Shown here: positions 1-64,000 of the stretch, in pieces | How positions within the stretch are numbered: the first letter of the stretch is position 1 | Layout of the letters: each line of letters begins with the position of its first letter | From: Phycisphaerae bacterium | Lineage (GTDB): Bacteria; Planctomycetota; Phycisphaerae; JAJVII01 | DNA: 64,000 bases | Assembly: GCA_022072085.1 (NCBI GenBank) | Contig: JAJVII010000036.1 | Span: forward strand, 1 to 64,000 | Direction: 5' to 3' | Made by a program: the position numbers and the translations under genes | Notes under the pieces: generated by a model | The model's database searches: none | Seen by the model: the letters and a program-made list of their open reading frames with translations, nothing else | What the model was told of the DNA's origin: nothing

Positions 1-354
1 AGGCGGGGCGGCCGCCCCGGCCAGGTCCGGCGCCGAGGGCGTCGGCTGGCTGACGACCGCATAAGCGTGCAGGGCCGGGTCTTCAAGGTTGCTGCGCAGG
101 CCCAGGTCGAACGCGGTCGGCAGCGTCCGGGCCGCCGCCGGGATGTTCACGACCGGCCGACACCAGGGCAGGGCCGGCGCCAGCCATCCGACGGCCAGCA
201 CGATCGGCAGGCCGACCATGCCCACCCGCAGCGCCAGCACACGGTGGCCCACCGCGGCGTTGCGCCGGGTCAGCAGCGTGACCGCCGCCCACGTGAGCGT
301 CAGCCAGACCGTCGCCTGCACCAGTGCGTTGATGGCCAGATACATCCAGGCCAT
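1..354 (-). CDS. BlaR1/MecR1-like M56 membrane sensor, N-terminal part only (cut by window edge)
   Basis: The visible 118 residues begin MAWMYLAINALVQATVW and contain two hydrophobic segments (about residues 4-27 and 40-58), separated by a short basic loop (TRRN). This is the usual beginning of the M56 family of BlaR1/MecR1 sensor-proteases. The HEXXH protease motif would lie beyond the window, so catalytic competence cannot be judged. A GGGAGG Shine-Dalgarno lies 6 nt before the ATG. The gene starts 27 nt after the blaI stop on the same strand, the normal blaI-blaR arrangement. In that system the sensor transmits a cell-envelope signal that leads to BlaI cleavage. In planctomycetes such pairs are common and need not concern beta-lactams. 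The family call rests on N-terminal topology plus context. Confidence 0.75.
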   Translation of the reverse strand, partial: MAWMYLAINALVQATVWLTLTWAAVTLLTRRNAAVGHRVLALRVGMVGLPIVLAVGWLAPALPWCRPVVNIPAAARTLPTAFDLGLRSNLEDPALHAYAVVSQPTPSAPDLAGAAAPP

Positions 355-381
355 GGGAGACCTCCCACGCGTCTTGCCTGC

Positions 382-771
382 TTACTTCGACTCGTCGCCC
401 GCGTCGTCGATCATCCTGCGGATGCGGTCCAGGTCTTCGGCGGTCATGTCCTCGTCGGTGCCCAGGATGTGGCAGAGCAGCTTCTCGGGCCGCCCGGCGA
501 AGATGCGGTCGATGAAGTCCCGGACCGTGCCTGCGGCGTACTGCTGGCGCGGCATGGTGGGGCGATAGACGTAGGCCTTGCCCCGCTGGGTGTGGCTGAG
601 CATGCCGCGTTTTTCGAGGTTACGCATGGTGGTCAGGACCGTGGTGTAGGCGATGCGGCGCCGGCGGGCGAGTCGGCCGTGCACTTCGGCCACGGTTGCC
701 CGCTCCAGTTGCCACACCTCGTCCATCACTTCCTGTTGAAGCTGTCCGAGAGATTCAATGGGTTCTGTCAT
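382..771 (-). CDS. BlaI/MecI/CopY-family transcriptional repressor
   Basis: The 129-residue protein has the length and layout of Penicillinase_R repressors. An N-terminal winged helix carries the recognisable run AYTTVLTTMRNLEKRG (about residues 42-57) and wing residues GKAYVYRP. A C-terminal dimerisation helix region follows, including the FIDRIFAG segment. The start is supported by an AAGGGA Shine-Dalgarno a few bases upstream. It is the first gene of a two-gene unit with the BlaR1-like sensor downstream, so autorepression relieved by the sensor protease is expected from the family. Candidate operator half-sites (ACTACA and two GTTTAG copies on the minus strand) lie in the leader between the proposed promoter and the start codon. 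Regulated genes outside this operon cannot be inferred. Confidence 0.93.
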   Translation of the reverse strand: MTEPIESLGQLQQEVMDEVWQLERATVAEVHGRLARRRRIAYTTVLTTMRNLEKRGMLSHTQRGKAYVYRPTMPRQQYAAGTVRDFIDRIFAGRPEKLLCHILGTDEDMTAEDLDRIRRMIDDAGDESK

Positions 772-865
772 GGCGTCCCTTCATTCGGGCCGGTTGTCGG
801 CCCTGTAGTTCTAAACGCATCCACGACGGGCTTGCTGCAATTACTAAACCCTTAATACGCAAATA

Positions 866-895
866 ATAATACCGCGATTCGCCCCGCCGGGTCAA
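866..895 (-). promoter_or_regulatory. Candidate promoter of the blaI-blaR operon
   Basis: On the minus strand TTGACC (895-890) is followed after 18 bp by TATTAT (871-866). This would start transcription near 858 and give a leader of about 85 nt. The leader contains GTTTAGTAATTG and GTTTAGAACTACA, whose ACTACA resembles a BlaI half-site. The call is from sequence match only. Confidence 0.4.
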
Positions 896-1087
896 TGGCT
901 TGGCCGACCCCGGGATGTCGGTGCCTGCCGCCCAGCCTGTGAGACGCGGCCCAAAGCCCGGAAAGAACATTGGCCCTCCACATATAGGGTCGCGGCCGGG
1001 GGGAAACGGGACTTACGAACGCCGCGTAAGTCGGGCCGATTCCGGCCGGCGGCCCATCCGTTGGCCCGGCCGGTGCTTGGCCGGGCG

Positions 1088-1106
1088 CAAAATTCTCGGA
1101 ATTTTG
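1088..1106. promoter_or_regulatory. Palindrome CAAAATTC-TCG-GAATTTTG
   Basis: A perfect 8-bp inverted repeat with a 3-bp centre, unusually AT-rich for its surroundings. It lies about 88 bp downstream of the stop of the glycoside hydrolase gene that ends at 1194 and far upstream of blaI. It could be an operator, or the core of a transcription terminator stem for the hydrolase. The neighbouring GCG/GGC bases extend pairing imperfectly. Confidence 0.4.
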
Positions 1107-1193
1107 GGCGGATTCTCGCAGGAGGGTCAACACCAGGGGCCGCCGAGGGGGAGGAAAGGGTCACGAAGGCTGACGGAAAAAGCCCCCCGCGGA

Positions 1194-3746
1194 TCAGCGC
1201 GTGACCTGGTAGTAGAAGGTGCGGTGCGTGCCGTCGATGGCGAAGCTGCCGTCGTGGGCGGGCTTGACAGTTCGGCCGGTCGGCACGCCGTAGAGGTCCA
1301 GCACATTCACCGCCGCCGGCCGATCGCCCGCCAGGGCGATCGTCGCCTGCACAGGCTCCATGAGCAGCGGCGGGGCGCCGACCGACAGCAGCGTGCGGCC
1401 GTCGGGCGAATACTTCGCTCCGGTCTGCGTGTCGCGGGCCATCGCGGTGATCAGGATGTTCTTCGACTCCGCCAGCGGCCGGTCGTCCAGCGGCGTGAGG
1501 ATCAGGCTGACGAAGTCGGTCTTCACGGTCACCTTCGCGCCGGCCAGGTCGAAGCTCTGACCGCCCGCGAAACCGACGACCGCCGCCGTCCTGCCCGTCG
1601 AGACGGTGACGACGCGGCGGCCGTAGTCCCAAGCGAGCTGGCCCGTGGCCGACCGCACGATGCGCTCGTTGCTGTCCCAGTACTTGTCGACGTCCATCCG
1701 CTCGCTCTTGCCGCCGTCGAAGCTCGTCAGCACGCGGCCGATCGCCAGCAGTTGCGTCGACGTGCCGTCCGAGGCGCCCTTCTCGTCGCCGGCGCCGATC
1801 AGATCCTGGGCCAGCGGGTCGCGGCCGGTGAACAGGTCGGCAGTCGCCAGCCGGCGGATCGCGACGGCCGGGCCTTCCTTGACGTGCCCCTTGTGGATTG
1901 CGAACGCCAGCGCGGGGAACTGGCCGATGTAGGCCGGCGTGTCGGTGACGTAGGACGACAGGTTCGGCCAGCCGTCGCCGACGCCGGTGCGGCTGTTGAG
2001 GAAATGGTAGCTCGCGTCCCAGCCGTTCAGGCCCATGCCGTAGAAGGCGAACAGCGGGGCGGCCTCGGCCTTGTACTGGTTGGGCGGCTTGCTGGTCCAC
2101 TCGGTGATGCTGAAGGGGCGGTCGGCGACCTGGTAGAGCCCGCTGGTGAGCATGCCGCCGCCGGGCGTGGCCAGTTGCGTGCCGTTGAAGACCTTGCCGG
2201 CCTTGATCGAGTGCCCGCCCTCGCCGCCGCCGAAGTAATTGTGCCGGTCGATCATGTCCATCGCGGCGTCGCACCAGAGGTTGGCCGGGTCGGCCGCCGG
2301 CCCGCCCGCGCGCCAGGCCGTCGTCACTGTCACCCCCTTGAACCCGAGGAGGCGGAGTTGCTTTTCGCGCCGCAGGTAGAAGCCGCGCTGGGTGTCGGCC
2401 AGGAAATGGATGAATCGGCCCATCGCGGCGTCCGGCTTGTCGCCCTTGAACTGCCACGCGCCGAACATGCGCGTCTGTGACGGATCCTGGCCGTGGGCCT
2501 TGAGCCACTCGGCGAACTGGCGGCGCAGCTCCGCGGCGTGCCGGGGCATCCTGCCGCGCGGGTTGGTCAGGTCGTTGAGCGGCCAGTGCCAGAAGACGCA
2601 GTCCTCGTTCTGCACCTCGACCACCGCCAGCGCCGGGTCGTCGAGGTAGCGGAGTTTCGTATAGGGGTTCACGTGCTCCAGCAGGGCCTTGACGTATCGC
2701 CACTGGAGGTCCTGCAACTGCGGCATGAAGTTGACCAGGCCGGAGGTCGAGCCTTTGTCCAGTTCCGCGAACAGGTCGGCCGGGTAGCCGTCGTTCGTGT
2801 CGATCCGCAGCGGATAGAACACCGACCAGGTCGAGTAGATGCCCTGCGCCTTGAGCGTCGCGAACCAGTGGTCCAGCACGTCGAGCTTCGCGGCGTCGAA
2901 CGCGCCGTTGCGCAGCGGGCCGAGCAGTTCGAACACCGAGTGCTGCCGCACCATGTTCACGCCGTACTTGCGGAGGTAGCGGGCCCGCCGCGTCATCTGC
3001 TCGTGCGTTTCGCGCGGGTTGGCGTTGGCGCCGCAGCCCCAGAACCTGGTCGGCGTCCCCGCCCGCTCGAAGCGCAGGGCGTCGCCGTCGCGATGGAGGA
3101 ATCCCGCCGCCCCCGCCGGCGCGGGCGTCAGCGCCGACAGGTCGATAACGGACTTGTCGCTGAACGCATCGTCGGTGAAGACGGCCTCGAACCAGTCGCC
3201 GGGCCCAGCCGCCCAGGTCGTGCCCGGCTTGCGAACGCCCGAGGGCACGAAACCGTCGCTGGTGAGCACGAAGCAGTCAATCGCGCCGTGGTTGGCGATC
3301 TTGCTGTTGCAGCGGAAGGCGACGGCGTGGCTGCCGGCGGTCAGTTTCACGTCGGCCACCTTAACCCAGCCGACATTGCGGTGGTCGGGCTTGGGCGAGA
3401 TCATCATCTCGCCGCGGACGTCCTTGCGAAGGTCGATCGTTTGCCACGCCCCGCCGTCCAGCCGCCAGTCCATGCTCGCCAGCAGGACGTTGCACCGCAG
3501 CCAGAGCGCGTAGTCCCCGCCGCCGGCGGCGACCTTGAACGTCGCCACGCCCGGCCTGGCCTTGTCGTAGTGGCTCAGCCAGTCGTGGCCGGACAGGGCG
3601 TCATTGTTGACGCCGTCGTACCAGTTGTTGCGGGTGAAGTTGTGGTCGGTGCAGCTCTCGCCCTCGACCCAGATCGACTCGGCATGAACGGCGACTGCTG
3701 CCGGCAGCAGCGCGGCGGCGACAAGCAGGGCAGTCCGGTGACGCAT
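1194..3746 (-). CDS. Secreted clan-A (GH5-like) glycoside hydrolase with N-terminal carbohydrate-binding-like region
   Basis: 850 residues. MRHRTALLVAAALLPAAVAVHA is a cleavable signal peptide. Residues about 24-160 resemble a beta-sandwich carbohydrate-binding segment (WVEGESC, then tryptophan-rich strands and FRCNSKIANHGAIDCF). From about 230 a TIM-barrel follows, with the typical opening RYLRKYGVNMVRQH. The likely acid/base is E381 in VVEVQNED and the likely nucleophile is E549 in FSITEW, as in retaining clan GH-A enzymes. A C-terminal beta-domain (about 640-850) closes the protein. The ATG at 3746 is chosen over an upstream ATG because the signal peptide starts there and GAGGG lies 5 nt before it. 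A TATAAT box lies upstream. The substrate is unknown; the sulfatase and lyase-like genes nearby suggest a complex plant or algal polysaccharide. Confidence 0.8.
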   Translation of the reverse strand: MRHRTALLVAAALLPAAVAVHAESIWVEGESCTDHNFTRNNWYDGVNNDALSGHDWLSHYDKARPGVATFKVAAGGGDYALWLRCNVLLASMDWRLDGGAWQTIDLRKDVRGEMMISPKPDHRNVGWVKVADVKLTAGSHAVAFRCNSKIANHGAIDCFVLTSDGFVPSGVRKPGTTWAAGPGDWFEAVFTDDAFSDKSVIDLSALTPAPAGAAGFLHRDGDALRFERAGTPTRFWGCGANANPRETHEQMTRRARYLRKYGVNMVRQHSVFELLGPLRNGAFDAAKLDVLDHWFATLKAQGIYSTWSVFYPLRIDTNDGYPADLFAELDKGSTSGLVNFMPQLQDLQWRYVKALLEHVNPYTKLRYLDDPALAVVEVQNEDCVFWHWPLNDLTNPRGRMPRHAAELRRQFAEWLKAHGQDPSQTRMFGAWQFKGDKPDAAMGRFIHFLADTQRGFYLRREKQLRLLGFKGVTVTTAWRAGGPAADPANLWCDAAMDMIDRHNYFGGGEGGHSIKAGKVFNGTQLATPGGGMLTSGLYQVADRPFSITEWTSKPPNQYKAEAAPLFAFYGMGLNGWDASYHFLNSRTGVGDGWPNLSSYVTDTPAYIGQFPALAFAIHKGHVKEGPAVAIRRLATADLFTGRDPLAQDLIGAGDEKGASDGTSTQLLAIGRVLTSFDGGKSERMDVDKYWDSNERIVRSATGQLAWDYGRRVVTVSTGRTAAVVGFAGGQSFDLAGAKVTVKTDFVSLILTPLDDRPLAESKNILITAMARDTQTGAKYSPDGRTLLSVGAPPLLMEPVQATIALAGDRPAAVNVLDLYGVPTGRTVKPAHDGSFAIDGTHRTFYYQVTR

Positions 3747-3780
3747 GAAACCCTCGCTGGCTGGAGTATCGCGAGCCCGC

Positions 3781-3809
3781 ATTATAGTGGGTGGCGTCCC
3801 GACGGTCAC
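3781..3809 (-). promoter_or_regulatory. Candidate sigma-70 promoter of the secreted glycoside hydrolase
   Basis: On the minus strand GTGACC (3809-3804) is followed by a 17-bp spacer and a perfect TATAAT (3786-3781), with the -10 box about 34 bp before the chosen ATG. This is one of the best promoter matches in the window. Confidence 0.5.
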
Positions 3810-3834
3810 CATTGCGCCGCGATCGACGGCGGGG

Positions 3835-5340
3835 TCATTTCGCGGGCGGCGGGGGGAAGCCCGGCACGACGAATCGGGGTGCGGGCAGGACGATTCGCGC
3901 GGGCAGCTCCGGCATGTGCCCGGTCCGCAGGAAGCCGAGCATCCGCTCCCACGTCGCCGGCTGATTGCGGGCGATGGGATCGAAGACGCCGTGCCCGCCG
4001 CGCTCGGCGATCAGGACGCGGCCGTTGGGGAAGTGCCTGGCGATATCCAGCGTGTTCTCGACCGGCGTCTGCGTGTCCCAGTCGCCCTGGGCGAACAGCA
4101 CGGGGATGTCCGTGCGGACGGGCGTGCGGAAGTCGTCGCCGACGTCGGCGGTAGGCCAGACGTCGGCCGACGCGACGTAGCTGTCCCAGTTCCATTGTCC
4201 GAGGTATCGCGTCGCCGGGTCGCTCCTGAGCAGGGCCAGCCGCTGCGGCGTCACGCCCAGGCTGGTATCGACCAGCGGACCGACCAGGCGGAGTTGAGCC
4301 TGGCGGCTCCGGCGGCGCGCCAGCACCGAGGCTGCCCACGCGTCGTAGTGCTCGTAATACAGCGACAGCAGAAACGCCGGCCCGTCCGGCGCGTGGTGAA
4401 CGAAGTCGCGTTGCAGGTCCTCGGCGCCCAGCGTGACGGTCGCTGCCCGGCCGCTGTCGGCGTCCTTCAGTTCCACCTTCGCCGAACCGGCCTGGAACCG
4501 CCTGATCACCGCGTCGGCAGCCGCCTCCAGCCCGCCGGCGGGAATATACGGCCGCAGCGCCTTGTCCTGCTCGGCTGCCCGCCAGCAGCGTTGCATGGCC
4601 GCCAGCACATACGTGGGCATGTCGTAGCCGTCGTTCAGCGGTTCGACGCCGGAGAGCATTGCCCGCGCGACGATTTCGGGGTGCAGCCGCATCGTCGCGA
4701 AGCTCCATTGCGATCCGAAGCTGATCCCGACCAGGCTGATCTTCTCGTAGCCCAGGGCCTTCCGGAGATCGTTCACATCCTCGGCGGCCTCTTTGACCGT
4801 GTAGCCGCGCAGGTCGATCCTGCCGCCGGCAAAGTGCGCCGCCGCCTCGCGTGAGATCTTCACAAACGCCTCTGTGGACACCTTCAGGCTGCCGGGCTGG
4901 TCGAGCGGTTCGTCAGGCGTGCGGAAGCCGTAGCGGAGCACCTCGCCTCGCGGGCGGGCGCCCCGAAGGTCCATCACGACGACATCGCCAGCCGAGCGGA
5001 AGCGGAGCAGGTAGGGGGCGGCGGCGGAAAGCCCGGCCAGGAATGAACCCCCGGGTCCGCCGGGCAGATGAAACGTGGGGGGCGTTCCGTCCGGGGCCGT
5101 CCCTCTGAAGCGCGCGAAGCCGATTGCGATCAGGCGGCTGGCCGGGTCGGCGCGGTTCTCCGGCGCCCACAGCACGCCGGTCTCGTAGTCGATCTTCTCG
5201 CCGCCCGCCAGCGTCAGGCTTGCACGCTCGATGAACACCTGCCCGGCCTGCGGCTGGGCGGGCTGAGTGGTGGCGCCGGCGGCCGACGCCAGGGCCGGCT
5301 GAATCGCGAACAGGACGAATGCAATCACTGCGCGGCTCAT
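3835..5340 (-). CDS. Secreted alpha/beta-hydrolase (S33/TAP-like peptidase or esterase)
   Basis: 501 residues beginning with a signal peptide (MSRAVIAFVLFAIQPALASAAG), followed by a TTQP-rich linker. The oxyanion-loop motif HLPGGPGGS is at 91-99. The nucleophile elbow is G-I-S-F-G with Ser207. An acid follows in FAQGDWDTQTP and the catalytic His in ERGGHGVFD near the C-terminus. The long helical lid between the elbow and the C-terminal acid and His, together with HLPGGPGG, fits the proline iminopeptidase/TAP-like group, which acts on small peptides or esters in the periplasm. The actual substrate cannot be told. The stop lies 88 bp upstream of the next gene's start on the same strand. A TATAAT sequence occurs 28 bp before the ATG on the minus strand (5373-5368), but its -35 is poor. 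Confidence 0.82.
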   Translation of the reverse strand: MSRAVIAFVLFAIQPALASAAGATTQPAQPQAGQVFIERASLTLAGGEKIDYETGVLWAPENRADPASRLIAIGFARFRGTAPDGTPPTFHLPGGPGGSFLAGLSAAAPYLLRFRSAGDVVVMDLRGARPRGEVLRYGFRTPDEPLDQPGSLKVSTEAFVKISREAAAHFAGGRIDLRGYTVKEAAEDVNDLRKALGYEKISLVGISFGSQWSFATMRLHPEIVARAMLSGVEPLNDGYDMPTYVLAAMQRCWRAAEQDKALRPYIPAGGLEAAADAVIRRFQAGSAKVELKDADSGRAATVTLGAEDLQRDFVHHAPDGPAFLLSLYYEHYDAWAASVLARRRSRQAQLRLVGPLVDTSLGVTPQRLALLRSDPATRYLGQWNWDSYVASADVWPTADVGDDFRTPVRTDIPVLFAQGDWDTQTPVENTLDIARHFPNGRVLIAERGGHGVFDPIARNQPATWERMLGFLRTGHMPELPARIVLPAPRFVVPGFPPPPAK

Positions 5341-5367
5341 GGAGGCTCCGGTGAACGACGCGGCTCA

Positions 5368-5373
5368 ATTATA
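5368..5373 (-). promoter_or_regulatory. TATAAT -10 box before the alpha/beta-hydrolase gene
   Basis: A perfect -10 hexamer on the minus strand 28 bp before the start codon. No good -35 is visible at 16-18 bp, so this is a weak promoter call. The divergent gene has its own TACAAT at 5455-5460, about 35 bp before its ATG. Confidence 0.35.
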
Positions 5374-5494
5374 GGCGGGCTGGCGCAAACGGGAATACCG
5401 CCGGTCTTGAACGCGACTCGCGAGCGAGGGCGTGCAAGTCAACCTGCGGACCGCTACAATGAGGCCCCTCGCATGTTCTCTTAAGGAGACGACC

Positions 5495-8400
5495 ATGTCC
5501 AGCCGCATCGTTCCCGCCGTGCTGTGTCTTCTTGCCGTCGTCCCGGCCGCCCTCGGTCAGGACCCCATGTCGGTCGCGCCGGGCCAACTCAATCTGCCGC
5601 TCTACGTCCACGACGACGCGAACGTCGTGTGGAACGCCGGCCCGGTTACCAGCGGCGTGGCCCTGCCGCCGGGGCTGGTGACCGACCTGTCGAAGCTGCG
5701 CGTCGTTGATGCTGCCGGCAAGCCGATCCCTGCGCAGTTCCGCGCCCTGGAGCGTTACTGGACCCGGCCGGACAAGTCGGTCCGCTGGTTGCTGGTGGAC
5801 TTCCCGGCGGATGTGTTTGAGAGCGAGTCGGCCACGGTCTATCTCCGCGACGACGGGCAGGGGGCTGCGCCGGCTACATCGCTGAAGGTGGACGACGCCG
5901 CCGACGCGATCACCGTGGACACCGGGATCCTGAGATTCACCGTCAGCAAGAAGGCGTTCAACCTGTTTGACGCAGCCTGGTTTGACCAGAACGGCGACGG
6001 GAGGTTCGGCGACGACGAGCTATACATCGCTCCGTCGCCAGACAACGGCAGCGTCATCACAGCAGCGGCCTGGAAGGAGCAGGGCATCGAGGCCGGGACG
6101 AATTACTACAGCTCGTCGATCCCGCCGCGGCGGGTGGCGGTGGAGGAGTCCGGGCCGGTCCGCGTGACGATTGTCGCCGACGGCATGCACGCGCCGCGCG
6201 GCGCGGCGGCCGACGCGGCCAAGCCGTTCTACGACTATCGCGTCCGCATCACCGCCTGGGCCGGTTCGCCGATCGTCAAGGTCGGCTACTCGATCTGCAA
6301 CATGCGGACGGCCGAAGAGCAATACGTCTGGCCGATGGCCGAGGCGTCGCTGGTGACGCGGCTGAAGACCGAGGGCGAGATCGTCGCGGTCTTCCTGACC
6401 GACAACAACCAGTTCGTGAACCCGCCGTATGAGATGCAGGGCCAGGGACAGAACTTCGCCGCCGAGGGCAAGAGCTCGATGCTCGGCGCCCGTTGCTCCG
6501 ACGCCCACGTGCTGATGGTGCAGGATTCCAGCGGCGGCGACGAGTGGCAGAAGCTCAAGGGCAACGGCCACGCCCGGCGAATCTTCGGCGGCAGCGCCGT
6601 GCCGGGCGTCAGCTATCGCGGGTGGAAGGTCTGGCGCGGGGGAGAGGAAGTGGCTGGCGGAGACCGCTCGCCGGGCCTGGTCGACTTCCGGCACAACTCG
6701 TCGGACCCCGCGAAGGAACGCGGCATCATCGTCACCGTCCGCGATTTCTGGCAGAACTACCCCAAGGGCCTCGAAGCCGACAAGGACGTGCTGGCCGTGA
6801 AGGTCTTTCCCAAGGAGAGCAAGCAGGCGCCGTTCGACCTGATCCCCGGGACGCGCAAAACGCACGAGATCTATTTCCAGTTCCACGGCCCGCGGCTGTT
6901 CGAGCGGCACTACGACTGGGTGTGGCGGCGGGTGAACAGGCCGCTGATGGCCCGTCCGCCGGCCGACTGGACCGGCCGCATTGCCGGTGCGTGGGACCTG
7001 GGCCTGGCCAACGTACCTTGCGTGCCGGCCAGCATGTTCGACAAGAGCGTCATGGACGGCTGCCGCGTCGGATGGGGCAACTACGGCTGGATCAGCGCGT
7101 GGAACCCCGGCGGGCAGCACTGGAACGAGGGGACGCAGTTCTACGGCTGGTTGCTCCGCGGCGACCGGCGGGCGTTCGAGGAGGCGGAGATCACTTCCCG
7201 CTGGGCCGGCGACCTGGTCCCGGTGAACTTCGAGACCGAGAACATGGACCGCTACTGGATGCTGATGCGCGGCTGGAACCGCCGCGAAAGCAAGGTGCCG
7301 CTGGTCGCCCCGCCGGGCTGGAAGGACAGCCGCGGGTGGATCGGCTATCCCGACAGCGGGCACATGGGCATGGTGATGTGGCTGGAGCACTATCGGCTGA
7401 CCGGCGACGGCTTCGCCCGCGACGCGGTGCAGCACGAAGGCGAATGGGGCCGGGCCTACGCGTGGGGCTCCACGCACGACTGCAAGCCGCCGTTCCGCAT
7501 CAACTGGGCCTACAAACGCGACCCCGACGCCGACCCGACCTACATGAACTTCAACCGCTACCAGGCCTGGCCGCTGTTCAACTTCGTCAGCGGCTACTCG
7601 GCCAACGGCGACCCGCAATGGCTGGCTGAGGCCCGCATCATCTGCCTGGGCTACCGCAACGCCATGCGGGCGAATCCCGTCGGCTACATCTGCGACACGA
7701 TCGACGACGCGGGCAGCCGCGAGGTCTACGGCAAGGACTTCCCGCCGGCGACGCGCGACAGGTGCGCCTCCAAGGCCTACGCCAACTTCCAGCTCTCGCT
7801 GGTCGTCAACGCGCTGGTCAAGTACTACAACGAGGACCCCGACGAAGAGGTCCGCGACGCGATCCTCGGCTCGGTCGACATCCTGGTCAGCCGAGCCCTG
7901 CTGCACGACGACAAAGGCAAGCCGATCGGCTGGAGCTACTGCTGGGGCGACCTGTGGGGCCCCAGCGGGACGCGCGGCGAATGGAACGACGACGTGCTGA
8001 CGGCTGTCGGCTACGGCTATCAGGTCAGCGGCCGCAAGGACTTCCTCGAGCCGTTGAAAGTCGCCTTCGAGGAAGTGAAGCCCTACTACTCCAAGTTCGA
8101 CAATCACGCGTGGATCCCGGTCGTCTACCCGCGGGCCGACCAGGAGCCGCCGGCTGCGGTCAACGACCTGAAGGTCGAGGCCGTCGGCGGGGGCAAGGTG
8201 CGGGTCAGCTTCGCCGCGCCGGCCGGCGATCCGGTGAACTACCAGCTCAAGTACGCCGTCCCGCAGATCGTCGAGCGGGTGAGCGACTGGCCGCTGCCGG
8301 GCGAGGCACTGCCGAAGAACAAGGCGGAGTATCAGGCCCTGGTCGCCAAGGCCCTGGAGCGACAGGTGAGCTTCTACATGGCCCTCAACGCCAAGGGCGA

Positions 8401-8542
8401 GCCGGCCCCCGGCAAGAGCGGCGCCCGCGAGTCCTTCGAGGTGACGCTGCCGCCGGGCACCTATCACTTCGCCCTCAAGAGCCTGGACGCCGCGAACAAC
8501 CAGAGCGCGATGAGCAACGTAGCCAGAGTGGAGGTCCGATGA
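5495..8542 (+). CDS. Secreted PcRGLX/YetA-like (exo-rhamnogalacturonan lyase-like) protein with C-terminal Fn3-like domain
   Basis: 1015 residues from the ATG at 5495, which has AAGGAGAC in front and starts a signal peptide (MSSRIVPAVLCLLAVVPAALG). The N-terminal domain has the pattern of PcRGLX/YetA-like proteins: an entry loop with GPVTSGVALPPG, then IPAQFRALERYW and DKSVRWLLVDF. A beta-sandwich and then a long tryptophan- and tyrosine-rich alpha/alpha-toroid follow (about 480-880). The last 130 residues form a fibronectin-III-like beta domain (PPAAVNDLKVEAVGGGKVRV). Family members are associated with rhamnogalacturonan side-chain breakdown, but I see no single residue that proves lyase activity. 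Its stop overlaps the sulfatase start (ATGA), so the two products are probably co-expressed and act on the same sulfated or acidic glycan. Confidence 0.65.
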   Translation: MSSRIVPAVLCLLAVVPAALGQDPMSVAPGQLNLPLYVHDDANVVWNAGPVTSGVALPPGLVTDLSKLRVVDAAGKPIPAQFRALERYWTRPDKSVRWLLVDFPADVFESESATVYLRDDGQGAAPATSLKVDDAADAITVDTGILRFTVSKKAFNLFDAAWFDQNGDGRFGDDELYIAPSPDNGSVITAAAWKEQGIEAGTNYYSSSIPPRRVAVEESGPVRVTIVADGMHAPRGAAADAAKPFYDYRVRITAWAGSPIVKVGYSICNMRTAEEQYVWPMAEASLVTRLKTEGEIVAVFLTDNNQFVNPPYEMQGQGQNFAAEGKSSMLGARCSDAHVLMVQDSSGGDEWQKLKGNGHARRIFGGSAVPGVSYRGWKVWRGGEEVAGGDRSPGLVDFRHNSSDPAKERGIIVTVRDFWQNYPKGLEADKDVLAVKVFPKESKQAPFDLIPGTRKTHEIYFQFHGPRLFERHYDWVWRRVNRPLMARPPADWTGRIAGAWDLGLANVPCVPASMFDKSVMDGCRVGWGNYGWISAWNPGGQHWNEGTQFYGWLLRGDRRAFEEAEITSRWAGDLVPVNFETENMDRYWMLMRGWNRRESKVPLVAPPGWKDSRGWIGYPDSGHMGMVMWLEHYRLTGDGFARDAVQHEGEWGRAYAWGSTHDCKPPFRINWAYKRDPDADPTYMNFNRYQAWPLFNFVSGYSANGDPQWLAEARIICLGYRNAMRANPVGYICDTIDDAGSREVYGKDFPPATRDRCASKAYANFQLSLVVNALVKYYNEDPDEEVRDAILGSVDILVSRALLHDDKGKPIGWSYCWGDLWGPSGTRGEWNDDVLTAVGYGYQVSGRKDFLEPLKVAFEEVKPYYSKFDNHAWIPVVYPRADQEPPAAVNDLKVEAVGGGKVRVSFAAPAGDPVNYQLKYAVPQIVERVSDWPLPGEALPKNKAEYQALVAKALERQVSFYMALNAKGEPAPGKSGARESFEVTLPPGTYHFALKSLDAANNQSAMSNVARVEVR

Positions 8543-10059
8543 CCGATCGGCCTACGAATATCCTTCTGATCACCAGCGACCAGCACCACTACTCGGCGCT
8601 GGGCGTCGATAACCCGAAGATATCCACGCCGGCGCTCGACCGGCTGGCCCGCGAGGGGCTCAACCTCCGCCGGGCCTACTGCCCCAACCCGACCTGCACG
8701 CCCACGCGGGCGAGCATGATCACAGGGCAGTATCCTTCCGTCCACGGGGCGTGGAGCCTGGGCACCAAGTTGGCTGAAGACATGCCCACGCCCTTCGTGG
8801 GCGACCTGCTCGGGCAGGGCGGCTACGCGACCTCGCTGATCGGCAAGGCCCACTTCCAGCCGCTGGCCACGGCGCCCGACCAGACCTCCATCGAGTGCCA
8901 GCCGACGATGCGCGAACTGGACTTCTGGCGCGACTTCCACGGCCCCTGGTACGGCTTCGAACACGTCGAGACCGCCCGCATGCACGCCGACGAGGCCCAC
9001 GCCGGCCAGCACTACGCGATCTGGATGGAGGAGCAGGGCTTCACCGAATGGCGCGACCACTTCCAGAACTGGCCCGCGGACGACCGGCACAAGCCGCAGA
9101 AGTGGAAGTGGACGCTGCCCGAGCGGTACCACTACTCGGTTTGGACGGCGGAGCGGACCGTCGCGCGGATCGAGCAGGCCGCCGCCGCGGGCAAGCCCTT
9201 CTTCTGCTGGTCGAGCTTCCATGACCCGCACCCGCCGTACCTTGCCCCCGAGCCGTGGGACACGATGTATGACCCGGCCGACATGGAACTCGGCACGCTG
9301 TCGCCCGGCGAACTGGACCGCATGCCGCCGCACTTCGGCCTGACGCAGCGCCGCGACGCCGACTGGTCGCACTGGCGCGAGTCGCAGTACTGGAACCACG
9401 GCATGCAGTTCCACCCGGTCGACCCCGAGACGATGCGCAAGAACATCGCCGTCTACTACGGCATGGTCAGCCTGATGGACCGCGAGATCGGCCGAATCCT
9501 CGGCTGCCTTGACCGGCTCGGCCTGGCCGACAATACGCTGGTCGTCTTCACGACGGACCACGGCCACTACCTCGGCCAGCACGGGCTGACCGCGAAGGGG
9601 CCGTTCCACTACGAGGACGGCATCCGCGTGCCATTCCTGGTCCGCGGGCCGGGCGTGCCGCAGGGCGGGCGGCCGACTTCGCTGCTCAGCCTGGTCGATC
9701 TGGCCCCGACGTTCCTGGCGGCCGCCGGACAGCCCGTGCCCGGTTTCATGCAGGGCGTCAGCCAACTCGACGTCTGGCAGGGCCGCGCCGGCCGCGCCCG
9801 CGATAGCGTCATTGTCGAGCACCACCATCAACCGACGCGCCTAAACCTGCGGACCTACATCGACGACCGCTACAAGCTGTCGATCTATCGCGACGAGGAG
9901 TGGGGCGAGCTGTTCGACCTGGCGACCGACCCCGGCGAGCGGTGCAACCGCTGGTCCGACCCGGCCTACGCCGAGATCAAGGCCGCCCTGATGCACCGCT
10001 TCCTCAACGCCGAACTCCAGCGCGAGCCCATGCGCTACCCCCGCATCGCCGGGGCGTGA
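8539..10059 (+). CDS. Sulfatase, Cys-type formylglycine-dependent (S1 family)
   Basis: 506 residues. The start ATG overlaps the previous stop by 4 bp (ATGA) and GAGG lies just upstream. The N-terminal metal-binding strand is NILLITSDQHH. The formylglycine precursor is Cys53 within CTPTRASMITGQ, matching C-x-P-x-R, so activation needs a formylglycine-generating enzyme or anaerobic maturase encoded elsewhere. The second metal site is VVFTTDHGHYLGQHG, followed by GPFHYEDGIRVPF. No signal peptide is visible from the chosen start, unlike its neighbours, so it may act in the cytoplasm or periplasm on imported oligosaccharides. Length and motif order are ordinary for choline- or polysaccharide-sulfatase-like enzymes; the substrate is not predictable. 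Coupling to the lyase-like gene is the best functional hint. Confidence 0.95.
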   Translation: MTDRPTNILLITSDQHHYSALGVDNPKISTPALDRLAREGLNLRRAYCPNPTCTPTRASMITGQYPSVHGAWSLGTKLAEDMPTPFVGDLLGQGGYATSLIGKAHFQPLATAPDQTSIECQPTMRELDFWRDFHGPWYGFEHVETARMHADEAHAGQHYAIWMEEQGFTEWRDHFQNWPADDRHKPQKWKWTLPERYHYSVWTAERTVARIEQAAAAGKPFFCWSSFHDPHPPYLAPEPWDTMYDPADMELGTLSPGELDRMPPHFGLTQRRDADWSHWRESQYWNHGMQFHPVDPETMRKNIAVYYGMVSLMDREIGRILGCLDRLGLADNTLVVFTTDHGHYLGQHGLTAKGPFHYEDGIRVPFLVRGPGVPQGGRPTSLLSLVDLAPTFLAAAGQPVPGFMQGVSQLDVWQGRAGRARDSVIVEHHHQPTRLNLRTYIDDRYKLSIYRDEEWGELFDLATDPGERCNRWSDPAYAEIKAALMHRFLNAELQREPMRYPRIAGA

Positions 10060-10110
10060 GGTCGGCCGGGCCGCCACATGGGGATCCGGCGGGTTATCGC
10101 AAGGAGCGTT

Positions 10111-11403
10111 CTACTGCCCGCCGCTGTCTGGCTGGGTTGATGGCGAACCTGCGGCGGTTGACGGTTTCGGTTGGACTGTCAGGCGCTGCCAGTAGACCCT
10201 CTCGCCCAGCGACCAGGTGGCCCAGGCGGCGGGCGACGGGCTGCGAGCGAAGGCGAAGTTCCAGTCGCCGGCGTCTGTCAGAGGAGTCGTGTCGCTGGCG
10301 GCTGAGCGGTCCAGCACCTGCACCGACACCGTCGGGGGTGCCAGAAGGGACGATTCGGCTCTCGCCCAGGACAGCCACACCCGGCCGCCAGTGTCGCACG
10401 CAGCCGCGCAGACGCTGGTCAGATCGCCGTGGGCCAGCGTCGTTGGCGCCGACCAGCCGCCTCCCGGCGCCCGCCTGCGGTAGCGGACATCGCGCGGCAC
10501 GATCAACCAGGCGGAGGCATAGACCATGTGCAGCGCCCCGGCAAGGTCGCAGGCGGCGGCATAGCTGACCAGGTCGTCCATGTCGTCGGTCAGCCGGTGC
10601 GGGCCGCTCCAGCCAGCCGGCGTCAGATCGCGCAATTCGATGGCCCGCGGCCCGTAGGAGAAGAGCCCGCCATAGTGAGCCCGCCCCAGCAGATGCACGG
10701 CGCCGCCCGCGTCGGTCAACAGCGAAACCTGGTCGTAGTCCCATCGGCTTGGACCCATGATAGGCTTGGCGGGCGACCACGCGACCCCGTCAAAGGACGC
10801 GTGGAAGACCTTGCGCGGGAAGAAACCGTCGATGCCGCGGATGTAATCTTCTTCCGGCTGGAGCCGCCCGGTGAAGACGCAGTGGATGCGGCCGCCGCCG
10901 TCACGGGCCAGGGCGGTCGGGCCGCCGGTCGCGGCGCCGGGGATCGTCCCGCCGGCCCACCGCCGCCCGTCCCAACGCATCCAGTGTAGCGGTGCGGGCA
11001 GGCCAGCCGATGCGGCCGCCGCCCACGCGACCGTCGGCTGACCTGCATCGTCGAGGATCGCGTCGAAGTTGAGGACTGTCCCTGCCGGCGGGTGCTCAAC
11101 GGATGCCAATTCCTCGTGCGGGCCCCACCCGGCGGCGGCAGCCGACCGGCGGCGGGCGATCAGGCGAAGCGGGCCGGCGGCGGTCCCTTCCGGCCGGGTG
11201 CTGGCGATGACCCACATCGGCCCAGTGGCGTCGGCCAGGACGACGTGCTCCCAGACCCGCCCCGGCCCCACGTCGACGGACTCGACTGGCCCGGCGGTGA
11301 TGGCCAGCGTCCGCGGCAGGCGGGCCAAGTCCGGCGCGCAACCGCCGGAGAAGATGAGCAGCGACATGATGCCAGAAAGCTGTATCTGTCCGAGGCGACA
11401 CAT
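10111..11403 (-). CDS. Putative lipoprotein with BNR/sialidase-like beta-propeller
   Basis: 430 residues from the ATG at 11403, which has GGGGAGG six bases upstream; an upstream in-frame ATG lacks this. The N-terminus is a lipoprotein signal with the box FSGGC, followed by a repetitive all-beta region. Similar blades recur, such as GPLRLIARRR..GWGPHEEL, LHWMRWDGRRWAGG, KVFHASFDGVAWSPAKP and IELRDLTPAGWSGPHRLTDD. This is the pattern of BNR-repeat or exo-sialidase-like six-bladed propellers, although the classic Asp-box is degenerate. No catalytic residue can be named, so binding or an unknown hydrolase function are both possible. It converges with the sulfatase gene with only 51 bp between the stops. 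Confidence 0.6.
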   Translation of the reverse strand: MCRLGQIQLSGIMSLLIFSGGCAPDLARLPRTLAITAGPVESVDVGPGRVWEHVVLADATGPMWVIASTRPEGTAAGPLRLIARRRSAAAAGWGPHEELASVEHPPAGTVLNFDAILDDAGQPTVAWAAAASAGLPAPLHWMRWDGRRWAGGTIPGAATGGPTALARDGGGRIHCVFTGRLQPEEDYIRGIDGFFPRKVFHASFDGVAWSPAKPIMGPSRWDYDQVSLLTDAGGAVHLLGRAHYGGLFSYGPRAIELRDLTPAGWSGPHRLTDDMDDLVSYAAACDLAGALHMVYASAWLIVPRDVRYRRRAPGGGWSAPTTLAHGDLTSVCAAACDTGGRVWLSWARAESSLLAPPTVSVQVLDRSAASDTTPLTDAGDWNFAFARSPSPAAWATWSLGERVYWQRLTVQPKPSTAAGSPSTQPDSGGQ

Positions 11404-11615
11404 GAAAGGCCTCCCCGCTTTGGCGTTCAGTTGCCTCTTCCTGCCAACCACTGCTGCATTGTTACGCCAGACGAGTGGCCAACGGAAGACTGGCATGAGA
11501 CGGGCGTTGCGTATGTCATACGCCCGGGAGCATGGGCTGCCGGCCGGCGGGCCGCTCCGCCGCGGCCGAGATCAGAATGCAGTTCATGTCGTGCTTCCTC
11601 GGGCGTTTGCCCGAG

Positions 11616-12266
11616 TCAGGCCTGGATGAAGACGCCTTCGCAGCGCGGCAGCAGGCTGTCGGCCAGCCGAACCGCCAGCCAGGTCGCCAGGCCCGCGGCG
11701 GCGCCCAGCCAATGGGCGATCGGCGTTGCGGCGCCCATGCCCGCCGCCATCGGCAGGCTGAAGGTCGCGGCGCCGGAGAACGCCTCTGCCGACAGCTTGG
11801 CGAAGTAGACGCCGGCCAACCCCAGCAGGGCGAATCGTCTCGCCCGTCCTGCCCGCCAGTCGCCAGCGGATCGCCACACGACCAGCCAGCCCAGCACGAC
11901 GGCCGTGTTGTCCAGCCCGCTCCAGCCGCGATAGAGGCTCATCCGCGGCTGGCCCAGCCAGACGCCCAGCCCGATGGCGGCGGCGCCGACGCACGTGGCC
12001 GCCAGCCAGACCCGCCGCCCCACTTGCCGCTCGAAGATCAGCCCTAGCGCGACCCACGGCAGCAGGTCGAGCCAGAAGTGAACCGCCGACCAGTGAACGA
12101 AATGGCAGGTGACCAGCCGCCAGAGCTGGCCATCCGTGAGGGCGGCCCGGTCGAACTGAAGCCAGGTGGCCATGCGTTCAGTTAACCCGGCGTCGCCGAC
12201 GATCCAGCCGATGTTCGCGGCGGCTGCCAGCAGGGCGATCCAGATTGTCCAGGGCACGCGTCGCAT
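11616..12266 (-). CDS. Rhomboid-family intramembrane serine protease, rhombosortase-like
   Basis: 216 residues, about six membrane segments. The start ATG (12266) has GGAG eight bases upstream; a longer upstream reading is arginine-rich out-of-frame sequence. After the first helix comes LWRLVTCHFVHWSAVHFWLD, equivalent to the rhomboid HxxxN region with Asp at the usual Asn place. The catalytic serine is Ser116 in YRGWSGLD and the catalytic histidine is His185 in PIAHWLGAAAG. The short length and the GWSG/H-W-x-G spacing match rhombosortases, which process GlyGly-CTERM proteins. The VIT/VWA gene immediately upstream on the same strand (gap about 70 bp) ends in a GlyGly-CTERM-like tail, so the two are very likely enzyme and substrate. 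The protease fold is near certain; the rhombosortase subtype is inferred. Confidence 0.8.
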   Translation of the reverse strand: MRRVPWTIWIALLAAAANIGWIVGDAGLTERMATWLQFDRAALTDGQLWRLVTCHFVHWSAVHFWLDLLPWVALGLIFERQVGRRVWLAATCVGAAAIGLGVWLGQPRMSLYRGWSGLDNTAVVLGWLVVWRSAGDWRAGRARRFALLGLAGVYFAKLSAEAFSGAATFSLPMAAGMGAATPIAHWLGAAAGLATWLAVRLADSLLPRCEGVFIQA

Positions 12267-12336
12267 TGCTCGTCTCCGCGGGTCGACGGGTGACTTCCCG
12301 GGGGGCGCCCCCCCGCGCCCCGCCGGGAAGGGGCCG

Positions 12337-14394
12337 TCACGAACGGGACCACCGCCGCCGAGGCCAGCCCAGCGCCAGCAGGCCCGTGAAGGCGCCCACG
12401 AATACCCACTCCACCCCGCCGCCGCCGAGGTCCTGCGAATTCGACGGGCTCGACGGCGATGCGGGCGACGCCGGCGTGCTGTTGCCGGTCGCGACGGCCG
12501 GGCCGCCGACAACTTCGCCGCTCCAGGCGTAGCGCTGCTGCTGGGCGAGCCGCTCGGCTTCGACGCGGTCGGCGTTCAGCCGCTCGATGTTGAAGCGGCG
12601 GTAGGCGTCCTCGTCCTCAAGCACGAGGAACGCCGTGTAGGGCGTGACGATCGAGAACTTCGTCGCGAGGTCCACGATCTGCTTGCGCTCGCGGTCGCCG
12701 CCCTCGCCGGCGTTGATCCGTCGGCCCAGCGTCTCGCACGCGTTTTGAGCCCACATCCGCTCGATCTCGGGGTTGGAGACGTCCTGCTTGGGCCAGGTCG
12801 CGTCCGTGCGGAACGTGACGGCCCGGCCGTCCACATTGGCCCCGATCGACAGCGTCGACGCCGACGTCCTGCTGTAGCGTCCGTAAAGCACGATCCGCTG
12901 GCCGCGGTAGATGTTCGGCAGCGGCGCGGGCAGCACGTCGCTCACCTTCTGGTCGCCCCAGTCGATGGTCAGGTCGCGCATCACGGGCGACTGGATCTTC
13001 ATCTGAAGGGCCGCGACCTTTCGTCCCAGGTCGTCCTGGCCGCTGACGAAGTCGGCGTATCCGCCGGTCTTGTCGGCCAGGGCGCTGAGCAGCGGGCGGT
13101 TGATCTCGTTGCCGATGCCGAAGCTGAAGACGGTGCTGTTGGCCTGGCGGCGGTGGAGAATCTGGAGATAGCCGGTCAGGTCCTCGCTGCCGGTGGCCTG
13201 CCCGTCGCTCAGCAGCACGATCGCGTTGCGGAGTTGTGGATCCTGCTGCTCGGCGGCCAGTTCCAGGGCGGGGACCAGGTCGGTGCCGCCGGCGGCCTTG
13301 AGTTCGGCCATGTAGCGGCGGGCCTTGGCCTTGTTCTCGTCGGTGGCGTGCATCGGCGACTTGGCCATTCCCTCGGGCGCGATGTTGAAGCTGATGACGT
13401 TGAACGTGTCCTCCGGCCGCAGGTTCGTGAGCATCTGGTCGGCGGCCGCCCGGGCCAGGGCCAGCTTGCCCAGCTCGCGCATCGAGCCGGAGACGTCCAG
13501 CACGAACAGGTAGTTGGCCGGTTCCAAGACGCGGTCGAGCTTCTCGGACGGGGTGATCTGGAGCATGAAGTACCCGTCGCCGCCATCACGGCGGCTGGTG
13601 ACCAGGTTGACGCCCGTCTCCTCGCGCTGAAGCTCGCAGACGAGCACGAAGTCGCGGTCGATGCGGCCCTTGGCGACCTCCAGGCCCGCGCGGTATCGGC
13701 CCGGGGCGGCCTCCTTGGCCAGCAGGTCCTTCTCATGCGACGGGCTGTAGACCCGCTTCATCGGGATGTTGCTCTGCACGTCGACCAGCACGGAGAAGTC
13801 GCCCTCCAGGGCCGCGTTGGCGACGCCCTCGACTTCGAGCGGGTAGGTGTAGACCAGGTTGCCCGCGTCGTAGTCGGCCGGCTGGTAGTAGGCGATCTGA
13901 ATCCGCTGCTCGCCGTTGGCCGGCACGGGGAAGACGCGCATCTCGAACCACTTGTAGTTGACCTGCTCCAGCAGGCCCGGGTCGCGGCGGGTCGAGGTGA
14001 CCTGGCGGTAGATTTCGCGGGCCTTCTCCCTCTCCAGCACTTCGCCGACGACCTCCTTGCCGTTGATCCACATCGAGAAGTTACTCACCGACGCCCGGGC
14101 CGGCACGGGGAAGCGGTACATCGCTTCCAGTTGCACGTTCGAGTGGTTTCGGAAGGTCTGGTCCACGGTGGTCACGGCGATGCCGTTGTTGATGTGGACG
14201 ACGACCTTCTGGTTGGCGATGGCCAGCGAGTTGTCCGCCCCGGTGGGCACGAGCAGCCCGGCTGCCTGCGACAGGGCAGGGCAGGCCAGCAGCAGGGCCA
14301 GGACGACGGCCGCCCATCGCCCCGACCGCGTCCGCGGCGCCGTGCGTCCGCTCTCCGCGCCGATCCGTCCGTCATGTGTTCCAGCCGTTCTCAT
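12337..14394 (-). CDS. VIT and von Willebrand A domain protein with GlyGly-CTERM-like sorting tail
   Basis: 685 residues. An N-terminal signal peptide (residues about 25-45) is followed by a vault-inter-alpha-trypsin (VIT) domain at about 46-180 (YRFPVPARASVSNFSMWING, REKAREIYRQV). A VWA domain follows from about 293 with an intact MIDAS motif D-V-S-G-S-M at 300-305. Near the end a Pro/Ser linker leads to GGGG (657-660), a 17-residue hydrophobic segment and the basic tail PRRRWSRS, the tripartite shape of GlyGly-CTERM signals. AAGGAGG precedes the ATG. VIT/VWA proteins with C-terminal sorting signals are known as sortase targets in marine proteobacteria; here the adjacent rhomboid takes the place of the sortase. 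Probable role: a surface adhesion or scaffold protein binding metal through the MIDAS. Likely controlled by the operator-like repeats just upstream. Confidence 0.9.
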   Translation of the reverse strand: MRTAGTHDGRIGAESGRTAPRTRSGRWAAVVLALLLACPALSQAAGLLVPTGADNSLAIANQKVVVHINNGIAVTTVDQTFRNHSNVQLEAMYRFPVPARASVSNFSMWINGKEVVGEVLEREKAREIYRQVTSTRRDPGLLEQVNYKWFEMRVFPVPANGEQRIQIAYYQPADYDAGNLVYTYPLEVEGVANAALEGDFSVLVDVQSNIPMKRVYSPSHEKDLLAKEAAPGRYRAGLEVAKGRIDRDFVLVCELQREETGVNLVTSRRDGGDGYFMLQITPSEKLDRVLEPANYLFVLDVSGSMRELGKLALARAAADQMLTNLRPEDTFNVISFNIAPEGMAKSPMHATDENKAKARRYMAELKAAGGTDLVPALELAAEQQDPQLRNAIVLLSDGQATGSEDLTGYLQILHRRQANSTVFSFGIGNEINRPLLSALADKTGGYADFVSGQDDLGRKVAALQMKIQSPVMRDLTIDWGDQKVSDVLPAPLPNIYRGQRIVLYGRYSRTSASTLSIGANVDGRAVTFRTDATWPKQDVSNPEIERMWAQNACETLGRRINAGEGGDRERKQIVDLATKFSIVTPYTAFLVLEDEDAYRRFNIERLNADRVEAERLAQQQRYAWSGEVVGGPAVATGNSTPASPASPSSPSNSQDLGGGGVEWVFVGAFTGLLALGWPRRRWSRS

Positions 14395-14758
14395 TGCGAG
14401 CCTCCTTCTATAAGAGTTGGCTAGTGCTAACTAGTTGAAGTGTCAAAAAAAAGAGAACAGGAATGCCGCCACGGTTCCTCGCTGTCGCGATCGCTTGCGG
14501 CTCGCGGCTAGACGGGCATCTGTGCACGCCGCCGGAGGCACGCATCACGCTAAGTAAGTAAGTGCTAATATTGTTCCGTTGCATGTTCCGTCCTGATTCG
14601 TGAGAAGGCCGGCCATGACTCGATTGATAGTGCTAGCATACGCTAACAATGTGGGGGCGTCAAGAGCATTCCCCCCGCGGTCCTGTGGAATGGCGTCGCG
14701 GATCGGGCGCCCGGGCGGCGAAGGGGTGGGGCAACGGCCTTGGGGGCAACGGCTTAGG
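14395..14758. promoter_or_regulatory. 364-bp upstream region of the VIT/VWA gene with three AGTGCTA repeats
   Basis: No gene is visible. On the minus strand a TTGACA -35 (14446-14441) is followed by the palindrome CTAGT-GCTA-ACTAG (14421-14434), sitting where the spacer and -10 should be. AGTGCTA also occurs at 14561-14567 and at 14629-14635, the latter extended to TAGTGCTAGCATACGCTAAC. The cluster looks like a multi-site operator. The nearest regulator is the TetR-family gene ending at 14759. Confidence 0.5.
14421..14434. promoter_or_regulatory. Palindromic operator candidate CTAGTGCTAACTAG
   Basis: Perfect 5-bp arms around GCTA, 27 bp before the VIT/VWA start and directly downstream of the TTGACA box. 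Binding here would block RNA polymerase, so repression is the expected mode. Confidence 0.45.
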
Positions 14759-15388
14759 TCACCGGCTGCCGACCAGGCCGTGAATGATCGCCTCCAGCGA
14801 CTGGTTCACGAAAAACTTCTTCTTGAACACCGCCGGGTCCAGGTTGCGGGCCATCGTGTGGCCGATGGCGACCTGGATGAGGAACCATGCAGCCAGTTGT
14901 GGGTCCAGGTCGCCGCGAAACGAGCCGCTCTTCTGGCCCCGCCTGATGATGTCCAGGGCCAGCGTCTCGTAAGCTTCGTAGTGCCGGGCCAGCAGCGGCC
15001 GAACGTCCGGCAGCCCCCGCTTGCCCTTGGCCGACCCGCCCAGGCTGGCCAGGGCGCGGTTGATCATCGCGAATGGCTCGGCGAACTGCGCGGTGAGTTG
15101 GGGGTAGGTGACGCAGATCGCCCGAAGCTGGGCCAGCGGATCGTCGCCCTGGGCCTGCACCAGGGCCTGCATCTGGGCGATGACTTCGTTGGTCAGGCTC
15201 TCCAGCAGCGTCAGGAACAGGTCGCGCTTGCTCCTGAAGTGCCGGTAAAGGATCGGCTCGGTGACGCCGGCGGCCTTGGCGATGGCGGCGGTGGTCGTCT
15301 GGTTGTATCCCAGCCTGGCGAACAGGCGTTGAGCGACCTCCATGATCTGCTGACGGCGGTCCTCGGCCTTCATGCGATGCTTGGCCAT
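14759..15388 (-). CDS. TetR/AcrR-family transcriptional regulator
   Basis: 209 residues starting MAKHRMKAEDRRQQIMEVAQ, with GGAGG 11 bases upstream; the longer in-frame reading adds a non-conserved Pro/Gly-rich stretch. The helix-turn-helix lies at about 32-51 (TTAAIAKAAGVTEPILYRHF), followed by SKRDLFL, the classical end of the TetR_N domain. The remaining 150 residues form the helical ligand and dimer region, with no recognisable ligand signature. It lies between the alcohol dehydrogenase gene (151 bp upstream) and the VIT/VWA gene (364 bp downstream), all on the minus strand. The palindromic AGTGCTA sites downstream make the VIT/VWA-rhomboid pair the most likely target, though regulation of the dehydrogenase is also possible. 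Confidence 0.93.
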   Translation of the reverse strand: MAKHRMKAEDRRQQIMEVAQRLFARLGYNQTTTAAIAKAAGVTEPILYRHFRSKRDLFLTLLESLTNEVIAQMQALVQAQGDDPLAQLRAICVTYPQLTAQFAEPFAMINRALASLGGSAKGKRGLPDVRPLLARHYEAYETLALDIIRRGQKSGSFRGDLDPQLAAWFLIQVAIGHTMARNLDPAVFKKKFFVNQSLEAIIHGLVGSR

Positions 15389-15539
15389 TGCCTGCGAGCC
15401 TCCAACTTCAGGTATTGTCGGTGTCGGCGATCGCCCGGGGAGGGAGACGCCTTTGCCGCCCACCAGATGTTAGCGATTCCGAGCCGGGAATGAAAGGGGT
15501 CAGGCGGCGCACGACGGCATTGGTCCCGGGCCTGGGGGG

Positions 15540-16577
15540 TTACGGCTCGACCAGCGCCTTGATGACGCCGTCGCTGTGGGCCGCCACCATGTCGAACGCC
15601 CGCTGCACGTCAGCCAGCGGCAGGTGATGGGTCACCAGGCGCTCGACGGGCAGGCCGTCGCGGACGATCAGCTCGATCGAACGGTGCAGCGTCAGGCGGC
15701 TGCGGCGGACCATGCGGATGTCCAGCCCCTTTCGGCGGGCGATGCCGTGCGGGAATGCCAGCCGGTCGTCGTCGTTGATGCCGATCACCACACAGCGTCC
15801 GCCCGGAGCGGCCGCGTGGACCATCTGGCCGTTGGTCTGGTCCGCCCCGCAGCACTCGAAGACCGCGTCGACCCCGCGGCCGCCGGTGACGCGGTTCACG
15901 GCCTCGACGGCGTCTTCGCGTGTTGCGTCCACGGCGACCGTCGCGCCCAGTTCGCGGGCCAGCGCGACGCGGTCGGCCAACAGGTCCGAGCAGACGATTG
16001 GCCGGCAGCCCATGTGAGCCAGCAGCATCAGCGTCAGCCCGCCGAGCACGCCGGTCCCCAGGACAGCGGCCGAACTGCCCGCGCGGACGCGGCCGAGGTC
16101 CGTCGCCCACAGCGCGATCGCCAGCGGTTCGAGCATGACGGCCTGGGCGTCGGTCATCGCGTCGGGGATTGGTTCGAGCAGCCGCGCCGGGTGGACCAGG
16201 AACTGCTGCATCACGCCGGGGTGCGGCGGCAGGCCGACGAATTGGTAATCGGTGCAGAGGTTCGGGTCGCCGCGGAGGCAGAACTCGCATCGGCCGCAAC
16301 TCAGCGTCGGTTCGATGGCGACGCGTCGGCCGACCAGCCCGGGGTCGACGTCGTCGGCGACGGCCTGGACGACGCCCATGGCCTCGTGGCCGATGGTCAT
16401 GGGCAGCCGCCCGAGCAGTTCACCGATTCGGCCGTGGCGGAACATGTGGATGTCCGAGCCGCAGACACCGGCCTTGCGGATGCGGACCAGGGCTGCGCCG
16501 GCCGCCAGGGGCGTCGCGGGATCGTCGATGGTGACGGCCTTCATCCGGCCGGGCTCGATCAATTGGCCTGCCAGCAT
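15540..16577 (-). CDS. Zinc-dependent medium-chain alcohol/polyol dehydrogenase
   Basis: 345 residues from MLAGQLIEPG. The chosen ATG at 16577 has GGAAAGG upstream and aligns with the usual family start. Catalytic-zinc ligands appear in AGVCGSDIH and GHEAMG. The structural-zinc lobe has four cysteines in CGRCEFCLRGDPNLC. The Rossmann motif is AVLGTGVLGGLT. This layout fits the sorbitol/threonine dehydrogenase-like branch, oxidising a sugar alcohol or related secondary alcohol with NAD(P). It is the first gene of a minus-strand run toward the TetR gene and is divergent from the zinc-ribbon gene. Substrate unknown. A TATCAT sequence (16622-16617) 40 bp upstream could be its -10 box. Confidence 0.92.
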   Translation of the reverse strand: MLAGQLIEPGRMKAVTIDDPATPLAAGAALVRIRKAGVCGSDIHMFRHGRIGELLGRLPMTIGHEAMGVVQAVADDVDPGLVGRRVAIEPTLSCGRCEFCLRGDPNLCTDYQFVGLPPHPGVMQQFLVHPARLLEPIPDAMTDAQAVMLEPLAIALWATDLGRVRAGSSAAVLGTGVLGGLTLMLLAHMGCRPIVCSDLLADRVALARELGATVAVDATREDAVEAVNRVTGGRGVDAVFECCGADQTNGQMVHAAAPGGRCVVIGINDDDRLAFPHGIARRKGLDIRMVRRSRLTLHRSIELIVRDGLPVERLVTHHLPLADVQRAFDMVAAHSDGVIKALVEP

Positions 16578-16639
16578 GGTCGAACGCCTTTCCGCGGGCA
16601 GCGCCCGCAAGGGGGCATGATACGCCGGGCGGGTTTCGT

Positions 16640-16669
16640 TTGACAACCGCGGACATGCGCGCGGAGAAT
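16640..16669 (+). promoter_or_regulatory. Candidate promoter TTGACA-N18-GAGAAT for the zinc-ribbon gene
   Basis: Perfect TTGACA at 16640-16645 and GAGAAT at 16664-16669. Transcription would begin close to the Shine-Dalgarno, giving a very short leader. The same GAGAAT -10 form occurs in front of the tRNA-Val gene. Confidence 0.4.
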
Positions 16670-16687
16670 AGAAGTGAGGGGAACGCC

Positions 16688-17128
16688 GTGGGCAACGCTC
16701 AGCCGGTCAACTCGAACTGTCGGCGGTGCGGCCAGCCGCTGGCCGGTCGGCCTGACGCCAACTTCTGTCCGCGCTGCGGCCTGGCTCTGCTGCCGACGCC
16801 AGTCAAGCCGATATCCGGGCCGCGAAAACCGCGCGGAACTCGCAGAGTGGGCCGTCGCTCGGGCCCGTTGCTGCTGCTGGCCCTGCTGTCGGCGCTGGCG
16901 ACGTGGGCTGTCCTGTGGGTGTTCCTGAGGAGCGGTCCGGCCCAGCCGTGTCGGTCCCGCCATCCGATGTTGTGGCGCGGCCTGCCGTGGGCGGTGCTCT
17001 GTTCGGCGGCGATGCTGACACTCGTCCGGCGGCCGATCTGCCGCCGCGGGTCGTCGTTCCGTGCGGCGGCCCTTGCGATTCTGCTCGTCGTCGGCTTGGC
17101 CCTGGCCTGTCTATTATTCACCCGATGA
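16688..17128 (+). CDS. Small zinc-ribbon integral membrane protein, unknown function
   Basis: 146 residues if started at the GTG at 16688, which has GAGGGG six bases upstream. Upstream in-frame ATGs lack a ribosome site and would overlap the promoter. Residues 11-30 form a zinc ribbon with Cys11, Cys14, Cys27 and Cys30 (CRRCGQPL, then FCPRC). A basic linker and three hydrophobic segments follow (about 58-78, 93-113 and 123-144). Such N-terminal ribbon plus membrane proteins are widespread and uncharacterised. The stop is 64 bp before inositol-phosphate synthase, and the direction is the same. No function is proposed. Confidence 0.7.
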   Translation: MGNAQPVNSNCRRCGQPLAGRPDANFCPRCGLALLPTPVKPISGPRKPRGTRRVGRRSGPLLLLALLSALATWAVLWVFLRSGPAQPCRSRHPMLWRGLPWAVLCSAAMLTLVRRPICRRGSSFRAAALAILLVVGLALACLLFTR

Positions 17129-17192
17129 ATGCACTAAGATAAGCGTTTCCCCGCCCCGGCTGCGGGCGGGTCGCTCTTGTCCGGAGTGGCTG

Positions 17193-18290
17193 ATGGCCAA
17201 AGTGAAGATCGCGATTGTCGGTGTCGGCAACTGCGCCAGTTCGCTGGTGCAGGGAGTGAACTTCTACAACGGCGATTCGTCCGATTGCGAGCCGATCGGT
17301 CTGATGCACCGGCTGATCGGCGGATACGCCCCCGGCGATGTCGAGATCGTGTGCGCGTTCGACATCGACCGCCGCAAGGTCGGGCTCGACGTGGCCGACG
17401 CGATCTTCGCGCCGCCCAACTGCACGGCGCGGTTCTGCGAGGGGGTCCAGCCGACCGGGGCGACCGTGGCGATGGGGGCGATCCTCGACGGCGTCAGCGA
17501 GCACATGGCCGGCTACGATGCGTCGCGGACGTTCGTCCCCTCCGACGCCGCCCAGCCGACGGCGGCCGCCGTGGCCCGCCGGCTGCGCGACAGCGGCGCC
17601 GAGGTGCTGGTGAACTACCTGCCGGTCGGCTCGGAGCGGGCGGCGCGGTTCTACGCCCAGGCGGCGATCGACGCAGGGGTGGGCATGGTCAACTGCATGC
17701 CGGTCTTCATCGCCAGCGACCCGGCGTGGGCGGGGCGGTTCGCGTCGGCGGGGCTGCCGATCCTCGGCGACGACATCAAGGCCCAGTTCGGCGCGACGAT
17801 CCTGCACCGCGCCCTGGTGGATCTGTTTGCGCGGCGCGGGGTGAAACTGGAGCGGACTTACCAGCTCAACACCGGCGGCAACACGGATTTCCTGAACATG
17901 CTCAACCAGCAGCGGCTGGCCAGCAAGCGGACGAGCAAGACCGAGGCCGTGCAGGCCGTCGCCGCCAGCCGACTGCCCGACGAGGACATCTACGTCGGGC
18001 CCAGCGACTACGTGCCGTGGCAGAAGGACAACAAGGTTGCGTTCATCCGCATGGAGGGCCTGCTGTTCGGGGAGGTGCCGATGAACCTGGAACTTCGGCT
18101 GAGCGTCGAGGACTCGCCCAACTCCGCGGGCGTCGCAATCGACGCGATCCGCTGCTGCAAGCTCGCCCGCGACCGCGGTCTGAGCGGCGCGATCGTCGGC
18201 CCCTCGGCCTTCCTGATGAAGCACCCGCCCCGGCAGTTCCCCGACGGCGAGGCCTTCCGCCTGACCGAGGCGTTCATCAAGGGGCAGTGA
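17193..18290 (+). CDS. ino1: Inositol-1-phosphate synthase (prokaryotic type)
   Basis: 365 residues starting MAKVKIAIVGVGNCASSLVQG, with GGAG eight bases upstream. The N-terminal Rossmann motif (residues 6-20), GDDIKAQFGATILHR, TYQLNTGGNTDFLNM and the Lys-containing SKRTSKTEAV segment are hallmarks of myo-inositol-1-phosphate synthase. Length matches the short archaeal/actinobacterial form rather than the roughly 530-residue eukaryotic one. It converts glucose 6-phosphate to L-myo-inositol 1-phosphate using NAD, the first step to phosphatidylinositol or di-inositol-phosphate solutes. Downstream genes on the same strand (propeller lipoprotein, toroid, glycosyltransferase) suggest use in an inositol-containing glycolipid or envelope glycan, but that link is inference. 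Confidence 0.95.
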   Translation: MAKVKIAIVGVGNCASSLVQGVNFYNGDSSDCEPIGLMHRLIGGYAPGDVEIVCAFDIDRRKVGLDVADAIFAPPNCTARFCEGVQPTGATVAMGAILDGVSEHMAGYDASRTFVPSDAAQPTAAAVARRLRDSGAEVLVNYLPVGSERAARFYAQAAIDAGVGMVNCMPVFIASDPAWAGRFASAGLPILGDDIKAQFGATILHRALVDLFARRGVKLERTYQLNTGGNTDFLNMLNQQRLASKRTSKTEAVQAVAASRLPDEDIYVGPSDYVPWQKDNKVAFIRMEGLLFGEVPMNLELRLSVEDSPNSAGVAIDAIRCCKLARDRGLSGAIVGPSAFLMKHPPRQFPDGEAFRLTEAFIKGQ

Positions 18291-18364
18291 GGGCGGGCGG
18301 TTCGTGCATCTGCGAAGACGCGCTCGCCCCAGGCTCGCGGCTAGACAGCGAAGGAGCCAATGCC

Positions 18365-19672
18365 ATGAAGCTTCGCGGACTGCTCTGCGCGGTCGTCTCC
18401 ATCCTGGCGCCCGGCGCAATCGGGTGCCTGGGGCCCGCCCAGCCGGCGGGGACCACCTGGCCGATGTGGGGCGCCGACGCTGGCCACACGTTCCACGTCG
18501 CCGGCATGGACCTGGCCCGCGCGCCGGCGAAGGCGTGGGAGGTGAAGCTCGAAGATTTAAGCAACTGCTGCGGCATGGCAGCGGACGAGCGCTCGGCCTA
18601 CGTTCTCTACAACCGCACGGGCAAGACTGGCAGTAACGGCGAACTGGCCTGCCTGAACCTGGACGACGGCTCGCAACGGTGGGCGGTCACCCTGGACTGG
18701 GCCAGTCCGACGATGCCGTGCAGTCCGATGCTGGCGGACGACTCGGTCTACGTCATGACTGACCGGTCGCTGCTGCGGATCGCCGCCGGCGACGGGCGGG
18801 TGATCTGGACGAAAGACGTCAGCCAGTTTGAAGACAAGGGATGGGTCCAACAGGTCGGCCGGCGGCTGGTTCTGGGCAGCGATGGCAACCGGCTGGTCTG
18901 CTTCAACCTCGACAGCGGATCGATCGAATGGGACGCCGCCGGGAAGAAGGACGAGGAGTATTACTCCCTCTTCCTTGGCGCCGAAGACGGGACGATGGTC
19001 AGCGGCGGCGGCGCTGAGGGCAACCAGGCCCGGGCCTTCGATCTGTCCAATGGGCGGGAGGCCTGGAGCTACACTGCGCCGATCCGGAAGGATTCCAGCC
19101 TTGTGTTCATGGGCGGCCCAACGGTGGCGGCCGGCAGGGCCGTCGTCACCAGCCTGGACCATGCAAACGAGAAATACTTCTGCACCGTCCATTGCCTGGA
19201 CCTGCGGACCGGCTGGCTCTGCTGGAAGAACCGCATGCCGGCACTCGCGCTGACCGGCTTCGGCATGGCCTGCGACGGCCGACGGCTGGTCATGCCCGTC
19301 ATCCTGCTCTCGCCGCCGAAGGGGCAGGATTCGGTCACGCTGACTGACTCGAAGGTCTGTGTCGAATGTGTCGACCTGGCCAGCGGCTGGAGGCTCTGGC
19401 GGTCGGAAGCCTTCGCCGTCAAAGCCGACGCCGAGGAAGGTATCGAACTCCCTCTGGCCTCCCTGCCGATCCTCGTGGACGGGGTGGTCCTGCTTCGCCT
19501 GGCGGATGGCCGGCTGGCGGGCCTGGATGCGCAAAGCGGCTCGAAGCTCTGGGAAACGCCCGGCCCACCGCCGTCCGGACTGTTTCAGGACCACACCATC
19601 GTCTCCGGTGGCAGGATCATCCTGACCGCCGGCGACCGCATCGTGGCGCTGGCGCCCTCGGCGAAGCAGTAG
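18365..19672 (+). CDS. PQQ-type beta-propeller lipoprotein
   Basis: 435 residues, start ATG at 18365 with AAGGAG upstream. A lipoprotein signal ends in AIGC (Cys21). The mature part opens with TTWPMWGADAGHTFHV, as in PQQ-like or BamB-like proteins. It consists of repeated blades ending in Trp-docking-like phrases (LDDGSQRWAV, AGDGRVIWTKDV, LDSGSIEWDA, LSNGREAWSY, LRTGWLCWKN, LASGWRLWRS, AQSGSKLWET), giving seven or eight blades. No quinone or metal ligand set is evident, so a binding or scaffold role is more likely than dehydrogenase activity. It lies 74 bp after ino1 and 28 bp before the toroid gene, probably in one transcript. Confidence 0.8.
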   Translation: MKLRGLLCAVVSILAPGAIGCLGPAQPAGTTWPMWGADAGHTFHVAGMDLARAPAKAWEVKLEDLSNCCGMAADERSAYVLYNRTGKTGSNGELACLNLDDGSQRWAVTLDWASPTMPCSPMLADDSVYVMTDRSLLRIAAGDGRVIWTKDVSQFEDKGWVQQVGRRLVLGSDGNRLVCFNLDSGSIEWDAAGKKDEEYYSLFLGAEDGTMVSGGGAEGNQARAFDLSNGREAWSYTAPIRKDSSLVFMGGPTVAAGRAVVTSLDHANEKYFCTVHCLDLRTGWLCWKNRMPALALTGFGMACDGRRLVMPVILLSPPKGQDSVTLTDSKVCVECVDLASGWRLWRSEAFAVKADAEEGIELPLASLPILVDGVVLLRLADGRLAGLDAQSGSKLWETPGPPPSGLFQDHTIVSGGRIILTAGDRIVALAPSAKQ

Positions 19673-19700
19673 CGTCTGTCGACGCGGGGCCGCGGAGAAC

Positions 19701-20900
19701 ATGATGAACGCCGACCTGATGGACCTCTGCCGGCGAAGCCTGCTCTGGGCGCGGGCGCGGGATTACCGAGGACACGACAAGCACGACGCGATGGCCAGCC
19801 CGTTGCTGCGCGGGCTGCTGGGGTGGTCGCGATGGGGGCGGCTGGCGACGACGGTCGCGGTCAATCGCTCGCCGGTGAACCTCCGCCCGCTGCTGGGCGT
19901 GCCGCGGCTGGTCGTCCCCAAGGGGCTGGCGCTGTTCGCCCGCGCGTGGCTGACGCTGTCCGAGGTGAGCGGCCGCGAGGATGATCTGGCCGAGGGGCTG
20001 GCGCTGCTGGATCGGCTGCGCGGGCTGTCGCGGGCAGCCGACTTCAGCGGGCGGGACTGCTGGGGTTATCCCTTCCCGTGGGAGAACCGGCGATTCTTCG
20101 TCCAGGCTGACGAGCCCAACACGGTCGTCGTCTGCTTCGTGGCCGAGACGTTCGTGCAGGGCTACGACCGGATCGGCAGAGCGGACCTGCTGGACGTCGC
20201 GGAATCGGCGGCCCGGTTCCTGCTGAACGACCTGCGCTGGTTCGACGTCGATCCGGGGCAGGCCTGTTGCAGCTACGACTTGCACAGCGATTTCCGCGTG
20301 GTCAACGTCAACGCGATGGTCGCCGCCCTGCTGGCTCGCATTCACGCGCGTCGGCCAAACGCAGCGCTGGCCGAGCGGGCTGGCGAGCTGATGGCCTGGG
20401 TTCTGGGCCGCCGGTTGCCGGACGGCGGCTGGTCCTACGCCGACCCGCCGCGGGCCAGCCATGTCAGCCAGGACAACTACCACACCGGTTTCGTGATCGA
20501 CGCTCTGCGAGCGTTCCTCGAAGTCTTCCCCGACGCGGAGCGACGCGACCTATACCGCCGCGAGTTGACATGCTACCGCGACCGCTTCTTCGGCACGGCG
20601 ATGGCCCCGCGCTGGCGGCCCGACAGGCGGCTGCCACATGACATCCACGGTGCTGCCACGGGGATCGTGACCTTCGCCCGGGCGGCTGGGGTGGACCCGG
20701 CGTGGCTGGCGACGGCAGAGGGCATCTGCAACTGGACGCTGGGCAATCTCCGCGCCGCAGGCTCGCCGCGGTTCATGTATCAGAAGGGCCGGTGGACGAC
20801 GGCGCGCTATACTCTGATGCGCTGGTCGCAGGCGTGGATGTGCCACGCGATGGCCGAACTGGCCCGCGCCCGGATCGAGGCCGGACGACAGCCCGCATGA
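19701..20900 (+). CDS. Alpha/alpha-toroid protein of polysaccharide-cluster type, unknown function
   Basis: 399 residues with GGAG close upstream of the ATG. There is no signal peptide, so it is cytoplasmic. The sequence is all-helical with regularly spaced aromatic loops: WGYPFPWENRRFF, SYDLHSDFRVVNVNAMVAALLARI, LPDGGWSYADPPRA, SQDNYHTGFVIDALRAFLE and YTLMRWSQAWMCHAMAEL. These resemble a toroid family found in capsule and exopolysaccharide gene clusters (often misnamed in databases). The DNYHTGF and WSYAD loops would line a glycan-binding cleft. It overlaps the glycosyltransferase start by 4 bp (ATGA), which strengthens a glycan-assembly role. The precise activity is not known. Confidence 0.65.
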   Translation: MMNADLMDLCRRSLLWARARDYRGHDKHDAMASPLLRGLLGWSRWGRLATTVAVNRSPVNLRPLLGVPRLVVPKGLALFARAWLTLSEVSGREDDLAEGLALLDRLRGLSRAADFSGRDCWGYPFPWENRRFFVQADEPNTVVVCFVAETFVQGYDRIGRADLLDVAESAARFLLNDLRWFDVDPGQACCSYDLHSDFRVVNVNAMVAALLARIHARRPNAALAERAGELMAWVLGRRLPDGGWSYADPPRASHVSQDNYHTGFVIDALRAFLEVFPDAERRDLYRRELTCYRDRFFGTAMAPRWRPDRRLPHDIHGAATGIVTFARAAGVDPAWLATAEGICNWTLGNLRAAGSPRFMYQKGRWTTARYTLMRWSQAWMCHAMAELARARIEAGRQPA

Positions 20901-22180
20901 ATTCCAGCTTGAACATTCTGCTCATGCCCGTCGGCAGCGCGGGCGACGTCCACCCGTTCCTGGCGGTGGGGCTGGAGCTTCGCCGCCGCGGGCACGGGGT
21001 CTGCCTGGCGACCAACGGGCACTTCCGCGCGGTTGTCGAGGGGGCAGGGCTGCGGTTCATCGAACTGGGCTCGTCGGCTGAATACGACCGCATCGCCGAC
21101 AACCCGGACCTGTGGCACCGGACCCGCGGCGGGCCGCTGGTCTTCCGCGAGGCCGCCTCGCCGGTCATGCGAATGTCCTACGACATCATCGAGGCCGAGT
21201 GGTCGGCCGGCCCGCTGGTGGTGATAGCCTCGAGCCTGGCGTTCGGGGCGCGAGTGGCGCAGGACCGGCTGGGCGTGCCGACAGCGACCTGTCACCTTCA
21301 GCCGACGGTCTTCCGCAGCATTTACGACGGCACGGACCTGGGCATGCGGCTGCTGAGTCCCCGCGTGCCGCGATGGCTGCGGCGCATCCTGCTCCGCGTG
21401 GGCGACCGCGTGGTCGTGGACCGGCTGATCGGTCCGGGCCTGAACGCCCTGCGGGCCGAGGTCGGACTCGACCCGGTGACGCACATCTTCAGCCGATGGT
21501 GGCACTCGCCGCAGTTGGTCATCGGCCTGTGGCCCGAGTGGTATGCCGAGCCTCAGCAGGACTGGCCGCCGCGGACCCGCACCGCCGGCTTCGTCTTCTA
21601 CGACGCCGCCGAGCAGAAGCCGATGCCGCCGGCGCTGGAGCGGACGCTGGACGAGTGCGAGGCCCGGGGCGATCGGCCGATCGTCGTCACCGGCGGATCG
21701 GCGATGCGGCACGGGGCCCGGTTCTTCCTGGCCGCCGCCGAGGCCTGCCGGCGGCTGGGCCGACACGGCGTGCTGATTACGCAGGACGCCGGGCAACTGC
21801 CGCGCCCGTTGCCGCCGGGCGTGGAGCATCACGCGTATGCCCCGTTCGGCCGGCTGTTCCCGCGGGCGGCGGCGGTGATGCACCACGGCGGCATCGGCAC
21901 CTGCGCCCAGGCGATGCGAGCCGGCGTGCCGCAACTGATCGTGCCGTTCAGCCACGACCAGCCGGACAACGCCCGGCGCGTGTCGCGACTGGGCGCGGGG
22001 GCGAAACTCGCCCAGCGGAATCTACGGCCGGCCCGCGTTGCAGCGGCGCTGGGGCGGCTGCTGGCCGACGAGACGGTGGCCGGGCGATGCCGCGAGTTGG
22101 CTGCCCGCTTCGCATCGAACGATGCCGTCGCGACGACCTGCGACCTGCTGGAACGCCTGGGGCAGGGCAATCCGGTCTGA
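20897..22180 (+). CDS. GT1/MGT-like glycosyltransferase (GT-B fold)
   Basis: 427 residues, start codon overlapping the preceding stop. The N-terminal domain opens NILLMPVGSAGDVHPFLAVG, typical of UDP-glycosyltransferases acting on lipids, sterols or small aglycones. The C-terminal donor-binding motif begins at His329 with HHGGIGTCAQAMRAGVPQ, followed by VPFSHDQPDNA. No signal peptide or transmembrane segment is seen. Translational coupling to the toroid gene, with the inositol synthase upstream, makes transfer of a sugar to an inositol or lipid acceptor a reasonable hypothesis only. It ends shortly before a strong hairpin. Confidence 0.9.
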   Translation: MNSSLNILLMPVGSAGDVHPFLAVGLELRRRGHGVCLATNGHFRAVVEGAGLRFIELGSSAEYDRIADNPDLWHRTRGGPLVFREAASPVMRMSYDIIEAEWSAGPLVVIASSLAFGARVAQDRLGVPTATCHLQPTVFRSIYDGTDLGMRLLSPRVPRWLRRILLRVGDRVVVDRLIGPGLNALRAEVGLDPVTHIFSRWWHSPQLVIGLWPEWYAEPQQDWPPRTRTAGFVFYDAAEQKPMPPALERTLDECEARGDRPIVVTGGSAMRHGARFFLAAAEACRRLGRHGVLITQDAGQLPRPLPPGVEHHAYAPFGRLFPRAAAVMHHGGIGTCAQAMRAGVPQLIVPFSHDQPDNARRVSRLGAGAKLAQRNLRPARVAAALGRLLADETVAGRCRELAARFASNDAVATTCDLLERLGQGNPV

Positions 22181-22205
22181 GGCGGATCGGAGCGGTACAT
22201 GAAGA

Positions 22206-22230
22206 GGGCCCGGCGTCGGTGGCCGGGCCC
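22206..22230. terminator. Bidirectional terminator hairpin between convergent genes
   Basis: GGGCCCGGC and GCCGGGCCC form a perfect 9-bp stem with a 7-nt loop. It sits between the stops of the glycosyltransferase (plus) and the GYWKNH protein (minus). No long U-tract follows in either direction. Confidence 0.65.
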
Positions 22231-22258
22231 AGGAGCGAATCTGTCTGTCAGGCAGGCG

Positions 22259-23302
22259 TTACTTGGCGTTCTTCTTGGCCTGTCCGGGGGGCACGGAGTT
22301 CGTCTTGGCTGACAGGGTCGTGGCCGCCGGAAGAGCGGCGCCCTGGAGATAGTCGTCGGAGTCCTCCTCGCAGTCGCAGGGCAGGTTCAGATATGTGTCC
22401 AGAGCGCCCTTGAGCAGCGCGGCATAGGTGTAGTCGTCGCCCTTCGGGTTGCTGCCGATGCCGATCTCTGCCAGCAGCGCGTCGCCGGCGAGGACGGGTT
22501 CTTCGATGTCCAGGGGATCGGCGCCGGCCAGGATGCTCAGCTTGGTCGCGACGATGAACTTGGCCAGCTTGACCGACATGTCGTTGGCCGCCTTCTGGCC
22601 GTCGGGCGTGAGCGTGTTCAGCAGGTTCATCAACTGGTCGAAGTTGTAGGTGACGCCGCCGACGTTCAGCGAGGTGACGACCCAGTCCTCGGGATGGTTC
22701 TTCCAGTACCCGGGCGTCAGCCCGCAGCCGTTGCCGAAGATCGAGCCGATGGCGCCCTTGGCCCGGCCGTGGAAATCGGCAGTGAAGTCGCCGGTGAAGG
22801 TCGAGTTCTCGCTGGTGAACGAGAGGCCGATCTTCCCGGGCATCACGCCGGCCAGGGAGCCGCCGGTGACGACCAGCAGGGCGTCGTACTTGTCGCTGGT
22901 GGTTCCGGTGTCTTCATGGCCGAATGCCGTCACGCGTGCGGTCAGGAGCACGCCGCTGTATTCCGGGATCGTGTCGCCGTCCAGATCGACCGGGCCTGAA
23001 ACGACCAGATCGACGGAGGTCGTGCTGCCGGCGATCAGGGCGCCGGTGTTGTCGACGGGGATCACGAGCGCCACCGTGCCGATCCCCAGGGGCTGGATCA
23101 GGTGGGCGCCGTTGCCGTCCACGTACGCCAGGGCGGTGGCGTTCATTGTGAACGTCTGCGCCACGGCGTCGTAGTGCAGGGTCCCGGAGTTGTCGAAGCT
23201 GATCGCGGGCGGCCCGACGACCGGGTTAAGCAACTGGGCGTTGGCCGTCCCGGCCATCACACATAGCCCCAGAGCAACAATCGCTACGAGTCTGGTCTTC
23301 AT
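22259..23302 (-). CDS. Exported protein with GYWKNH motif (copy 1)
   Basis: 347 residues, GGAGG eight bases before the ATG. Signal peptide MKTRLVAIVALGLCVMAGTANA. Residues 23-185 form a beta-rich domain (SFDNSGTLHYDAVAQTF, DNTGALIAGSTTSVDLVVSG). Then comes GLTPGYWKNHPEDW at 195-207, a motif found in many exported proteins of unknown role, followed by a helical segment with DMSVKLAKFIVATKLSILAGADP. The C-terminus is short and basic (PPGQAKKNAK), with no PEP-CTERM signal. It is a tandem paralogue of the gene at 23486-24808 but lacks its Ser/Tyr/Gly-rich tail. Cellular location would be periplasm, surface or medium. Function unknown. Confidence 0.8.
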   Translation of the reverse strand: MKTRLVAIVALGLCVMAGTANAQLLNPVVGPPAISFDNSGTLHYDAVAQTFTMNATALAYVDGNGAHLIQPLGIGTVALVIPVDNTGALIAGSTTSVDLVVSGPVDLDGDTIPEYSGVLLTARVTAFGHEDTGTTSDKYDALLVVTGGSLAGVMPGKIGLSFTSENSTFTGDFTADFHGRAKGAIGSIFGNGCGLTPGYWKNHPEDWVVTSLNVGGVTYNFDQLMNLLNTLTPDGQKAANDMSVKLAKFIVATKLSILAGADPLDIEEPVLAGDALLAEIGIGSNPKGDDYTYAALLKGALDTYLNLPCDCEEDSDDYLQGAALPAATTLSAKTNSVPPGQAKKNAK

Positions 23303-23429
23303 CAGGTTTACCTCCGAATCGGGGCCCCGAGAGGCACATCACCCCGATCAATGTTACCGAGAAGCCGCTGTGTCGACTCCGACACTGTACCGGCGGCGTC
23401 TCCGAATCCGCAACGCGACAAGTCAGCCG

Positions 23430-23459
23430 CCCTCGTCCCGGTGATCGCCGGGACGGGGG
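23430..23459 (-). terminator. Terminator hairpin after GYWKTH copy 2
   Basis: CCCTCGTCCCGG pairs with CCGGGACGGGGG (one G-U pair) around a 6-nt loop. It lies 27 bp beyond the stop at 23486 on the minus strand and separates the two paralogues into distinct transcripts. Confidence 0.6.
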
Positions 23460-23485
23460 CAGGGGGTTATCAACCGGTGTCCGCA

Positions 23486-24808
23486 TCAGCGGCGGAAGCC
23501 GAAGCTGCTCAGTTTCGAGCAGAGCAGCGATCCGCCATAGTTCTTCTGGCTGTAGCTCGAGCCATAACCGTTGCTGCTGCCGCCGTGGTTCCGGCTGTAG
23601 CCGTTGTTCCCGCCGTAGCTCTGGCTCCAGCCGTTGCTGCTGCCATAGGACTTGGGGGCGCAGTAGTTCTTGTAGCAGTCGCTGCTGGTCTTGTCGCAGT
23701 AATCGCGGAAGTCCTTGTTGGAGTCGCACTTTCCGCCGTAGTTGTACTGCGGCTTGTCGCAGCCGCCCCACTTGGGCTTGTGGGTGGATTGCGGCTTCGT
23801 GGGGCCGCCGCAGCCGGTGTTGCAGCTGCCGTCTTCGCAAGGCTGGTTGACATAATCGTCCAGCAGGTCCTTGAGTTCCAGGACGAGTTCGCAGACGCCC
23901 TCATCCTGCGGATTGGTGCCGATGCCCAGCGTGGCCAGCAGCGTGTCGGCCTCCTCGATCACGTTGGTGATGTAGGATCCGTCGGCGCTGTTGGGGTCGG
24001 TGGGGTCAGCCCCGTTGAGGAGGCTGAGCTTGGCGGCGATCAGGGCGCGGGCCAGCTTGATGGTGCAGTCGTTGGCCGAGTTGGGTCTGCTGCCGCACCC
24101 GCCACCGTAGGACTTCTGGTCCTTGAGCAGGTTGAGCAGTTCTTCCTTGCTGTATTCCTCTCCGCCGAGGGTCAGGGTGTCGACCGGCCAGTTGCAGGGG
24201 TGCGTCTTCCAGTAGCCGGGCGAGCGGACGCACTCGTCGCCGAAGAGTGAGCCGATCGCGCCCTTGGCCTTGCCGTTGATGCTGACGGTGAAGTCGCCGA
24301 TGAAGTTCGAGTTCTCGCTGGTGAACGACAGGCCGATCTTGTTGGGGAACACGCCGGCCAGCGCGCCGCCGGTAACCTTCAGCGTCGCGTCGTACTTGTC
24401 GGTGCTGCTGCCGGTGTCCTCGTAGCCGAAGCCGGTCACCCGGGCGGTCAGCAGAACGCCGTCGTATTCGGGAACCGTGTCGCCGTCCAGATCGATCGGG
24501 CCGGAAACGACCAGGTCGACGGAAGTCGTGTTTCCGTGAATCAGCGCCCCGGTGTTGTCGACCGGGATCACGAGGGTCACGGTGCCCGTGCCCAGCGGCA
24601 CGATCAGGTGGGCGCCGCTGTCATCCACCAGGGCCAGGGCCGTCGCGTTCATGGTCAGCGTCTGGGCCACCGGGTCATACTGGACGGTGCCGGAGTTGTC
24701 GAAGCTCAGCGCGGTCAGGTCGACCGTCGGGTTGAGCAACTGGGCGTTGGCCGTGCCGATCGTCAGACACAGCGCCAAAGCGGCCAGCGCCATCAAGCGA
24801 GTCTTCAT
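23486..24808 (-). CDS. Exported GYWKTH protein with low-complexity Ser/Gly/Asn/Tyr tail (copy 2)
   Basis: 440 residues from the ATG at 24808, which starts the signal peptide MKTRLMALAALALCLTIGTANA. The first 320 residues parallel copy 1, with SPGYWKTHPCNW replacing TPGYWKNHPEDW and extra cysteines (CNW, GGGCGSR). The last 120 residues are unlike copy 1: a Cys/Lys segment (CGGPTKPQ, WGGCDKPQYNYGGKCDSN, DCYKNYCAPK) followed by repeats of YGS/YGG/SNGYG, ending SKLSSFGFRR. The tail is rich in Tyr, Ser, Asn and Gly and has paired cysteines, like matrix or adhesive proteins. No transmembrane or PEP-CTERM sorting signal is present. Function unknown; a structural extracellular role is suggested by composition only. 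Confidence 0.78.
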   Translation of the reverse strand: MKTRLMALAALALCLTIGTANAQLLNPTVDLTALSFDNSGTVQYDPVAQTLTMNATALALVDDSGAHLIVPLGTGTVTLVIPVDNTGALIHGNTTSVDLVVSGPIDLDGDTVPEYDGVLLTARVTGFGYEDTGSSTDKYDATLKVTGGALAGVFPNKIGLSFTSENSNFIGDFTVSINGKAKGAIGSLFGDECVRSPGYWKTHPCNWPVDTLTLGGEEYSKEELLNLLKDQKSYGGGCGSRPNSANDCTIKLARALIAAKLSLLNGADPTDPNSADGSYITNVIEEADTLLATLGIGTNPQDEGVCELVLELKDLLDDYVNQPCEDGSCNTGCGGPTKPQSTHKPKWGGCDKPQYNYGGKCDSNKDFRDYCDKTSSDCYKNYCAPKSYGSSNGWSQSYGGNNGYSRNHGGSSNGYGSSYSQKNYGGSLLCSKLSSFGFRR

Positions 24809-24939
24809 CTGTTTTCCCTCCGCGGAAAGGGTACGGGCGCACCCCGTGCGCCGACTGGACTCAGGGACCGCTGCGCCGGCTCCGACATGGAACCGGCACC
24901 CCAACTGCCAGACCTGGATCGATCAGTGCAAGCTCGCTA

Positions 24940-25614
24940 CTACGCCCGGCGGCGACGCCGCTGAGCGATCATCCCAAGCCCGCCGAGAGCCAGAAGGCCC
25001 AGCGTGGCCGGCTCGGGAACCGAAACCGACGGCTGCACGAAAATGTCGCCGGTGTTGTTGAAAATCTGGTCATAGCTCGACGTTGCGCTGAAGCTGGACG
25101 CGAAGCCGGAGGTCGTGATGGAGGTGTCGCCCAGGTAGAGGATCATCCCGCCCTTGCCGAAGACAAGGGGGGGATTGTCGCCGTAGGCGGGCGCCAGGTA
25201 GCCGCCGGTCACGTCAAACGTGAACTCGATCGTGACGTTGCCGGAGTTGAAGTCGAATCCCAGAAGTTCCAGGTCGCCGGAGAGTTGGAGGCCGACGTCG
25301 GACCCGTGCGTGCCGCTGATCGTGAACGACCCGCCGCTTAGCACGCCGGCGTTGCTGATCGTGGCAGACAGTGAGAAACTGGCCGAGGTGATCGTCTCGA
25401 AGGGGGCGCCGGATGGCGGAGCCGGGTCATACTGGAAGCTGCCGCTGGACGAGGCGGTGAAGGCCTGCGTGCCGGCGTTGTAGCTGCCGATCAGGCTGAG
25501 CGACGTGCTCACGTTGATATCCGGCTGGTCCTGGATCAGGTTCAGCGGAGCGGCCTGGAGCGTGCCTGCGAACAGTACAACCACAAAACCGGCCAACAAT
25601 GCGAGACGGGTCAT
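24940..25614 (-). CDS. PEP-CTERM sorting-signal exported protein
   Basis: 224 residues starting MTRLALLAGFVVVLFAGTLQA, with GGAGGGAGAG before the ATG at 25614. The body is a Ser/Thr/Gly-rich beta domain without a known catalytic motif. The C-terminus VPEPATLGLLALGG, then GLGMIAQRRRRRA, is a textbook PEP-CTERM signal: the PEP motif, a hydrophobic helix and an Arg-rich end. It should be processed by an exosortase, not encoded in this window, and released to the surface or exopolysaccharide. It is the third exported gene in a row on the minus strand, 131 bp upstream of the GYWKTH gene, and may share regulation with it. Confidence 0.93.
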   Translation of the reverse strand: MTRLALLAGFVVVLFAGTLQAAPLNLIQDQPDINVSTSLSLIGSYNAGTQAFTASSSGSFQYDPAPPSGAPFETITSASFSLSATISNAGVLSGGSFTISGTHGSDVGLQLSGDLELLGFDFNSGNVTIEFTFDVTGGYLAPAYGDNPPLVFGKGGMILYLGDTSITTSGFASSFSATSSYDQIFNNTGDIFVQPSVSVPEPATLGLLALGGLGMIAQRRRRRA

Positions 25615-26205
25615 CTTCTCTCCCTCCGAAGGTGTTCGGTTCCTTCTGCTACTCTTCAGTTCTCCTGAGGGCAGACTGGCAAATGCCCATTCAGGAGTTC
25701 GACGCAACCTCAAGCTGCCAATCACGAAGTAGCTATACCCGGAGCGACACAGATATGATCTGCCGGCAGAACCCCTCCAGGGGCCAACCAGTAAACGAAT
25801 GGACGATCCTCAGATCAGGCGTGTCTCACCGCCTTCTCTCTCTGTGGCGCTGAATTATTCACCGGATTGAGGGGAAGTCAAGTAAAGCGAACGGATTTGC
25901 GCAGATTGAATTATCGGCCAACGCCCTGAAGTGCTTGAGAACACAAACTGCATTTTTCCTTGGCGTTTTTGTTGGTTTTGACGGAATTGAAACATTGCGG
26001 CCTCGCGGCCACGAAGTCGCCGGTTAGCGTTGACTCTTTCTATCCTGCGGCCCGCTTTGACCCTCACGTTCCCGGCTGCGTTGGCCGATGATCGAAAGAT
26101 GGGCAGCATTTTCCGTTCGCCCGGTCAGGCAAACTGGTTAGACTCTGTCGGCAGTGACGGGGTTGCGGCATACGCCGTGCCACGCGTCACATGGAGCGCT
26201 CATCG
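25615..26205. other. 591-bp divergent intergenic region, relatively AT-rich
   Basis: It separates the PEP-CTERM gene (minus) from the alpha-glucan phosphorylase (plus). The stretch 25740-26010 is clearly more AT-rich than its surroundings, but I see no convincing ORF, tRNA or hairpin. A small dyad CAGAT-ATG-ATCTG lies at 25750-25762. It probably carries both promoters and possibly upstream control sites. Confidence 0.5.
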
Positions 26206-28767
26206 ATGTATCTGATTCAGCCGTTCACCGTCGTGCCCTCGCTTCCCGAGTCGCTCAAATTCCTGGGCGAGTTGGCCTGCAACATGTGGTGGGCCTGGAA
26301 CCGCGACGCAGTCGACCTCATCCGCCGACTCGACCGCGACCTGTGGGACCGTTGCGGCCACAACCCCGTGCTCATGCTCGGCCAGCTCCCCCAGACCGCC
26401 CTGGAGCAGGCCTCAGCCGACGAGGGCTTCCTGGTCCAGATGGACCGCATCAAGCGTCAGCTCGAAGACCACATGACGCGGCGAAGCTGGTTCGACAAGA
26501 ACTTCAGCCACCTCCAGAACGTCACGATCGCTTACTTCTCCGCCGAGTTCGGGCTCAACGAATCGCTGCCCCTCTACTCGGGCGGCCTGGGCGTGCTGGC
26601 GGGCGACCACCTCAAGGCCGCCAGCGACCTGGGCCTGCCGCTGGTCGGCGTCGGGCTGATGTATCGTCAGGGCTATTTCCGCCAGTACCTCAACGCCGAC
26701 GGCTGGCAGCAGGAGACCTATCCCAGCAACGACTTCTATACCATGCCCGCCCGGCTGGTCACCCGCGAGGGCGGCAAGGAGCCGCTGACCATCGGCGTGG
26801 AGTATCCCGGCCGGCTGGTCAAGGCCCAGGTCTGGCGCATCCAGGTCGGCCGCATTCCGCTGTTCGCCCTGGACTGCGACATCGAGGCCAACAGCCCCGA
26901 GGACCGGCAGATCACCGCCCAACTCTACGGCGGCGACAACGAGAACCGCATCCGCCAGGAACTCATGCTCGGCATCGGCGGCGTGCGGGCGCTGGCCGCC
27001 CTGGGCATCGAGCCCAGCGTCTGCCACATGAACGAGGGCCACTCCGCCTTCCTGGCCGTCGAACGCGCCCGCCGCCTTCAGACCGAGCACGGCATCGACT
27101 ACCTGTCGGCCCGCGAGGCCACCCGCGCCTCGCAGGTCTTCACCACGCACACGCCCGTGCCGGCTGGCATCGACCGCTTCCCCCCGGCCATGATCGAGAA
27201 GTACCTCTCGCCGTACTACCAGCAGCTCGGCATCGGCCTGGACGAGTTCCTCTCGCTCGGGCGTCAGAACCCCTACGACATGCAGGAGACCTTCTCGATG
27301 GCCGTGCTGGCGCTGCGCACCGCGGCGGCAGCCAACGGCGTCAGCAAGCTGCACGGCAAAGTCAGCCGGGCGATGTGGCAGAACGTCTGGCCGGCCGTGC
27401 CCGAAGACGAGCTGCCGATTACCTCGATCACCAACGGCATCCACACGCGAAGCTGGATCAGCGGCGACATGGCCACGCTGCTGGACCGCTACCTCGGGAC
27501 GCGCTGGGCGCGAAGGCCCGAGGACCACACCGTCTGGCAGCAGGTCGACCAGATTCCCGACGAAGAGCTGTGGCGGACGCACGAGCGCCGGCGCGAGCGG
27601 CTGGTCGCGGTCGCCCGCCGCCGGCTGGCCCAGCAGTTGATCGCCCGTGGCGCGCCCAGCCACGAGATCGCGACCGCCGGCGAGTGCCTGGACGCCGAGG
27701 CGTTGACGATCGGTTTCGCCCGGCGCTTCGCGACCTACAAGCGGGCGGCGCTGCTGTTCGAGGACATGGACCGGCTCAAGTCGATCATCTCCGACCGCGA
27801 TCGTCCGGTGCAGATCATCTTCGCCGGCAAGGCCCACCCGCGCGACAACGGCGGCAAGGACCTGATCCGCAAGATCATCCACCACGCCCGCGACGAGTCG
27901 CTGCGCCGCCGCATCGTCTTCCTCGAAGACTACGACATGAACATGGCCCGCTACATGCTCCAGGGCTGCGACGTCTGGCTGAACACGCCGCGTCGCCCGC
28001 TGGAGGCTTCGGGCACCAGCGGCATGAAGGCCGCCGCCAACGGCGCCCTCAACCTCTCCATCCTCGACGGCTGGTGGGACGAGGCCTACACCCCCGGGCT
28101 CGGCTGGGCCGTCGGCCGCGGCGAACAGTACGACGACCTGACCTACCAGGACAAGGTCGAGTCGGCCGCCCTCTATGATCTGCTCGAAAAAGAGATCGTG
28201 CCGCTGTTCTATGAGCGGACCAGCGACAGCCTGCCGCGCGGCTGGATCCGCAGCATGAAGCAAAGCCTGGGCACGCTGGGCCCGATGTTCAACGCGACGC
28301 GCATGGTCATGGAATACACCGAGCGGCTCTACATGCCCTCGATGCGCCGCGCCCGCCGGCTGGCCGAGGAGAAGCTCGCCCGCGCCGGTTCGCTCTCGCG
28401 CTGGAAGCAGCGCGTCCGCGACCAGTGGTCGCAGGTCCGCGTCGGGCGCATCGAGGCGGCGCTCAACGGCCAGCTTCGCGTCGGCGAGGAACTCGCCGTG
28501 TCCGCCGAGGTCGCTCTCGGCGGTCTGACGCCCGAGGACGTCTCGGTGCAGCTCTACACCGGTTCGCTGGACGCGATCGGTCGACTGAGCGCCAGCGAGT
28601 CAATCCCGATGAAGCCGGAGGGCGACCCGCAGGACGGGCGGTTCCGCTTCGTCGGCCAGATTCGCTGCCAGGCCAGCGGCCGCCGCGGCTTCGCGATTCG
28701 CGTCCTGCCCAACCACGAGGACCTGGCCAACCCGTTGGAGATGGGCCTGATCCGCTGGGCGGAGTAG
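26206..28767 (+). CDS. glgP: Alpha-glucan (glycogen/maltodextrin) phosphorylase, short GT35 type
   Basis: 853 residues. The start is placed at the ATG at 26206 because GGAGCG lies 9 bases upstream; an ATG five codons earlier has no ribosome site. It opens with LACNMWWAWNRDAVDLIRRLD, typical of the alpha-glucan phosphorylase subfamily (DUF3417 N-terminus). It has STEFG-like AYFSAEFGLNESLPLYSGGLGVLAGDHLKAASDLGLPLVGVGL. The pyridoxal-phosphate lysine is Lys608 in EASGTSGMKAAANG. The reaction is phosphorolysis of alpha-1,4-glucan to glucose 1-phosphate in the cytoplasm. It stands alone as a transcription unit, with a hairpin 20 bp after its stop. Confidence 0.95.
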   Translation: MYLIQPFTVVPSLPESLKFLGELACNMWWAWNRDAVDLIRRLDRDLWDRCGHNPVLMLGQLPQTALEQASADEGFLVQMDRIKRQLEDHMTRRSWFDKNFSHLQNVTIAYFSAEFGLNESLPLYSGGLGVLAGDHLKAASDLGLPLVGVGLMYRQGYFRQYLNADGWQQETYPSNDFYTMPARLVTREGGKEPLTIGVEYPGRLVKAQVWRIQVGRIPLFALDCDIEANSPEDRQITAQLYGGDNENRIRQELMLGIGGVRALAALGIEPSVCHMNEGHSAFLAVERARRLQTEHGIDYLSAREATRASQVFTTHTPVPAGIDRFPPAMIEKYLSPYYQQLGIGLDEFLSLGRQNPYDMQETFSMAVLALRTAAAANGVSKLHGKVSRAMWQNVWPAVPEDELPITSITNGIHTRSWISGDMATLLDRYLGTRWARRPEDHTVWQQVDQIPDEELWRTHERRRERLVAVARRRLAQQLIARGAPSHEIATAGECLDAEALTIGFARRFATYKRAALLFEDMDRLKSIISDRDRPVQIIFAGKAHPRDNGGKDLIRKIIHHARDESLRRRIVFLEDYDMNMARYMLQGCDVWLNTPRRPLEASGTSGMKAAANGALNLSILDGWWDEAYTPGLGWAVGRGEQYDDLTYQDKVESAALYDLLEKEIVPLFYERTSDSLPRGWIRSMKQSLGTLGPMFNATRMVMEYTERLYMPSMRRARRLAEEKLARAGSLSRWKQRVRDQWSQVRVGRIEAALNGQLRVGEELAVSAEVALGGLTPEDVSVQLYTGSLDAIGRLSASESIPMKPEGDPQDGRFRFVGQIRCQASGRRGFAIRVLPNHEDLANPLEMGLIRWAE

Positions 28768-28787
28768 TTCTCTTTCCGATCCCCCCG

Positions 28788-28811
28788 AGCCCCGAGCGGA
28801 AGCTCGGGGTT
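28788..28811 (+). terminator. glgP terminator hairpin
   Basis: CCCCGAGC and GCTCGGGG form an 8-bp stem around a GGAA tetraloop (28790-28809), extendable by two weaker pairs. It starts 20 bp after the glgP stop. No T-run follows. Confidence 0.6.
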
Positions 28812-28867
28812 ACGCCGAAGCCGGTTCGATCCGGTCGGATGGCCTCGCCGTTCGCCCGCGCGCCAAT

Positions 28868-28883
28868 TGTTCCACGTGGAACA
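28868..28883. other. parS chromosome-partition site 1 (TGTTCCACGTGGAACA)
   Basis: A perfect 16-bp palindrome that agrees with the bacterial parS consensus TGTTtCACGTGaAACA, with the symmetric C/G variant. ParB would bind, spread and load SMC here. It lies in non-coding DNA between convergent genes. Confidence 0.88.
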
Positions 28884-28932
28884 TTTCCGGAACCATTCTT
28901 CGCCGCCGAGCCCAGGCCACGCGCGCGCCGAA

Positions 28933-28948
28933 TGTTCCACGTGGAACA
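28933..28948. other. parS chromosome-partition site 2 (TGTTCCACGTGGAACA)
   Basis: Identical to site 1, 65 bp further along. Two exact 16-mers in one short non-coding stretch cannot be chance, and imply an origin-proximal partition locus. No parA or parB gene is in the window. Confidence 0.88.
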
Positions 28949-29410
28949 TTTGCGATTGCTAACAAGCTGACGGGATCCCCGAAAAAGTCCTCTCTTTTCC
29001 CCATAACTCCTTATTCTTCCGTCCGGCGTTTGGCCCCGGAGCCTGGAATTCGCGGACCATCGTTGCGCGATCGACCACCATCGCCGCATGAACGCGCGAC
29101 ATCGCGCCGATTCAGATAGGACTCTGTATTCGCCTGCGATTGCCTGCATCCGCATCGACAAGGAATAGCGATGACCCGACAGGACTGCCGCGCGGGCAAC
29201 TCGTCCTGGTCGGGCAGGGCGGCTGGGACGTCGGAGAGGTGATCGCGGGGCGAGGCTCCTGTCTCGCCCTTGCAGACCGGGCGACGAAGTCGCCGGGCCG
29301 CCGCCCAGGGCTGCGGAACTGCGGTCCGCTGAGCCAGGACGGACGCGTGCGAACAACGACGTCCATCGCGGCGGGCCCCCGAGCGATGACGTTTGTCGGA
29401 GGGCCTCCGG

Positions 29411-30382
29411 TCACTGCGTCGGGCGAAGAACCTGCTTGGGGGCGAGGCGCTTCTGGCGGTAGTCGCAGATGGCGATCAGGTGGCCGGCCCGGTCGAACGC
29501 TGCGATCGGGCCCGACTGACTGAACGCCGGATGCTCCAGGCTCACCCGGTCGCTCAGCGACGCGAGCAGCCCGATGTCCAGGATGATCCCCTGGCCCAGC
29601 AGCTCGGCGTGCGAGTCGGCCAACTCGATGCGGGGCAGGGCGGCGACCGCCAGCTCGGCCGGCAGCAGCCAGTCGGCCACGTTCTCGGGCGTGCAGTTCT
29701 CGGGGTTGCTGGCCTGCTCGACGGCGAACCCGCCGACCCGCGTGCGGCGCAGCGCAGAGAGATAGGCCCCCACGCCCAGGGCCTCGCCCAGGTCACGGGC
29801 CAGCGCCCGGATGTAGGTCCCGCGGCCGCAGGCGATCCGCACGCGGATCGTCGGCCATTCGTAGCCGAGCACTTCGATCGTCTCGACCTGCACCGGTCGG
29901 GTGGGCAGGACGACCTCGGCGCCGCGGCGGGCCAGTTTGTAGGCCCGGTGCCCGTCCACGTGAACCGCGGAGAACGCTGGCGGCCGCTGGTCGATCCGGC
30001 CGACGAACTTGTCCAGCCGCTTGCGGATGGCTTCCAGGGTCGGGCGGCGGTCGGGCTCCAGGCCGGCGGCCGTCGGCGTGATCTCGCCTTCGCTGTCGTC
30101 GGTGGTGGAGGTCTCGCCGAGGCGGACCTCGGCCAGGTATTCCTTGCCCGCGTCCATCAGCAGTTCGGTGAGCTTGGTGGCCCGTCCGATCAGCAGCAGG
30201 ATGACGCCGGTGGCGGCCGGGTCGAGCGTGCCGGCGTGTCCGACCTTGACGACCTCCTCGCGCGTGTCGCCGCTGAGGAGCCGGCGCACGACCGTGACCA
30301 CGCGGTTGCTGGTCCAGCCGGCCGGTTTGTCGAGGTTGACCACCCCGATCACATCTTCGGGTCGGACGATGGGGCTGCCCAT
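29411..30382 (-). CDS. truB: tRNA pseudouridine-55 synthase TruB
   Basis: 323 residues. The catalytic aspartate is Asp54 in GHAGTLDPAATG. NLDKPAGWTS at the N-terminus, the QRPPAFSAVHVDGHRAYKLAR loop and ACGRGTYIRALARDLGE complete the TruB signature, and a C-terminal PUA-like region follows. It isomerises U55 in the T-loop of tRNAs. No Shine-Dalgarno is seen before the ATG, and a TATCAT box ends only 6 bp upstream, so the mRNA may be leaderless. The gene is divergent from tRNA-Val, and the two promoters almost touch. Confidence 0.96.
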   Translation of the reverse strand: MGSPIVRPEDVIGVVNLDKPAGWTSNRVVTVVRRLLSGDTREEVVKVGHAGTLDPAATGVILLLIGRATKLTELLMDAGKEYLAEVRLGETSTTDDSEGEITPTAAGLEPDRRPTLEAIRKRLDKFVGRIDQRPPAFSAVHVDGHRAYKLARRGAEVVLPTRPVQVETIEVLGYEWPTIRVRIACGRGTYIRALARDLGEALGVGAYLSALRRTRVGGFAVEQASNPENCTPENVADWLLPAELAVAALPRIELADSHAELLGQGIILDIGLLASLSDRVSLEHPAFSQSGPIAAFDRAGHLIAICDYRQKRLAPKQVLRPTQ

Positions 30383-30388
30383 GCCAGC

Positions 30389-30416
30389 ATGATACCCGAA
30401 GGCCGCGTGCGATCAA
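30389..30416 (-). promoter_or_regulatory. Candidate truB promoter (TTGATC-N16-TATCAT)
   Basis: On the minus strand TTGATC (30416-30411) and TATCAT (30394-30389). The predicted transcription start falls at or beside the truB ATG, consistent with leaderless translation. Confidence 0.35.
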
Positions 30417-30419
30417 TGA

Positions 30420-30448
30420 TTGACGCCGCCGGTTTATTGGCTGAGAAT
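30420..30448 (+). promoter_or_regulatory. tRNA-Val promoter (TTGACG-N17-GAGAAT)
   Basis: TTGACG at 30420-30425 and GAGAAT at 30443-30448 with an optimal 17-bp spacer, ending 27 bp before the mature tRNA. It lies back to back with the proposed truB promoter. Confidence 0.5.
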
Positions 30449-30475
30449 GTCCGGACCGGTGCGGTTCCCGGCTGC

Positions 30476-30549
30476 GGGCCCTTAGCTCAGTTGGTTAGAG
30501 CGCTTCCCTTACAAGGAAGAGGCCGCTGGTTCGAGTCCAGCAGGGCCCA
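30476..30549 (+). tRNA. tRNA-Val (anticodon TAC)
   Basis: A complete 74-nt cloverleaf. The acceptor stem GGGCCCT pairs with AGGGCCC. The D-arm starts GCTCAGTTGG. The anticodon stem CTTCC/GGAAG encloses CTTACAA with anticodon TAC, and the T-arm contains GGTTCGAGTCC. The discriminator base is A and no CCA is encoded. Confidence 0.97.
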
Positions 30550-30607
30550 TCCGCCGTCGCTCGTCGAGGCTGGTCCGGAGCCCTCGCAAGGTTTCAGGGG
30601 GAGAAGC

Positions 30608-30702
30608 GAACCGCGAATGGACACGAATGCACGCGAATAAGGAATCCGGTAGCCCGGCATTCATCAGTCCCATTCGCGTCCATTTGCGTTCATCCGCGGT
30701 TC
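30608..30702. repeat. Interrupted inverted repeat, 31-bp arms
   Basis: The arm at 30608-30638 (GAACCGCGAATGGACACGAA...) is repeated in inverse orientation at 30672-30702 with 26 of 31 positions matching, separated by 33 bp. Each arm is itself made of GAA/CGCGAATGGAC-like units. It looks like a dispersed non-coding repeat unit between the tRNA and the cyclase gene, and might form a large stem. Confidence 0.7.
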
Positions 30703-30759
30703 TCTGCTCTTCCCCGAGTCCGCGCAATCCGCGAGCGTTCTTCTCTTGCCCGGAGATGT

Positions 30760-31536
30760 ATGCGTATCGTCGATCTGAGCGTGACGCTGGATGAGGATCC
30801 CTGGGCGCCCTGGTGGGCCCGCAACCGCATCCGCCGCCAGTCGCACCGTGCCGGGCGATGGGTCATCCGCCTGCTGTTCGGCCTGCCGCGGCGGCTGCTG
30901 CGCACGCGGACCGGCTGGGCCCACGAATCCATCCGCTTGTCCACGCACGGCACGACGCACGTCGACGCCCCCTGGCACTACGCCCCGACCAGCGAGGGCC
31001 GGCCGGCCCGCACCATCGACGAACTGCCCCTGGCGTGGTTCTTCGCGCCGGGCGTCTGTCTCGACTGCACCGGCCGGCCGGACGGACACGCCCTGTCGGT
31101 TGCGGAAATTGAGGCCGCGCTGGCCGCCGCCGGCCATACGCTGTCGCCCGGCGACATCGTGCTGATTCGCACCGGCAACTACCGCTTCCTGGGCAGCCGC
31201 GATTACTTCCGCCGCGGCTGCGGCGTCAGCGCCGAGGCAACCCGCTGGCTGATCGACCGCGGCGTCCGCGTCATGGGCATCGACAGTTGGGGTTGGGATC
31301 CGCCGCTGCCGCTCCAGGCCGAGCGGGCCCGCCGCGAGAACCGCGACGACGTCTTCTGGGCCGCCCACTTCGTCGGCGTGGACCGCGAGTATTGCCAGAT
31401 CGAGCGGCTGGCCAACCTCGACGCCTTGCCGCCGACGGGCTTCCGCGTCGCGGCGTTCCCGCTGAAGGTGCGGCGCGGGTCGGCCGGCCCGGCCCGCGTG
31501 GTAGCGATCCTCGACGACGCGGAGGCGACGACATGA
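30760..31536 (+). CDS. Cyclase-family (kynurenine formamidase-like) metal-dependent hydrolase
   Basis: 258 residues with GGAG upstream of the ATG. The cyclase family (PF04199) metal motif HxGTHxDxPxHY is seen as STHGTTHVDAPWHY, giving His63, His67, Asp69 and His73 as ligands. Later segments SPGDIVLIRTGNY and VRVMGIDSWGWDPP are typical of the fold. Such enzymes hydrolyse amide, lactam or lactone bonds, with kynurenine formamidase the best known. The stop overlaps the FAH-family gene start (ATGA), so both proteins probably act in one catabolic route for a small acid. No signal peptide; cytoplasmic. Confidence 0.88.
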   Translation: MRIVDLSVTLDEDPWAPWWARNRIRRQSHRAGRWVIRLLFGLPRRLLRTRTGWAHESIRLSTHGTTHVDAPWHYAPTSEGRPARTIDELPLAWFFAPGVCLDCTGRPDGHALSVAEIEAALAAAGHTLSPGDIVLIRTGNYRFLGSRDYFRRGCGVSAEATRWLIDRGVRVMGIDSWGWDPPLPLQAERARRENRDDVFWAAHFVGVDREYCQIERLANLDALPPTGFRVAAFPLKVRRGSAGPARVVAILDDAEATT

Positions 31537-32567
31537 GGCTGGTCACTTTCATTCGCGAAAGCGGCGGCGAATCGTTGGGCGGCCGGCCTCGTGTCGGCGC
31601 GATGATCGACGACGGCGCTGCCGTGGTCGATCTCCAGGCGGCGGCTGTCGCGGCCGGCGGCTGCGAGCGGGCCGATTTCGCCGACATGCTCGTCCTGCTG
31701 GAGGCCGGGCCTGCGGCGATGGACGCAGCCAGGGCCGCCGTCGAGTTCGCGACGGCGCAACGCCCGGGCGGCGCGGTCCTGTCAGCCGGCGCCGTCGCGC
31801 TGCTTTCGCCGCTGCCGCGGCCGCGGTCCATCCGCGACTGCATGGTCTACGAGCGGCACGTCATCGACGCAACGCAGGGGTTGTTGCGGCTGCGCAGCCG
31901 ACCGGTCGCTGTGATCAACGGCCTGTGGCTGCGGCTGTTCCGCCGCCCGCTGGTCGGCCCGCCGCGGGCGTGGCGCGATCGGCCGATCTACTATAAGGGC
32001 AACCCCCAGGCCGTCGTCGGGACGGGGGCGACGATCCGCTGGCCGAGTTTCTCCGGGCGGCTGGATTTCGAACTGGAGGTCGGCGCGTTCATCGGGCAGG
32101 CCGGGCGGGACATCCCGGCGGCCGAGGCGATGGGCCACGTCGCGGGCTTTGCGATCTTCAACGACTTCACCGCTCGCGACGCGCAGTGGGACGAGATGGC
32201 CGGTCGGCTGGGGCCGGCGGCCAGCAAGGACTTTGACACGGCCAACGCGATCGGCCCGGCGCTGGTGACGCCGGACGAGGTCGGCGATCCGCACGCGCTG
32301 GCGACGGCGGTGCGCGTCAACGGCCGGCTCTGGTCGCGCGGCACGACCGCGGGGATGCGCTTTGATTGGCCGCGGATCATCGCCCACCTCTCGCGCGACC
32401 AGACGCTGGCAGCCAGCGACTTCATCGCGGCCGGCACGGTGGCCGGCGGCTGCGGGCTGGAACTGAACCGCTGGCTGTCGCCCGGCGACGTGATCGAGCT
32501 GGAGGTCGAGCGGCTGGGGGTGCTGCGAAACACGATCGGCCCGCGGACGGTGGGGCAGGGGGCATAG
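31533..32567 (+). CDS. Fumarylacetoacetate hydrolase (FAH) superfamily protein
   Basis: 344 residues, translationally coupled to the cyclase-family gene. The N-terminal lobe (about 1-95) resembles the FAH N-domain. The C-terminal catalytic domain has the metal ligands Glu180 and Glu182 in FELEVGAFIG and Asp211 in FNDFTARD, followed by SKDFDTANAIGPALVTPDE. Typical reactions are hydrolysis or decarboxylation of beta-diketo acids or 2-keto-3-deoxy sugar acids. The substrate cannot be deduced. The pair with a cyclase-like hydrolase is reminiscent of aromatic or sugar-acid degradation modules. Confidence 0.92.
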   Translation: MRLVTFIRESGGESLGGRPRVGAMIDDGAAVVDLQAAAVAAGGCERADFADMLVLLEAGPAAMDAARAAVEFATAQRPGGAVLSAGAVALLSPLPRPRSIRDCMVYERHVIDATQGLLRLRSRPVAVINGLWLRLFRRPLVGPPRAWRDRPIYYKGNPQAVVGTGATIRWPSFSGRLDFELEVGAFIGQAGRDIPAAEAMGHVAGFAIFNDFTARDAQWDEMAGRLGPAASKDFDTANAIGPALVTPDEVGDPHALATAVRVNGRLWSRGTTAGMRFDWPRIIAHLSRDQTLAASDFIAAGTVAGGCGLELNRWLSPGDVIELEVERLGVLRNTIGPRTVGQGA

Positions 32568-32668
32568 ACTGACGAGCATGGGGCGCACGCCGGGCAGGCC
32601 CGGGTGCGGCGACGGCAGTTGCCCGGCGGAGCGCGTCGAGCGGAGGCCCTTTTCGGAGCGTTCAGGGA

Positions 32669-33070
32669 ATGAAAGCCATTCGATTGTTGCTGCCGGCGAT
32701 CTTGCCGCTGGCGGCCGGTTGCGTCGGGTGCGCCGCTCACGAAGCCCCGGCCGTCACCTGCCTGTCCGCGGACGGCCAGTGGTCGGCTGCCTGCTGCGAC
32801 GAGGAGAAGTCCTTCGGGCTTCGCCGCCTGGAGTTCGTCGATCGCTCGATCGTCGTGCGATGGCGGCCCTTGATCGAGCCGATGGCTGTCCGCGAGACGC
32901 GGATCAAGCGGCAGTCCTGGTGGCGTCTGACGTCGGCCGACCCTGCGCCTCCCCCGCCGCCGACGGCCTGCTCGATCACCCGCGACGACCAACTCATCGT
33001 CATCCGCGCGGGCGACGAATCCTGGGGCGTGCTGATTCAGACCGGCGAGGTCATGGGGCTGTCGCCGTAG
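32669..33070 (+). CDS. Small lipoprotein of unknown function
   Basis: 133 residues starting MKAIRLLLPAILPLAAGC, a lipoprotein signal with Cys18, and with CAGGGA just before the ATG. The mature part has four more cysteines (VGCAAHE, VTCLSADG, SAACCDEE) and a Pro-rich hinge (PAPPPPPTAC). It ends in a compact beta segment (DQLIVIRAGDESWGVLIQTG). No family is recognised. It follows the FAH gene by 101 bp on the same strand and may be a separate unit. Confidence 0.65.
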   Translation: MKAIRLLLPAILPLAAGCVGCAAHEAPAVTCLSADGQWSAACCDEEKSFGLRRLEFVDRSIVVRWRPLIEPMAVRETRIKRQSWWRLTSADPAPPPPPTACSITRDDQLIVIRAGDESWGVLIQTGEVMGLSP

Positions 33071-33378
33071 CGCGAGACAATTGGCCGCGGCCGACACAAC
33101 ACGCTCGCTGACGCACGCGGCCGGACGGGGGCGTGGGGACGCGATGCTCTGACTTTGCGCGAGCCTCCGCGATCTCAACTTCGATTCTCCGAATCTACTT
33201 TGATCGAACGCGAAACCCTGCGGGACGCCAATCCCGGCGGGATGTTATCGGACGCGTCCGCCTGCGGATCGGCTGCCTGGCTTTGAAGTCAAGTGGGGAG
33301 CGAAGTTGCCCGAAGAAGAGTTTGCCGGATATGCGGGCTGTATCGCGTTTGACAGCGCGGAGGGGCAGGAGTCGCCGG
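33071..33378. other. 308-bp gap upstream of the GspA-like gene
   Basis: Contains short GC palindromic stretches (GCGGCCG copies) but no convincing ORF, promoter pair or RNA. Confidence 0.5.
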
Positions 33379-34206
33379 ATGTACCGCGAGTATTATCGAC
33401 TCAGGGAGGATCCGTTCAACATCACACCGGATCCGCGCTTCCTCTATCTCACGCCGCATCACCAGGAGGCGATGAACCACCTGCTGTTCGGCATCCGCCA
33501 GCGCAAGGGATTCATCTGTCTCACCGGCGAGGTCGGCGCGGGCAAGACGACGCTCTGCCGCGCCCTGCTCAACCAGCTCGACTCGCAGTTTCACACCGCG
33601 CTGATCCTCAACCCGATGCTCACCGAGACGCAGCTGCTGCGGGCCGCGGTCGCCGAGTTCGGCATCCAGTCGCCGCGCTGCGACCGGCTGGGCTACATGG
33701 GCCTGCTCAACGACTGGCTGCTCAAGGTCAACGGCGAAGGCCATGACGCGGTGCTCATCATCGATGAGGCCCAGGACATGCCGGACAAGACGCTCGAGAT
33801 GACCCGGCTGCTCAGCAACCTGGAGACGATGAGCCAGAAGCTGCTCCAGATCGTCTTCGTCGGACAACCCGAGCTGCGCGAGCGGCTGGCCCGCGGCAAG
33901 TTCCGCCAACTCGCCCAGCGCGTCACCGTGCGATACCACCTGACGAACATGACCCGCGAGCAGACGCGGGAGTACGTGGAGCATCGCCTGCGCGTGGCGG
34001 CCGGCGAGTCGGCCAATCCCGGCGACTCCCCCGTCCGCTTCGACGACCGGGCCCTTGAGGAAGTATTCAGGCATTCCAGCGGCACGCCGCGGCTGGTCAA
34101 TGCCATCTGCGACAAGTCGCTCCTGGCCGGCTTCGTGCACCGGACGTCGTTGATCGACCGCAACCTGGTGCGGCTGGCCGTGGACGATCTGAAGGAGGCG
34201 GGCTGA
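33379..34206 (+). CDS. GspA/ExeA-like AAA ATPase
   Basis: 275 residues from the ATG at 33379, with CAGGAG eight bases upstream. The N-terminus MYREYYRLREDPFNITPDPRF is the standard ExeA/GspA opening. Walker A is GEVGAGKTT (50-58) and Walker B is AVLIIDEAQ with Asp129 and Glu130. Sensor and lid segments follow (FVGQPELRERL, SSGTPRLVNAICDKSLLAGF). Unlike longer ExeA proteins, it ends after the AAA domain and lacks a C-terminal peptidoglycan-binding domain. In type II secretion systems ExeA with ExeB helps assemble the secretin. Its stop overlaps the next start (TGATG), giving a two-gene unit. It could also serve type IV pilus assembly. Confidence 0.92.
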   Translation: MYREYYRLREDPFNITPDPRFLYLTPHHQEAMNHLLFGIRQRKGFICLTGEVGAGKTTLCRALLNQLDSQFHTALILNPMLTETQLLRAAVAEFGIQSPRCDRLGYMGLLNDWLLKVNGEGHDAVLIIDEAQDMPDKTLEMTRLLSNLETMSQKLLQIVFVGQPELRERLARGKFRQLAQRVTVRYHLTNMTREQTREYVEHRLRVAAGESANPGDSPVRFDDRALEEVFRHSSGTPRLVNAICDKSLLAGFVHRTSLIDRNLVRLAVDDLKEAG

Positions 34207-35012
34207 TGAGTCTGATCAACGACGCGCTCAAGCGGGCGGAAGAAGAGAAACTCCGCCGCCTCAAGGGGGCGCAGGCCGACGAGGAGGCCCCCGAGCCTTC
34301 GGGCGACGCCCCCGTGGCGCCCGCGTCCGAGCCCGAGCCGGATGAGCCGGCCGACATGTGGCCGACCCTGGCCAAGACCGCGCCGATGCCCAAGGCCCGG
34401 ACGCTGCGATCGCCCCGCGCGGGCGTGATCGGTTTTGCCGTGGTCGCACTGGCCGCCGCGGGTTGGCTGATCTGGAGTTTGCAGACCAACCGGCAGCCCA
34501 GCGACGCCAGCGCCGACAGCGTCGAGCAGGAACTGGCCCCGCGGCCGGTAGCGCATCCGCAGCCGTCAGCCGACTCCGGCAGCCACGCAGTCCATCCCGC
34601 AGCTGCGCCGTCCGCCTCGCCCGCCGGCGGCAACGTGCAGAAGCCGGCTGTCGCGCCGTCGCAGGCGTCCGTGCCCGACCTGCCGCCGCCTCCGCCGGTC
34701 GGTCTGCCCAGGGCGACCATCCCGACGGTCGCGGCCGTGACGGACAAGCCGGCGACGACGACCGGCGGCGTGTCGGCTGCCGCCTCGCCCGAGGCCCTGC
34801 CGCCGCTGCCCCCGCCGCCGCCGACGCCGGTGGTCAACGTCTCACGGTTCCACCTCATCGGCATCGTGCGGGCCAACGGCGTTTCCAACGCCTGCATCAA
34901 TGGGGAGTTGCTGAAGGTGGGCGACTCGATCGACGGCGCCACGCTGGTCGAGATCGGGCGCAACTCGGTCGAGATGGTCAAGAACGGCCAAAAGTTCCGC
35001 GTCAGCATGTAA
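34206..35012 (+). CDS. GspB/ExeB-like inner-membrane protein (T2SS assembly partner)
   Basis: 268 residues. MSLINDALKRAEEEK is the characteristic cytoplasmic start of GspB-like proteins that pair with ExeA-type ATPases. A single transmembrane helix spans about 72-92. A periplasmic Pro/Ala-rich linker (about 95-215, with PPPPPVG and LPPPPPTP) leads to the conserved C-terminal domain IGIVRANGVSNACINGELLKVGD, ending EMVKNGQKFRVSM, as in the T2SSB family. It is translationally coupled to the ATPase. The pair would help localise a secretin for export of the many signal-peptide-bearing hydrolases in this region, though no other secretion genes are here. Confidence 0.88.
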   Translation: MSLINDALKRAEEEKLRRLKGAQADEEAPEPSGDAPVAPASEPEPDEPADMWPTLAKTAPMPKARTLRSPRAGVIGFAVVALAAAGWLIWSLQTNRQPSDASADSVEQELAPRPVAHPQPSADSGSHAVHPAAAPSASPAGGNVQKPAVAPSQASVPDLPPPPPVGLPRATIPTVAAVTDKPATTTGGVSAAASPEALPPLPPPPPTPVVNVSRFHLIGIVRANGVSNACINGELLKVGDSIDGATLVEIGRNSVEMVKNGQKFRVSM

Positions 35013-35063
35013 ACCAACGGCACGCGCAGGTCGCGGCGAGCGGGGCGGGACTGGCCGCTTCGG

Positions 35064-35162
35064 TCAGCGAACCGGGCCGAAGTAGAAGAACATCCAGCCC
35101 AGGAACAGCACGATGCCGGCGCCCATGAGCAGGTAGTCCCAGCCCACATCATGAATTTTCAT
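35064..35162 (-). CDS. 32-residue single-span membrane protein
   Basis: A short ORF encoding MKIHDVGWDYLLMGAGIVLF, then LGWMFFYFGPVR: an amphipathic start, one clean transmembrane helix and a basic end. AAAGGACGG lies about 8-10 bases before the ATG, and codon use is similar to that of neighbouring genes. It is antisense to the gene pair around it, in the 322-bp gap between GspB-like and GATase-like genes. Function unknown. The alternative is a chance ORF, but hydrophobicity and ribosome site make that less likely. Confidence 0.5.
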   Translation of the reverse strand: MKIHDVGWDYLLMGAGIVLFLGWMFFYFGPVR

Positions 35163-35334
35163 CGTCAGCCGTCCTTTCGTCAGAGGCGATCCCTCGCCCG
35201 TCGGGGCCGTCGGTCGTGGCCTGGTCGATGACTTTGCGTTCGCCCCTCCGCAGCCGGGGGCTTGACCGCTTCCGGTCGGGGGAACCATAATCGGCGACGC
35301 GGCGTCCAGTGCCACGAGCATCAGGGGAACAGCC

Positions 35335-36531
35335 ATGAGACTGACCCTCGCAGCCGTCATCGCGTTGGGCCTCGCGTCCGCGTCGGCCCGGGCCGACGGG
35401 CCGGACGTGGGGGTGAAGAGCGTCGACTTCCGCCTGCCCGTCAGGACCGACCGGGCGCTGGAGTTGAAGGTCGTCGTCGGTTATCGCGGACTGGAGCCCG
35501 GCCAGAAGGTGACCGTCCAACTCTGGACCCGCGACCGCACGCAGAAGCTGGCTGAGCAGTCGGAGGCTGTTCCGCAGGGCGCGGCGGCGGCCGGCGAACT
35601 GACGGCCGTGCTGAACTGGACGCCGCGGTCGGTCGGCCGGGCGGAACTGCTGATTCACGTCGTCGCGCCGCCCGGCTGCGAGGAGGCCGACGCCGCCAAC
35701 AACGACTCCCTGGCGGCGGTCGAGGTGGAGCCGGGGCAGTTGAGCGTGCTGCTGATCGATCAGCGGCCGCGCTGGGAGTTTCGCCATCTCGGCTCGGTTC
35801 TGACGGCTGACAAGAGCGTGCGGTTGTCATCGTTCCTGCTGGACGCCGAGCCCGGGACCGGGGGCGGCGGCGACCTGCCGATCATGCGGCTGCCGGCCAA
35901 GCCCGAGGAATGGAACGCGTTCGACGTACTCATCCTGGGCGACGTGAACCCCAAGGAACTGACCCCCGGTCAACTCAAGCTGATCGACGCCTACGTTCGC
36001 GGCGGCGGGACGCTGATCGTCATCGCCGGCGACCAGTCCATGCCCCGGGCCTACGTCGGCACGCCGATCGAGCGGCTGCTGCCGGTCGCGATCGAGGCCA
36101 ACCCGCCGGCGGCCGAGAAGAGCAAGCCGTTCGCCCTGCGGCTGACCGACGCGGGGCAGGCCAGCCCGCTGCTGGAACTGCCGCGGGTGGAGAAAGGCAA
36201 GCCGGGCGGCCAGGTCGAAAAGCTCCCCGAGATGTTCTGGTTCGCCCCGGTCAAGGGCGTCGTGCCGGGCGCGGCCGTGCTGGCGACGACGGCCGACGAG
36301 TCGGCGGCGCCGCTGCTGGTGGTCGGGCGGTGCGGCCGGGGTTGCGTGTTCTTCTCGGCGGTCGATTCGACCTGGCGGTGGCGGGCGCACGTCGGCAGCG
36401 AGGTCCACGGCCGCTACTGGCGGCATCTGGTCCGGGCGCTGTGGCTGGGCGAGGGCATCCCGACGACCCAGCCGGACGACGAGGCGACGACCCAGCCGGA
36501 TGAGCCCGCGGCCGCGCCGCCGGCGAAGTGA
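35335..36531 (+). CDS. Exported GATase-1-like domain protein with N-terminal Ig-like domain
   Basis: 398 residues, GGGGAA before the ATG. Signal peptide MRLTLAAVIALGLASASARA. An Ig/CARDB-like domain (about 22-130) is followed by SVLLIDQRPRWEFRHL (137-152) and a Rossmann-like class-I glutamine-amidotransferase fold (FDVLILGDVNP, YVRGGGTLIVIAGDQ, GRGCVFFSAVDSTWRWRAHVG). The catalytic Cys/His/Glu triad is not evident. It ends with TTQPDD repeats. In planctomycetes this module usually sits inside large membrane proteins with VWA-like segments; here it stands alone, lacks membrane helices, and would be periplasmic. It precedes an aldo/keto reductase by 42 bp. Confidence 0.7.
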   Translation: MRLTLAAVIALGLASASARADGPDVGVKSVDFRLPVRTDRALELKVVVGYRGLEPGQKVTVQLWTRDRTQKLAEQSEAVPQGAAAAGELTAVLNWTPRSVGRAELLIHVVAPPGCEEADAANNDSLAAVEVEPGQLSVLLIDQRPRWEFRHLGSVLTADKSVRLSSFLLDAEPGTGGGGDLPIMRLPAKPEEWNAFDVLILGDVNPKELTPGQLKLIDAYVRGGGTLIVIAGDQSMPRAYVGTPIERLLPVAIEANPPAAEKSKPFALRLTDAGQASPLLELPRVEKGKPGGQVEKLPEMFWFAPVKGVVPGAAVLATTADESAAPLLVVGRCGRGCVFFSAVDSTWRWRAHVGSEVHGRYWRHLVRALWLGEGIPTTQPDDEATTQPDEPAAAPPAK

Positions 36532-36573
36532 TCGGGCCGTTCGCGTCCGGTCGGCATTTACGCGAGGAGCGTC

Positions 36574-37506
36574 ATGAAGTATCGCCAGTTCGGGAACACG
36601 GGCCTGCGGGTCAGCGAGATCGGCGTCGGCTGCGGCGGGCTGGGAGGCGAGCGGAAGATGGGCCTGGAGCCTGCGCTGGAGCGGGCGATGGATCTGGGCG
36701 TCAACTTCTTCGACACCTGCGACACCTACGCCGAGAGCCGCAGCGAGCAGACGCTCGGCCGCGTGTTCCTGAATCATCCGCGGGACCGGTTCGTCGTCTG
36801 CACCAAGTTCGGCGGCGTGATCGAGAACGACGAATGGCGCCGCGACATCTCGGTCCGGCACCTGCACGAGGCGTTCGCCGCAAGCTGCCGCCGCCTGAAC
36901 GTCGATTACTTCGACATCTATCTCGTCCACACGCCGCCGCGCGACATCCTGGCCCACGGCGACCTGATCGAGGCGCTCGGCCGAATGGTCGAGCAGGGCA
37001 AGATTCGCACGTTCGGCCTGTCGGTGGAGCAGGGCGATTTCGCGACCGAGTTCGTGTCGGCTTCGCCGGGCCGGGCGATCGAGATCGCCTTCAGCCTGTT
37101 CGCCCAGGACCCGCGCAACGGATTCCTGGAGGTCGCCCGGAAGCTCGGCGTGGGGGTGATCTGCAAGTCGCCGATGCGCAACGGCGTGCTGACCGATTCG
37201 TTCCGCCCCGACCCCGCGCCCGGCGACCGGCGGCTGAAGAGCCTGGGGCCTGAGCGCCACGCCCGGATGGCGGCCTTGTGGCGGCAGGTTCAGCCGATCC
37301 TGACGGCCGGCGGGCGGACGATGGCCCAGGGGGCGCTGGCGTGGCTGCTCAGTTTCCCGCAGGTGTCGACGGTGATCCCCGGGGTCGTGAGTCTGGAGCG
37401 GATCGAGGAGACGGCAGCGGCGAGCGACCGGCCGATGTCGGCCGACGAACTGGCGGCGCTGGACGCGGCGGCCGGCGGCGCCCTGGTCGGCGCCCGGGTG
37501 GACTGA
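36574..37506 (+). CDS. Aldo/keto reductase
   Basis: 310 residues, start MKYRQFGNTGLRVSEIG with GAGGAG upstream. The catalytic tetrad is complete: Asp47 and Tyr52 in FFDTCDTYAES, Lys78 in VCTKFGG and His119 in YLVHTPP. NADPH-binding segments are at the C-terminus (QVSTVIPGVVSLERIEETAAA). It reduces a sugar-derived or small carbonyl compound in the cytoplasm. The following glycoside hydrolase starts 18 bp after its stop, suggesting a shared transcript and a sugar substrate. The physiological substrate is unknown. Confidence 0.94.
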   Translation: MKYRQFGNTGLRVSEIGVGCGGLGGERKMGLEPALERAMDLGVNFFDTCDTYAESRSEQTLGRVFLNHPRDRFVVCTKFGGVIENDEWRRDISVRHLHEAFAASCRRLNVDYFDIYLVHTPPRDILAHGDLIEALGRMVEQGKIRTFGLSVEQGDFATEFVSASPGRAIEIAFSLFAQDPRNGFLEVARKLGVGVICKSPMRNGVLTDSFRPDPAPGDRRLKSLGPERHARMAALWRQVQPILTAGGRTMAQGALAWLLSFPQVSTVIPGVVSLERIEETAAASDRPMSADELAALDAAAGGALVGARVD

Positions 37507-37524
37507 AGTTGCGGAGGCCATGCG

Positions 37525-40275
37525 ATGAATCGACCGATGCTGGCTGCGGCGTGCCTGCTGCTGGCGATGCCGCCGGCGGCTACGAGGGGCGACGCCCCGA
37601 TGACGCAGCCGGCGGGGGAGAACCTGCTGGCCAACGGGCAGTTCAGCCGTGACAGCGACGGCGACGGGATCGCCGACGGCTGGTCATTTTCCGGCGACCC
37701 CAAGGGGCTTACGGTGCGGATGGCGCTGGACGCGGGGCGCGGCGACGGATCGAAGAGCCAGCGGATGGAGTGCACGGAGTTCCGCGGCGGCAGCGGCTGG
37801 TCGCACGCGATGCTCTGCCAGCTCGACCACGTCAGGATCCGCAAGGGCTACAGCTACACGCTGGTCTTCTGGGCCCGGGCCAGGGGCATCCGCGCCGGCG
37901 GGTGCAACGTGGGATTGCAGGACACCCGCGGCTGGAAGCCGCTGGGTCTCTACGGCTCGTTCATGCCGGCTGAGCGATGGGAGCGGTTCGAGTTCCACTT
38001 CACCGGCGAGAACGATTGCGACCGCGGGTCGCGGTTGCAGATATGGTTCACCTCGACCGGCACGCTGTGGGTGGCCGACGCATCGCTGGTCGAGAGCGCG
38101 CCGATGTTCGGCGTCGGCCCGCGGCGCCCGACGCATCCGATCGAGGCGGTCGCCGGGTCGGCCAACCTGGTTCCCAACGGCAGCTTCGAGATGGGCCCGG
38201 CCGGCTGGGGCAGCCGCAGCTATCGCTCGCTGACCTGGGGCAACCAGATGAACGCCCTGTTCGGCGAGGTGGTCGAGGCGGCCGACGCTCCGCACGGCGG
38301 ACGCTGCCTGCGGATTGCGCTGACGCCGAAGACCTTCCCGGTCGCGTGCTTCGACTACTTCAACGCCGTGCGCGAGGTGATCGACGCGCCGCTGGCCGGC
38401 AATCTCGGATGGATCGCGACCGAGCCGGGCAAGGATTACACGCTCTCGGCGTACCTGAAGGCGGACGCGGAGGGCAGGCCGGCGCGGATCGGCGTGCAGT
38501 TCTTCGACCAGTGGACGCCGACGACGGTGGTGAAGGTGGGGACGAAGTGGCAGCGGTTCACCTATCGCTTCCAGGCGAAGACCGCCGGCTGCTACGTGCT
38601 GGTCGGCCCGGACATGGACGGATCGGTCCAGCAGGACGCAACGCTCTGGATCGATGCGGTGCAGTTGGAGAAGGGCCGGGCGGCGAGCGATTTTGGGCCG
38701 CGGCAGGCGACCGCCGCGATGATGCGTCTGGCCCGGCCCGGCGGCATCTACTTTGTCGGCGAGCAGTCTCGCGTGATTCTCGCGTCACAGAACTTCAACC
38801 CCGGCGGCGTCAGCGGCACAATGCCCGTCACGCTCACGGTGACCGACTACTTCGGTCGCCAGGTGTTCCAGCGGCGGGCCATCGACGTGTCGGCCAAGGC
38901 CGGCGGCAGTGGCGAGATGGCGATCGACCTGCCGCTGCCGAATTGCGGCTTCTACCGCGTGTCGGCCGACGGGCCGGACGGTCCGCTGGGTCCTCCCCAG
39001 CGGGTCGCGGTGATCCGGAAGTATGAGGAGGCCGACTCGTTCGTCGGCATCAACCACGCCTACGCCTGGCCGAATCTCGTGCGTGCGAGCATCGACGGCG
39101 GGATCGTCTGGGCCCGCGACTGGACGCTGAAGTGGCAACTCGTCGAGCCGGCCCGGGGGAAGTTCGATTTTGCGATGGGAGACGTGCAGGTCCAGCGCGT
39201 GCTCGACGCCGGCGGCCGGGCGCTGGCGCTGCTGCCGTTCCCGTCGGCCAACTGGTCCAGCAGTGCGCCCGATTCCGTGAAGGCGACCAACGGCTACCCC
39301 GGCGTGCGCGAACGGATGTGGTATGCCCCGCGCGACGTCCAGGAGTTCAAGGACTACGTCGGCCGAACGGTCGCTCACTATCGCGGCAAGGTGCAGTGGT
39401 ACCAGGTCTTCAACGAGCCGCTCTACACCGACTACTCCCTGCCGCGCAAGTGCGGCTACACGGCTGAGGACTACGTGAAATACGTGAAGGCGTTCAGCGA
39501 GGCGGCGCGGACGGCCGACCCCGACTGCCGCATCCTGGCCGGGCCTGGCGGGTGGCTGGGCGGCAGCGGCGAGGATCTCCGCCGCATGCTGGCTGCCGAC
39601 ATGATGAAGCACTGCGACGCGCTGGACCTGCACACCTACCCCGGCCTGCGGACGCCCGAGTCGCTGGAGCGCGAGATCGCCGCGATCCATGCGATGGCCG
39701 TCCGCGCCGGCGACAAGCCGATCTGGCTGACCGAGCACGGCTACTATGCCGACGACGACTGGCAGGCCCTGCCGCCGCGCGACGGATTTCCCGAGCCGCT
39801 GCCCGACGAGCAGACGCAGGCGGACTACTCGGTTCGGCTGGACTTGATCCTGCTGGCCCACGGCGTTCGGAAGATCTTCTACCACGCGGGCACGAGCCCG
39901 GGGCTGAACCTCGACCAGCTCGAGAGCATCTTCTTCCGCTACGACGGCCAGCCGCGGAAGGTCTACCCGGCCGTGGCGACGCTGGCCGGGCTGCTGGGGC
40001 CCGAGCCGCGGTTCATCCGCGACCTGGGCGGCGAAGGCCGCGAGCGGACGTTCCTGTTCCGCGCGGGCAAGCGGCTGGTCCTGGCGGCGTGGGACCCGCG
40101 CGGCGGCGGGGCGACGCTGTCGGCCGGCGACGCGAAGGTGAAACTCGTCGATGTCGTGGGTGCGCCCGTCGGCGGCGGCAGGGCGGTGCTGGGGGCCTCG
40201 CCGGTCTACGCGTCGAGCGACGAACTGAGCGAAGCCGACTTCGTGTCGGCGGTGAAGCTGACGCCGGCGCCGTGA
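37525..40275 (+). CDS. Secreted multidomain glycoside hydrolase (clan A, GH39-like) with two CBM-like domains
   Basis: 916 residues. A signal peptide (MNRPMLAAACLLLAMPPAATRG) is followed by two carbohydrate-binding-like sandwiches, about 32-190 (NLLANGQFSRDSDGDGIADGW) and 208-390 (NLVPNGSFEMGPAGWG). Both open with the N-G-x-F motif of CBM4/9/22-type modules. A beta domain then leads to a TIM barrel (about 510-870). The acid/base candidate is Glu631 in YQVFNEPLYTDY and the nucleophile candidate is Glu737 in IWLTEHGYY, as in GH39-like retaining enzymes. It is probably extracellular and acts on xylan-like or other beta-linked glycans; specificity is open. It converges with the lipoprotein gene, with 10 bp between stops. 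Confidence 0.82.
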   Translation: MNRPMLAAACLLLAMPPAATRGDAPMTQPAGENLLANGQFSRDSDGDGIADGWSFSGDPKGLTVRMALDAGRGDGSKSQRMECTEFRGGSGWSHAMLCQLDHVRIRKGYSYTLVFWARARGIRAGGCNVGLQDTRGWKPLGLYGSFMPAERWERFEFHFTGENDCDRGSRLQIWFTSTGTLWVADASLVESAPMFGVGPRRPTHPIEAVAGSANLVPNGSFEMGPAGWGSRSYRSLTWGNQMNALFGEVVEAADAPHGGRCLRIALTPKTFPVACFDYFNAVREVIDAPLAGNLGWIATEPGKDYTLSAYLKADAEGRPARIGVQFFDQWTPTTVVKVGTKWQRFTYRFQAKTAGCYVLVGPDMDGSVQQDATLWIDAVQLEKGRAASDFGPRQATAAMMRLARPGGIYFVGEQSRVILASQNFNPGGVSGTMPVTLTVTDYFGRQVFQRRAIDVSAKAGGSGEMAIDLPLPNCGFYRVSADGPDGPLGPPQRVAVIRKYEEADSFVGINHAYAWPNLVRASIDGGIVWARDWTLKWQLVEPARGKFDFAMGDVQVQRVLDAGGRALALLPFPSANWSSSAPDSVKATNGYPGVRERMWYAPRDVQEFKDYVGRTVAHYRGKVQWYQVFNEPLYTDYSLPRKCGYTAEDYVKYVKAFSEAARTADPDCRILAGPGGWLGGSGEDLRRMLAADMMKHCDALDLHTYPGLRTPESLEREIAAIHAMAVRAGDKPIWLTEHGYYADDDWQALPPRDGFPEPLPDEQTQADYSVRLDLILLAHGVRKIFYHAGTSPGLNLDQLESIFFRYDGQPRKVYPAVATLAGLLGPEPRFIRDLGGEGRERTFLFRAGKRLVLAAWDPRGGGATLSAGDAKVKLVDVVGAPVGGGRAVLGASPVYASSDELSEADFVSAVKLTPAP

Positions 40276-40285
40276 GCGCGGCCGA

Positions 40286-41149
40286 TCAGCGTTTGAAGAC
40301 GGTCTGGCCGATCTTGTCCAGGGGCAGGTTCATCGGCCCGAAGGGGGAGCCCACCTCCATCATCCCGTTGAGGCGATAGCCCGACCCGCTGCCGGAGACC
40401 ATGTTCCAGGCGGCAAGGCCCAGGCTGCGCGGCGAGATGCTGATGGGGATCTGCAACTGCCCGCTGCCGCCCGAGGCCGCCAGCGTGAGGTCGCGGGCGA
40501 TGCTGCTGTCGGCCACCTTCACGTCGCCCAGCGACAGGGCGTAGGCGAGCTTGGACAGCACGATCGGGAACTGGTTGTTGTTGGTCAGGTTCAGGGCGAT
40601 GGTTCCGCCGGTGCGGTCCAGCGTGAGCGTGTCCCACTTGATCTGCTCGACGGCGACGCCGGGAGGTGCGGGGATCGGAAGCTGGCCGTCCTCGGTCAGC
40701 GGCAGCCGCAGCGTGCCGACGCCCGGGGCGTCGACCGAGAGGCCCAACTCGGCCTGGAACGGCACGACCTGGCCCAGCCGCACGTCGGCCAGCGCCTTGA
40801 GCGCGTCCAGGTAGGTGACCTTCACCGGGATCGGCACGGTCGTCGCGCCGCGCGCCGGGACCGATGTGCCCTGGAGCGTGGTCGCGCCGGTGAGGAACTT
40901 CGTCGAGTTGCTGGCCAACCCGTAGTCCATGTTCACCAGCGGCAGGTTAACCGCGTAGGGGTTAGTGACCTCGACGTCAAAGAGCATCGTGGCGGCTGAC
41001 AGGTCGATGCTCTGAAAGTGCAGGCCGGTGATGCGGGCCGACGGCTTGGAGAGCCAGCCGAGCGCGTCGCACCCGGCCAGGGCCGGAGTCAGGCATGCGG
41101 CGAGCGTCAGGGCGGCCAGGCGGCTGCGGGCGGGCGTTCTCGGCGACAT
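40286..41149 (-). CDS. Lipoprotein with tandem LEA-2/WHy-type domains
   Basis: 287 residues from the ATG at 41149 (GGAG ten bases upstream). Lipoprotein signal with LAGC (Cys27). Two beta-sandwich units follow. The first has ITGLHFQSIDLSAATMLFDVEVTNPYAVNLPL, the second DTLTLDRTGGTIALNLTNNNQFPIVL. Each shows the N-P/N-x-F pattern of LEA14/WHy domains, which are associated with desiccation and stress. It would be anchored in the outer or inner membrane, facing the periplasm. It lies 112 bp after the last gene of the propeller array on the same strand and may be in that transcript or have its own promoter. Confidence 0.85.
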   Translation of the reverse strand: MSPRTPARSRLAALTLAACLTPALAGCDALGWLSKPSARITGLHFQSIDLSAATMLFDVEVTNPYAVNLPLVNMDYGLASNSTKFLTGATTLQGTSVPARGATTVPIPVKVTYLDALKALADVRLGQVVPFQAELGLSVDAPGVGTLRLPLTEDGQLPIPAPPGVAVEQIKWDTLTLDRTGGTIALNLTNNNQFPIVLSKLAYALSLGDVKVADSSIARDLTLAASGGSGQLQIPISISPRSLGLAAWNMVSGSGSGYRLNGMMEVGSPFGPMNLPLDKIGQTVFKR

Positions 41150-41261
41150 TATGTTTCTCCATGTCCGGGTCAATTCGCCTTTGAAGTTGCGTAGCGCACA
41201 TTGCACTCCGGCGTATTGTAGGCCGGGCGAACGCGGAAGAAATGCAATTCCGACCGGCCCG

Positions 41262-44246
41262 CTACGGCGGGGGCACGTCCACGCGTTCGGCGGCATGGTA
41301 GTCCAGCCGGACGCCGACGATTCGCTGGTTGCCGAAGTCGGCGATGTAGAGCCGGCGGTCAGTCCATGTGCCGACAAAGCAGGCGTGGAACAGTGCCACC
41401 TCGTCGCCGCCGACGGAACGCGGATGGGCCGGTCCGCCCGCGGCGACCAGTGGCCTGCCGTCGTCGATGTTGCCGTAGTGGCCGATGTGGGTGATCAGGT
41501 TGCCCGACGCGTCGAGCACGGCGACGCGGTACTGGTCGATCTCGGGCGCGAAGGAGCGGGCGAAGTAGTCCAGCGTGAAGCGGCAGTGCCAGCAGGCGCA
41601 GGCCGGGGCGTCGGCGTTGAACCCTTCGTATCCGACGCCGCCGTAGAACCACTGGGCCCCCTCCACCCACCAGCCGGACAGGTCCATCGGCCGGTCCGGG
41701 CGCCCGGTCCCGGTCAGCGGCACGGGAATGCGCGGCGAAGGCGAGAGGAACCTGCCCTTGCCCGGCGCGAACTTCATCAGCGTGCCGGTCATCCGGTTGA
41801 AGTACCGCTCCTTGCCGATCATCCGCGTCGGCGTGGCCATGACGTAGAGGTTGTCGTCCCGGTCGATGCCGACGCCGTCGACCTGGGGCATGCCGGGGAT
41901 CGCGTCGTCGTAGAGCACGCGTCCGTGCTTGTCCCAGACGTGCAGGCAGGCGGAAGTGGAACTGACCATGCGGCCGGGGTAGAGCGATGGCTCGTAGGGG
42001 TTGCCGCGAAAGACGGACTTCTCTTCCTTGCGGCCCTCGCTGTCGGTGCGGCAGGCGCAGGAAACGGCAAGTCGCCCGCGCGGCGAGATGCTCATGCCCC
42101 CCTCGTGGAAGCAGACGGGGTGGACGTTGGGCATGATCAGCCCGCCGGTGACCGAGTTGCTCTTTCCGAACATGCTGCCGCTGCCGACGCCCTTGGCCTC
42201 CTCGCCGTAGTCCCACGGAACCTCTTTGAAGTTCTGGAAGGACCCGCCGCCCGGGTCCAGCGCCGCCGCGTCGTAGCGGGCCACGACGGCCGTGTAGCGC
42301 AGGTAGAGGTAGCCGTTGTTGTCCAGGGCCATGTCCTCGGCGCCGAAGGGCAGCTCGATCTCGTCGTATGACGGCTTCTCCGGGTCGATCCGCAGCAGAC
42401 CGACCCACGCCTTGTCGGTGGGGCTGGAGTCCGGCTCGCCGACGTAGAGGATGCCGTTGCGCGGATCGACATGGAGTTTCTGGATGTTGTTGTTGGTGGG
42501 GCGGGCGCGGGTGACCTCCCTGCGGGTCTCGGCGCCGAAGTCTCGCTTCACGACCCAGTTGTTCCCCTGCAACTGAAGCAGGATGATGCCGTCCTTCAGC
42601 CAGGCCTGATGCCCGCGGCCGCTCCACGCCGACGCCAGATCCTGCGTGACCGGACGCCCGATCCAGATCGTCGGCACGTCGGCCCAGCCGTCCAGTTCCA
42701 TCCAGTAGATCGGTCCGTGAATGCGGCTGGGCCAGCCCCACTCGTTGTATCGCGTGCGGCCGGGCGGCAGGGGCAGGTTCCAGCGGCCTTTTGCTTTCGG
42801 GTCGTCGAACGGGCCCAGCACCGTCAGCGACGGCTGGATCTCCGGCTCGCGCTGGTCGTCTGACATCCTGGCCAGGATGCGGTTGTGAACCAGGAAGCTG
42901 AAGACGTACAACTCGCCGGTGCGCGGGTGCAGGCATATCTGGGCCGGGCGACGGACGGAGATTGCCTTGAGGAACTCTCTCTCGGGCGAGAAGACCTGCA
43001 CGCGGTCGTTCATGTAGTCGGCGACGTAGACCCGCCCCGCGGCGTCCACCGCGACCGAAGTGGCCCCGCCAAACTGCCCCGGCTTCGCGCCCGGATCATT
43101 CTGCTTGAGGCTCCCGACGAAAAGTTCCGGCGGGCCGCTGCCGTCGAACGGAACCCGCAGCACGCCGTGCAGGAAATCGTAGTGCCAACTGTATCGCCAG
43201 CAATAGCCGGCCAGGTAGACCCACCTGCCGTCGGGGCTGAAGGCCGCCGACCAGGGCGTCACCGGGAATGCGTCCTCGTGGTTCGCGTTCATCCCCTGGA
43301 GACGCACATCGCGGCTGACGTCGGGCCCGGTCAGCGGCAGGCCGAAGGTCGTTCCATCGCTGCCGAGGCGGTCGAGCTTCAGCGACGCAATGGCGATCGG
43401 CCTGGACTTATCGGGCCCGACGGCCGGTCCGACGGCCATCGCCGACGCCGCCCGTCCGCTCATCCCTGCGGTCGATGCGTTGGCGCCGCTGGTCAGCAGC
43501 GTCTGCTGGTACTTGCTCTCCTTCAGCGGCAGGCGGTAGCCCTGGGCGAAGTCGTGCCATCGCAGCCCCCGGCACTGGGCCAGCTTGTCGGCCGGGAAGG
43601 GGTAGACCGTGCGCAGGTATCGCCCGGCGTGGTCGTAGACCCGCAGGCTGTCGACGCCGCAGCCCTGGAAGACGTAGACGCCGTCCTCGGACGTCCGGAT
43701 GATCGGGGCGCGGCCGTCGATGGCCTTGCAGGGCGACCAGTAGAGCGTCCGCTCGAACTTCGGGTCCAGGCCCAGGGAGACGCGGATGACGTGGCGGCCC
43801 TGGTTGATGACGTAGATCCCCTGGTCGTCCTTGCCGTCCCAGACGAGAGATTGCTCATGGCTGTTCTGGGCGAACGGCGCGGGGGCGTTGGGCCCCAGCA
43901 CGCCGGAGGCCAGATGCCGCACGATCCGCCCGTCGGCGTCCTCGATCGCGACCGTGACGTCGCACAGACCCTTGCTGGCGAATGCGATCGTCACGCGGTC
44001 GCCGTCGCGCTTCAACGTTGGCCGGGCGGCGAACTCGTAGACGGCCTCGCGCTTGATGCGGAACTCCTCGGGAATCGTCGGCGCGGCGTCGTCGGCGCGC
44101 ACGTTCGCACAGGCAAACGCGCACCCGGCCGCCGCGAGAATCCGGATTGTCCATGAGAATAGCTTCGTCGGACTCCTCCTGCTGACGCCCGCCTCGAACA
44201 GCACGGGCCAGGCGAGAACGACATGCGAGGGCCGCTTCGCCTTCAT
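41262..44246 (-). CDS. NHL-propeller family paralogue G (last of operon 2)
   Basis: 994 residues. The long N-terminal region (1-51) contains SRRSPTKLFSWTIRIL and a hydrophobic core ending NVRA, perhaps a twin-arginine-like signal. The ATG at 44246 has no visible Shine-Dalgarno and a GTG 14 codons later is an alternative. A FlgD-like Ig segment spans about 78-160 (GLCDVTVAIEDADGRIVRHL, LVWDGKDDQG). NHL-like blades follow (GRVYVADYMNDRVQVFS, GELYVFS). Other family marks are FHEGGMSISPRG and EVPWDYGEEAKG. The C-terminal module has C883-x-C885 (ACACWHCRFTLDYFARSF) and SVGGDEVALFHACFVG. Unique here is a third cysteine in CWHC. It starts 10 bp after the stop of paralogue F. Function unknown. Confidence 0.85.
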   Translation of the reverse strand: MKAKRPSHVVLAWPVLFEAGVSRRSPTKLFSWTIRILAAAGCAFACANVRADDAAPTIPEEFRIKREAVYEFAARPTLKRDGDRVTIAFASKGLCDVTVAIEDADGRIVRHLASGVLGPNAPAPFAQNSHEQSLVWDGKDDQGIYVINQGRHVIRVSLGLDPKFERTLYWSPCKAIDGRAPIIRTSEDGVYVFQGCGVDSLRVYDHAGRYLRTVYPFPADKLAQCRGLRWHDFAQGYRLPLKESKYQQTLLTSGANASTAGMSGRAASAMAVGPAVGPDKSRPIAIASLKLDRLGSDGTTFGLPLTGPDVSRDVRLQGMNANHEDAFPVTPWSAAFSPDGRWVYLAGYCWRYSWHYDFLHGVLRVPFDGSGPPELFVGSLKQNDPGAKPGQFGGATSVAVDAAGRVYVADYMNDRVQVFSPEREFLKAISVRRPAQICLHPRTGELYVFSFLVHNRILARMSDDQREPEIQPSLTVLGPFDDPKAKGRWNLPLPPGRTRYNEWGWPSRIHGPIYWMELDGWADVPTIWIGRPVTQDLASAWSGRGHQAWLKDGIILLQLQGNNWVVKRDFGAETRREVTRARPTNNNIQKLHVDPRNGILYVGEPDSSPTDKAWVGLLRIDPEKPSYDEIELPFGAEDMALDNNGYLYLRYTAVVARYDAAALDPGGGSFQNFKEVPWDYGEEAKGVGSGSMFGKSNSVTGGLIMPNVHPVCFHEGGMSISPRGRLAVSCACRTDSEGRKEEKSVFRGNPYEPSLYPGRMVSSTSACLHVWDKHGRVLYDDAIPGMPQVDGVGIDRDDNLYVMATPTRMIGKERYFNRMTGTLMKFAPGKGRFLSPSPRIPVPLTGTGRPDRPMDLSGWWVEGAQWFYGGVGYEGFNADAPACACWHCRFTLDYFARSFAPEIDQYRVAVLDASGNLITHIGHYGNIDDGRPLVAAGGPAHPRSVGGDEVALFHACFVGTWTDRRLYIADFGNQRIVGVRLDYHAAERVDVPPP

Positions 44247-44256
44247 TCGACACGCG

Positions 44257-47124
44257 TCACTTGCCCTCGCCTCCCACCGGCACGCGCTCGGTGGCGTAGT
44301 AGTCCAGCTTCACGCTGGCGATTCGGTTGTTGCCCATGTCGGCGATGAAGATGCGGTGGTCGGTCCACGTGCCGACGAAGCAGGCGTGAATCAGCGAGAC
44401 CTCATCGCCGCCGATGCTGCGCGTGTCGGTCGGTCCGCCGGCGGCGACCAGCGGCTGGCCGTCCTGCACGTTGCCATACTGCCCGATGTGCAGGATGAGG
44501 TTGCCGGCTGAATCGACCACCGCGACGCGATACTGATAGGGCTCGGGGGCGATCGACCGGGCGAAGTAGTCCAGCGTGAATCGGCTGAACCAGCAGGCGC
44601 ACCCGCCGGCGTGGCCGATCATGTTGAACCCCGCGAATCCGACCCCGCCGAAGAACCACTGGGCCCCGGGGACCCAGGCCTTTCCGTGGCGGGTGCTCTC
44701 CAGGTCTGGCGGGCCCTTGGGGGTCGAGTCGGGCGTGAGGTCCACCGGCGAGCCGCTGGAGGAAATCACCTTGGCCTTGCCGGGGGCGACCTTGGTGATC
44801 GTCTCGGACATCTCGTTGAAGTAACGCTTGCCGTCGTAGACGCGGCTGGGCGCCTGCATGACATAGATGTTGTCGTCGCGGTCGATCGCAACCCCGTCGC
44901 ACTGGCCGACGCCGGGCAGGGCGTCCTCGTACTTGAGCTGGCCGTGTTTGTCCCAGACGTGGATGCAGGGCGAGGTGGAGTTGACGACGCGGCCGGGGTA
45001 GATCTGCGGCTTGTAGACCTCGAAGGGGTGGACGTCCTCGCCCTTGAGATGGCCGGAACTGATGCCGACGAAACGGTAGGCGCAGCTGGCGACGACGTTG
45101 CCGTTGGGTCCGACGTAGAAGCCGCCCTGGTGGTAGCAGACCGGCGAAGTCGAGGGCATCTTCAGCCCGCCGGTCACGGAGGTGGTGCGGCCGTAGATGC
45201 CGCCGTCGTTGCCGAGCCTATCGCGCTCCTCGCCGTAGTCCCAGGGGACCTCGCGGAATTCCGGAAAGGTGTATCGCGCGATCATGTCGGTGTTGCGCAG
45301 GTAGAGCAGCCCGTTCAGATCGAACGCCGCCTCCATCGCGTTGAACGGCAGGTGGATCACCTTGATGCGGCCGGTCTGGGGGTTGATCGCCAGCCAGTCG
45401 TTGGAGGCCTTCATGGTCGGCCCGCTGTCGGGCTCGGCGACGTAGAGCATGCCGTCGACTGGGTTGACGATCAGCCGCTGGACGTTGTGCCGCGGCGGCG
45501 AGGCCCGGACGAGGTCCTTGGCGGTCTGGTCGCCGAAGGAGCGGACGACGGCCCACTTGCCGTCGACGCGGCGCTGGATGCGCACGCCGGCTTTCCACAA
45601 CTCGGGGTTCATGTCGTTCTTGGCATAGCCGCCGGAGAAGTGGAACTCCTCGCCGCGGGGGTTGTGCTTTCGCCCGACGACCCAGACGGTGGGCTCCTTG
45701 GCCCAGGGGTCCAACTCGACGTGAAAGACGTGGCCGGTCGCCTCGAAGCCGGACGGGTCGCCGTAGCCCAGCGGAAAGGGCTCGCGGGCGATCTGCCGGG
45801 CCTCGGGCATCGGCGAATATCGGGTCACCGTGTGCTCGATGTCATTGGGAGCGTAGTGGTACTTCTTGAACAGGTCGAAGGGCACGCCGACGACCTCGTA
45901 GGAGAAGGCCCAGATTTCGCCGGTCTTCCCGTCGATGCAGAGCTGCGCCGGCTTGGTGGAGGGGATCGTCTTGAGGAACTTCCCGGCAGCGTTGTAGACC
46001 TGGATGCGGTCGTTGAGGTAGTCGGCGATGAAGACGCGCCCTGCTGCGTCGGTGGCCACAGAGGTCGGCACGCGGAAGTGGGCGTTGTCCTCGCCGTGCA
46101 CCTTCTGGTCGCCCGCGAAGATCACTGGCGCGTCGTCGGTGTCGAAGTTGAGCTTGTAGACCGCGTGGAAGCAGCCGGGCGTGGGGTTCCAGCTCCCCGT
46201 CCGCCACAGGTAAGCCGCCATGTATAGCGTCTTGCCGTCGGGCGAGAAGGCGATGCTGTTGGGCCCGACGTCGACATCCATGCCGCCGGCGACGCTCTTG
46301 ATGACGTAGCCGGTCCTCGGGCCCTGAAGCTTCAGCCCGCCGCTGCTGCCGTCGGTCGCCAGCCGGTTGAGGTACACGTAGGCCAGCGCCATCCGTCCGC
46401 CGCGGACGGCCATCGCCGTGGCTGCCGTCCCGTCCTGCGAGGTCGAGTAGTTGCCGCTGTTGTAGTTAACGCCCGAACTGAGCAGCGTGTGCTGGTAGAG
46501 TCCGCCCTTGAGCGGCAGCCTGTAGCCCTGCGGGAAGTCGTGCCAGGTGAGCCCCTCGACCTTCGCGATCCGGTCAGCCGGGAAGGGGTAAACGTCGCGG
46601 ACGTAGTTGCCCTCGTGGTCGAACAGGCGGATGAAGTCGACGCCGCGGCCGTCGTAGACATAGATGCCCTCGGGGGCGGCCGCCATCAGCGGCATCTCGC
46701 CGTAGCGCTTGTAGGGGCTCCACAGCAGCGTCCGCTCCAGCCGCGGTCGAAGGCCGAGCGAGACGCGGACGTTCATCACCTGCGAGCGGTCCACGTAGCG
46801 GCCCTGGTCGTCCTTGCCGTCCCAGACGATCGACTGGCGGCGGGAGTCCTTCACCAGCGGCGCCGGGGCGTTAGGGCCCAGCACGCCGCTGACCAGGTGG
46901 CGCAGGATCTGCCCGTCGGGCTTCTCGATCGCCACGGTCACGTCGCACAGGCCCTTGCTGGCGAAGGCGATGGTCACGCGGTCGCCGTCGCGCGTGACGG
47001 TCGGCTTCTCGGTGAACTCGTAGACCGCCTCGCGATTGACCTTCAGCTCGTCGATGCCGGCCGCCGGCGCCGCAGCCGCGGCAGCCAGCGTCAGCAGCAG
47101 GGAAATCCGCACAGTCAGCCGCAT
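44257..47124 (-). CDS. NHL-propeller family paralogue F
   Basis: 955 residues, the shortest complete copy, with a clean signal peptide (MRLTVRISLLLTLAAAAAAPAAG) and GAGGAG six bases before the ATG. Ig-like N-terminal segment with GLCDVTVAIEKPDGQILRHL. Propeller blades GRVFIADYLNDRIQVYN and GMLYVAEPDSGPT, CYHQGGFYVGPNG and EVPWDYGEERD follow. C842-x-C844 lies in GGCACWFSRFTLDYF. Compared with G it has an extra His/Pro-rich loop in the middle (DLFKKYHYAPNDIEH). It is most similar to G in the C-terminal module (IHACFVGTWTDHRIFIAD). It lies 31 bp after paralogue E. Likely periplasmic or extracellular. Confidence 0.86.
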   Translation of the reverse strand: MRLTVRISLLLTLAAAAAAPAAGIDELKVNREAVYEFTEKPTVTRDGDRVTIAFASKGLCDVTVAIEKPDGQILRHLVSGVLGPNAPAPLVKDSRRQSIVWDGKDDQGRYVDRSQVMNVRVSLGLRPRLERTLLWSPYKRYGEMPLMAAAPEGIYVYDGRGVDFIRLFDHEGNYVRDVYPFPADRIAKVEGLTWHDFPQGYRLPLKGGLYQHTLLSSGVNYNSGNYSTSQDGTAATAMAVRGGRMALAYVYLNRLATDGSSGGLKLQGPRTGYVIKSVAGGMDVDVGPNSIAFSPDGKTLYMAAYLWRTGSWNPTPGCFHAVYKLNFDTDDAPVIFAGDQKVHGEDNAHFRVPTSVATDAAGRVFIADYLNDRIQVYNAAGKFLKTIPSTKPAQLCIDGKTGEIWAFSYEVVGVPFDLFKKYHYAPNDIEHTVTRYSPMPEARQIAREPFPLGYGDPSGFEATGHVFHVELDPWAKEPTVWVVGRKHNPRGEEFHFSGGYAKNDMNPELWKAGVRIQRRVDGKWAVVRSFGDQTAKDLVRASPPRHNVQRLIVNPVDGMLYVAEPDSGPTMKASNDWLAINPQTGRIKVIHLPFNAMEAAFDLNGLLYLRNTDMIARYTFPEFREVPWDYGEERDRLGNDGGIYGRTTSVTGGLKMPSTSPVCYHQGGFYVGPNGNVVASCAYRFVGISSGHLKGEDVHPFEVYKPQIYPGRVVNSTSPCIHVWDKHGQLKYEDALPGVGQCDGVAIDRDDNIYVMQAPSRVYDGKRYFNEMSETITKVAPGKAKVISSSGSPVDLTPDSTPKGPPDLESTRHGKAWVPGAQWFFGGVGFAGFNMIGHAGGCACWFSRFTLDYFARSIAPEPYQYRVAVVDSAGNLILHIGQYGNVQDGQPLVAAGGPTDTRSIGGDEVSLIHACFVGTWTDHRIFIADMGNNRIASVKLDYYATERVPVGGEGK

Positions 47125-47155
47125 GTCAACTCCTCGAACTCTTCGGGTTGCGGGG

Positions 47156-50047
47156 TCAGTTGCTCTTGGCCGGGCCGGACGCCTCGGGCAGCTTCACCCG
47201 CTCGTCCGTATGATAGCTGAGTTTCACGCTCACGACCCGGGCGTTGCCCGGATCGGCGACAAACAGCCGCCGGTCGGTTTGCACCGCGACGTATGGGGCG
47301 TAGAACAGGGCCACCTCATCGCCGCCGATCGAGCGCGTCGCCGGCGGCCCGCCGCCCGGCTCGATCGGCCGGCCGTCGTCCACGTTGCCATAGGTTCCGA
47401 TTCGCATGATGAGGTTGCCCGACGCGTCCAGCACCGCGACCGAGCAGTGCTCGACCTCCGGCGCGAACGACCGCGCGAAGTAGTCCATGTCGAACCGCGA
47501 GTTGGAGCAGTCGCAGCCGAACCCGTCGGTCTGGCTGTGTCGCCCGGTGTAGCCGACCCCGCCGTAGAACCACTGGGCGCCCTCGACCCACGCCCGGCCG
47601 ATCCGGGCTCCGCCGTTGCCGACCAGGTCCTGCCCGCGCTTCGGCTGCACCTCCGGCGTCAGCGGCACGGGGGTCATCTTGGCGTTGGGCGAGTAGACCT
47701 TCGCCTGTCCCGGCCGGACCTTCAGCAGCGTGTCGGTGGCCTCGTCGTAGTAGGGTTTGCCGTCGATGACGCGGAAGGCCATCGCCATCGCGTAGACGTT
47801 GTCGTCGCGATCGATGCCGACGCCGTGCGTGAAGGCGATGCCCGGCAGGGCGTCGTCGAAGAGGATCTTGCCGTACTTGTCGAAGACCAGGATCAGCCCC
47901 TGCGTGCATCGGCCGGGGTAGAGCCTGAAGTGATAGGCGTCCTGGCTGGCGTAGAGGTCCTTCGCGGCCATCTGCATCCGCTCGGTCTCCTGCCCGCCGT
48001 GGATGCTGACGACGATGTCGCCGCGGGCGTTGACCATCATCCCGCCGTGGTGGTTGTATCGCTGGCTGGGGATGCGCAGGCTGGAGGCGATGTCGGCGAC
48101 CTTCTTGCCCGGGCCCTCGGCCTTGCTGCTGGCGAAGCCGACGCCCTTGCGAGCCTCGCCGTAGTCCCACGGAACCTCGCGCCAGTCCTTGGGGTCGTAT
48201 CGGCCGATGTCGTTGCGGGCCCGCAGGCAGACCAGCCCCTGCGGATCGAAGGCCATGTCCTCGGCGTCGAACGGCATCTCGACGCGGCTGATCGCCCCGG
48301 TCGCCGGGTCGATCTCCAGCAGTTCGCTGAGCGACTTGCCCACGCCGGCGTCGGCTTCGGCGACGAACAGGCGGCCGCTCACCGGGTTGACATAGAGCCG
48401 CTGCCGCAGGTACGGGGCCGGCCAGGCCCGGGCGGCCTCCTTGATCGCCAGGCGGCCGAAGTCCCGCCGCACCGCCATCCGCCCGCCGTCGGGCTGGAGC
48501 AGGCAGAGGCCCGCACGCTCCCAGCCGCGGTACATGCCCGGGTCGCCGGGCGTCACCCAGACCGTCACCGGGTCGGTCCAGACGTCGATCGCGTAACCGT
48601 GGCTGGGAAGGTCGCGGCCCTGGCCGAGGTCCCAGCTCGCGAGTTGCCTGGGGTCGTCCAGGCCGGCCAGCTCGATCAGCCGCGGCGTCGGGGCCGTCTT
48701 GTCGATCTCCTCGCGCCGGTTGTGGAACGTGATCGCCTTGGAGCGGATCAGCCACGACAGCACGTAGATTCGCCCGGTCTTGGGATGCACCGCGACGCAG
48801 ACCGGCTTGGCGACCGGGATCGCCTTGAGGAACTTGCCGTCGGCCGTGAAGACCTGGATGCGGTCGTTGCCGTTGTCAGCGACGTAGACGCGGCCCTGGG
48901 CGTCGCAGGTTACCCAGGCGGGGGTGCGGAACTGGCCTTCACCCGTGCCGCCGGCGTCCTCGCCCCGCAGGTTCCCCGCGAAGGCTTTCGCGGCCTCGGG
49001 CCCGTCGAACGCGACCCGCCCCACGCCGTTGAGCCAGCCCTCGTGGAACCCGCCGGTGCCCCAGTTCTGCATCCACGAGTAGGCCGTCATGTAGAGCGTT
49101 CTCCCGTCGGGCGAGAAGGCCACGCTCCGCGGACCGGCCTGGATGTCGTCTTCGCCGCCGCGCCACGACAACCCGCTGCGCTTCAGCGGCACGCCGGTCT
49201 TCGCCCCTTGGAGCCGGCCGCCCTCAGCGGACCCGTCGGTCGTCAGCCGATTCAGCCGCTCGTAGAGCAGTGCGATCCGGTTGCCGCCGACGGCCATCCC
49301 CGTCGCCGGGTCGGGCATGGTGTGCTTGAGCCCGCTGCCCATCGTGCCGCTGAACTCGCTGTCGGTCCCGCCGGTGAGCAGCGTGCACTGGCGATGGCCG
49401 TTCTTGCGCGGCAGGCGTCGGCCGTCCTGGGGGAAGTCGAGCCAGTGCAGGTCCTCGAACGACTTCACGCCGTCAGCCGGGAACGGATAGACCGTCCGAA
49501 GGTAGTCGCCCTGGTGGTCGTAGAGCCGCAACTGCGACACGCCGCCGCCGCGGTCAAAGACGTAGACCCCCTCGGGTGCGGGGCAGACGATCAGCGGGTC
49601 GTCGCCGGTCCGCTTGTTGCCGGACCAGTAGAGCGTCCGCTCGAACCGGGCCTGGAGGCCCAGCGAGACGCGGACCTGCACGCCATCGGCGTCCACGTAG
49701 TGCCCCTGGTCGTCCTTGCCGTCCCAGACCAGCGTCTGCTTCGTGGAGCCCTTCAGCAACGGGGCCGGGGCGTTGGGCCCCAGCACGCCGCAGGCCAGGT
49801 GCCGCAGGATCCGGCCGCCCGAGTCCTCGACGGCCACCGTCACGTCGCACAGCCCACGGGTCTGAAAGGCGATGGTCGTGCGGTCGCCGCTGCGGGTCAG
49901 GGTCGGCCTGGCGACGAAGTCGAACTCGGCCTGCCGCTTGATGCGGAACTCGGCGGGGATAGTCGTCGCCGCGTCGTCGTCTGCGCGCACGCCGGCCGCC
50001 GCGCCTAGGGCGGCTGCAAGAGTCAGCATGAGACCCGACATGCGCAT
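47156..50047 (-). CDS. NHL-propeller family paralogue E (first of operon 2)
   Basis: 963 residues, signal peptide MRMSGLMLTLAAALGAAAGVRA; the second Met (codon 4) is an alternative start, and neither has a strong Shine-Dalgarno. Ig-like segment with GLCDVTVAVEDSGGRILRHLA. Blades GRVYVADNGNDRIQVFT and GRIYVLSW; NHHGGMMVNARGDIVVS carries the His pair. The C-terminal motif is CDC (845-847) rather than CAC, in GFGCDCSNSRFDMDYFARSF, and ALFYAPYVAV replaces the usual ACFVG. It is divergent from the 66-codon exported ORF, the 163-bp gap between them presumably holding both promoters. It diverges most from the others in the middle of the protein. Confidence 0.86.
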   Translation of the reverse strand: MRMSGLMLTLAAALGAAAGVRADDDAATTIPAEFRIKRQAEFDFVARPTLTRSGDRTTIAFQTRGLCDVTVAVEDSGGRILRHLACGVLGPNAPAPLLKGSTKQTLVWDGKDDQGHYVDADGVQVRVSLGLQARFERTLYWSGNKRTGDDPLIVCPAPEGVYVFDRGGGVSQLRLYDHQGDYLRTVYPFPADGVKSFEDLHWLDFPQDGRRLPRKNGHRQCTLLTGGTDSEFSGTMGSGLKHTMPDPATGMAVGGNRIALLYERLNRLTTDGSAEGGRLQGAKTGVPLKRSGLSWRGGEDDIQAGPRSVAFSPDGRTLYMTAYSWMQNWGTGGFHEGWLNGVGRVAFDGPEAAKAFAGNLRGEDAGGTGEGQFRTPAWVTCDAQGRVYVADNGNDRIQVFTADGKFLKAIPVAKPVCVAVHPKTGRIYVLSWLIRSKAITFHNRREEIDKTAPTPRLIELAGLDDPRQLASWDLGQGRDLPSHGYAIDVWTDPVTVWVTPGDPGMYRGWERAGLCLLQPDGGRMAVRRDFGRLAIKEAARAWPAPYLRQRLYVNPVSGRLFVAEADAGVGKSLSELLEIDPATGAISRVEMPFDAEDMAFDPQGLVCLRARNDIGRYDPKDWREVPWDYGEARKGVGFASSKAEGPGKKVADIASSLRIPSQRYNHHGGMMVNARGDIVVSIHGGQETERMQMAAKDLYASQDAYHFRLYPGRCTQGLILVFDKYGKILFDDALPGIAFTHGVGIDRDDNVYAMAMAFRVIDGKPYYDEATDTLLKVRPGQAKVYSPNAKMTPVPLTPEVQPKRGQDLVGNGGARIGRAWVEGAQWFYGGVGYTGRHSQTDGFGCDCSNSRFDMDYFARSFAPEVEHCSVAVLDASGNLIMRIGTYGNVDDGRPIEPGGGPPATRSIGGDEVALFYAPYVAVQTDRRLFVADPGNARVVSVKLSYHTDERVKLPEASGPAKSN

Positions 50048-50210
50048 CGCACACCCGATGGGACAGGGGCCCCGAGGCCGGGCGAACGAACCTCAACACC
50101 TGTCGAATATTAAACCCGGACGCGGCCTGCGTTTCCCGCGCGATTCGCGACAAAACGGCGTCGGCTGCCTCGGCGGGGGGACGCTATTTCGACAATCCAG
50201 GAGGCAAGCC

Positions 50211-50411
50211 ATGGGACCACGCAAGGCCTGCGCGAGGCGGATTGTTTCGGCGGCGCTGCTGACGTTGCTGCTGGCGGTCACGGGCAGCCGGTTGCTGGGC
50301 GACGGCCGCACGCCGCCGGCGGACAACGTGAACGTGTTTGTCAATGGCAGACCGTTCGGCGAGTCCACGGGCAGTCGCCTGTTCAACGCGGCATTCGAGA
50401 TCAAGAAGTAG
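50211..50411 (+). CDS. 66-residue exported or membrane-anchored small protein
   Basis: Starts at an ATG with a very strong AGGAGG Shine-Dalgarno. MGPRKACARRIVSAALLTLL, then LAVTGSRLLG, is a basic n-region plus hydrophobic core, followed by a short polar part (DNVNVFVNGRPFGESTGSRLF) ending EIKK. A perfect hairpin follows 34 bp after the stop, so this is a complete small transcription unit within the propeller array. It has no recognised relatives. Signal cleavage would leave roughly 35 residues. Confidence 0.6.
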   Translation: MGPRKACARRIVSAALLTLLLAVTGSRLLGDGRTPPADNVNVFVNGRPFGESTGSRLFNAAFEIKK

Positions 50412-50444
50412 GGCAGCCCCTTATCAGACTCACCCCTGCGCAAG

Positions 50445-50468
50445 CGGCCGGGCCCCTTGTCCCGGCCG
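50445..50468 (+). terminator. Terminator hairpin after the 66-residue ORF
   Basis: CGGCCGGG and CCCGGCCG form a perfect 8-bp stem with an 8-nt loop. It precedes a possible TAGAAT -10 box (50479-50484) for the following gene. Confidence 0.55.
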
Positions 50469-50546
50469 GGAGGGCAAGTAGAATGACCCTCTCTTACGCG
50501 GGCGGCGCCCGTCCGCCGACGCTGTGCTTCCAACAAGGAGACAACG

Positions 50547-53156
50547 ATGAAGTTCAGGCTTGCTGCGTCCGTTGCGGTGGTGGTGCTGCTGGCGGTTGCG
50601 GAGGCCTCGATGGGCCAGCCGCCAGCCGGGCCCATTACCCTCCTTGACAACGACAGCTACCTGCGGCTGCACTTCACCTATCGCACGCCGCAGTGCCGGT
50701 CGGCCGACGGCGAGCTCTCACCGCTGATCGACCGCGGCGGCAAGCCCGTGCCGGAGTTGGCCTCGCCCCCGCCGCCAGCCGACTGGATGAAGCCCGACTT
50801 CGATGACTCGGCGTGGACGCGCGACCGCACGCCGGTCGAGCCGGGCATGCCCGACGGCTACACCTATGGCAGCATGGTCGCCTGGAACGCCGGGGTGACC
50901 AACTCGCTCATCTGCGCCCGCGGGCGTTTCGTCATCGACGACCCGTCCAAGGCAGGCGATCTGAAGCTCACGCTCCAGTACGTCGGCGGCGTTGTCGTCT
51001 ACGTCAACGGAGTCGAGGTGACACGGGTCGGCCTGCCGGCCGGCGCGTTGACGGCCGACACCAGCGCCGAGCCCTATCCCGACGATCTCTACACGCAGAA
51101 CGACGGCAGCTTCCTGGCGGACGTTCGCAAGGACCAGGCCGGCTTCGACCGCCGCTATCGCCGGCTCGCAGACGTTGCGATTCCCGCGGCCACGGTGCGC
51201 AAGGGCGTCAACGTGCTGGCCGTCGAGATCCACCGCGCACCGGTCAACGAGGGAGCAGCCAAGGCCAAGCGTTCGCCGGCCGGCGGCATGTCCATCGTGC
51301 CAGGTCTGTGGAACTACTGTGAACTTCGGGGCCTGAGCCTGACGGTGTCGGGCGGGGCGGCCGCCGCACCTGGCGTAGCCCGCCCGGCGGGCGTGCAGGT
51401 GTGGAGCTGCCAGCCTTACGACACGGTGACGGCGTTTGACTATGGCGACCCGGGCACGCCGGCGCCGCTGGCGATTACGGCTGCACGCAACGGCGTCTTC
51501 TCCGCGCGGCTGGTGGTCAGCGCCGCCGGCCCGATCGCCGGATTGAAGGCGGCGGCGAGCGAACTGGCAACGGCAGACGGCGCCAAGCTGGATCCTGGGG
51601 CGGTGCAGGTTCGTATCGCCATGCCGGCGACCGCCGACAAGTGCCGCGTGCCGGCGCATCGCTACGATGCGCTGCTGGACACGCTGCCGGCGGAGGTGCC
51701 CGTCGTCCGCTGCACCGTGCCGCGCGAGTCCACGCTTCGCAACGGTAACTTTGATGGACTTTCCGTCGACCGAAAGGGCCTGACGGCCGGCGCGCTGGCG
51801 CCGCTGTGGGTGACGATCCGCGTGCCGGCATCGGCCAGGCCGGGCGTCTATCGCGGGACGGTCACGGTGTCGGCGGACGGTTTGGCGGCGCCGGCCGTGC
51901 CGCTGAGCGTGACCGTGGTGGGCTGGACGCTGCCCGACGCCAAGAACCTGCGGGTATGCAACCTGGGGTTCAACTCGCCCGAGAGTCTGGCCCGGCACTA
52001 CGGCGTGCCTCTCTGGTCCGACCGCCACTTTGAGCTGATGGGCAAGTCGCTGGAGCTGATGGCCCAGGTGAACTCGCGGCAGGTGCTGGTGGACATGTCC
52101 ATCGATTTCTACGGCCTGGGCGGCAACCGCGAGTCGGTTGTCCGCTGGGTCGCCCAGCCGGACGGGTCGTACAAGTACGACTTCTCCGCGTTCGACAAGT
52201 TCATGGACACGGTTGCCGGGCATCTGGGCACGCCGAATCCGCTGCGGCTGAACTGCTGGGGCGAGTTGCGGCCGGGCTGGAAGCACGACGACTCGGGGCG
52301 GCTCGTGTCGCGGCTGGATCCGGCGACCGGCAAGTGCGAGCCGCTGCGGCAGCCGGAGCTGGGCACGCCCGAAAACCTGGAATTCTGGAAGCCGGTGCTG
52401 CTGGAGGTCCGGAACAAGCTGGCCGCCCGCGGCTGGGCGGGTGAGACTGTCTTCGGGCACAACAGCTACAACGCCCCGCCTAACCCGAAGATCGTCGGTG
52501 CGGCCTACGCGATCTGGCCGGACGCCGGATGGGGCTACACCGCCCACAACGGGCAGTTGAGCATGACATTCGCAACCGAGGAGAAGGGCGTCGGCATGCC
52601 GGCGAAATTCTCCGAGTGCGTCTGGACCCGCGGCAACCTGACGCCCCGCGGCTACAAGGCGCTGCTCAAGCCCCGCCCGGCTGTCTGGTGCTGGGCCTAT
52701 CGAAGCATCATGCGCGACTGGTCGGACCTGACGCTGCTGCGCGGCGTGGCGGAGGGGGCAATCCTGCGGGGGCATGACGGCGTCGGCCAGATGGGCGTCG
52801 ACATCTTCCCCGTGCCGGGACCCGGCGGGCGAAAGACATACATCGAAACCGACCGCGGCGGCCTGGGGCCGACGTGCAGCACGATGGCCATCCTTGCGCC
52901 GGGTCCGGACGGGCCGGTAGCCACCGAGCGGTACGAGATGCTCCGCGAGGGCATGCAGCTGGCCGAGGCGATCCTGTTCCTCCAGAAGTCGCTGGACGAC
53001 GGGAAACTCACCGGCGACCTGGCGGCCCGCATCAATCGCTGCCTGGACCAACGCGACATGGCGTTCATGTGGCAATGGCGCTCCGGCCGCGCCGAACGCG
53101 ACGCCGAGCTGCTGACGTTGGCGGCTGAAGCTTCCACGGCGATGGCCAAGCCATAG
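50547..53156 (+). CDS. Secreted glycoside-hydrolase-like protein (DUF4091/GH123-like C-terminal half)
   Basis: 869 residues, AAGGAG before the ATG, signal peptide MKFRLAASVAVVVLLAVAEASMG. Residues about 30-270 form a jelly-roll of the type found in hydrolases (FVIDDPSKAGDLKLTLQYVGGVVVYVNGVEV, RKGVNVLAVEIHRAP). About 300-470 are two beta domains (PASARPGVYRGTVTVSADG). The remainder is a TIM-barrel-like domain (LMAQVNSRQVLVDMSIDFYGLGGN) ending with the WCWAYRSIMRDW region, as in DUF4091 proteins. It is the only large plus-strand gene within the propeller array and converges on the lipoprotein at 53169 with 12 bp between. The substrate is unknown; catalytic acids cannot be assigned with confidence. 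Confidence 0.75.
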   Translation: MKFRLAASVAVVVLLAVAEASMGQPPAGPITLLDNDSYLRLHFTYRTPQCRSADGELSPLIDRGGKPVPELASPPPPADWMKPDFDDSAWTRDRTPVEPGMPDGYTYGSMVAWNAGVTNSLICARGRFVIDDPSKAGDLKLTLQYVGGVVVYVNGVEVTRVGLPAGALTADTSAEPYPDDLYTQNDGSFLADVRKDQAGFDRRYRRLADVAIPAATVRKGVNVLAVEIHRAPVNEGAAKAKRSPAGGMSIVPGLWNYCELRGLSLTVSGGAAAAPGVARPAGVQVWSCQPYDTVTAFDYGDPGTPAPLAITAARNGVFSARLVVSAAGPIAGLKAAASELATADGAKLDPGAVQVRIAMPATADKCRVPAHRYDALLDTLPAEVPVVRCTVPRESTLRNGNFDGLSVDRKGLTAGALAPLWVTIRVPASARPGVYRGTVTVSADGLAAPAVPLSVTVVGWTLPDAKNLRVCNLGFNSPESLARHYGVPLWSDRHFELMGKSLELMAQVNSRQVLVDMSIDFYGLGGNRESVVRWVAQPDGSYKYDFSAFDKFMDTVAGHLGTPNPLRLNCWGELRPGWKHDDSGRLVSRLDPATGKCEPLRQPELGTPENLEFWKPVLLEVRNKLAARGWAGETVFGHNSYNAPPNPKIVGAAYAIWPDAGWGYTAHNGQLSMTFATEEKGVGMPAKFSECVWTRGNLTPRGYKALLKPRPAVWCWAYRSIMRDWSDLTLLRGVAEGAILRGHDGVGQMGVDIFPVPGPGGRKTYIETDRGGLGPTCSTMAILAPGPDGPVATERYEMLREGMQLAEAILFLQKSLDDGKLTGDLAARINRCLDQRDMAFMWQWRSGRAERDAELLTLAAEASTAMAKP

Positions 53157-53168
53157 CGGCTGCGGGGG

Positions 53169-54566
53169 TCACCGGGCAGCCGGCGCGGTCGCCTCAGGCG
53201 TCGGGAGGCAGATGCGGCGCGGGCTGACGCGGAGGAGGGTGGCCTTGGCGGCGTCAAGCTTGGCAGGGTCGATTGCGCACAGGCCCCATGTCCCCTCGCG
53301 CCGGGCGGCGAAGTAGAGCTTGCCGTCGGCGCCCAGGGCCCCGCCGCCACACAACTCGACGGGCTTGCCGTCGGCGAAGGTCCGGCCCCGGTCCGCGACG
53401 CGGCCGCTGCGCGGGTCGTAGGTGAGCAGGCGGTCCTCGACCGCGTGGTAGAGCAGGCCGTCGCGCCCGAACACCAGCCCGCCGCAGTCGGGGCCGCCCC
53501 AGTTGCTTTCGCTCCAGGGCACGGCCCGTCCGTGGTCGATCACCGCCCCCCACTTGCCGACCGTCGCGTCGATCTCGACCAGGTGGCCGCCGCGCTGCCC
53601 GGTGAAGAACAGGTGCATCCCGTCGGGCGAGCGCGTGCCGGTCATCCACCAGTTCCGCCACTTGCCCGTGCCGCGCAGGTCGTAGGCATCCGGCGGGTCG
53701 GCCGGGAAGTCGCCCGGCGTCGTCAGGCCGCGGATGTTGTGCACGCGGCCGTCGGCCGGCGTGTAGACGCGGATGTCGCCGGTCGCGCCGTCGGGCATGT
53801 AGACGCGGCCATCCTTCACCACGCCGAGGTAGCGGGTCGAGCAGTCCACGCGGCTGGAGGCCAGGTCGATCACGGTCAGCCGCTTGAAATGCTCCTTCTC
53901 GGCGATGCGGCAGCGGACGAGGTAGCCTGTCGGCCAGGTCACGCCGTAGAGCGTGTTGCGGGCGTCGTCCAGGCAGCAGGTGATGATGCCCTCGTTGCGC
54001 TTGGCCCAGCCGAGGTCCTCGGTCTTGCCGGTGGCCGGGTCGTAGGCGAACCAGTGGCCGCCGGGATACTTCCGCGTCTGGTCGATGTCCTCGACCTTCA
54101 CGTGCGTTGCGCCGTAGACACGCCCGTCGGGGCCTTCGAAAAGTTGGGCGTGAATCTTGTCCTGGGCGAACTGCCAGCGGTCGGCGGGATACTGCCCATC
54201 CGCCCCGTCGCCCAGCAGCGTCGGATCAGCCAGCTTCGGCCCGCCGCCTTCGAGGGCGTTGGAGGACATCGTCGCGACGACGCGGGACCGGCCGCTCGAC
54301 GGGTCGAACTCGACCAGCCGGGCGACGCCGTAGCACGTGCCGACGTAAATCTTCCCGTTGCTGTGCCCGAGCATCGCATAGAAGACCGTGCGATTTACGG
54401 CCAGCGGGCGGAAGGCCAGGTCGATGCGGGTCGCGTTGGGCCGCGTCGCGGCGGCGGGGATCGGCGCGGCGATCAGCCCCGCCGTCGCGGGCGGAGCGGC
54501 CGGGCGGCAACCGGCAGCCAGGGGGGCGAATGTCATGAGGCACAGGCCCATCGTGGTGAATCGCAC
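53169..54566 (-). CDS. Beta-propeller lipoprotein at the end of operon 1
   Basis: 465 residues if started at the GTG at 54566, which has GGAGG five bases upstream; the ATG five codons later is too far from it. Lipoprotein signal ending LAAGC. The body has repeated propeller blades (GKIYVGTCYGVARLVEFDPSSGRS, GRVYGATHVKVEDIDQ, GRVYMPDGATGDIRVYTPADG, HLFFTGQRGGHLVEIDA, GLLYHAVEDRLLTYDPRSGRV, GKLYFAARREGTWGLCAIDP). It shares the fold theme of the tandem family but lacks the Ig-like segment and the C-x-C module, so it is not a truncated copy. It starts 17 bp after paralogue D and is last in that operon. Function unknown. Confidence 0.75.
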   Translation of the reverse strand: MRFTTMGLCLMTFAPLAAGCRPAAPPATAGLIAAPIPAAATRPNATRIDLAFRPLAVNRTVFYAMLGHSNGKIYVGTCYGVARLVEFDPSSGRSRVVATMSSNALEGGGPKLADPTLLGDGADGQYPADRWQFAQDKIHAQLFEGPDGRVYGATHVKVEDIDQTRKYPGGHWFAYDPATGKTEDLGWAKRNEGIITCCLDDARNTLYGVTWPTGYLVRCRIAEKEHFKRLTVIDLASSRVDCSTRYLGVVKDGRVYMPDGATGDIRVYTPADGRVHNIRGLTTPGDFPADPPDAYDLRGTGKWRNWWMTGTRSPDGMHLFFTGQRGGHLVEIDATVGKWGAVIDHGRAVPWSESNWGGPDCGGLVFGRDGLLYHAVEDRLLTYDPRSGRVADRGRTFADGKPVELCGGGALGADGKLYFAARREGTWGLCAIDPAKLDAAKATLLRVSPRRICLPTPEATAPAAR

Positions 54567-54583
54567 GGCGTCCTCCGGCGCGG

Positions 54584-57502
54584 TCAGGGGGTCGTTGCCC
54601 CGGCGTCGGGCACGTCCTTGAGGGCGACGCGGGCGGTGGCGTAGTAGTCCAGTTTCACGCTGACGACGCGGGCGTTGCCGATGTCCGAGACGAACAGGCG
54701 GCGGTCGGTGTCGACCGACGGGTGCTGGGGATCGAAGAACGCCACCTCGTCGCCGCCGATGGAGCGGGCGTGCGGCGGGGCGGCGGCGGCGATCAGCGGG
54801 ACGCCGTCGTCGGCGTTGCCGTAGTGCCCGATGCGGACGACGAGGTTGCCGGCCGGGTCGAGCACGGCGACGCTGTAGAGATCGGGCTCGGGGACGAAGC
54901 AGCGGCCGTAGTCGTCGGTGTGCATCGAGGTGTATTGGCACCAGCAGCCGCCGCCGGCCCGGTCGACGAACTTCGCCTGGTTGCCCGCGCCGCCGTAGAG
55001 CCAGAGGGCGTCGAGGATCCACGCCGGCCCGCCATAGAGCCCGTGGCTGATCTGCGGCGGGAAGTCCGGCCTGGCCTTGCCCTCCAGCGGCACGGGCACG
55101 TCCCATCCGCCGGCCACGAATTTCGCCGCACCGGGTCTGCTCTTGAAGACCACGCAGGAGGCGTCGTTGGGGTAGGGCTTCCCGTCGATCATCCGGCGCC
55201 CGGGCGTCATGACGTAGAGGTCGCCGGCGTGGTCCATGCCCAGGCCGAACACCTGGCGGCAGCCGGGCAGGGCGTCGGCGTGCAGCAGCTTGCCGTGCTT
55301 GTCCCAGACGTGGACTTCCCAGCCGATCGGCCGCCCGGGGTAGATCGGCGGCTTGTAGGTCGTCACCTCGCCGACGACGACCTCGTCGCTGCGTCGAGCG
55401 GCCTGGCCGGGGTTGTGGCAGGCGACCGCGACGCTGCCCGAGGGCGAGACGCAGATGCCGCCCATGATCCAGTAGCCCGGCTTGACCGAGGGCATCTCAA
55501 TGCCGCTGGTCACGCGGGCGAATCGGCCGGTGGCGTGCGGGCTGTATCCGACGCGCGGGCGGTCCACGCCGTAATCGAACGGCACTTCGCGCCAGGGGTT
55601 GGCGGACGGGTTGTAGCGGGCGACGATGTCCTCGGTTCGCACGTAGGCCAGCCCGTCGGCGTCGAAGGCGAGGTCCTCGCTGTGGAAGGGCATCTGCACC
55701 ACCGAGCACTTGCCGGCGGTCGGGTCGATTGCGACCAGGTCGTCGAAGCTCTTGGCGTTCAGCGTGTGGCTCTCGCCGAGGTAGACCTTGCCGTTGGCCT
55801 GGTCGGCGAAGGTCCGCACGCGTCCGTGGCGCGGCGGGATCAGTCGGCCGGTGCGGGCGATGACCTCGCGGGCGAAGTCGCGCTTGAGCGCGAACTTGCC
55901 GTCGCGCAGCTCGTAGATCTGCGGCAGGTAGAGTTCCCACCGCTCGCTGCGGTAGTTGGGCGGGGCCAGGGTCCAGAGTGTCGGCTGCGGGGCCCAACTA
56001 TCCAGTGCGACCTGGAAGTATTCATCCTTGTATCCGAACTCGCTGGAGGTCGGAGCCTCGGGCAGCGGCAGCGGGCACTGGAGGGTCACCTTTGGGTCCT
56101 CCAGTGACGCCAGCCGCGTCACCGTCGCCGGCACGGTCAGGCGGACGCGCTGCTTCTCGGCCAGCTCGGCCGCCCGGGCGTCCATCCGCGAGTTGCGATA
56201 CCACCAACTGAACAGGTAGATCTCGCCGGTGCGGTGGTCGATCGCGACCTGCACGGGCTTGGAGGCCTTGAGGCTCTTGAGCAGTTTGCCCGACGGGTCG
56301 AAGACCTGCACGCGGTCGTTGAGGTAGTCGGTGACGTAGACGCGGCCGGTCGCGTCGCAGGCGACGGAGGTGGGGAAGTCGAAGCGGTCGTCGCCGGCGC
56401 CCGCGCCGCCCCGGGTCATCGAGCCGGCGAAGACCTCGGCCTTGGCGTCGCGGCCGGCGTCCCAGGCGACCTTGGCCACGCCGTTGAGGGCGTCCAGCCG
56501 CCACGGGTTGGAGTAGTGGTAGCCGGCGATGTAGAGCGTCCTGCCGTCGGGGCTCAGGGCCGCCGACCGCGGATAGGCCTGGTAGATTCCGCCGACGAAC
56601 GTGTGCATCGTGCTCATCGGGATGTCGAAGCTCGTCCGCGCCCCGGTCAGCTCCGCGCCGCCGGTGTCGCCGTCGGACGACAGCCGGTTCAGCCTCTGGT
56701 GGACCAGGGCGATCCGCCCGCCGCGGACGGCGATGGCCGTCGCCGGGCTGCCGCCGGAGGAGTCGGGCCAGCCGACGCCGACGTCCAGGCCCTCGCTGGT
56801 CAGCAGCGTGTTCTGGTTGAGCCCGAACTTGGCGGGGTACTCCAGGCCGGTCTGGGGGAACGTTCGGCGGATGATCCCCCGGACCTTGTCGATGCGGTCG
56901 GAAGGGAAGGGGTAGATCGTCCGCACGTAGTTGCCGTCGTGGTCGAAGAGACGCAGGAAGCTCACCCCCGCGCCGTATTGGAAGACGTAGACGCCCTCGG
57001 GGGCGGCCGCCAGCAGTTGGCCGTCGCTGCGGTAGCAGACGGGCTTGAGCGGCGCGTCAGCCAGGCTCCGCTCGAAGCGCGGCTGAAGCCCCAGGCTGAC
57101 GCGGACGGTGCAGGCCGAGGGGTCGTCGACGTAGACGCCCTTGTCGTTCTTGCCGTCCCAGTGCAGCGTCTGCTCTCGCGACTCGCGGACCAGCGGGGCC
57201 GGGGCCGTCGGACCCAGCACGCCGGTCGCCAGGTGGCGGATGGTGCGGCCCCTGCCGTCCTCGATCGCCACGGTCACGTCGCACAGGGCCTTGGTCGCAA
57301 AGCGGATGGTGACGCGGTCGCCGTCGCGGGTGGCAGCCGGCGGGGTGGCGAACTCATAAACCGGCTCGCGCCGCAGCTGCCACTCGGGCAGCGCCGGCCC
57401 GTCGGCGAGGGACACGCCGGCGTTCAGCCCCGCGGCCAGTCCGACGAACGCCAGGAGCAGCCTTGCCCCTGGCCCGATTGCCGCAAGCGGCTTGGCTTTC
57501 AT
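54584..57502 (-). CDS. NHL-propeller family paralogue D
   Basis: 972 residues from the ATG at 57502 (GAGGG upstream). Signal peptide with hydrophobic core LLLAFVGLAAGLNAGVSLA. Ig-like segment ALCDVTVAIEDGRGRTIRHLA and LHWDGKNDKG. Blades GRVYVTDYLNDRVQVFD and GEIYLFSWW. It is the most divergent copy: the HHGG region reads YWIMGGICVSPSG without histidines, the C-x-C motif is CWC (853-855) in GGGCWCQYTSMHTDDYGRC, and AFFDPQHPSV replaces the usual A(C/Y)xVG loop. A further cysteine follows in GRCF. It ends 17 bp before the lipoprotein gene and begins 50 bp after paralogue C. Confidence 0.86.
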   Translation of the reverse strand: MKAKPLAAIGPGARLLLAFVGLAAGLNAGVSLADGPALPEWQLRREPVYEFATPPAATRDGDRVTIRFATKALCDVTVAIEDGRGRTIRHLATGVLGPTAPAPLVRESREQTLHWDGKNDKGVYVDDPSACTVRVSLGLQPRFERSLADAPLKPVCYRSDGQLLAAAPEGVYVFQYGAGVSFLRLFDHDGNYVRTIYPFPSDRIDKVRGIIRRTFPQTGLEYPAKFGLNQNTLLTSEGLDVGVGWPDSSGGSPATAIAVRGGRIALVHQRLNRLSSDGDTGGAELTGARTSFDIPMSTMHTFVGGIYQAYPRSAALSPDGRTLYIAGYHYSNPWRLDALNGVAKVAWDAGRDAKAEVFAGSMTRGGAGAGDDRFDFPTSVACDATGRVYVTDYLNDRVQVFDPSGKLLKSLKASKPVQVAIDHRTGEIYLFSWWYRNSRMDARAAELAEKQRVRLTVPATVTRLASLEDPKVTLQCPLPLPEAPTSSEFGYKDEYFQVALDSWAPQPTLWTLAPPNYRSERWELYLPQIYELRDGKFALKRDFAREVIARTGRLIPPRHGRVRTFADQANGKVYLGESHTLNAKSFDDLVAIDPTAGKCSVVQMPFHSEDLAFDADGLAYVRTEDIVARYNPSANPWREVPFDYGVDRPRVGYSPHATGRFARVTSGIEMPSVKPGYWIMGGICVSPSGSVAVACHNPGQAARRSDEVVVGEVTTYKPPIYPGRPIGWEVHVWDKHGKLLHADALPGCRQVFGLGMDHAGDLYVMTPGRRMIDGKPYPNDASCVVFKSRPGAAKFVAGGWDVPVPLEGKARPDFPPQISHGLYGGPAWILDALWLYGGAGNQAKFVDRAGGGCWCQYTSMHTDDYGRCFVPEPDLYSVAVLDPAGNLVVRIGHYGNADDGVPLIAAAAPPHARSIGGDEVAFFDPQHPSVDTDRRLFVSDIGNARVVSVKLDYYATARVALKDVPDAGATTP

Positions 57503-57552
57503 CTCGAAACCCTCGCGTCTGCTGGTCGACCGGTGGAGGCCTTCAACCGCTT

Positions 57553-60549
57553 CTACGGCCCGCCCGCTGCGGCGTCCTGCACGTCGGACAGGGCGATCGT
57601 CTCGTCGGCGTGGTAGCCGAGCTTCACGCTGAGCAGCCGGACGTTGCCCGGATCGGCGATGTAGAGGCGATGGTCGGTCCATGTCGCCAGGTAGGCGCCG
57701 TACATCAGCGCCACCTCGTCGCCGCCGACGGATCGCGGGTGCGGCGGGCCGCCGTCGGCGATCAGCGGCAGGCCGTCGTCCACGTTGCCGTATTGACCGA
57801 TGCGGGTGATCAGGTTGCCGGCCGAGTCGAGCACCGCGACGCTGTAGCGGTCCATCTCGGGCCCGAACGAGCGGGCGAAGTAGTCCAGCACGAAGCGGTC
57901 ATTCCAGCAGGCGCAGCCGACGCCGTAGTTCTTGCCGCCCCACCCGACGCCGGCGAACATCCAGTCGGCGCCCTCGACCCAGGCGGTGCCCTGCTGGGCG
58001 CCGACCAGGTCGGGCGATCGCTTGGGTTTGAGCGAGTCGGGCAGCGGCAGCGGGATCCTGTCGCTCATGCTCAGCACGCGGCCCTTGCCGGGGGGGAACC
58101 TGATGATCGTGCCGGCCATGTCGTTGAAGTGGCGCACGCCGTCGAAGATGCGGGCGGCGGCTGACAGGACGTAGATGTTGTCGTCGCGGTCGATCTCGAC
58201 GCCGTTGATGTCGCCCAGGCCCGGCGCGGCGTCCTCGTAGATCAACTGGCCGTGCTTGTTCCAGATATGGATGATGGCCCCGCCGCGGCCGCTCGATGGC
58301 ATGCGCCCGGGGTATTGCTTGACCTGGTAGGGCTTGCCCGCGAACACCTTGGGCTCCTCACCGAGCATCGGGGCGGGCTTGGCGTCGTAGTAGCCCGAGG
58401 CCACCAGGTTGCCCCGGGGCGAGAAGCCCATCCCGCCGTGATGCCAGAAGGCGTTCGACGGCATGACGATGCCAGAGGTGACATGCCCGTCGCGGCGGTC
58501 GGAACTGGAAGAGAACGCGACCTTGTCCAGGTCCTCGCCGTAGTCCCAGGGCACCTCGCGCCAGACGCGGAAGTTGCCTTCGCCGCGGATCGGGATATCC
58601 ACAAACTCCTGCGGGTCGTAGCGGGCGATCACCCGCTCGGTCCGCAGGGCGGCCAGACCATCGGGCGAGAAGGCCATGTCCTCGGCGTCAAACGGCAGCT
58701 CGACGCGGCTGGTTCGGCCGGTAGCCGGGTCGATGCGGATGAGGTCCTTGAAACTCTTGCCAACGCCGGCGTCGGACTCGCTGACGTAGAGCGTGCCGTT
58801 GGCGGGGTTGGCGTAGAGCCGTTGCCGCCAATAGGTCGGCGGGGCCGGCTTGATGATAAGCTTGCGGGCCTCGGTGGCGAAGTCGCGCACGACCGCCAGC
58901 TTGCCCTCCTTGAGCTGGAGGACCTGGACGCCGGGGTAGCTCTGCCTGCCCTGGTTGAGCACGCTGATGCGGGCCCAGTCGAAGGCCAGCCAGACCGTCA
59001 GCGGTTCGGCCCAGGTGTCGACCGCCGCCTCGAAGGGCGCCGGCGTGAGCAGGCCCCAACTGGCGATGGCGCGGTGCACGCCGGGCAGGTCCCAGCTCGC
59101 GATCTTCCGCGGGTTCTCGAACGGTCCGAACTGCGTGACCGTCCCTTTGCCGAACTGGTCGCCGAACTCCGAGACCACGGGCAGGCTGATGACGTAGATG
59201 TCGCCGGTCTTCTGGTGCACCTGGACGCGGCCGGGGCTCTCGGCGGCGAACGACTTGAGGAACTTGCCCTCGGGCGAGAATATCTGCACCCGCCCGACGG
59301 CGTGGTCGGCGACGTAGACGCGGCCCTGGGCGTCGACGGCCAGCGCGGAAATGAGCTTGAACTGCCCGTCGCCGGCGCCCTTCTTCCGCGGATCGGCGCT
59401 GCCCAGGAAGACGGCGGGCGGATCGTCGGCGTTCATGTCCACGCGGTAGACCAGCGGCACGGCGTCGAACTCGTTGAAGCCGACAATGTCGTGCGACGCC
59501 TTCTTCATCGTCGTGCCCAGGTAGCCGCCCAGGTACAGCCAACGCCCGTCCGGGCTCAGGGCGGCCGTCGTCGGATAGACCGGGCCGGTGTCAGTTCGGT
59601 CGATCTTGAACGCCAGGTCGACCTTCGGCCCGCGCAGCTTCATCCCGCCGCTGCTGCCGTCGGTCGCCAGGCGGTTGACGCTGTACATCGCCAGGGCGAT
59701 GCGGTCGGCCCGGACGACCATCGCCGTCGCGTCCACGCCGTGGTGGATGTCGTGGTAGATCGTGTCGATGACCGAGCGGTAGATGCCCTTGTCGGGGAAG
59801 TAAGTGATCGGCGTGCCGATCCGCCCGCTGGTGAGCATCGTCGCCTGCGACCAGTTGGTCTTGAGCGGCAGCTTCGGCCCGTCGGGATAGGTGTGCCAGA
59901 CCAGGCCGTCGACCGCCGTGAGCTTGTCGGCCGGCAGGGGGTAGACCGTCCGTTCGTAATCGCCCTGATGGCTGTAGAGGCGGAGGTGGTCGAAGCCGTT
60001 GCCCTCGTAGACGTAGACGCCCTCGGGGGCCGGCTCGAACAGGGGCTTGCGGCGGGCGATCCGCCGCTGCGGCTTCCAGTAGAGCGTCCGCTCGAAGCGC
60101 GGCGCCAGGCCCAGCGACACGCGGATGCGAAGTTGTTCGCGGGCGGTGACGTAGCGGCCCTGGTCGTCCTTGCTGTCCCAGGTCAGCGTCTGGACCTTGC
60201 TCGATTTCTGCAACGGCGGCGGGGCGTTGTCGCCCAGCACGCCGCTGGCCAGGTGGCGGACGATGTGGCCTTGCGTGTCCTCCACCGCGACGGTCACGTC
60301 GCACCAGCCCTTGCTGGCGAAGCGGATGGTCACCGTGTCGCCGCTGCGCGTGACGGCCGGCTTCTGGTCGAACTCGAAGACGGCCTCACGCTTCACCGTG
60401 AACGCGCCAGCCGGCTCGTCGGCGCTGGCCCGGGCGGGCGCGGAGAATGCGGCTGCCCCGGCCAGCAGGATTGCCAGAAGCCGGCAGCGCCGGCGCCGAG
60501 CGGCATGGTCGTTGCGAGTCGCGGATGCCGTGGTCGTCTGTCGGATCAT
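57553..60549 (-). CDS. NHL-propeller family paralogue C
   Basis: 998 residues with an Arg-rich n-region (AARRRRCRLLAILLAGAAAF) before the signal core; CAGGAA precedes the ATG. Ig-like segment with GWCDVTVAVEDTQGHIVRHLA (Trp in place of Leu) and LTWDSKDDQG. Blades GRVYVADHAVGRVQIFS, GDIYVISLPV and GTLYVSESDAG. FWHHGGMGFSPRGN keeps the His pair. C-x-C at 879-881 in GVGCACWNDRFVLDYFARSF, followed by SVGGDEVALMYGAYLATWTDHRLYIADPGN. The last 12 residues (SDVQDAAAGGP) are not shared. The gap to paralogue B is 36 bp. Confidence 0.86.
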   Translation of the reverse strand: MIRQTTTASATRNDHAARRRRCRLLAILLAGAAAFSAPARASADEPAGAFTVKREAVFEFDQKPAVTRSGDTVTIRFASKGWCDVTVAVEDTQGHIVRHLASGVLGDNAPPPLQKSSKVQTLTWDSKDDQGRYVTAREQLRIRVSLGLAPRFERTLYWKPQRRIARRKPLFEPAPEGVYVYEGNGFDHLRLYSHQGDYERTVYPLPADKLTAVDGLVWHTYPDGPKLPLKTNWSQATMLTSGRIGTPITYFPDKGIYRSVIDTIYHDIHHGVDATAMVVRADRIALAMYSVNRLATDGSSGGMKLRGPKVDLAFKIDRTDTGPVYPTTAALSPDGRWLYLGGYLGTTMKKASHDIVGFNEFDAVPLVYRVDMNADDPPAVFLGSADPRKKGAGDGQFKLISALAVDAQGRVYVADHAVGRVQIFSPEGKFLKSFAAESPGRVQVHQKTGDIYVISLPVVSEFGDQFGKGTVTQFGPFENPRKIASWDLPGVHRAIASWGLLTPAPFEAAVDTWAEPLTVWLAFDWARISVLNQGRQSYPGVQVLQLKEGKLAVVRDFATEARKLIIKPAPPTYWRQRLYANPANGTLYVSESDAGVGKSFKDLIRIDPATGRTSRVELPFDAEDMAFSPDGLAALRTERVIARYDPQEFVDIPIRGEGNFRVWREVPWDYGEDLDKVAFSSSSDRRDGHVTSGIVMPSNAFWHHGGMGFSPRGNLVASGYYDAKPAPMLGEEPKVFAGKPYQVKQYPGRMPSSGRGGAIIHIWNKHGQLIYEDAAPGLGDINGVEIDRDDNIYVLSAAARIFDGVRHFNDMAGTIIRFPPGKGRVLSMSDRIPLPLPDSLKPKRSPDLVGAQQGTAWVEGADWMFAGVGWGGKNYGVGCACWNDRFVLDYFARSFGPEMDRYSVAVLDSAGNLITRIGQYGNVDDGLPLIADGGPPHPRSVGGDEVALMYGAYLATWTDHRLYIADPGNVRLLSVKLGYHADETIALSDVQDAAAGGP

Positions 60550-60585
60550 GGAGAGTTCCTGTCTACGCCCGGCGTGCCGGGTCGG

Positions 60586-63500
60586 TCAGTTGCCTGCCTG
60601 GGCCAAGTTGACGAGTTCGTTTGTATGATACTCCAGTTTCACGCTGAGCACGCGCCCGTTGCCGGGGTCGGCGATGAAGAGGCGGCGGTCGGTATCGGTC
60701 GCGAGGTAGGCGCCGTGCATCAGGGCGACCTCGTCCCCGCCGATCGGCCGCGTCGTCGGCGGACCGCCCGTCGGGTTCAGCGGCTTGCCGTCGTCCACGT
60801 TGCCGTATCGGCCGATCCGCATGACCATGTTGCCGGCCGAGTCCAGCACCGCGACGCTGTAGCGGTCCATTTCCGGGGCGAAGCTGCGGTCGAAGTAGTC
60901 GTGGGCGAAGCGGAAGTTCCAGCACGCGCAGCCGACGCCCATGTTCTTGCCGCCGAAGCCGACGCCGCCGTAGAGCCACTCGGCCCCCTCGACCCAGGCC
61001 GACCCCTGCATCGCGCTGGTGACGTCGAACGGCCGCTTGGGATAGCTGGCCTCGTCCAGCGGCACGGGGATCTTCTCCGACGCGGTCAGCACGCGGCCTT
61101 TGTCAGCCGGGAACTTCATTACCGTGCCGCTCATGTCGTTGTAGTATCGCTTGCCGTCGAGCACGCGGGTGGCGGCGGACATCACGTAGATCTGATCGCT
61201 GTTGTCGATGGCGACGCCGTAGAGGTCGGCCAGACCGGGCACGGCGTCCTCGCGGACCAGCCGCCCGTGGCTGTCCCAGACATGCACGCAGGTGGCGCCG
61301 CCGCGTCCGCCGAGCAGGCGGCCGGGGAACACCGGCGGCTTGTAGGGCTTGCCGACGTGGACGAACTTCGCGTCGGTCCGCACCTCCATCACGAAGCCCA
61401 GCAGGCAGCCGACGATCATGTTCCCCCTGGCCGACACGAACATGCCGCCGTGATGCCACCCGCCGTCGCTGGGCATGACCAGCCCGCTGACCAGGTCGTC
61501 GCGCTTCGTGCCGCTGTTCCAGCCGTAGGCGACGCCCTTGCGCTCCTCGCCGTAGTCCCAGGGGACTTCGCGCCAGTCGGCGCCTCCCGCGGGGACCTTC
61601 TCGAACCGTCCGACGGTCTCGACCGAACGGAAGTAGGCCATGCCCGAGAGATCGAAGCACATGTCCTCGGCGTCGAAGGGCGCCGCCAGCGGGCGGGCCC
61701 CGGGCGAGGATGACGCCGGGTCCAGTTCGAACATCGTCTGGAAGCTCTTGCCGTTGGCCGCGTCGTCGCCCTCGGCCACGTAGAGCTTGCTGGTGGTCTC
61801 GTCGACATAGAGCCGCTGGCGCTGGTGGTGCTCGACGCCGGGCGGGATGTTCAGGGCGGCGACGTCGTCGCCGAAATTGTGCTTGCGGACCACCTTGCCG
61901 TCGCGGATCGCGAGCAGGACGATGGTTCCCTGGGTGGCGTGCTGGCGGCTGAGCACGTTGGACATCTGGTCTTCGCGGGTGATCCAGATGGTCGGCTCGT
62001 CGGCCCAGCCGTCCAGTTCGGCGAACAGTTCAACCCCGGTCGAGCGGTAGCGGGAGGCCCCAGCGTCGCCGTAGACCTGGATGCCCAGGGGGTAGCTGGC
62101 CAACTCCTTCGGGTTGTCGAACGGCCCGAAGCGGGTCAGCCGCGACAGGACGGCCGCGGTGTCGAACTCGTTCATCAGCTTCCAACTGAAGACGTAGATC
62201 TCGCCGTTCTTCTGATTGATCGCCACCTTGGCCGGCCGCTTGACCTTGATCGACTTGAGCAGGTTGCCGTCGGAGGCGAAGACCTGAACGCGGTCGTTGA
62301 GGTGGTCGGCCACGTAGACCCGCCCGGCGGCGTCGGTCGCTACCGAGCCGGGGACGTTGAATCGGTCGTCGCCGCTGCCGCACTTCGTCGGGTCGATGCT
62401 GCCTCTGAAGACCTCGGCCTTGGCGTCGGGGCCAGCCTCCATGTCCAGCCGCACCACCGCCGGCACGCAGCGCCAGTCGGTGGTGTACTGGATGTCCTGC
62501 GACGCGTGGCCGCGGGCGCCGTAGATGTAGCAGGTGAGGTAGAGCCATCGCCCGTCCGGGCTCAGGGCGGCGCTGCGCGGCACGGCCCGGGCGGTCGGCA
62601 GGGGGCGGTCGCGGCGGAGCGGGGCGTCGATGAACGTCCGCGGGCCGGTCAGCTCCAGCCCGCCGGTCGTGCCGTCGGCGCCCAGGCGGTTGAGCAGCGC
62701 ATCGGCCAGCGCGATGCGACTGCCCGCGACGGCCATCGCCGACGCGCCGGCGCCGTACATGCCATAGTGCTCATTGTCGCCGACGCCGACGACGGAGCGG
62801 TACTGATCGGTCCTGGGGTTGTAGGTCTGGATGTTCCACGAGTTGCCCCCGCCGGTCAGGAAACTGCACTGGAGAAAGTTGGTCTTCACCGGCAGCTTGG
62901 CCCCGTCCTGGGCGAAGCTGCGCCAGGTGACGCCCTTGGCCTGGTCGATCTTGTCGGCCGGGAACGGGTAGAGGGTGCGGAGGTAGTGGCCGGCATGGTC
63001 GTACAGGCAGAGCGAGTCGATGCCGTTGCCGCCGTCGTAGACGTAGACGCCCTCGGGGCGGGCGGCCATCAACGGGGGCAAGCGCGACTGGCGCCGCTTG
63101 GACGACCAGAACATCGTTCGCTCGAACCGGGCCTGGAGGCCGAGGCTGACGCGGAACCGGAGGCGGTCGGTATTTTCGGAGTATCGCCCGGCGTCATCCT
63201 TGCCGTCCCAGACCAGGGCCTGATGCCGGGAGTCCTTCTGGAGCGGGGCAGGGGCGTGGGGGCCCAGCACACCGGAGGCCAGGTGGCGGATGATGCGCCC
63301 GCCGGCGTCTTCGACGGCGACCGTCACGTCGCACAGGCCCTTCGTGGTGAACTCGATCGTGAAGCGGTCGCGCGGCGGGTCGCTGGAGGCGTCCTTGCTC
63401 CGCGTGACGGCCGGCTTGCTCTGGAATTCGTAGACGGCCTCGCGTTTGATGCGGAACTCGTCGGCGTCATCGGCGGCGGCTGCGACGGCCGAAGTCGCCA

Positions 63501-63600
63501 GCACGGCGACGGCCAGAGCGATCGGCCCCGCCCACGGCGCGCGGGCTGATCGGCGTTGGGGCAAAGCTCCGGGCGAGCGGACGGATACGCGTCTATGCAT
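60586..63600 (-). CDS. NHL-propeller family paralogue B
   Basis: 1004 residues, the longest copy. Signal peptide core PIALAVAVLATSAVAAAA. The Ig-like segment carries an 8-residue insertion (SKDASSDPPRDR) before the strand FTIEFTTKGLCDVTVAVED. Blades GRVYVADHLNDRVQVFA and GEIYVFSWK. WHHGGMFVSARGN keeps the His pair. EVPWDYGEERKGVAYGW is the family consensus in full form. C-x-C at 891-893 in GVGCACWNFRFAHDYFDRSF. Its C-terminal module is almost the same as that of paralogue A at both protein and DNA level. It begins 9 bp after the stop of A, the tightest junction in the array. Confidence 0.87.
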   Translation of the reverse strand: MHRRVSVRSPGALPQRRSARAPWAGPIALAVAVLATSAVAAAADDADEFRIKREAVYEFQSKPAVTRSKDASSDPPRDRFTIEFTTKGLCDVTVAVEDAGGRIIRHLASGVLGPHAPAPLQKDSRHQALVWDGKDDAGRYSENTDRLRFRVSLGLQARFERTMFWSSKRRQSRLPPLMAARPEGVYVYDGGNGIDSLCLYDHAGHYLRTLYPFPADKIDQAKGVTWRSFAQDGAKLPVKTNFLQCSFLTGGGNSWNIQTYNPRTDQYRSVVGVGDNEHYGMYGAGASAMAVAGSRIALADALLNRLGADGTTGGLELTGPRTFIDAPLRRDRPLPTARAVPRSAALSPDGRWLYLTCYIYGARGHASQDIQYTTDWRCVPAVVRLDMEAGPDAKAEVFRGSIDPTKCGSGDDRFNVPGSVATDAAGRVYVADHLNDRVQVFASDGNLLKSIKVKRPAKVAINQKNGEIYVFSWKLMNEFDTAAVLSRLTRFGPFDNPKELASYPLGIQVYGDAGASRYRSTGVELFAELDGWADEPTIWITREDQMSNVLSRQHATQGTIVLLAIRDGKVVRKHNFGDDVAALNIPPGVEHHQRQRLYVDETTSKLYVAEGDDAANGKSFQTMFELDPASSSPGARPLAAPFDAEDMCFDLSGMAYFRSVETVGRFEKVPAGGADWREVPWDYGEERKGVAYGWNSGTKRDDLVSGLVMPSDGGWHHGGMFVSARGNMIVGCLLGFVMEVRTDAKFVHVGKPYKPPVFPGRLLGGRGGATCVHVWDSHGRLVREDAVPGLADLYGVAIDNSDQIYVMSAATRVLDGKRYYNDMSGTVMKFPADKGRVLTASEKIPVPLDEASYPKRPFDVTSAMQGSAWVEGAEWLYGGVGFGGKNMGVGCACWNFRFAHDYFDRSFAPEMDRYSVAVLDSAGNMVMRIGRYGNVDDGKPLNPTGGPPTTRPIGGDEVALMHGAYLATDTDRRLFIADPGNGRVLSVKLEYHTNELVNLAQAGN

Positions 63601-63609
63601 TGCAGAGCC

Positions 63610-64000
63610 TCATGGCTGGCCGGCATTCTCCAGGCCGACTGACTCACTGGTACGATACGCCAGCCGCACGCTCAGGATGCGCTCGTTGGACGGGTCGGCG
63701 ATGAACAGGCGGCGGTCGGTGTCGGTGGCCAGGTAGGCCCCATGGACCAGGGCGACCTCGTCGCCGCCGATCGGCCGCGTTGCCGGCGGTCCGCCGGCCG
63801 GATCCAGCGGCTTGCCGTCGTCCACGTTGCCATATCGGCCGATCCGCATGATCAGGTTGCCGGCCGAGTCCAGCACCGCGACGCTGTAGCGGTCCATTTC
63901 CGGGGCGAACGACCTGGCGAAGTAGTCCAGCGTGAAGCGATCGTTCCAGCACGCGCAGCCGATGCCCAGGTTCTTGCCGCCCCAGCCGACGCCGCCGTAC
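63610..64000 (-). CDS. NHL-propeller family paralogue A, C-terminal part only (cut by window end)
   Basis: The last 129 residues are visible, starting YGGVGWGGKNLGIGCACWND. All C-terminal family marks are present: GCACWNDRFTLDYFARSF, MDRYSVAVLDSAGNLIMRIG, RYGNVDDGKP, IGGDEVALVHGAYLATDTDRRLFIADP. It ends SESVGLENAGQP. The remaining roughly 870 codons lie beyond the window, so the array continues upstream and its true size is unknown. Confidence 0.85.
   Translation of the reverse strand, partial: YGGVGWGGKNLGIGCACWNDRFTLDYFARSFAPEMDRYSVAVLDSAGNLIMRIGRYGNVDDGKPLDPAGGPPATRPIGGDEVALVHGAYLATDTDRRLFIADPSNERILSVRLAYRTSESVGLENAGQP

Follow-up and report, generated by a model that had tools for sequence, protein, structure and literature searches.

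The window, the whole stretch of 64,000 nucleotides that was analysed, carries on its reverse strand a gene for a VIT/VWA protein followed by a rhomboid gene, which starts 70 bp past the VIT/VWA stop codon on the same strand. Both open reading frames lie exactly where the preliminary description had placed them, and its reading of the protein's C-terminus (GGGG, 17 hydrophobic residues and PRRRWSRS) and of the GWSG and AHWLG motifs in a rhomboid directly downstream was borne out. The features of the locus are as follows.

14635..14663, reverse strand: sigma-70-like promoter match, TTGACG-17-TATGCT, upstream of the gene pair (weak, a consensus match only)
12337..14394, reverse strand: VIT/VWA protein, ITIH-heavy-chain-like, predicted rhombosortase substrate, 685 aa (open reading frame and domain matches)
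14263..14394, reverse strand: signal-peptide-like N-terminal segment, residues 1-44, ...VVLALLLACPALSQA/A (putative, by eye from the sequence)
13888..14211, reverse strand: VIT domain (PF08487, E 4.5e-32)
13048..13509, reverse strand: VWA domain with intact MIDAS (DVSGSM, GGTD, LSDG; PF13768, E 6.3e-18)
12340..12426, reverse strand: C-terminal sorting tail, GGGG-VEWVFVGAFTGLLALGW-PRRRWSRS (sequence and tail profile A4)
12415..12426, reverse strand: glycine run GGGG, predicted cleavage region (glycines conserved; exact site predicted from the case of V. cholerae VesB, PMC6219818)
11616..12266, reverse strand: rhombosortase, six-helix rhomboid, 216 aa (TIGR03902, PF01694, AlphaFold2 model)
11919..11921, reverse strand: codon of catalytic Ser116 in GWSG (invariant in 54 aligned rhombosortases)
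11907..11909, reverse strand: codon of Asn120, the Ser+4 residue (His in described rhombosortases, Tyr205 in GlpG)
11712..11714, reverse strand: codon of catalytic His185 in AHWLG (invariant in 54 aligned rhombosortases)

A strong Shine-Dalgarno sequence (AAGGAGG) precedes the ATG of the VIT/VWA gene, and the promoter-like match was seen once, against a mean of 0.2 in shuffled sequences. By eye only, the N-terminus of the protein shows a hydrophobic segment and an AxA-like site. The protein also matched a second VWA model (PF13519), and the metal-site residues of its MIDAS are invariant among 20 relatives. At the sequence level it resembles ITIH4 and ITIH1, and Foldseek matched its predicted model to ITIH1 (6fpy) over the whole body (E 1.3e-37, 595 columns). 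Given the intact MIDAS and the ITIH-like body, the mature protein most likely acts in MIDAS-dependent adhesion or matrix binding. ITIH chains are also processed at the C-terminus and become covalently attached to chondroitin sulfate. The entire VIT-VWA-beta-sandwich-helical body of animal ITIH1 (PDB 6fpy/6fpz) aligns with the bacterial protein, but the animal proteins lack a Gly tail and a TM helix, have no rhomboid partner and use a different attachment chemistry.

The tail of the VIT/VWA protein reads ...SNSQDL-GGGG-VEWVFVGAFTGLLALGW-PRRRWSRS, and is preceded by a Pro/Ser linker; both the linker and the tail are disordered in the predicted structure. This is the tripartite form of a GlyGly-CTERM, with a Gly-rich stretch without Cys, a TM helix and a basic cluster, and it is conserved over 103 pairs. 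The glycines, whose conservation had been proposed as a check, are indeed retained: GGG is invariant in all nine full-length relatives, and at least three Gly occur among the five residues preceding an [AP]x[DEG] motif in 88 of 103 tails. TIGR03501, the GlyGly-CTERM model, gave no match to the window tail at E≤10, and its two near-threshold matches in this genome are PEP-CTERM tails. One relative (L024) does exceed the cut-off of another GlyGly-CTERM model, TIGR03867 (23 versus 19.7 bits). The earlier label "GlyGly-CTERM-like" is therefore right as to architecture, whereas the tail is not a GlyGly-CTERM by model, since TIGR03501 misses it and the adjacent enzyme is without the Ser+4 His. An LPXTG or PEP-CTERM tail was rejected, as the window tail contains neither LPXTG nor a PEP motif, the protein is absent from the listed PEP-CTERM (TIGR02595) matches of the genome, and the neighbouring gene encodes a rhomboid.

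Nine genomes were searched with a profile of 25 tails (A4), the window tail being among its rows, and the VIT/VWA tail ranked clearly first in eight of them. The top match in this genome was the window tail itself (E 1.3e-9, its own row of the profile), and the other readable matches were PEP-CTERM tails aligned over the TM and basic part only. Because the profile was built from these tails, its E-values for them are inflated, and the informative part is that no second match appeared. With no second Gly tail found by this search, the one-to-one relation suggested in the preliminary description looks right in this genome, which is a draft (72 contigs, approximately 97% complete), so that a second target could be missing from it. 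Approximately 95 proteins of the genome score above the PEP-CTERM cut-off, and the single Gly tail found therefore indicates a private rhombosortase pair alongside a large PEP-CTERM set.

Against TIGR03902, the curated rhombosortase model, the rhomboid scored 87.2 bits (E 1e-24), just above the cut-off of 84. The AlphaFold2 model of the enzyme (pLDDT 90.6) adopts the GlpG fold, its best PDB match having an E of 1.7e-5 and a TM of 0.72 by target. This common fold is the one point in favour of reading the gene as a housekeeping GlpG-like rhomboid situated here by accident, but the enzyme reaches only 35 of 250 bits on the GlpG model, and the four other clear rhomboid matches in the genome score lower on TIGR03902 (30-51 bits), leaving it as the only rhomboid above that cut-off. 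The Ser+4 region reads SGLDN, with Asn in place of the hallmark His of the SGMLH type. Most planctomycete relatives have Ser, Thr, Cys or Ala at this position, and His is found in the group with GPVGP tails. Haft & Varghese (2011, PMC3237569) describe a Ser+4 His as a near-universal mark of rhombosortases; it is not part of the curated definition. As the window enzyme is without this His, we class it, on its sequence, as a divergent member of TIGR03902.

A rhomboid above the TIGR03902 cut-off is rare in the class, occurring in 14 of the 298 genomes, and a VIT/VWA gene lies beside all 14. In two of these (L024 and L027) one gene of approximately 200 aa stands between the partners, and in L029 the VIT/VWA frame looks broken. 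A gene that is this rare, and always found with a VIT/VWA gene, also argues against a housekeeping rhomboid, an explanation to which we give almost no credence: as far as sequence allows, a GlpG-type enzyme is refuted, since the protein passes the rhombosortase cut-off and not that of GlpG. The preliminary description was thus correct in calling the enzyme a rhombosortase.

When sampling was widened to 392 genomes of the phylum, 29 further genomes exceeded the TIGR03902 cut-off; one locus (L048) runs off the end of its contig, leaving 28 testable, and in 23 of these the VIT/VWA gene adjoins the rhombosortase. For Planctomycetota in all, a Gly-tailed VIT/VWA gene stands beside 37 of the 42 testable over-cut-off rhombosortases. 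The survey of planctomycete adjacency proposed beforehand therefore came out in favour of the pair, and the objection that the genes might not be adjacent in relatives did not hold. Among the five remaining rhombosortases of the phylum sample, the neighbours in L093 (G470) and L094 (G595) are Gly-tailed and of the rhombotarget lipoprotein kind (TIGR04179, 305.6 bits for L093; L094 by its near-identical tail). L096 adjoins another protein, whose tail also contains Gly, and for the last two no obvious target is encoded alongside. The rhombotarget lipoprotein resembles the protein studied here in being a dedicated rhombosortase target encoded beside its enzyme, but it is an unrelated protein with a GGGSVGG-type tail. 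As some rhombosortases lie beside such unrelated Gly-rich-tailed proteins, it is the tail that the targets have in common.

Pairing was also followed from the side of the substrate. Searching genome contigs with nine VIT/VWA sequences yielded 80 loci, three of them too short to tell, and a rhombosortase adjoins 74 of the 77 testable loci, usually within approximately 350 bp. The titles of the 80 loci, which are MAG names and in some cases surely wrong, include Planctomycetota, Desulfobacterota, Nitrospirota, Verrucomicrobia/Kiritimatiellae, Lentisphaeria, Chlamydiota, Acidobacteria, Myxococcota, Binatia and Hydrogenedentota. Throughout the 103 pairs spacing is tight, the enzyme core beginning no more than 350 bp past the VIT/VWA stop in 93. 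Chance adjacency was rejected, the pairing recurring in 37/42 and 74/77 testable loci. One VIT/VWA relative (L123) has a PEP-CTERM tail (TPEPSSQ...) and no adjacent rhombosortase, and its genome yielded no rhombosortase above the cut-off. The tail-less VIT/VWA paralogs served as a control: the 17 next-best loci of the class, and two further ones in this genome, all end in a soluble C-terminus and are not accompanied by a rhombosortase. Among planctomycetes and in several other phyla, the pairing of a VIT/VWA protein with a private rhombosortase is therefore the usual arrangement.

We also considered whether the tail could be an ordinary membrane anchor, with the rhomboid acting on some other target and the adjacency reflecting operon inertia. 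Two tailed VIT/VWA loci without an adjacent rhombosortase would fit such a view: L119 has a full tail and no rhombosortase was found in its genome, and L163 has a full tail and a rhombosortase elsewhere in its genome. Against it, the adjacency is kept across many phyla at 35-45% protein identity, no rhombosortase accompanies tails that lack the Gly motif, and some rhombosortases adjoin unrelated Gly-rich-tailed proteins such as TIGR04179. The covariation of tail and active site described below also speaks against an ordinary anchor, which we consider very improbable.

The tails fall into two types: GGGxA[IL]DP, whose third signature position holds Asp/Glu, and GSGPVGPLF, in which that position is Gly. 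Tail type and the Ser+4 residue of the enzyme (small versus His/Tyr) agree in 100 of 103 pairs: Asp/Glu tails occur with S/T/C/A/N at Ser+4 in 67/67 pairs, and Gly/Asn tails with His/Tyr in 33/36, the exceptions being L137 and L029 (Gly with Cys) and L053 (Gly with Asn). The association has a Fisher p of 7e-24 on raw counts. On an enzyme tree built without the covarying columns, it requires only three to four changes and an independent-pairs test is without power (median p 1); for this reason we do not claim coevolution as proven, and treat the specificity code as a hypothesis. The one informative switch lies inside the Asp/Glu clade, where L026, L028, L031 and L032 combine a Gly tail with Tyr. 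The rule does not reach rhombotarget-lipoprotein-like pairs: in L241 an SLGG tail occurs with Thr at +4.

The fit between enzyme and substrate probably involves the Ser+4 residue and the third residue of the tail signature [AP]-x-[D/E/G]. Written out by residue, a small Ser+4 (S/T/C/A/N) pairs with Asp/Glu in third position (A-I-D-P, V-E-W), and His/Tyr with Gly (P-V-G-P). More speculatively, the rhombosortases dedicated to VIT/VWA proteins might form a lineage whose specificity pocket has been swapped, in which Ser+4 chooses the tail and the pairs are matched, mutually orthogonal and have moved together between phyla; we offer this as a tentative proposal that could well prove wrong.

Taken as a whole, the two genes are best explained, in our confident judgement, as a dedicated one-substrate/one-enzyme C-terminal sorting pair. 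Direct support for it comes from the identity of the enzyme, the architecture of the tail and conservation of its glycines, the pairing, the single tail found and the presence of a type II secretin, GspD being above its cut-off in all nine genomes tested (this genome and eight relatives). Weighing against it are the narrow margin by which the enzyme passes its cut-off, its lack of the Ser+4 His, the failure of TIGR03501 to find the tail and the two fully tailed loci (L119 and L163) with no rhombosortase alongside, together with the draft state of the genome and the inclusion of this tail in the profile. In V. cholerae, rhombosortase cleavage of a GlyGly-CTERM protein, its ethanolamine-type modification and its export by the T2SS have been demonstrated (PMC6219818). 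By analogy with VesB of that organism we infer cleavage, lipid attachment and the secretion route here; the role proposed above for the processed protein is deduced from its MIDAS and ITIH-like body. Sec would export the VIT/VWA protein, which would fold in the periplasm into an ITIH-heavy-chain-like body of VIT, VWA and beta-sandwich while its C-terminal helix keeps it in the inner membrane. The adjacent membrane protease very probably removes the Gly-rich tail, its Ser116/His185 dyad being predicted to cut in or beside the glycine run. The processed protein would then travel to the cell surface, with type II secretion as its probable route, and its new C-terminal Gly may join a phosphoethanolamine lipid for anchoring in the outer membrane, as for V. 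cholerae VesB.

A simpler possibility is that the rhomboid cuts the tail only to free a soluble, secreted VIT/VWA protein, with no lipid transfer. Rhomboids are hydrolases by default, and the sequence of the pair carries no sign of a transfer step; moreover, the ethanolamine-type modification has been shown in V. cholerae alone, where a separate transamidase is not excluded (PMC6219818). On the other hand, processed V. cholerae GlyGly-CTERM proteins are surface-associated (PMC6219818; PMC13393428), and members of the same VIT/VWA family elsewhere bear LPXTG and PEP-CTERM tails (PMC3237569), which are handled by enzymes that fix proteins to the surface. We regard simple shedding as rather unlikely.

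Several elements of this arrangement have precedents. Haft & Varghese (2011, PMC3237569) listed 16 genomes in which the rhombosortase is no more than one gene away from its sole GlyGly-CTERM target; Rhodopirellula baltica, a planctomycete, and Opitutus terrae, a verrucomicrobium, are among them. Vault/VWA (VIT/VWA) proteins bearing GlyGly-CTERM, LPXTG and PEP-CTERM tails appear in their Fig. 3C. The preliminary description had taken it to be new for a VIT/VWA protein outside proteobacteria to have its own one-to-one rhombosortase, which that work largely anticipated. Our literature search, limited largely to openly accessible papers, found no later paper joining single-target pairs, R. baltica and VIT/VWA tails, nothing on GlyGly-CTERM together with VWA, and no experiment on a planctomycete pair.

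Among the closest described systems is rhombosortase/GlyGly-CTERM (TIGR03902/TIGR03501; V. cholerae RssP-VesB), which shares the over-cut-off rhomboid with its Ser/His dyad, the Gly motif followed by TM helix and basic cluster, and adjacent genes where there is a single target. It differs in its usual SGGS tail, compared with GGGxA[IL][DE] or GSGPVGPLF in the present pairs and a window tail unseen by TIGR03501; in the Ser+4 His, compared with Asn in the window and Ser/Thr/Cys in most planctomycete pairs; and in that a single target is the exception there and the rule here. The marine proteobacterial sortase target TIGR03788, with its dedicated sortase TIGR03784, has a homologous VIT/VWA body and is likewise a single adjacent target, but the window protein scores 272.7 bits, under the cut-off of 551.65, and a Gly tail and rhomboid replace LPXTG and sortase. 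PEP-CTERM/exosortase systems and XrtN or MSEP-CTERM VIT proteins (TIGR02595, TIGR04477, TIGR04286) also have VIT substrates and tripartite tails, but differ from the window tail in the PEP motif; matches of the window protein to TIGR04477 and TIGR04286 are weak, partial and confined to the VIT domain. Two things are added to the known system: how widely the pairing occurs, and the covariation of tail and active site. We found no prior report of a tail missed by the GlyGly-CTERM model, of replacement of the Ser+4 His, or of two tail types tracking Ser+4.

Annotation would benefit, the window tail being missed by the present GlyGly-CTERM model. The natural matched pairs, which vary in both Ser+4 and tail, make substrate choice by an intramembrane protease directly testable. 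More broadly, a scattered observation from 2011 becomes a general rule, namely that the usual rhombosortase serves privately one ITIH-like surface protein, and this holds across Planctomycetota and several other phyla, even beside a PEP-CTERM system of approximately 95 proteins. As the same VIT/VWA body is found tailed for rhombosortase, sortase or exosortase, our results suggest that selection acts on surface attachment itself rather than on its chemistry.

Upstream of the rhombosortase pair, and on the strand that it shares, lies a regulator gene:

14759-15463, minus strand: TetR-family regulator

At two of the loci compared with the pair, an additional gene encoding about 200 amino acids separates the VIT/VWA gene from the rhombosortase gene:

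L024, 5208-5807: intervening gene
L027, 5221-5838: intervening gene

The intervening gene is conserved between these loci and has a Cys-containing, lipoprotein-like N-terminus; a Pfam search with the L024 product gave no match. Elsewhere, the assemblies appear frameshifted in the VIT/VWA gene of L029 (genome G067), the tail of which sits in a different frame, and in the rhombosortase gene of L109 (G182).

The TIGR03902 match of L095 (G496, core 415-975) carries Gln in place of the catalytic Ser (YCGLQAVLHG) and adjoins a gene with a UvrA-like C-terminus, with no target seen; it is possibly an inactive rhomboid. At L103 (G592 C138), a second rhombosortase-like gene, scoring under the cut-off, adjoins a gene for a reprolysin-like metalloprotease whose tail reads GGGGGGPVDPFLVVVLAG, which suggests a further dedicated target type.

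About 95 PEP-CTERM proteins of the window's own genome exceed the TIGR02595 cut-off, one of them in the window, and therefore a large PEP-CTERM set coexists with the rhombosortase pair:

24946-25020, minus strand: PEP-CTERM protein match

A close VIT/VWA relative from an uncultured Pirellulaceae (L123) bears a PEP-CTERM tail and has no adjoining rhombosortase; this protein is a tail swap occurring in nature.
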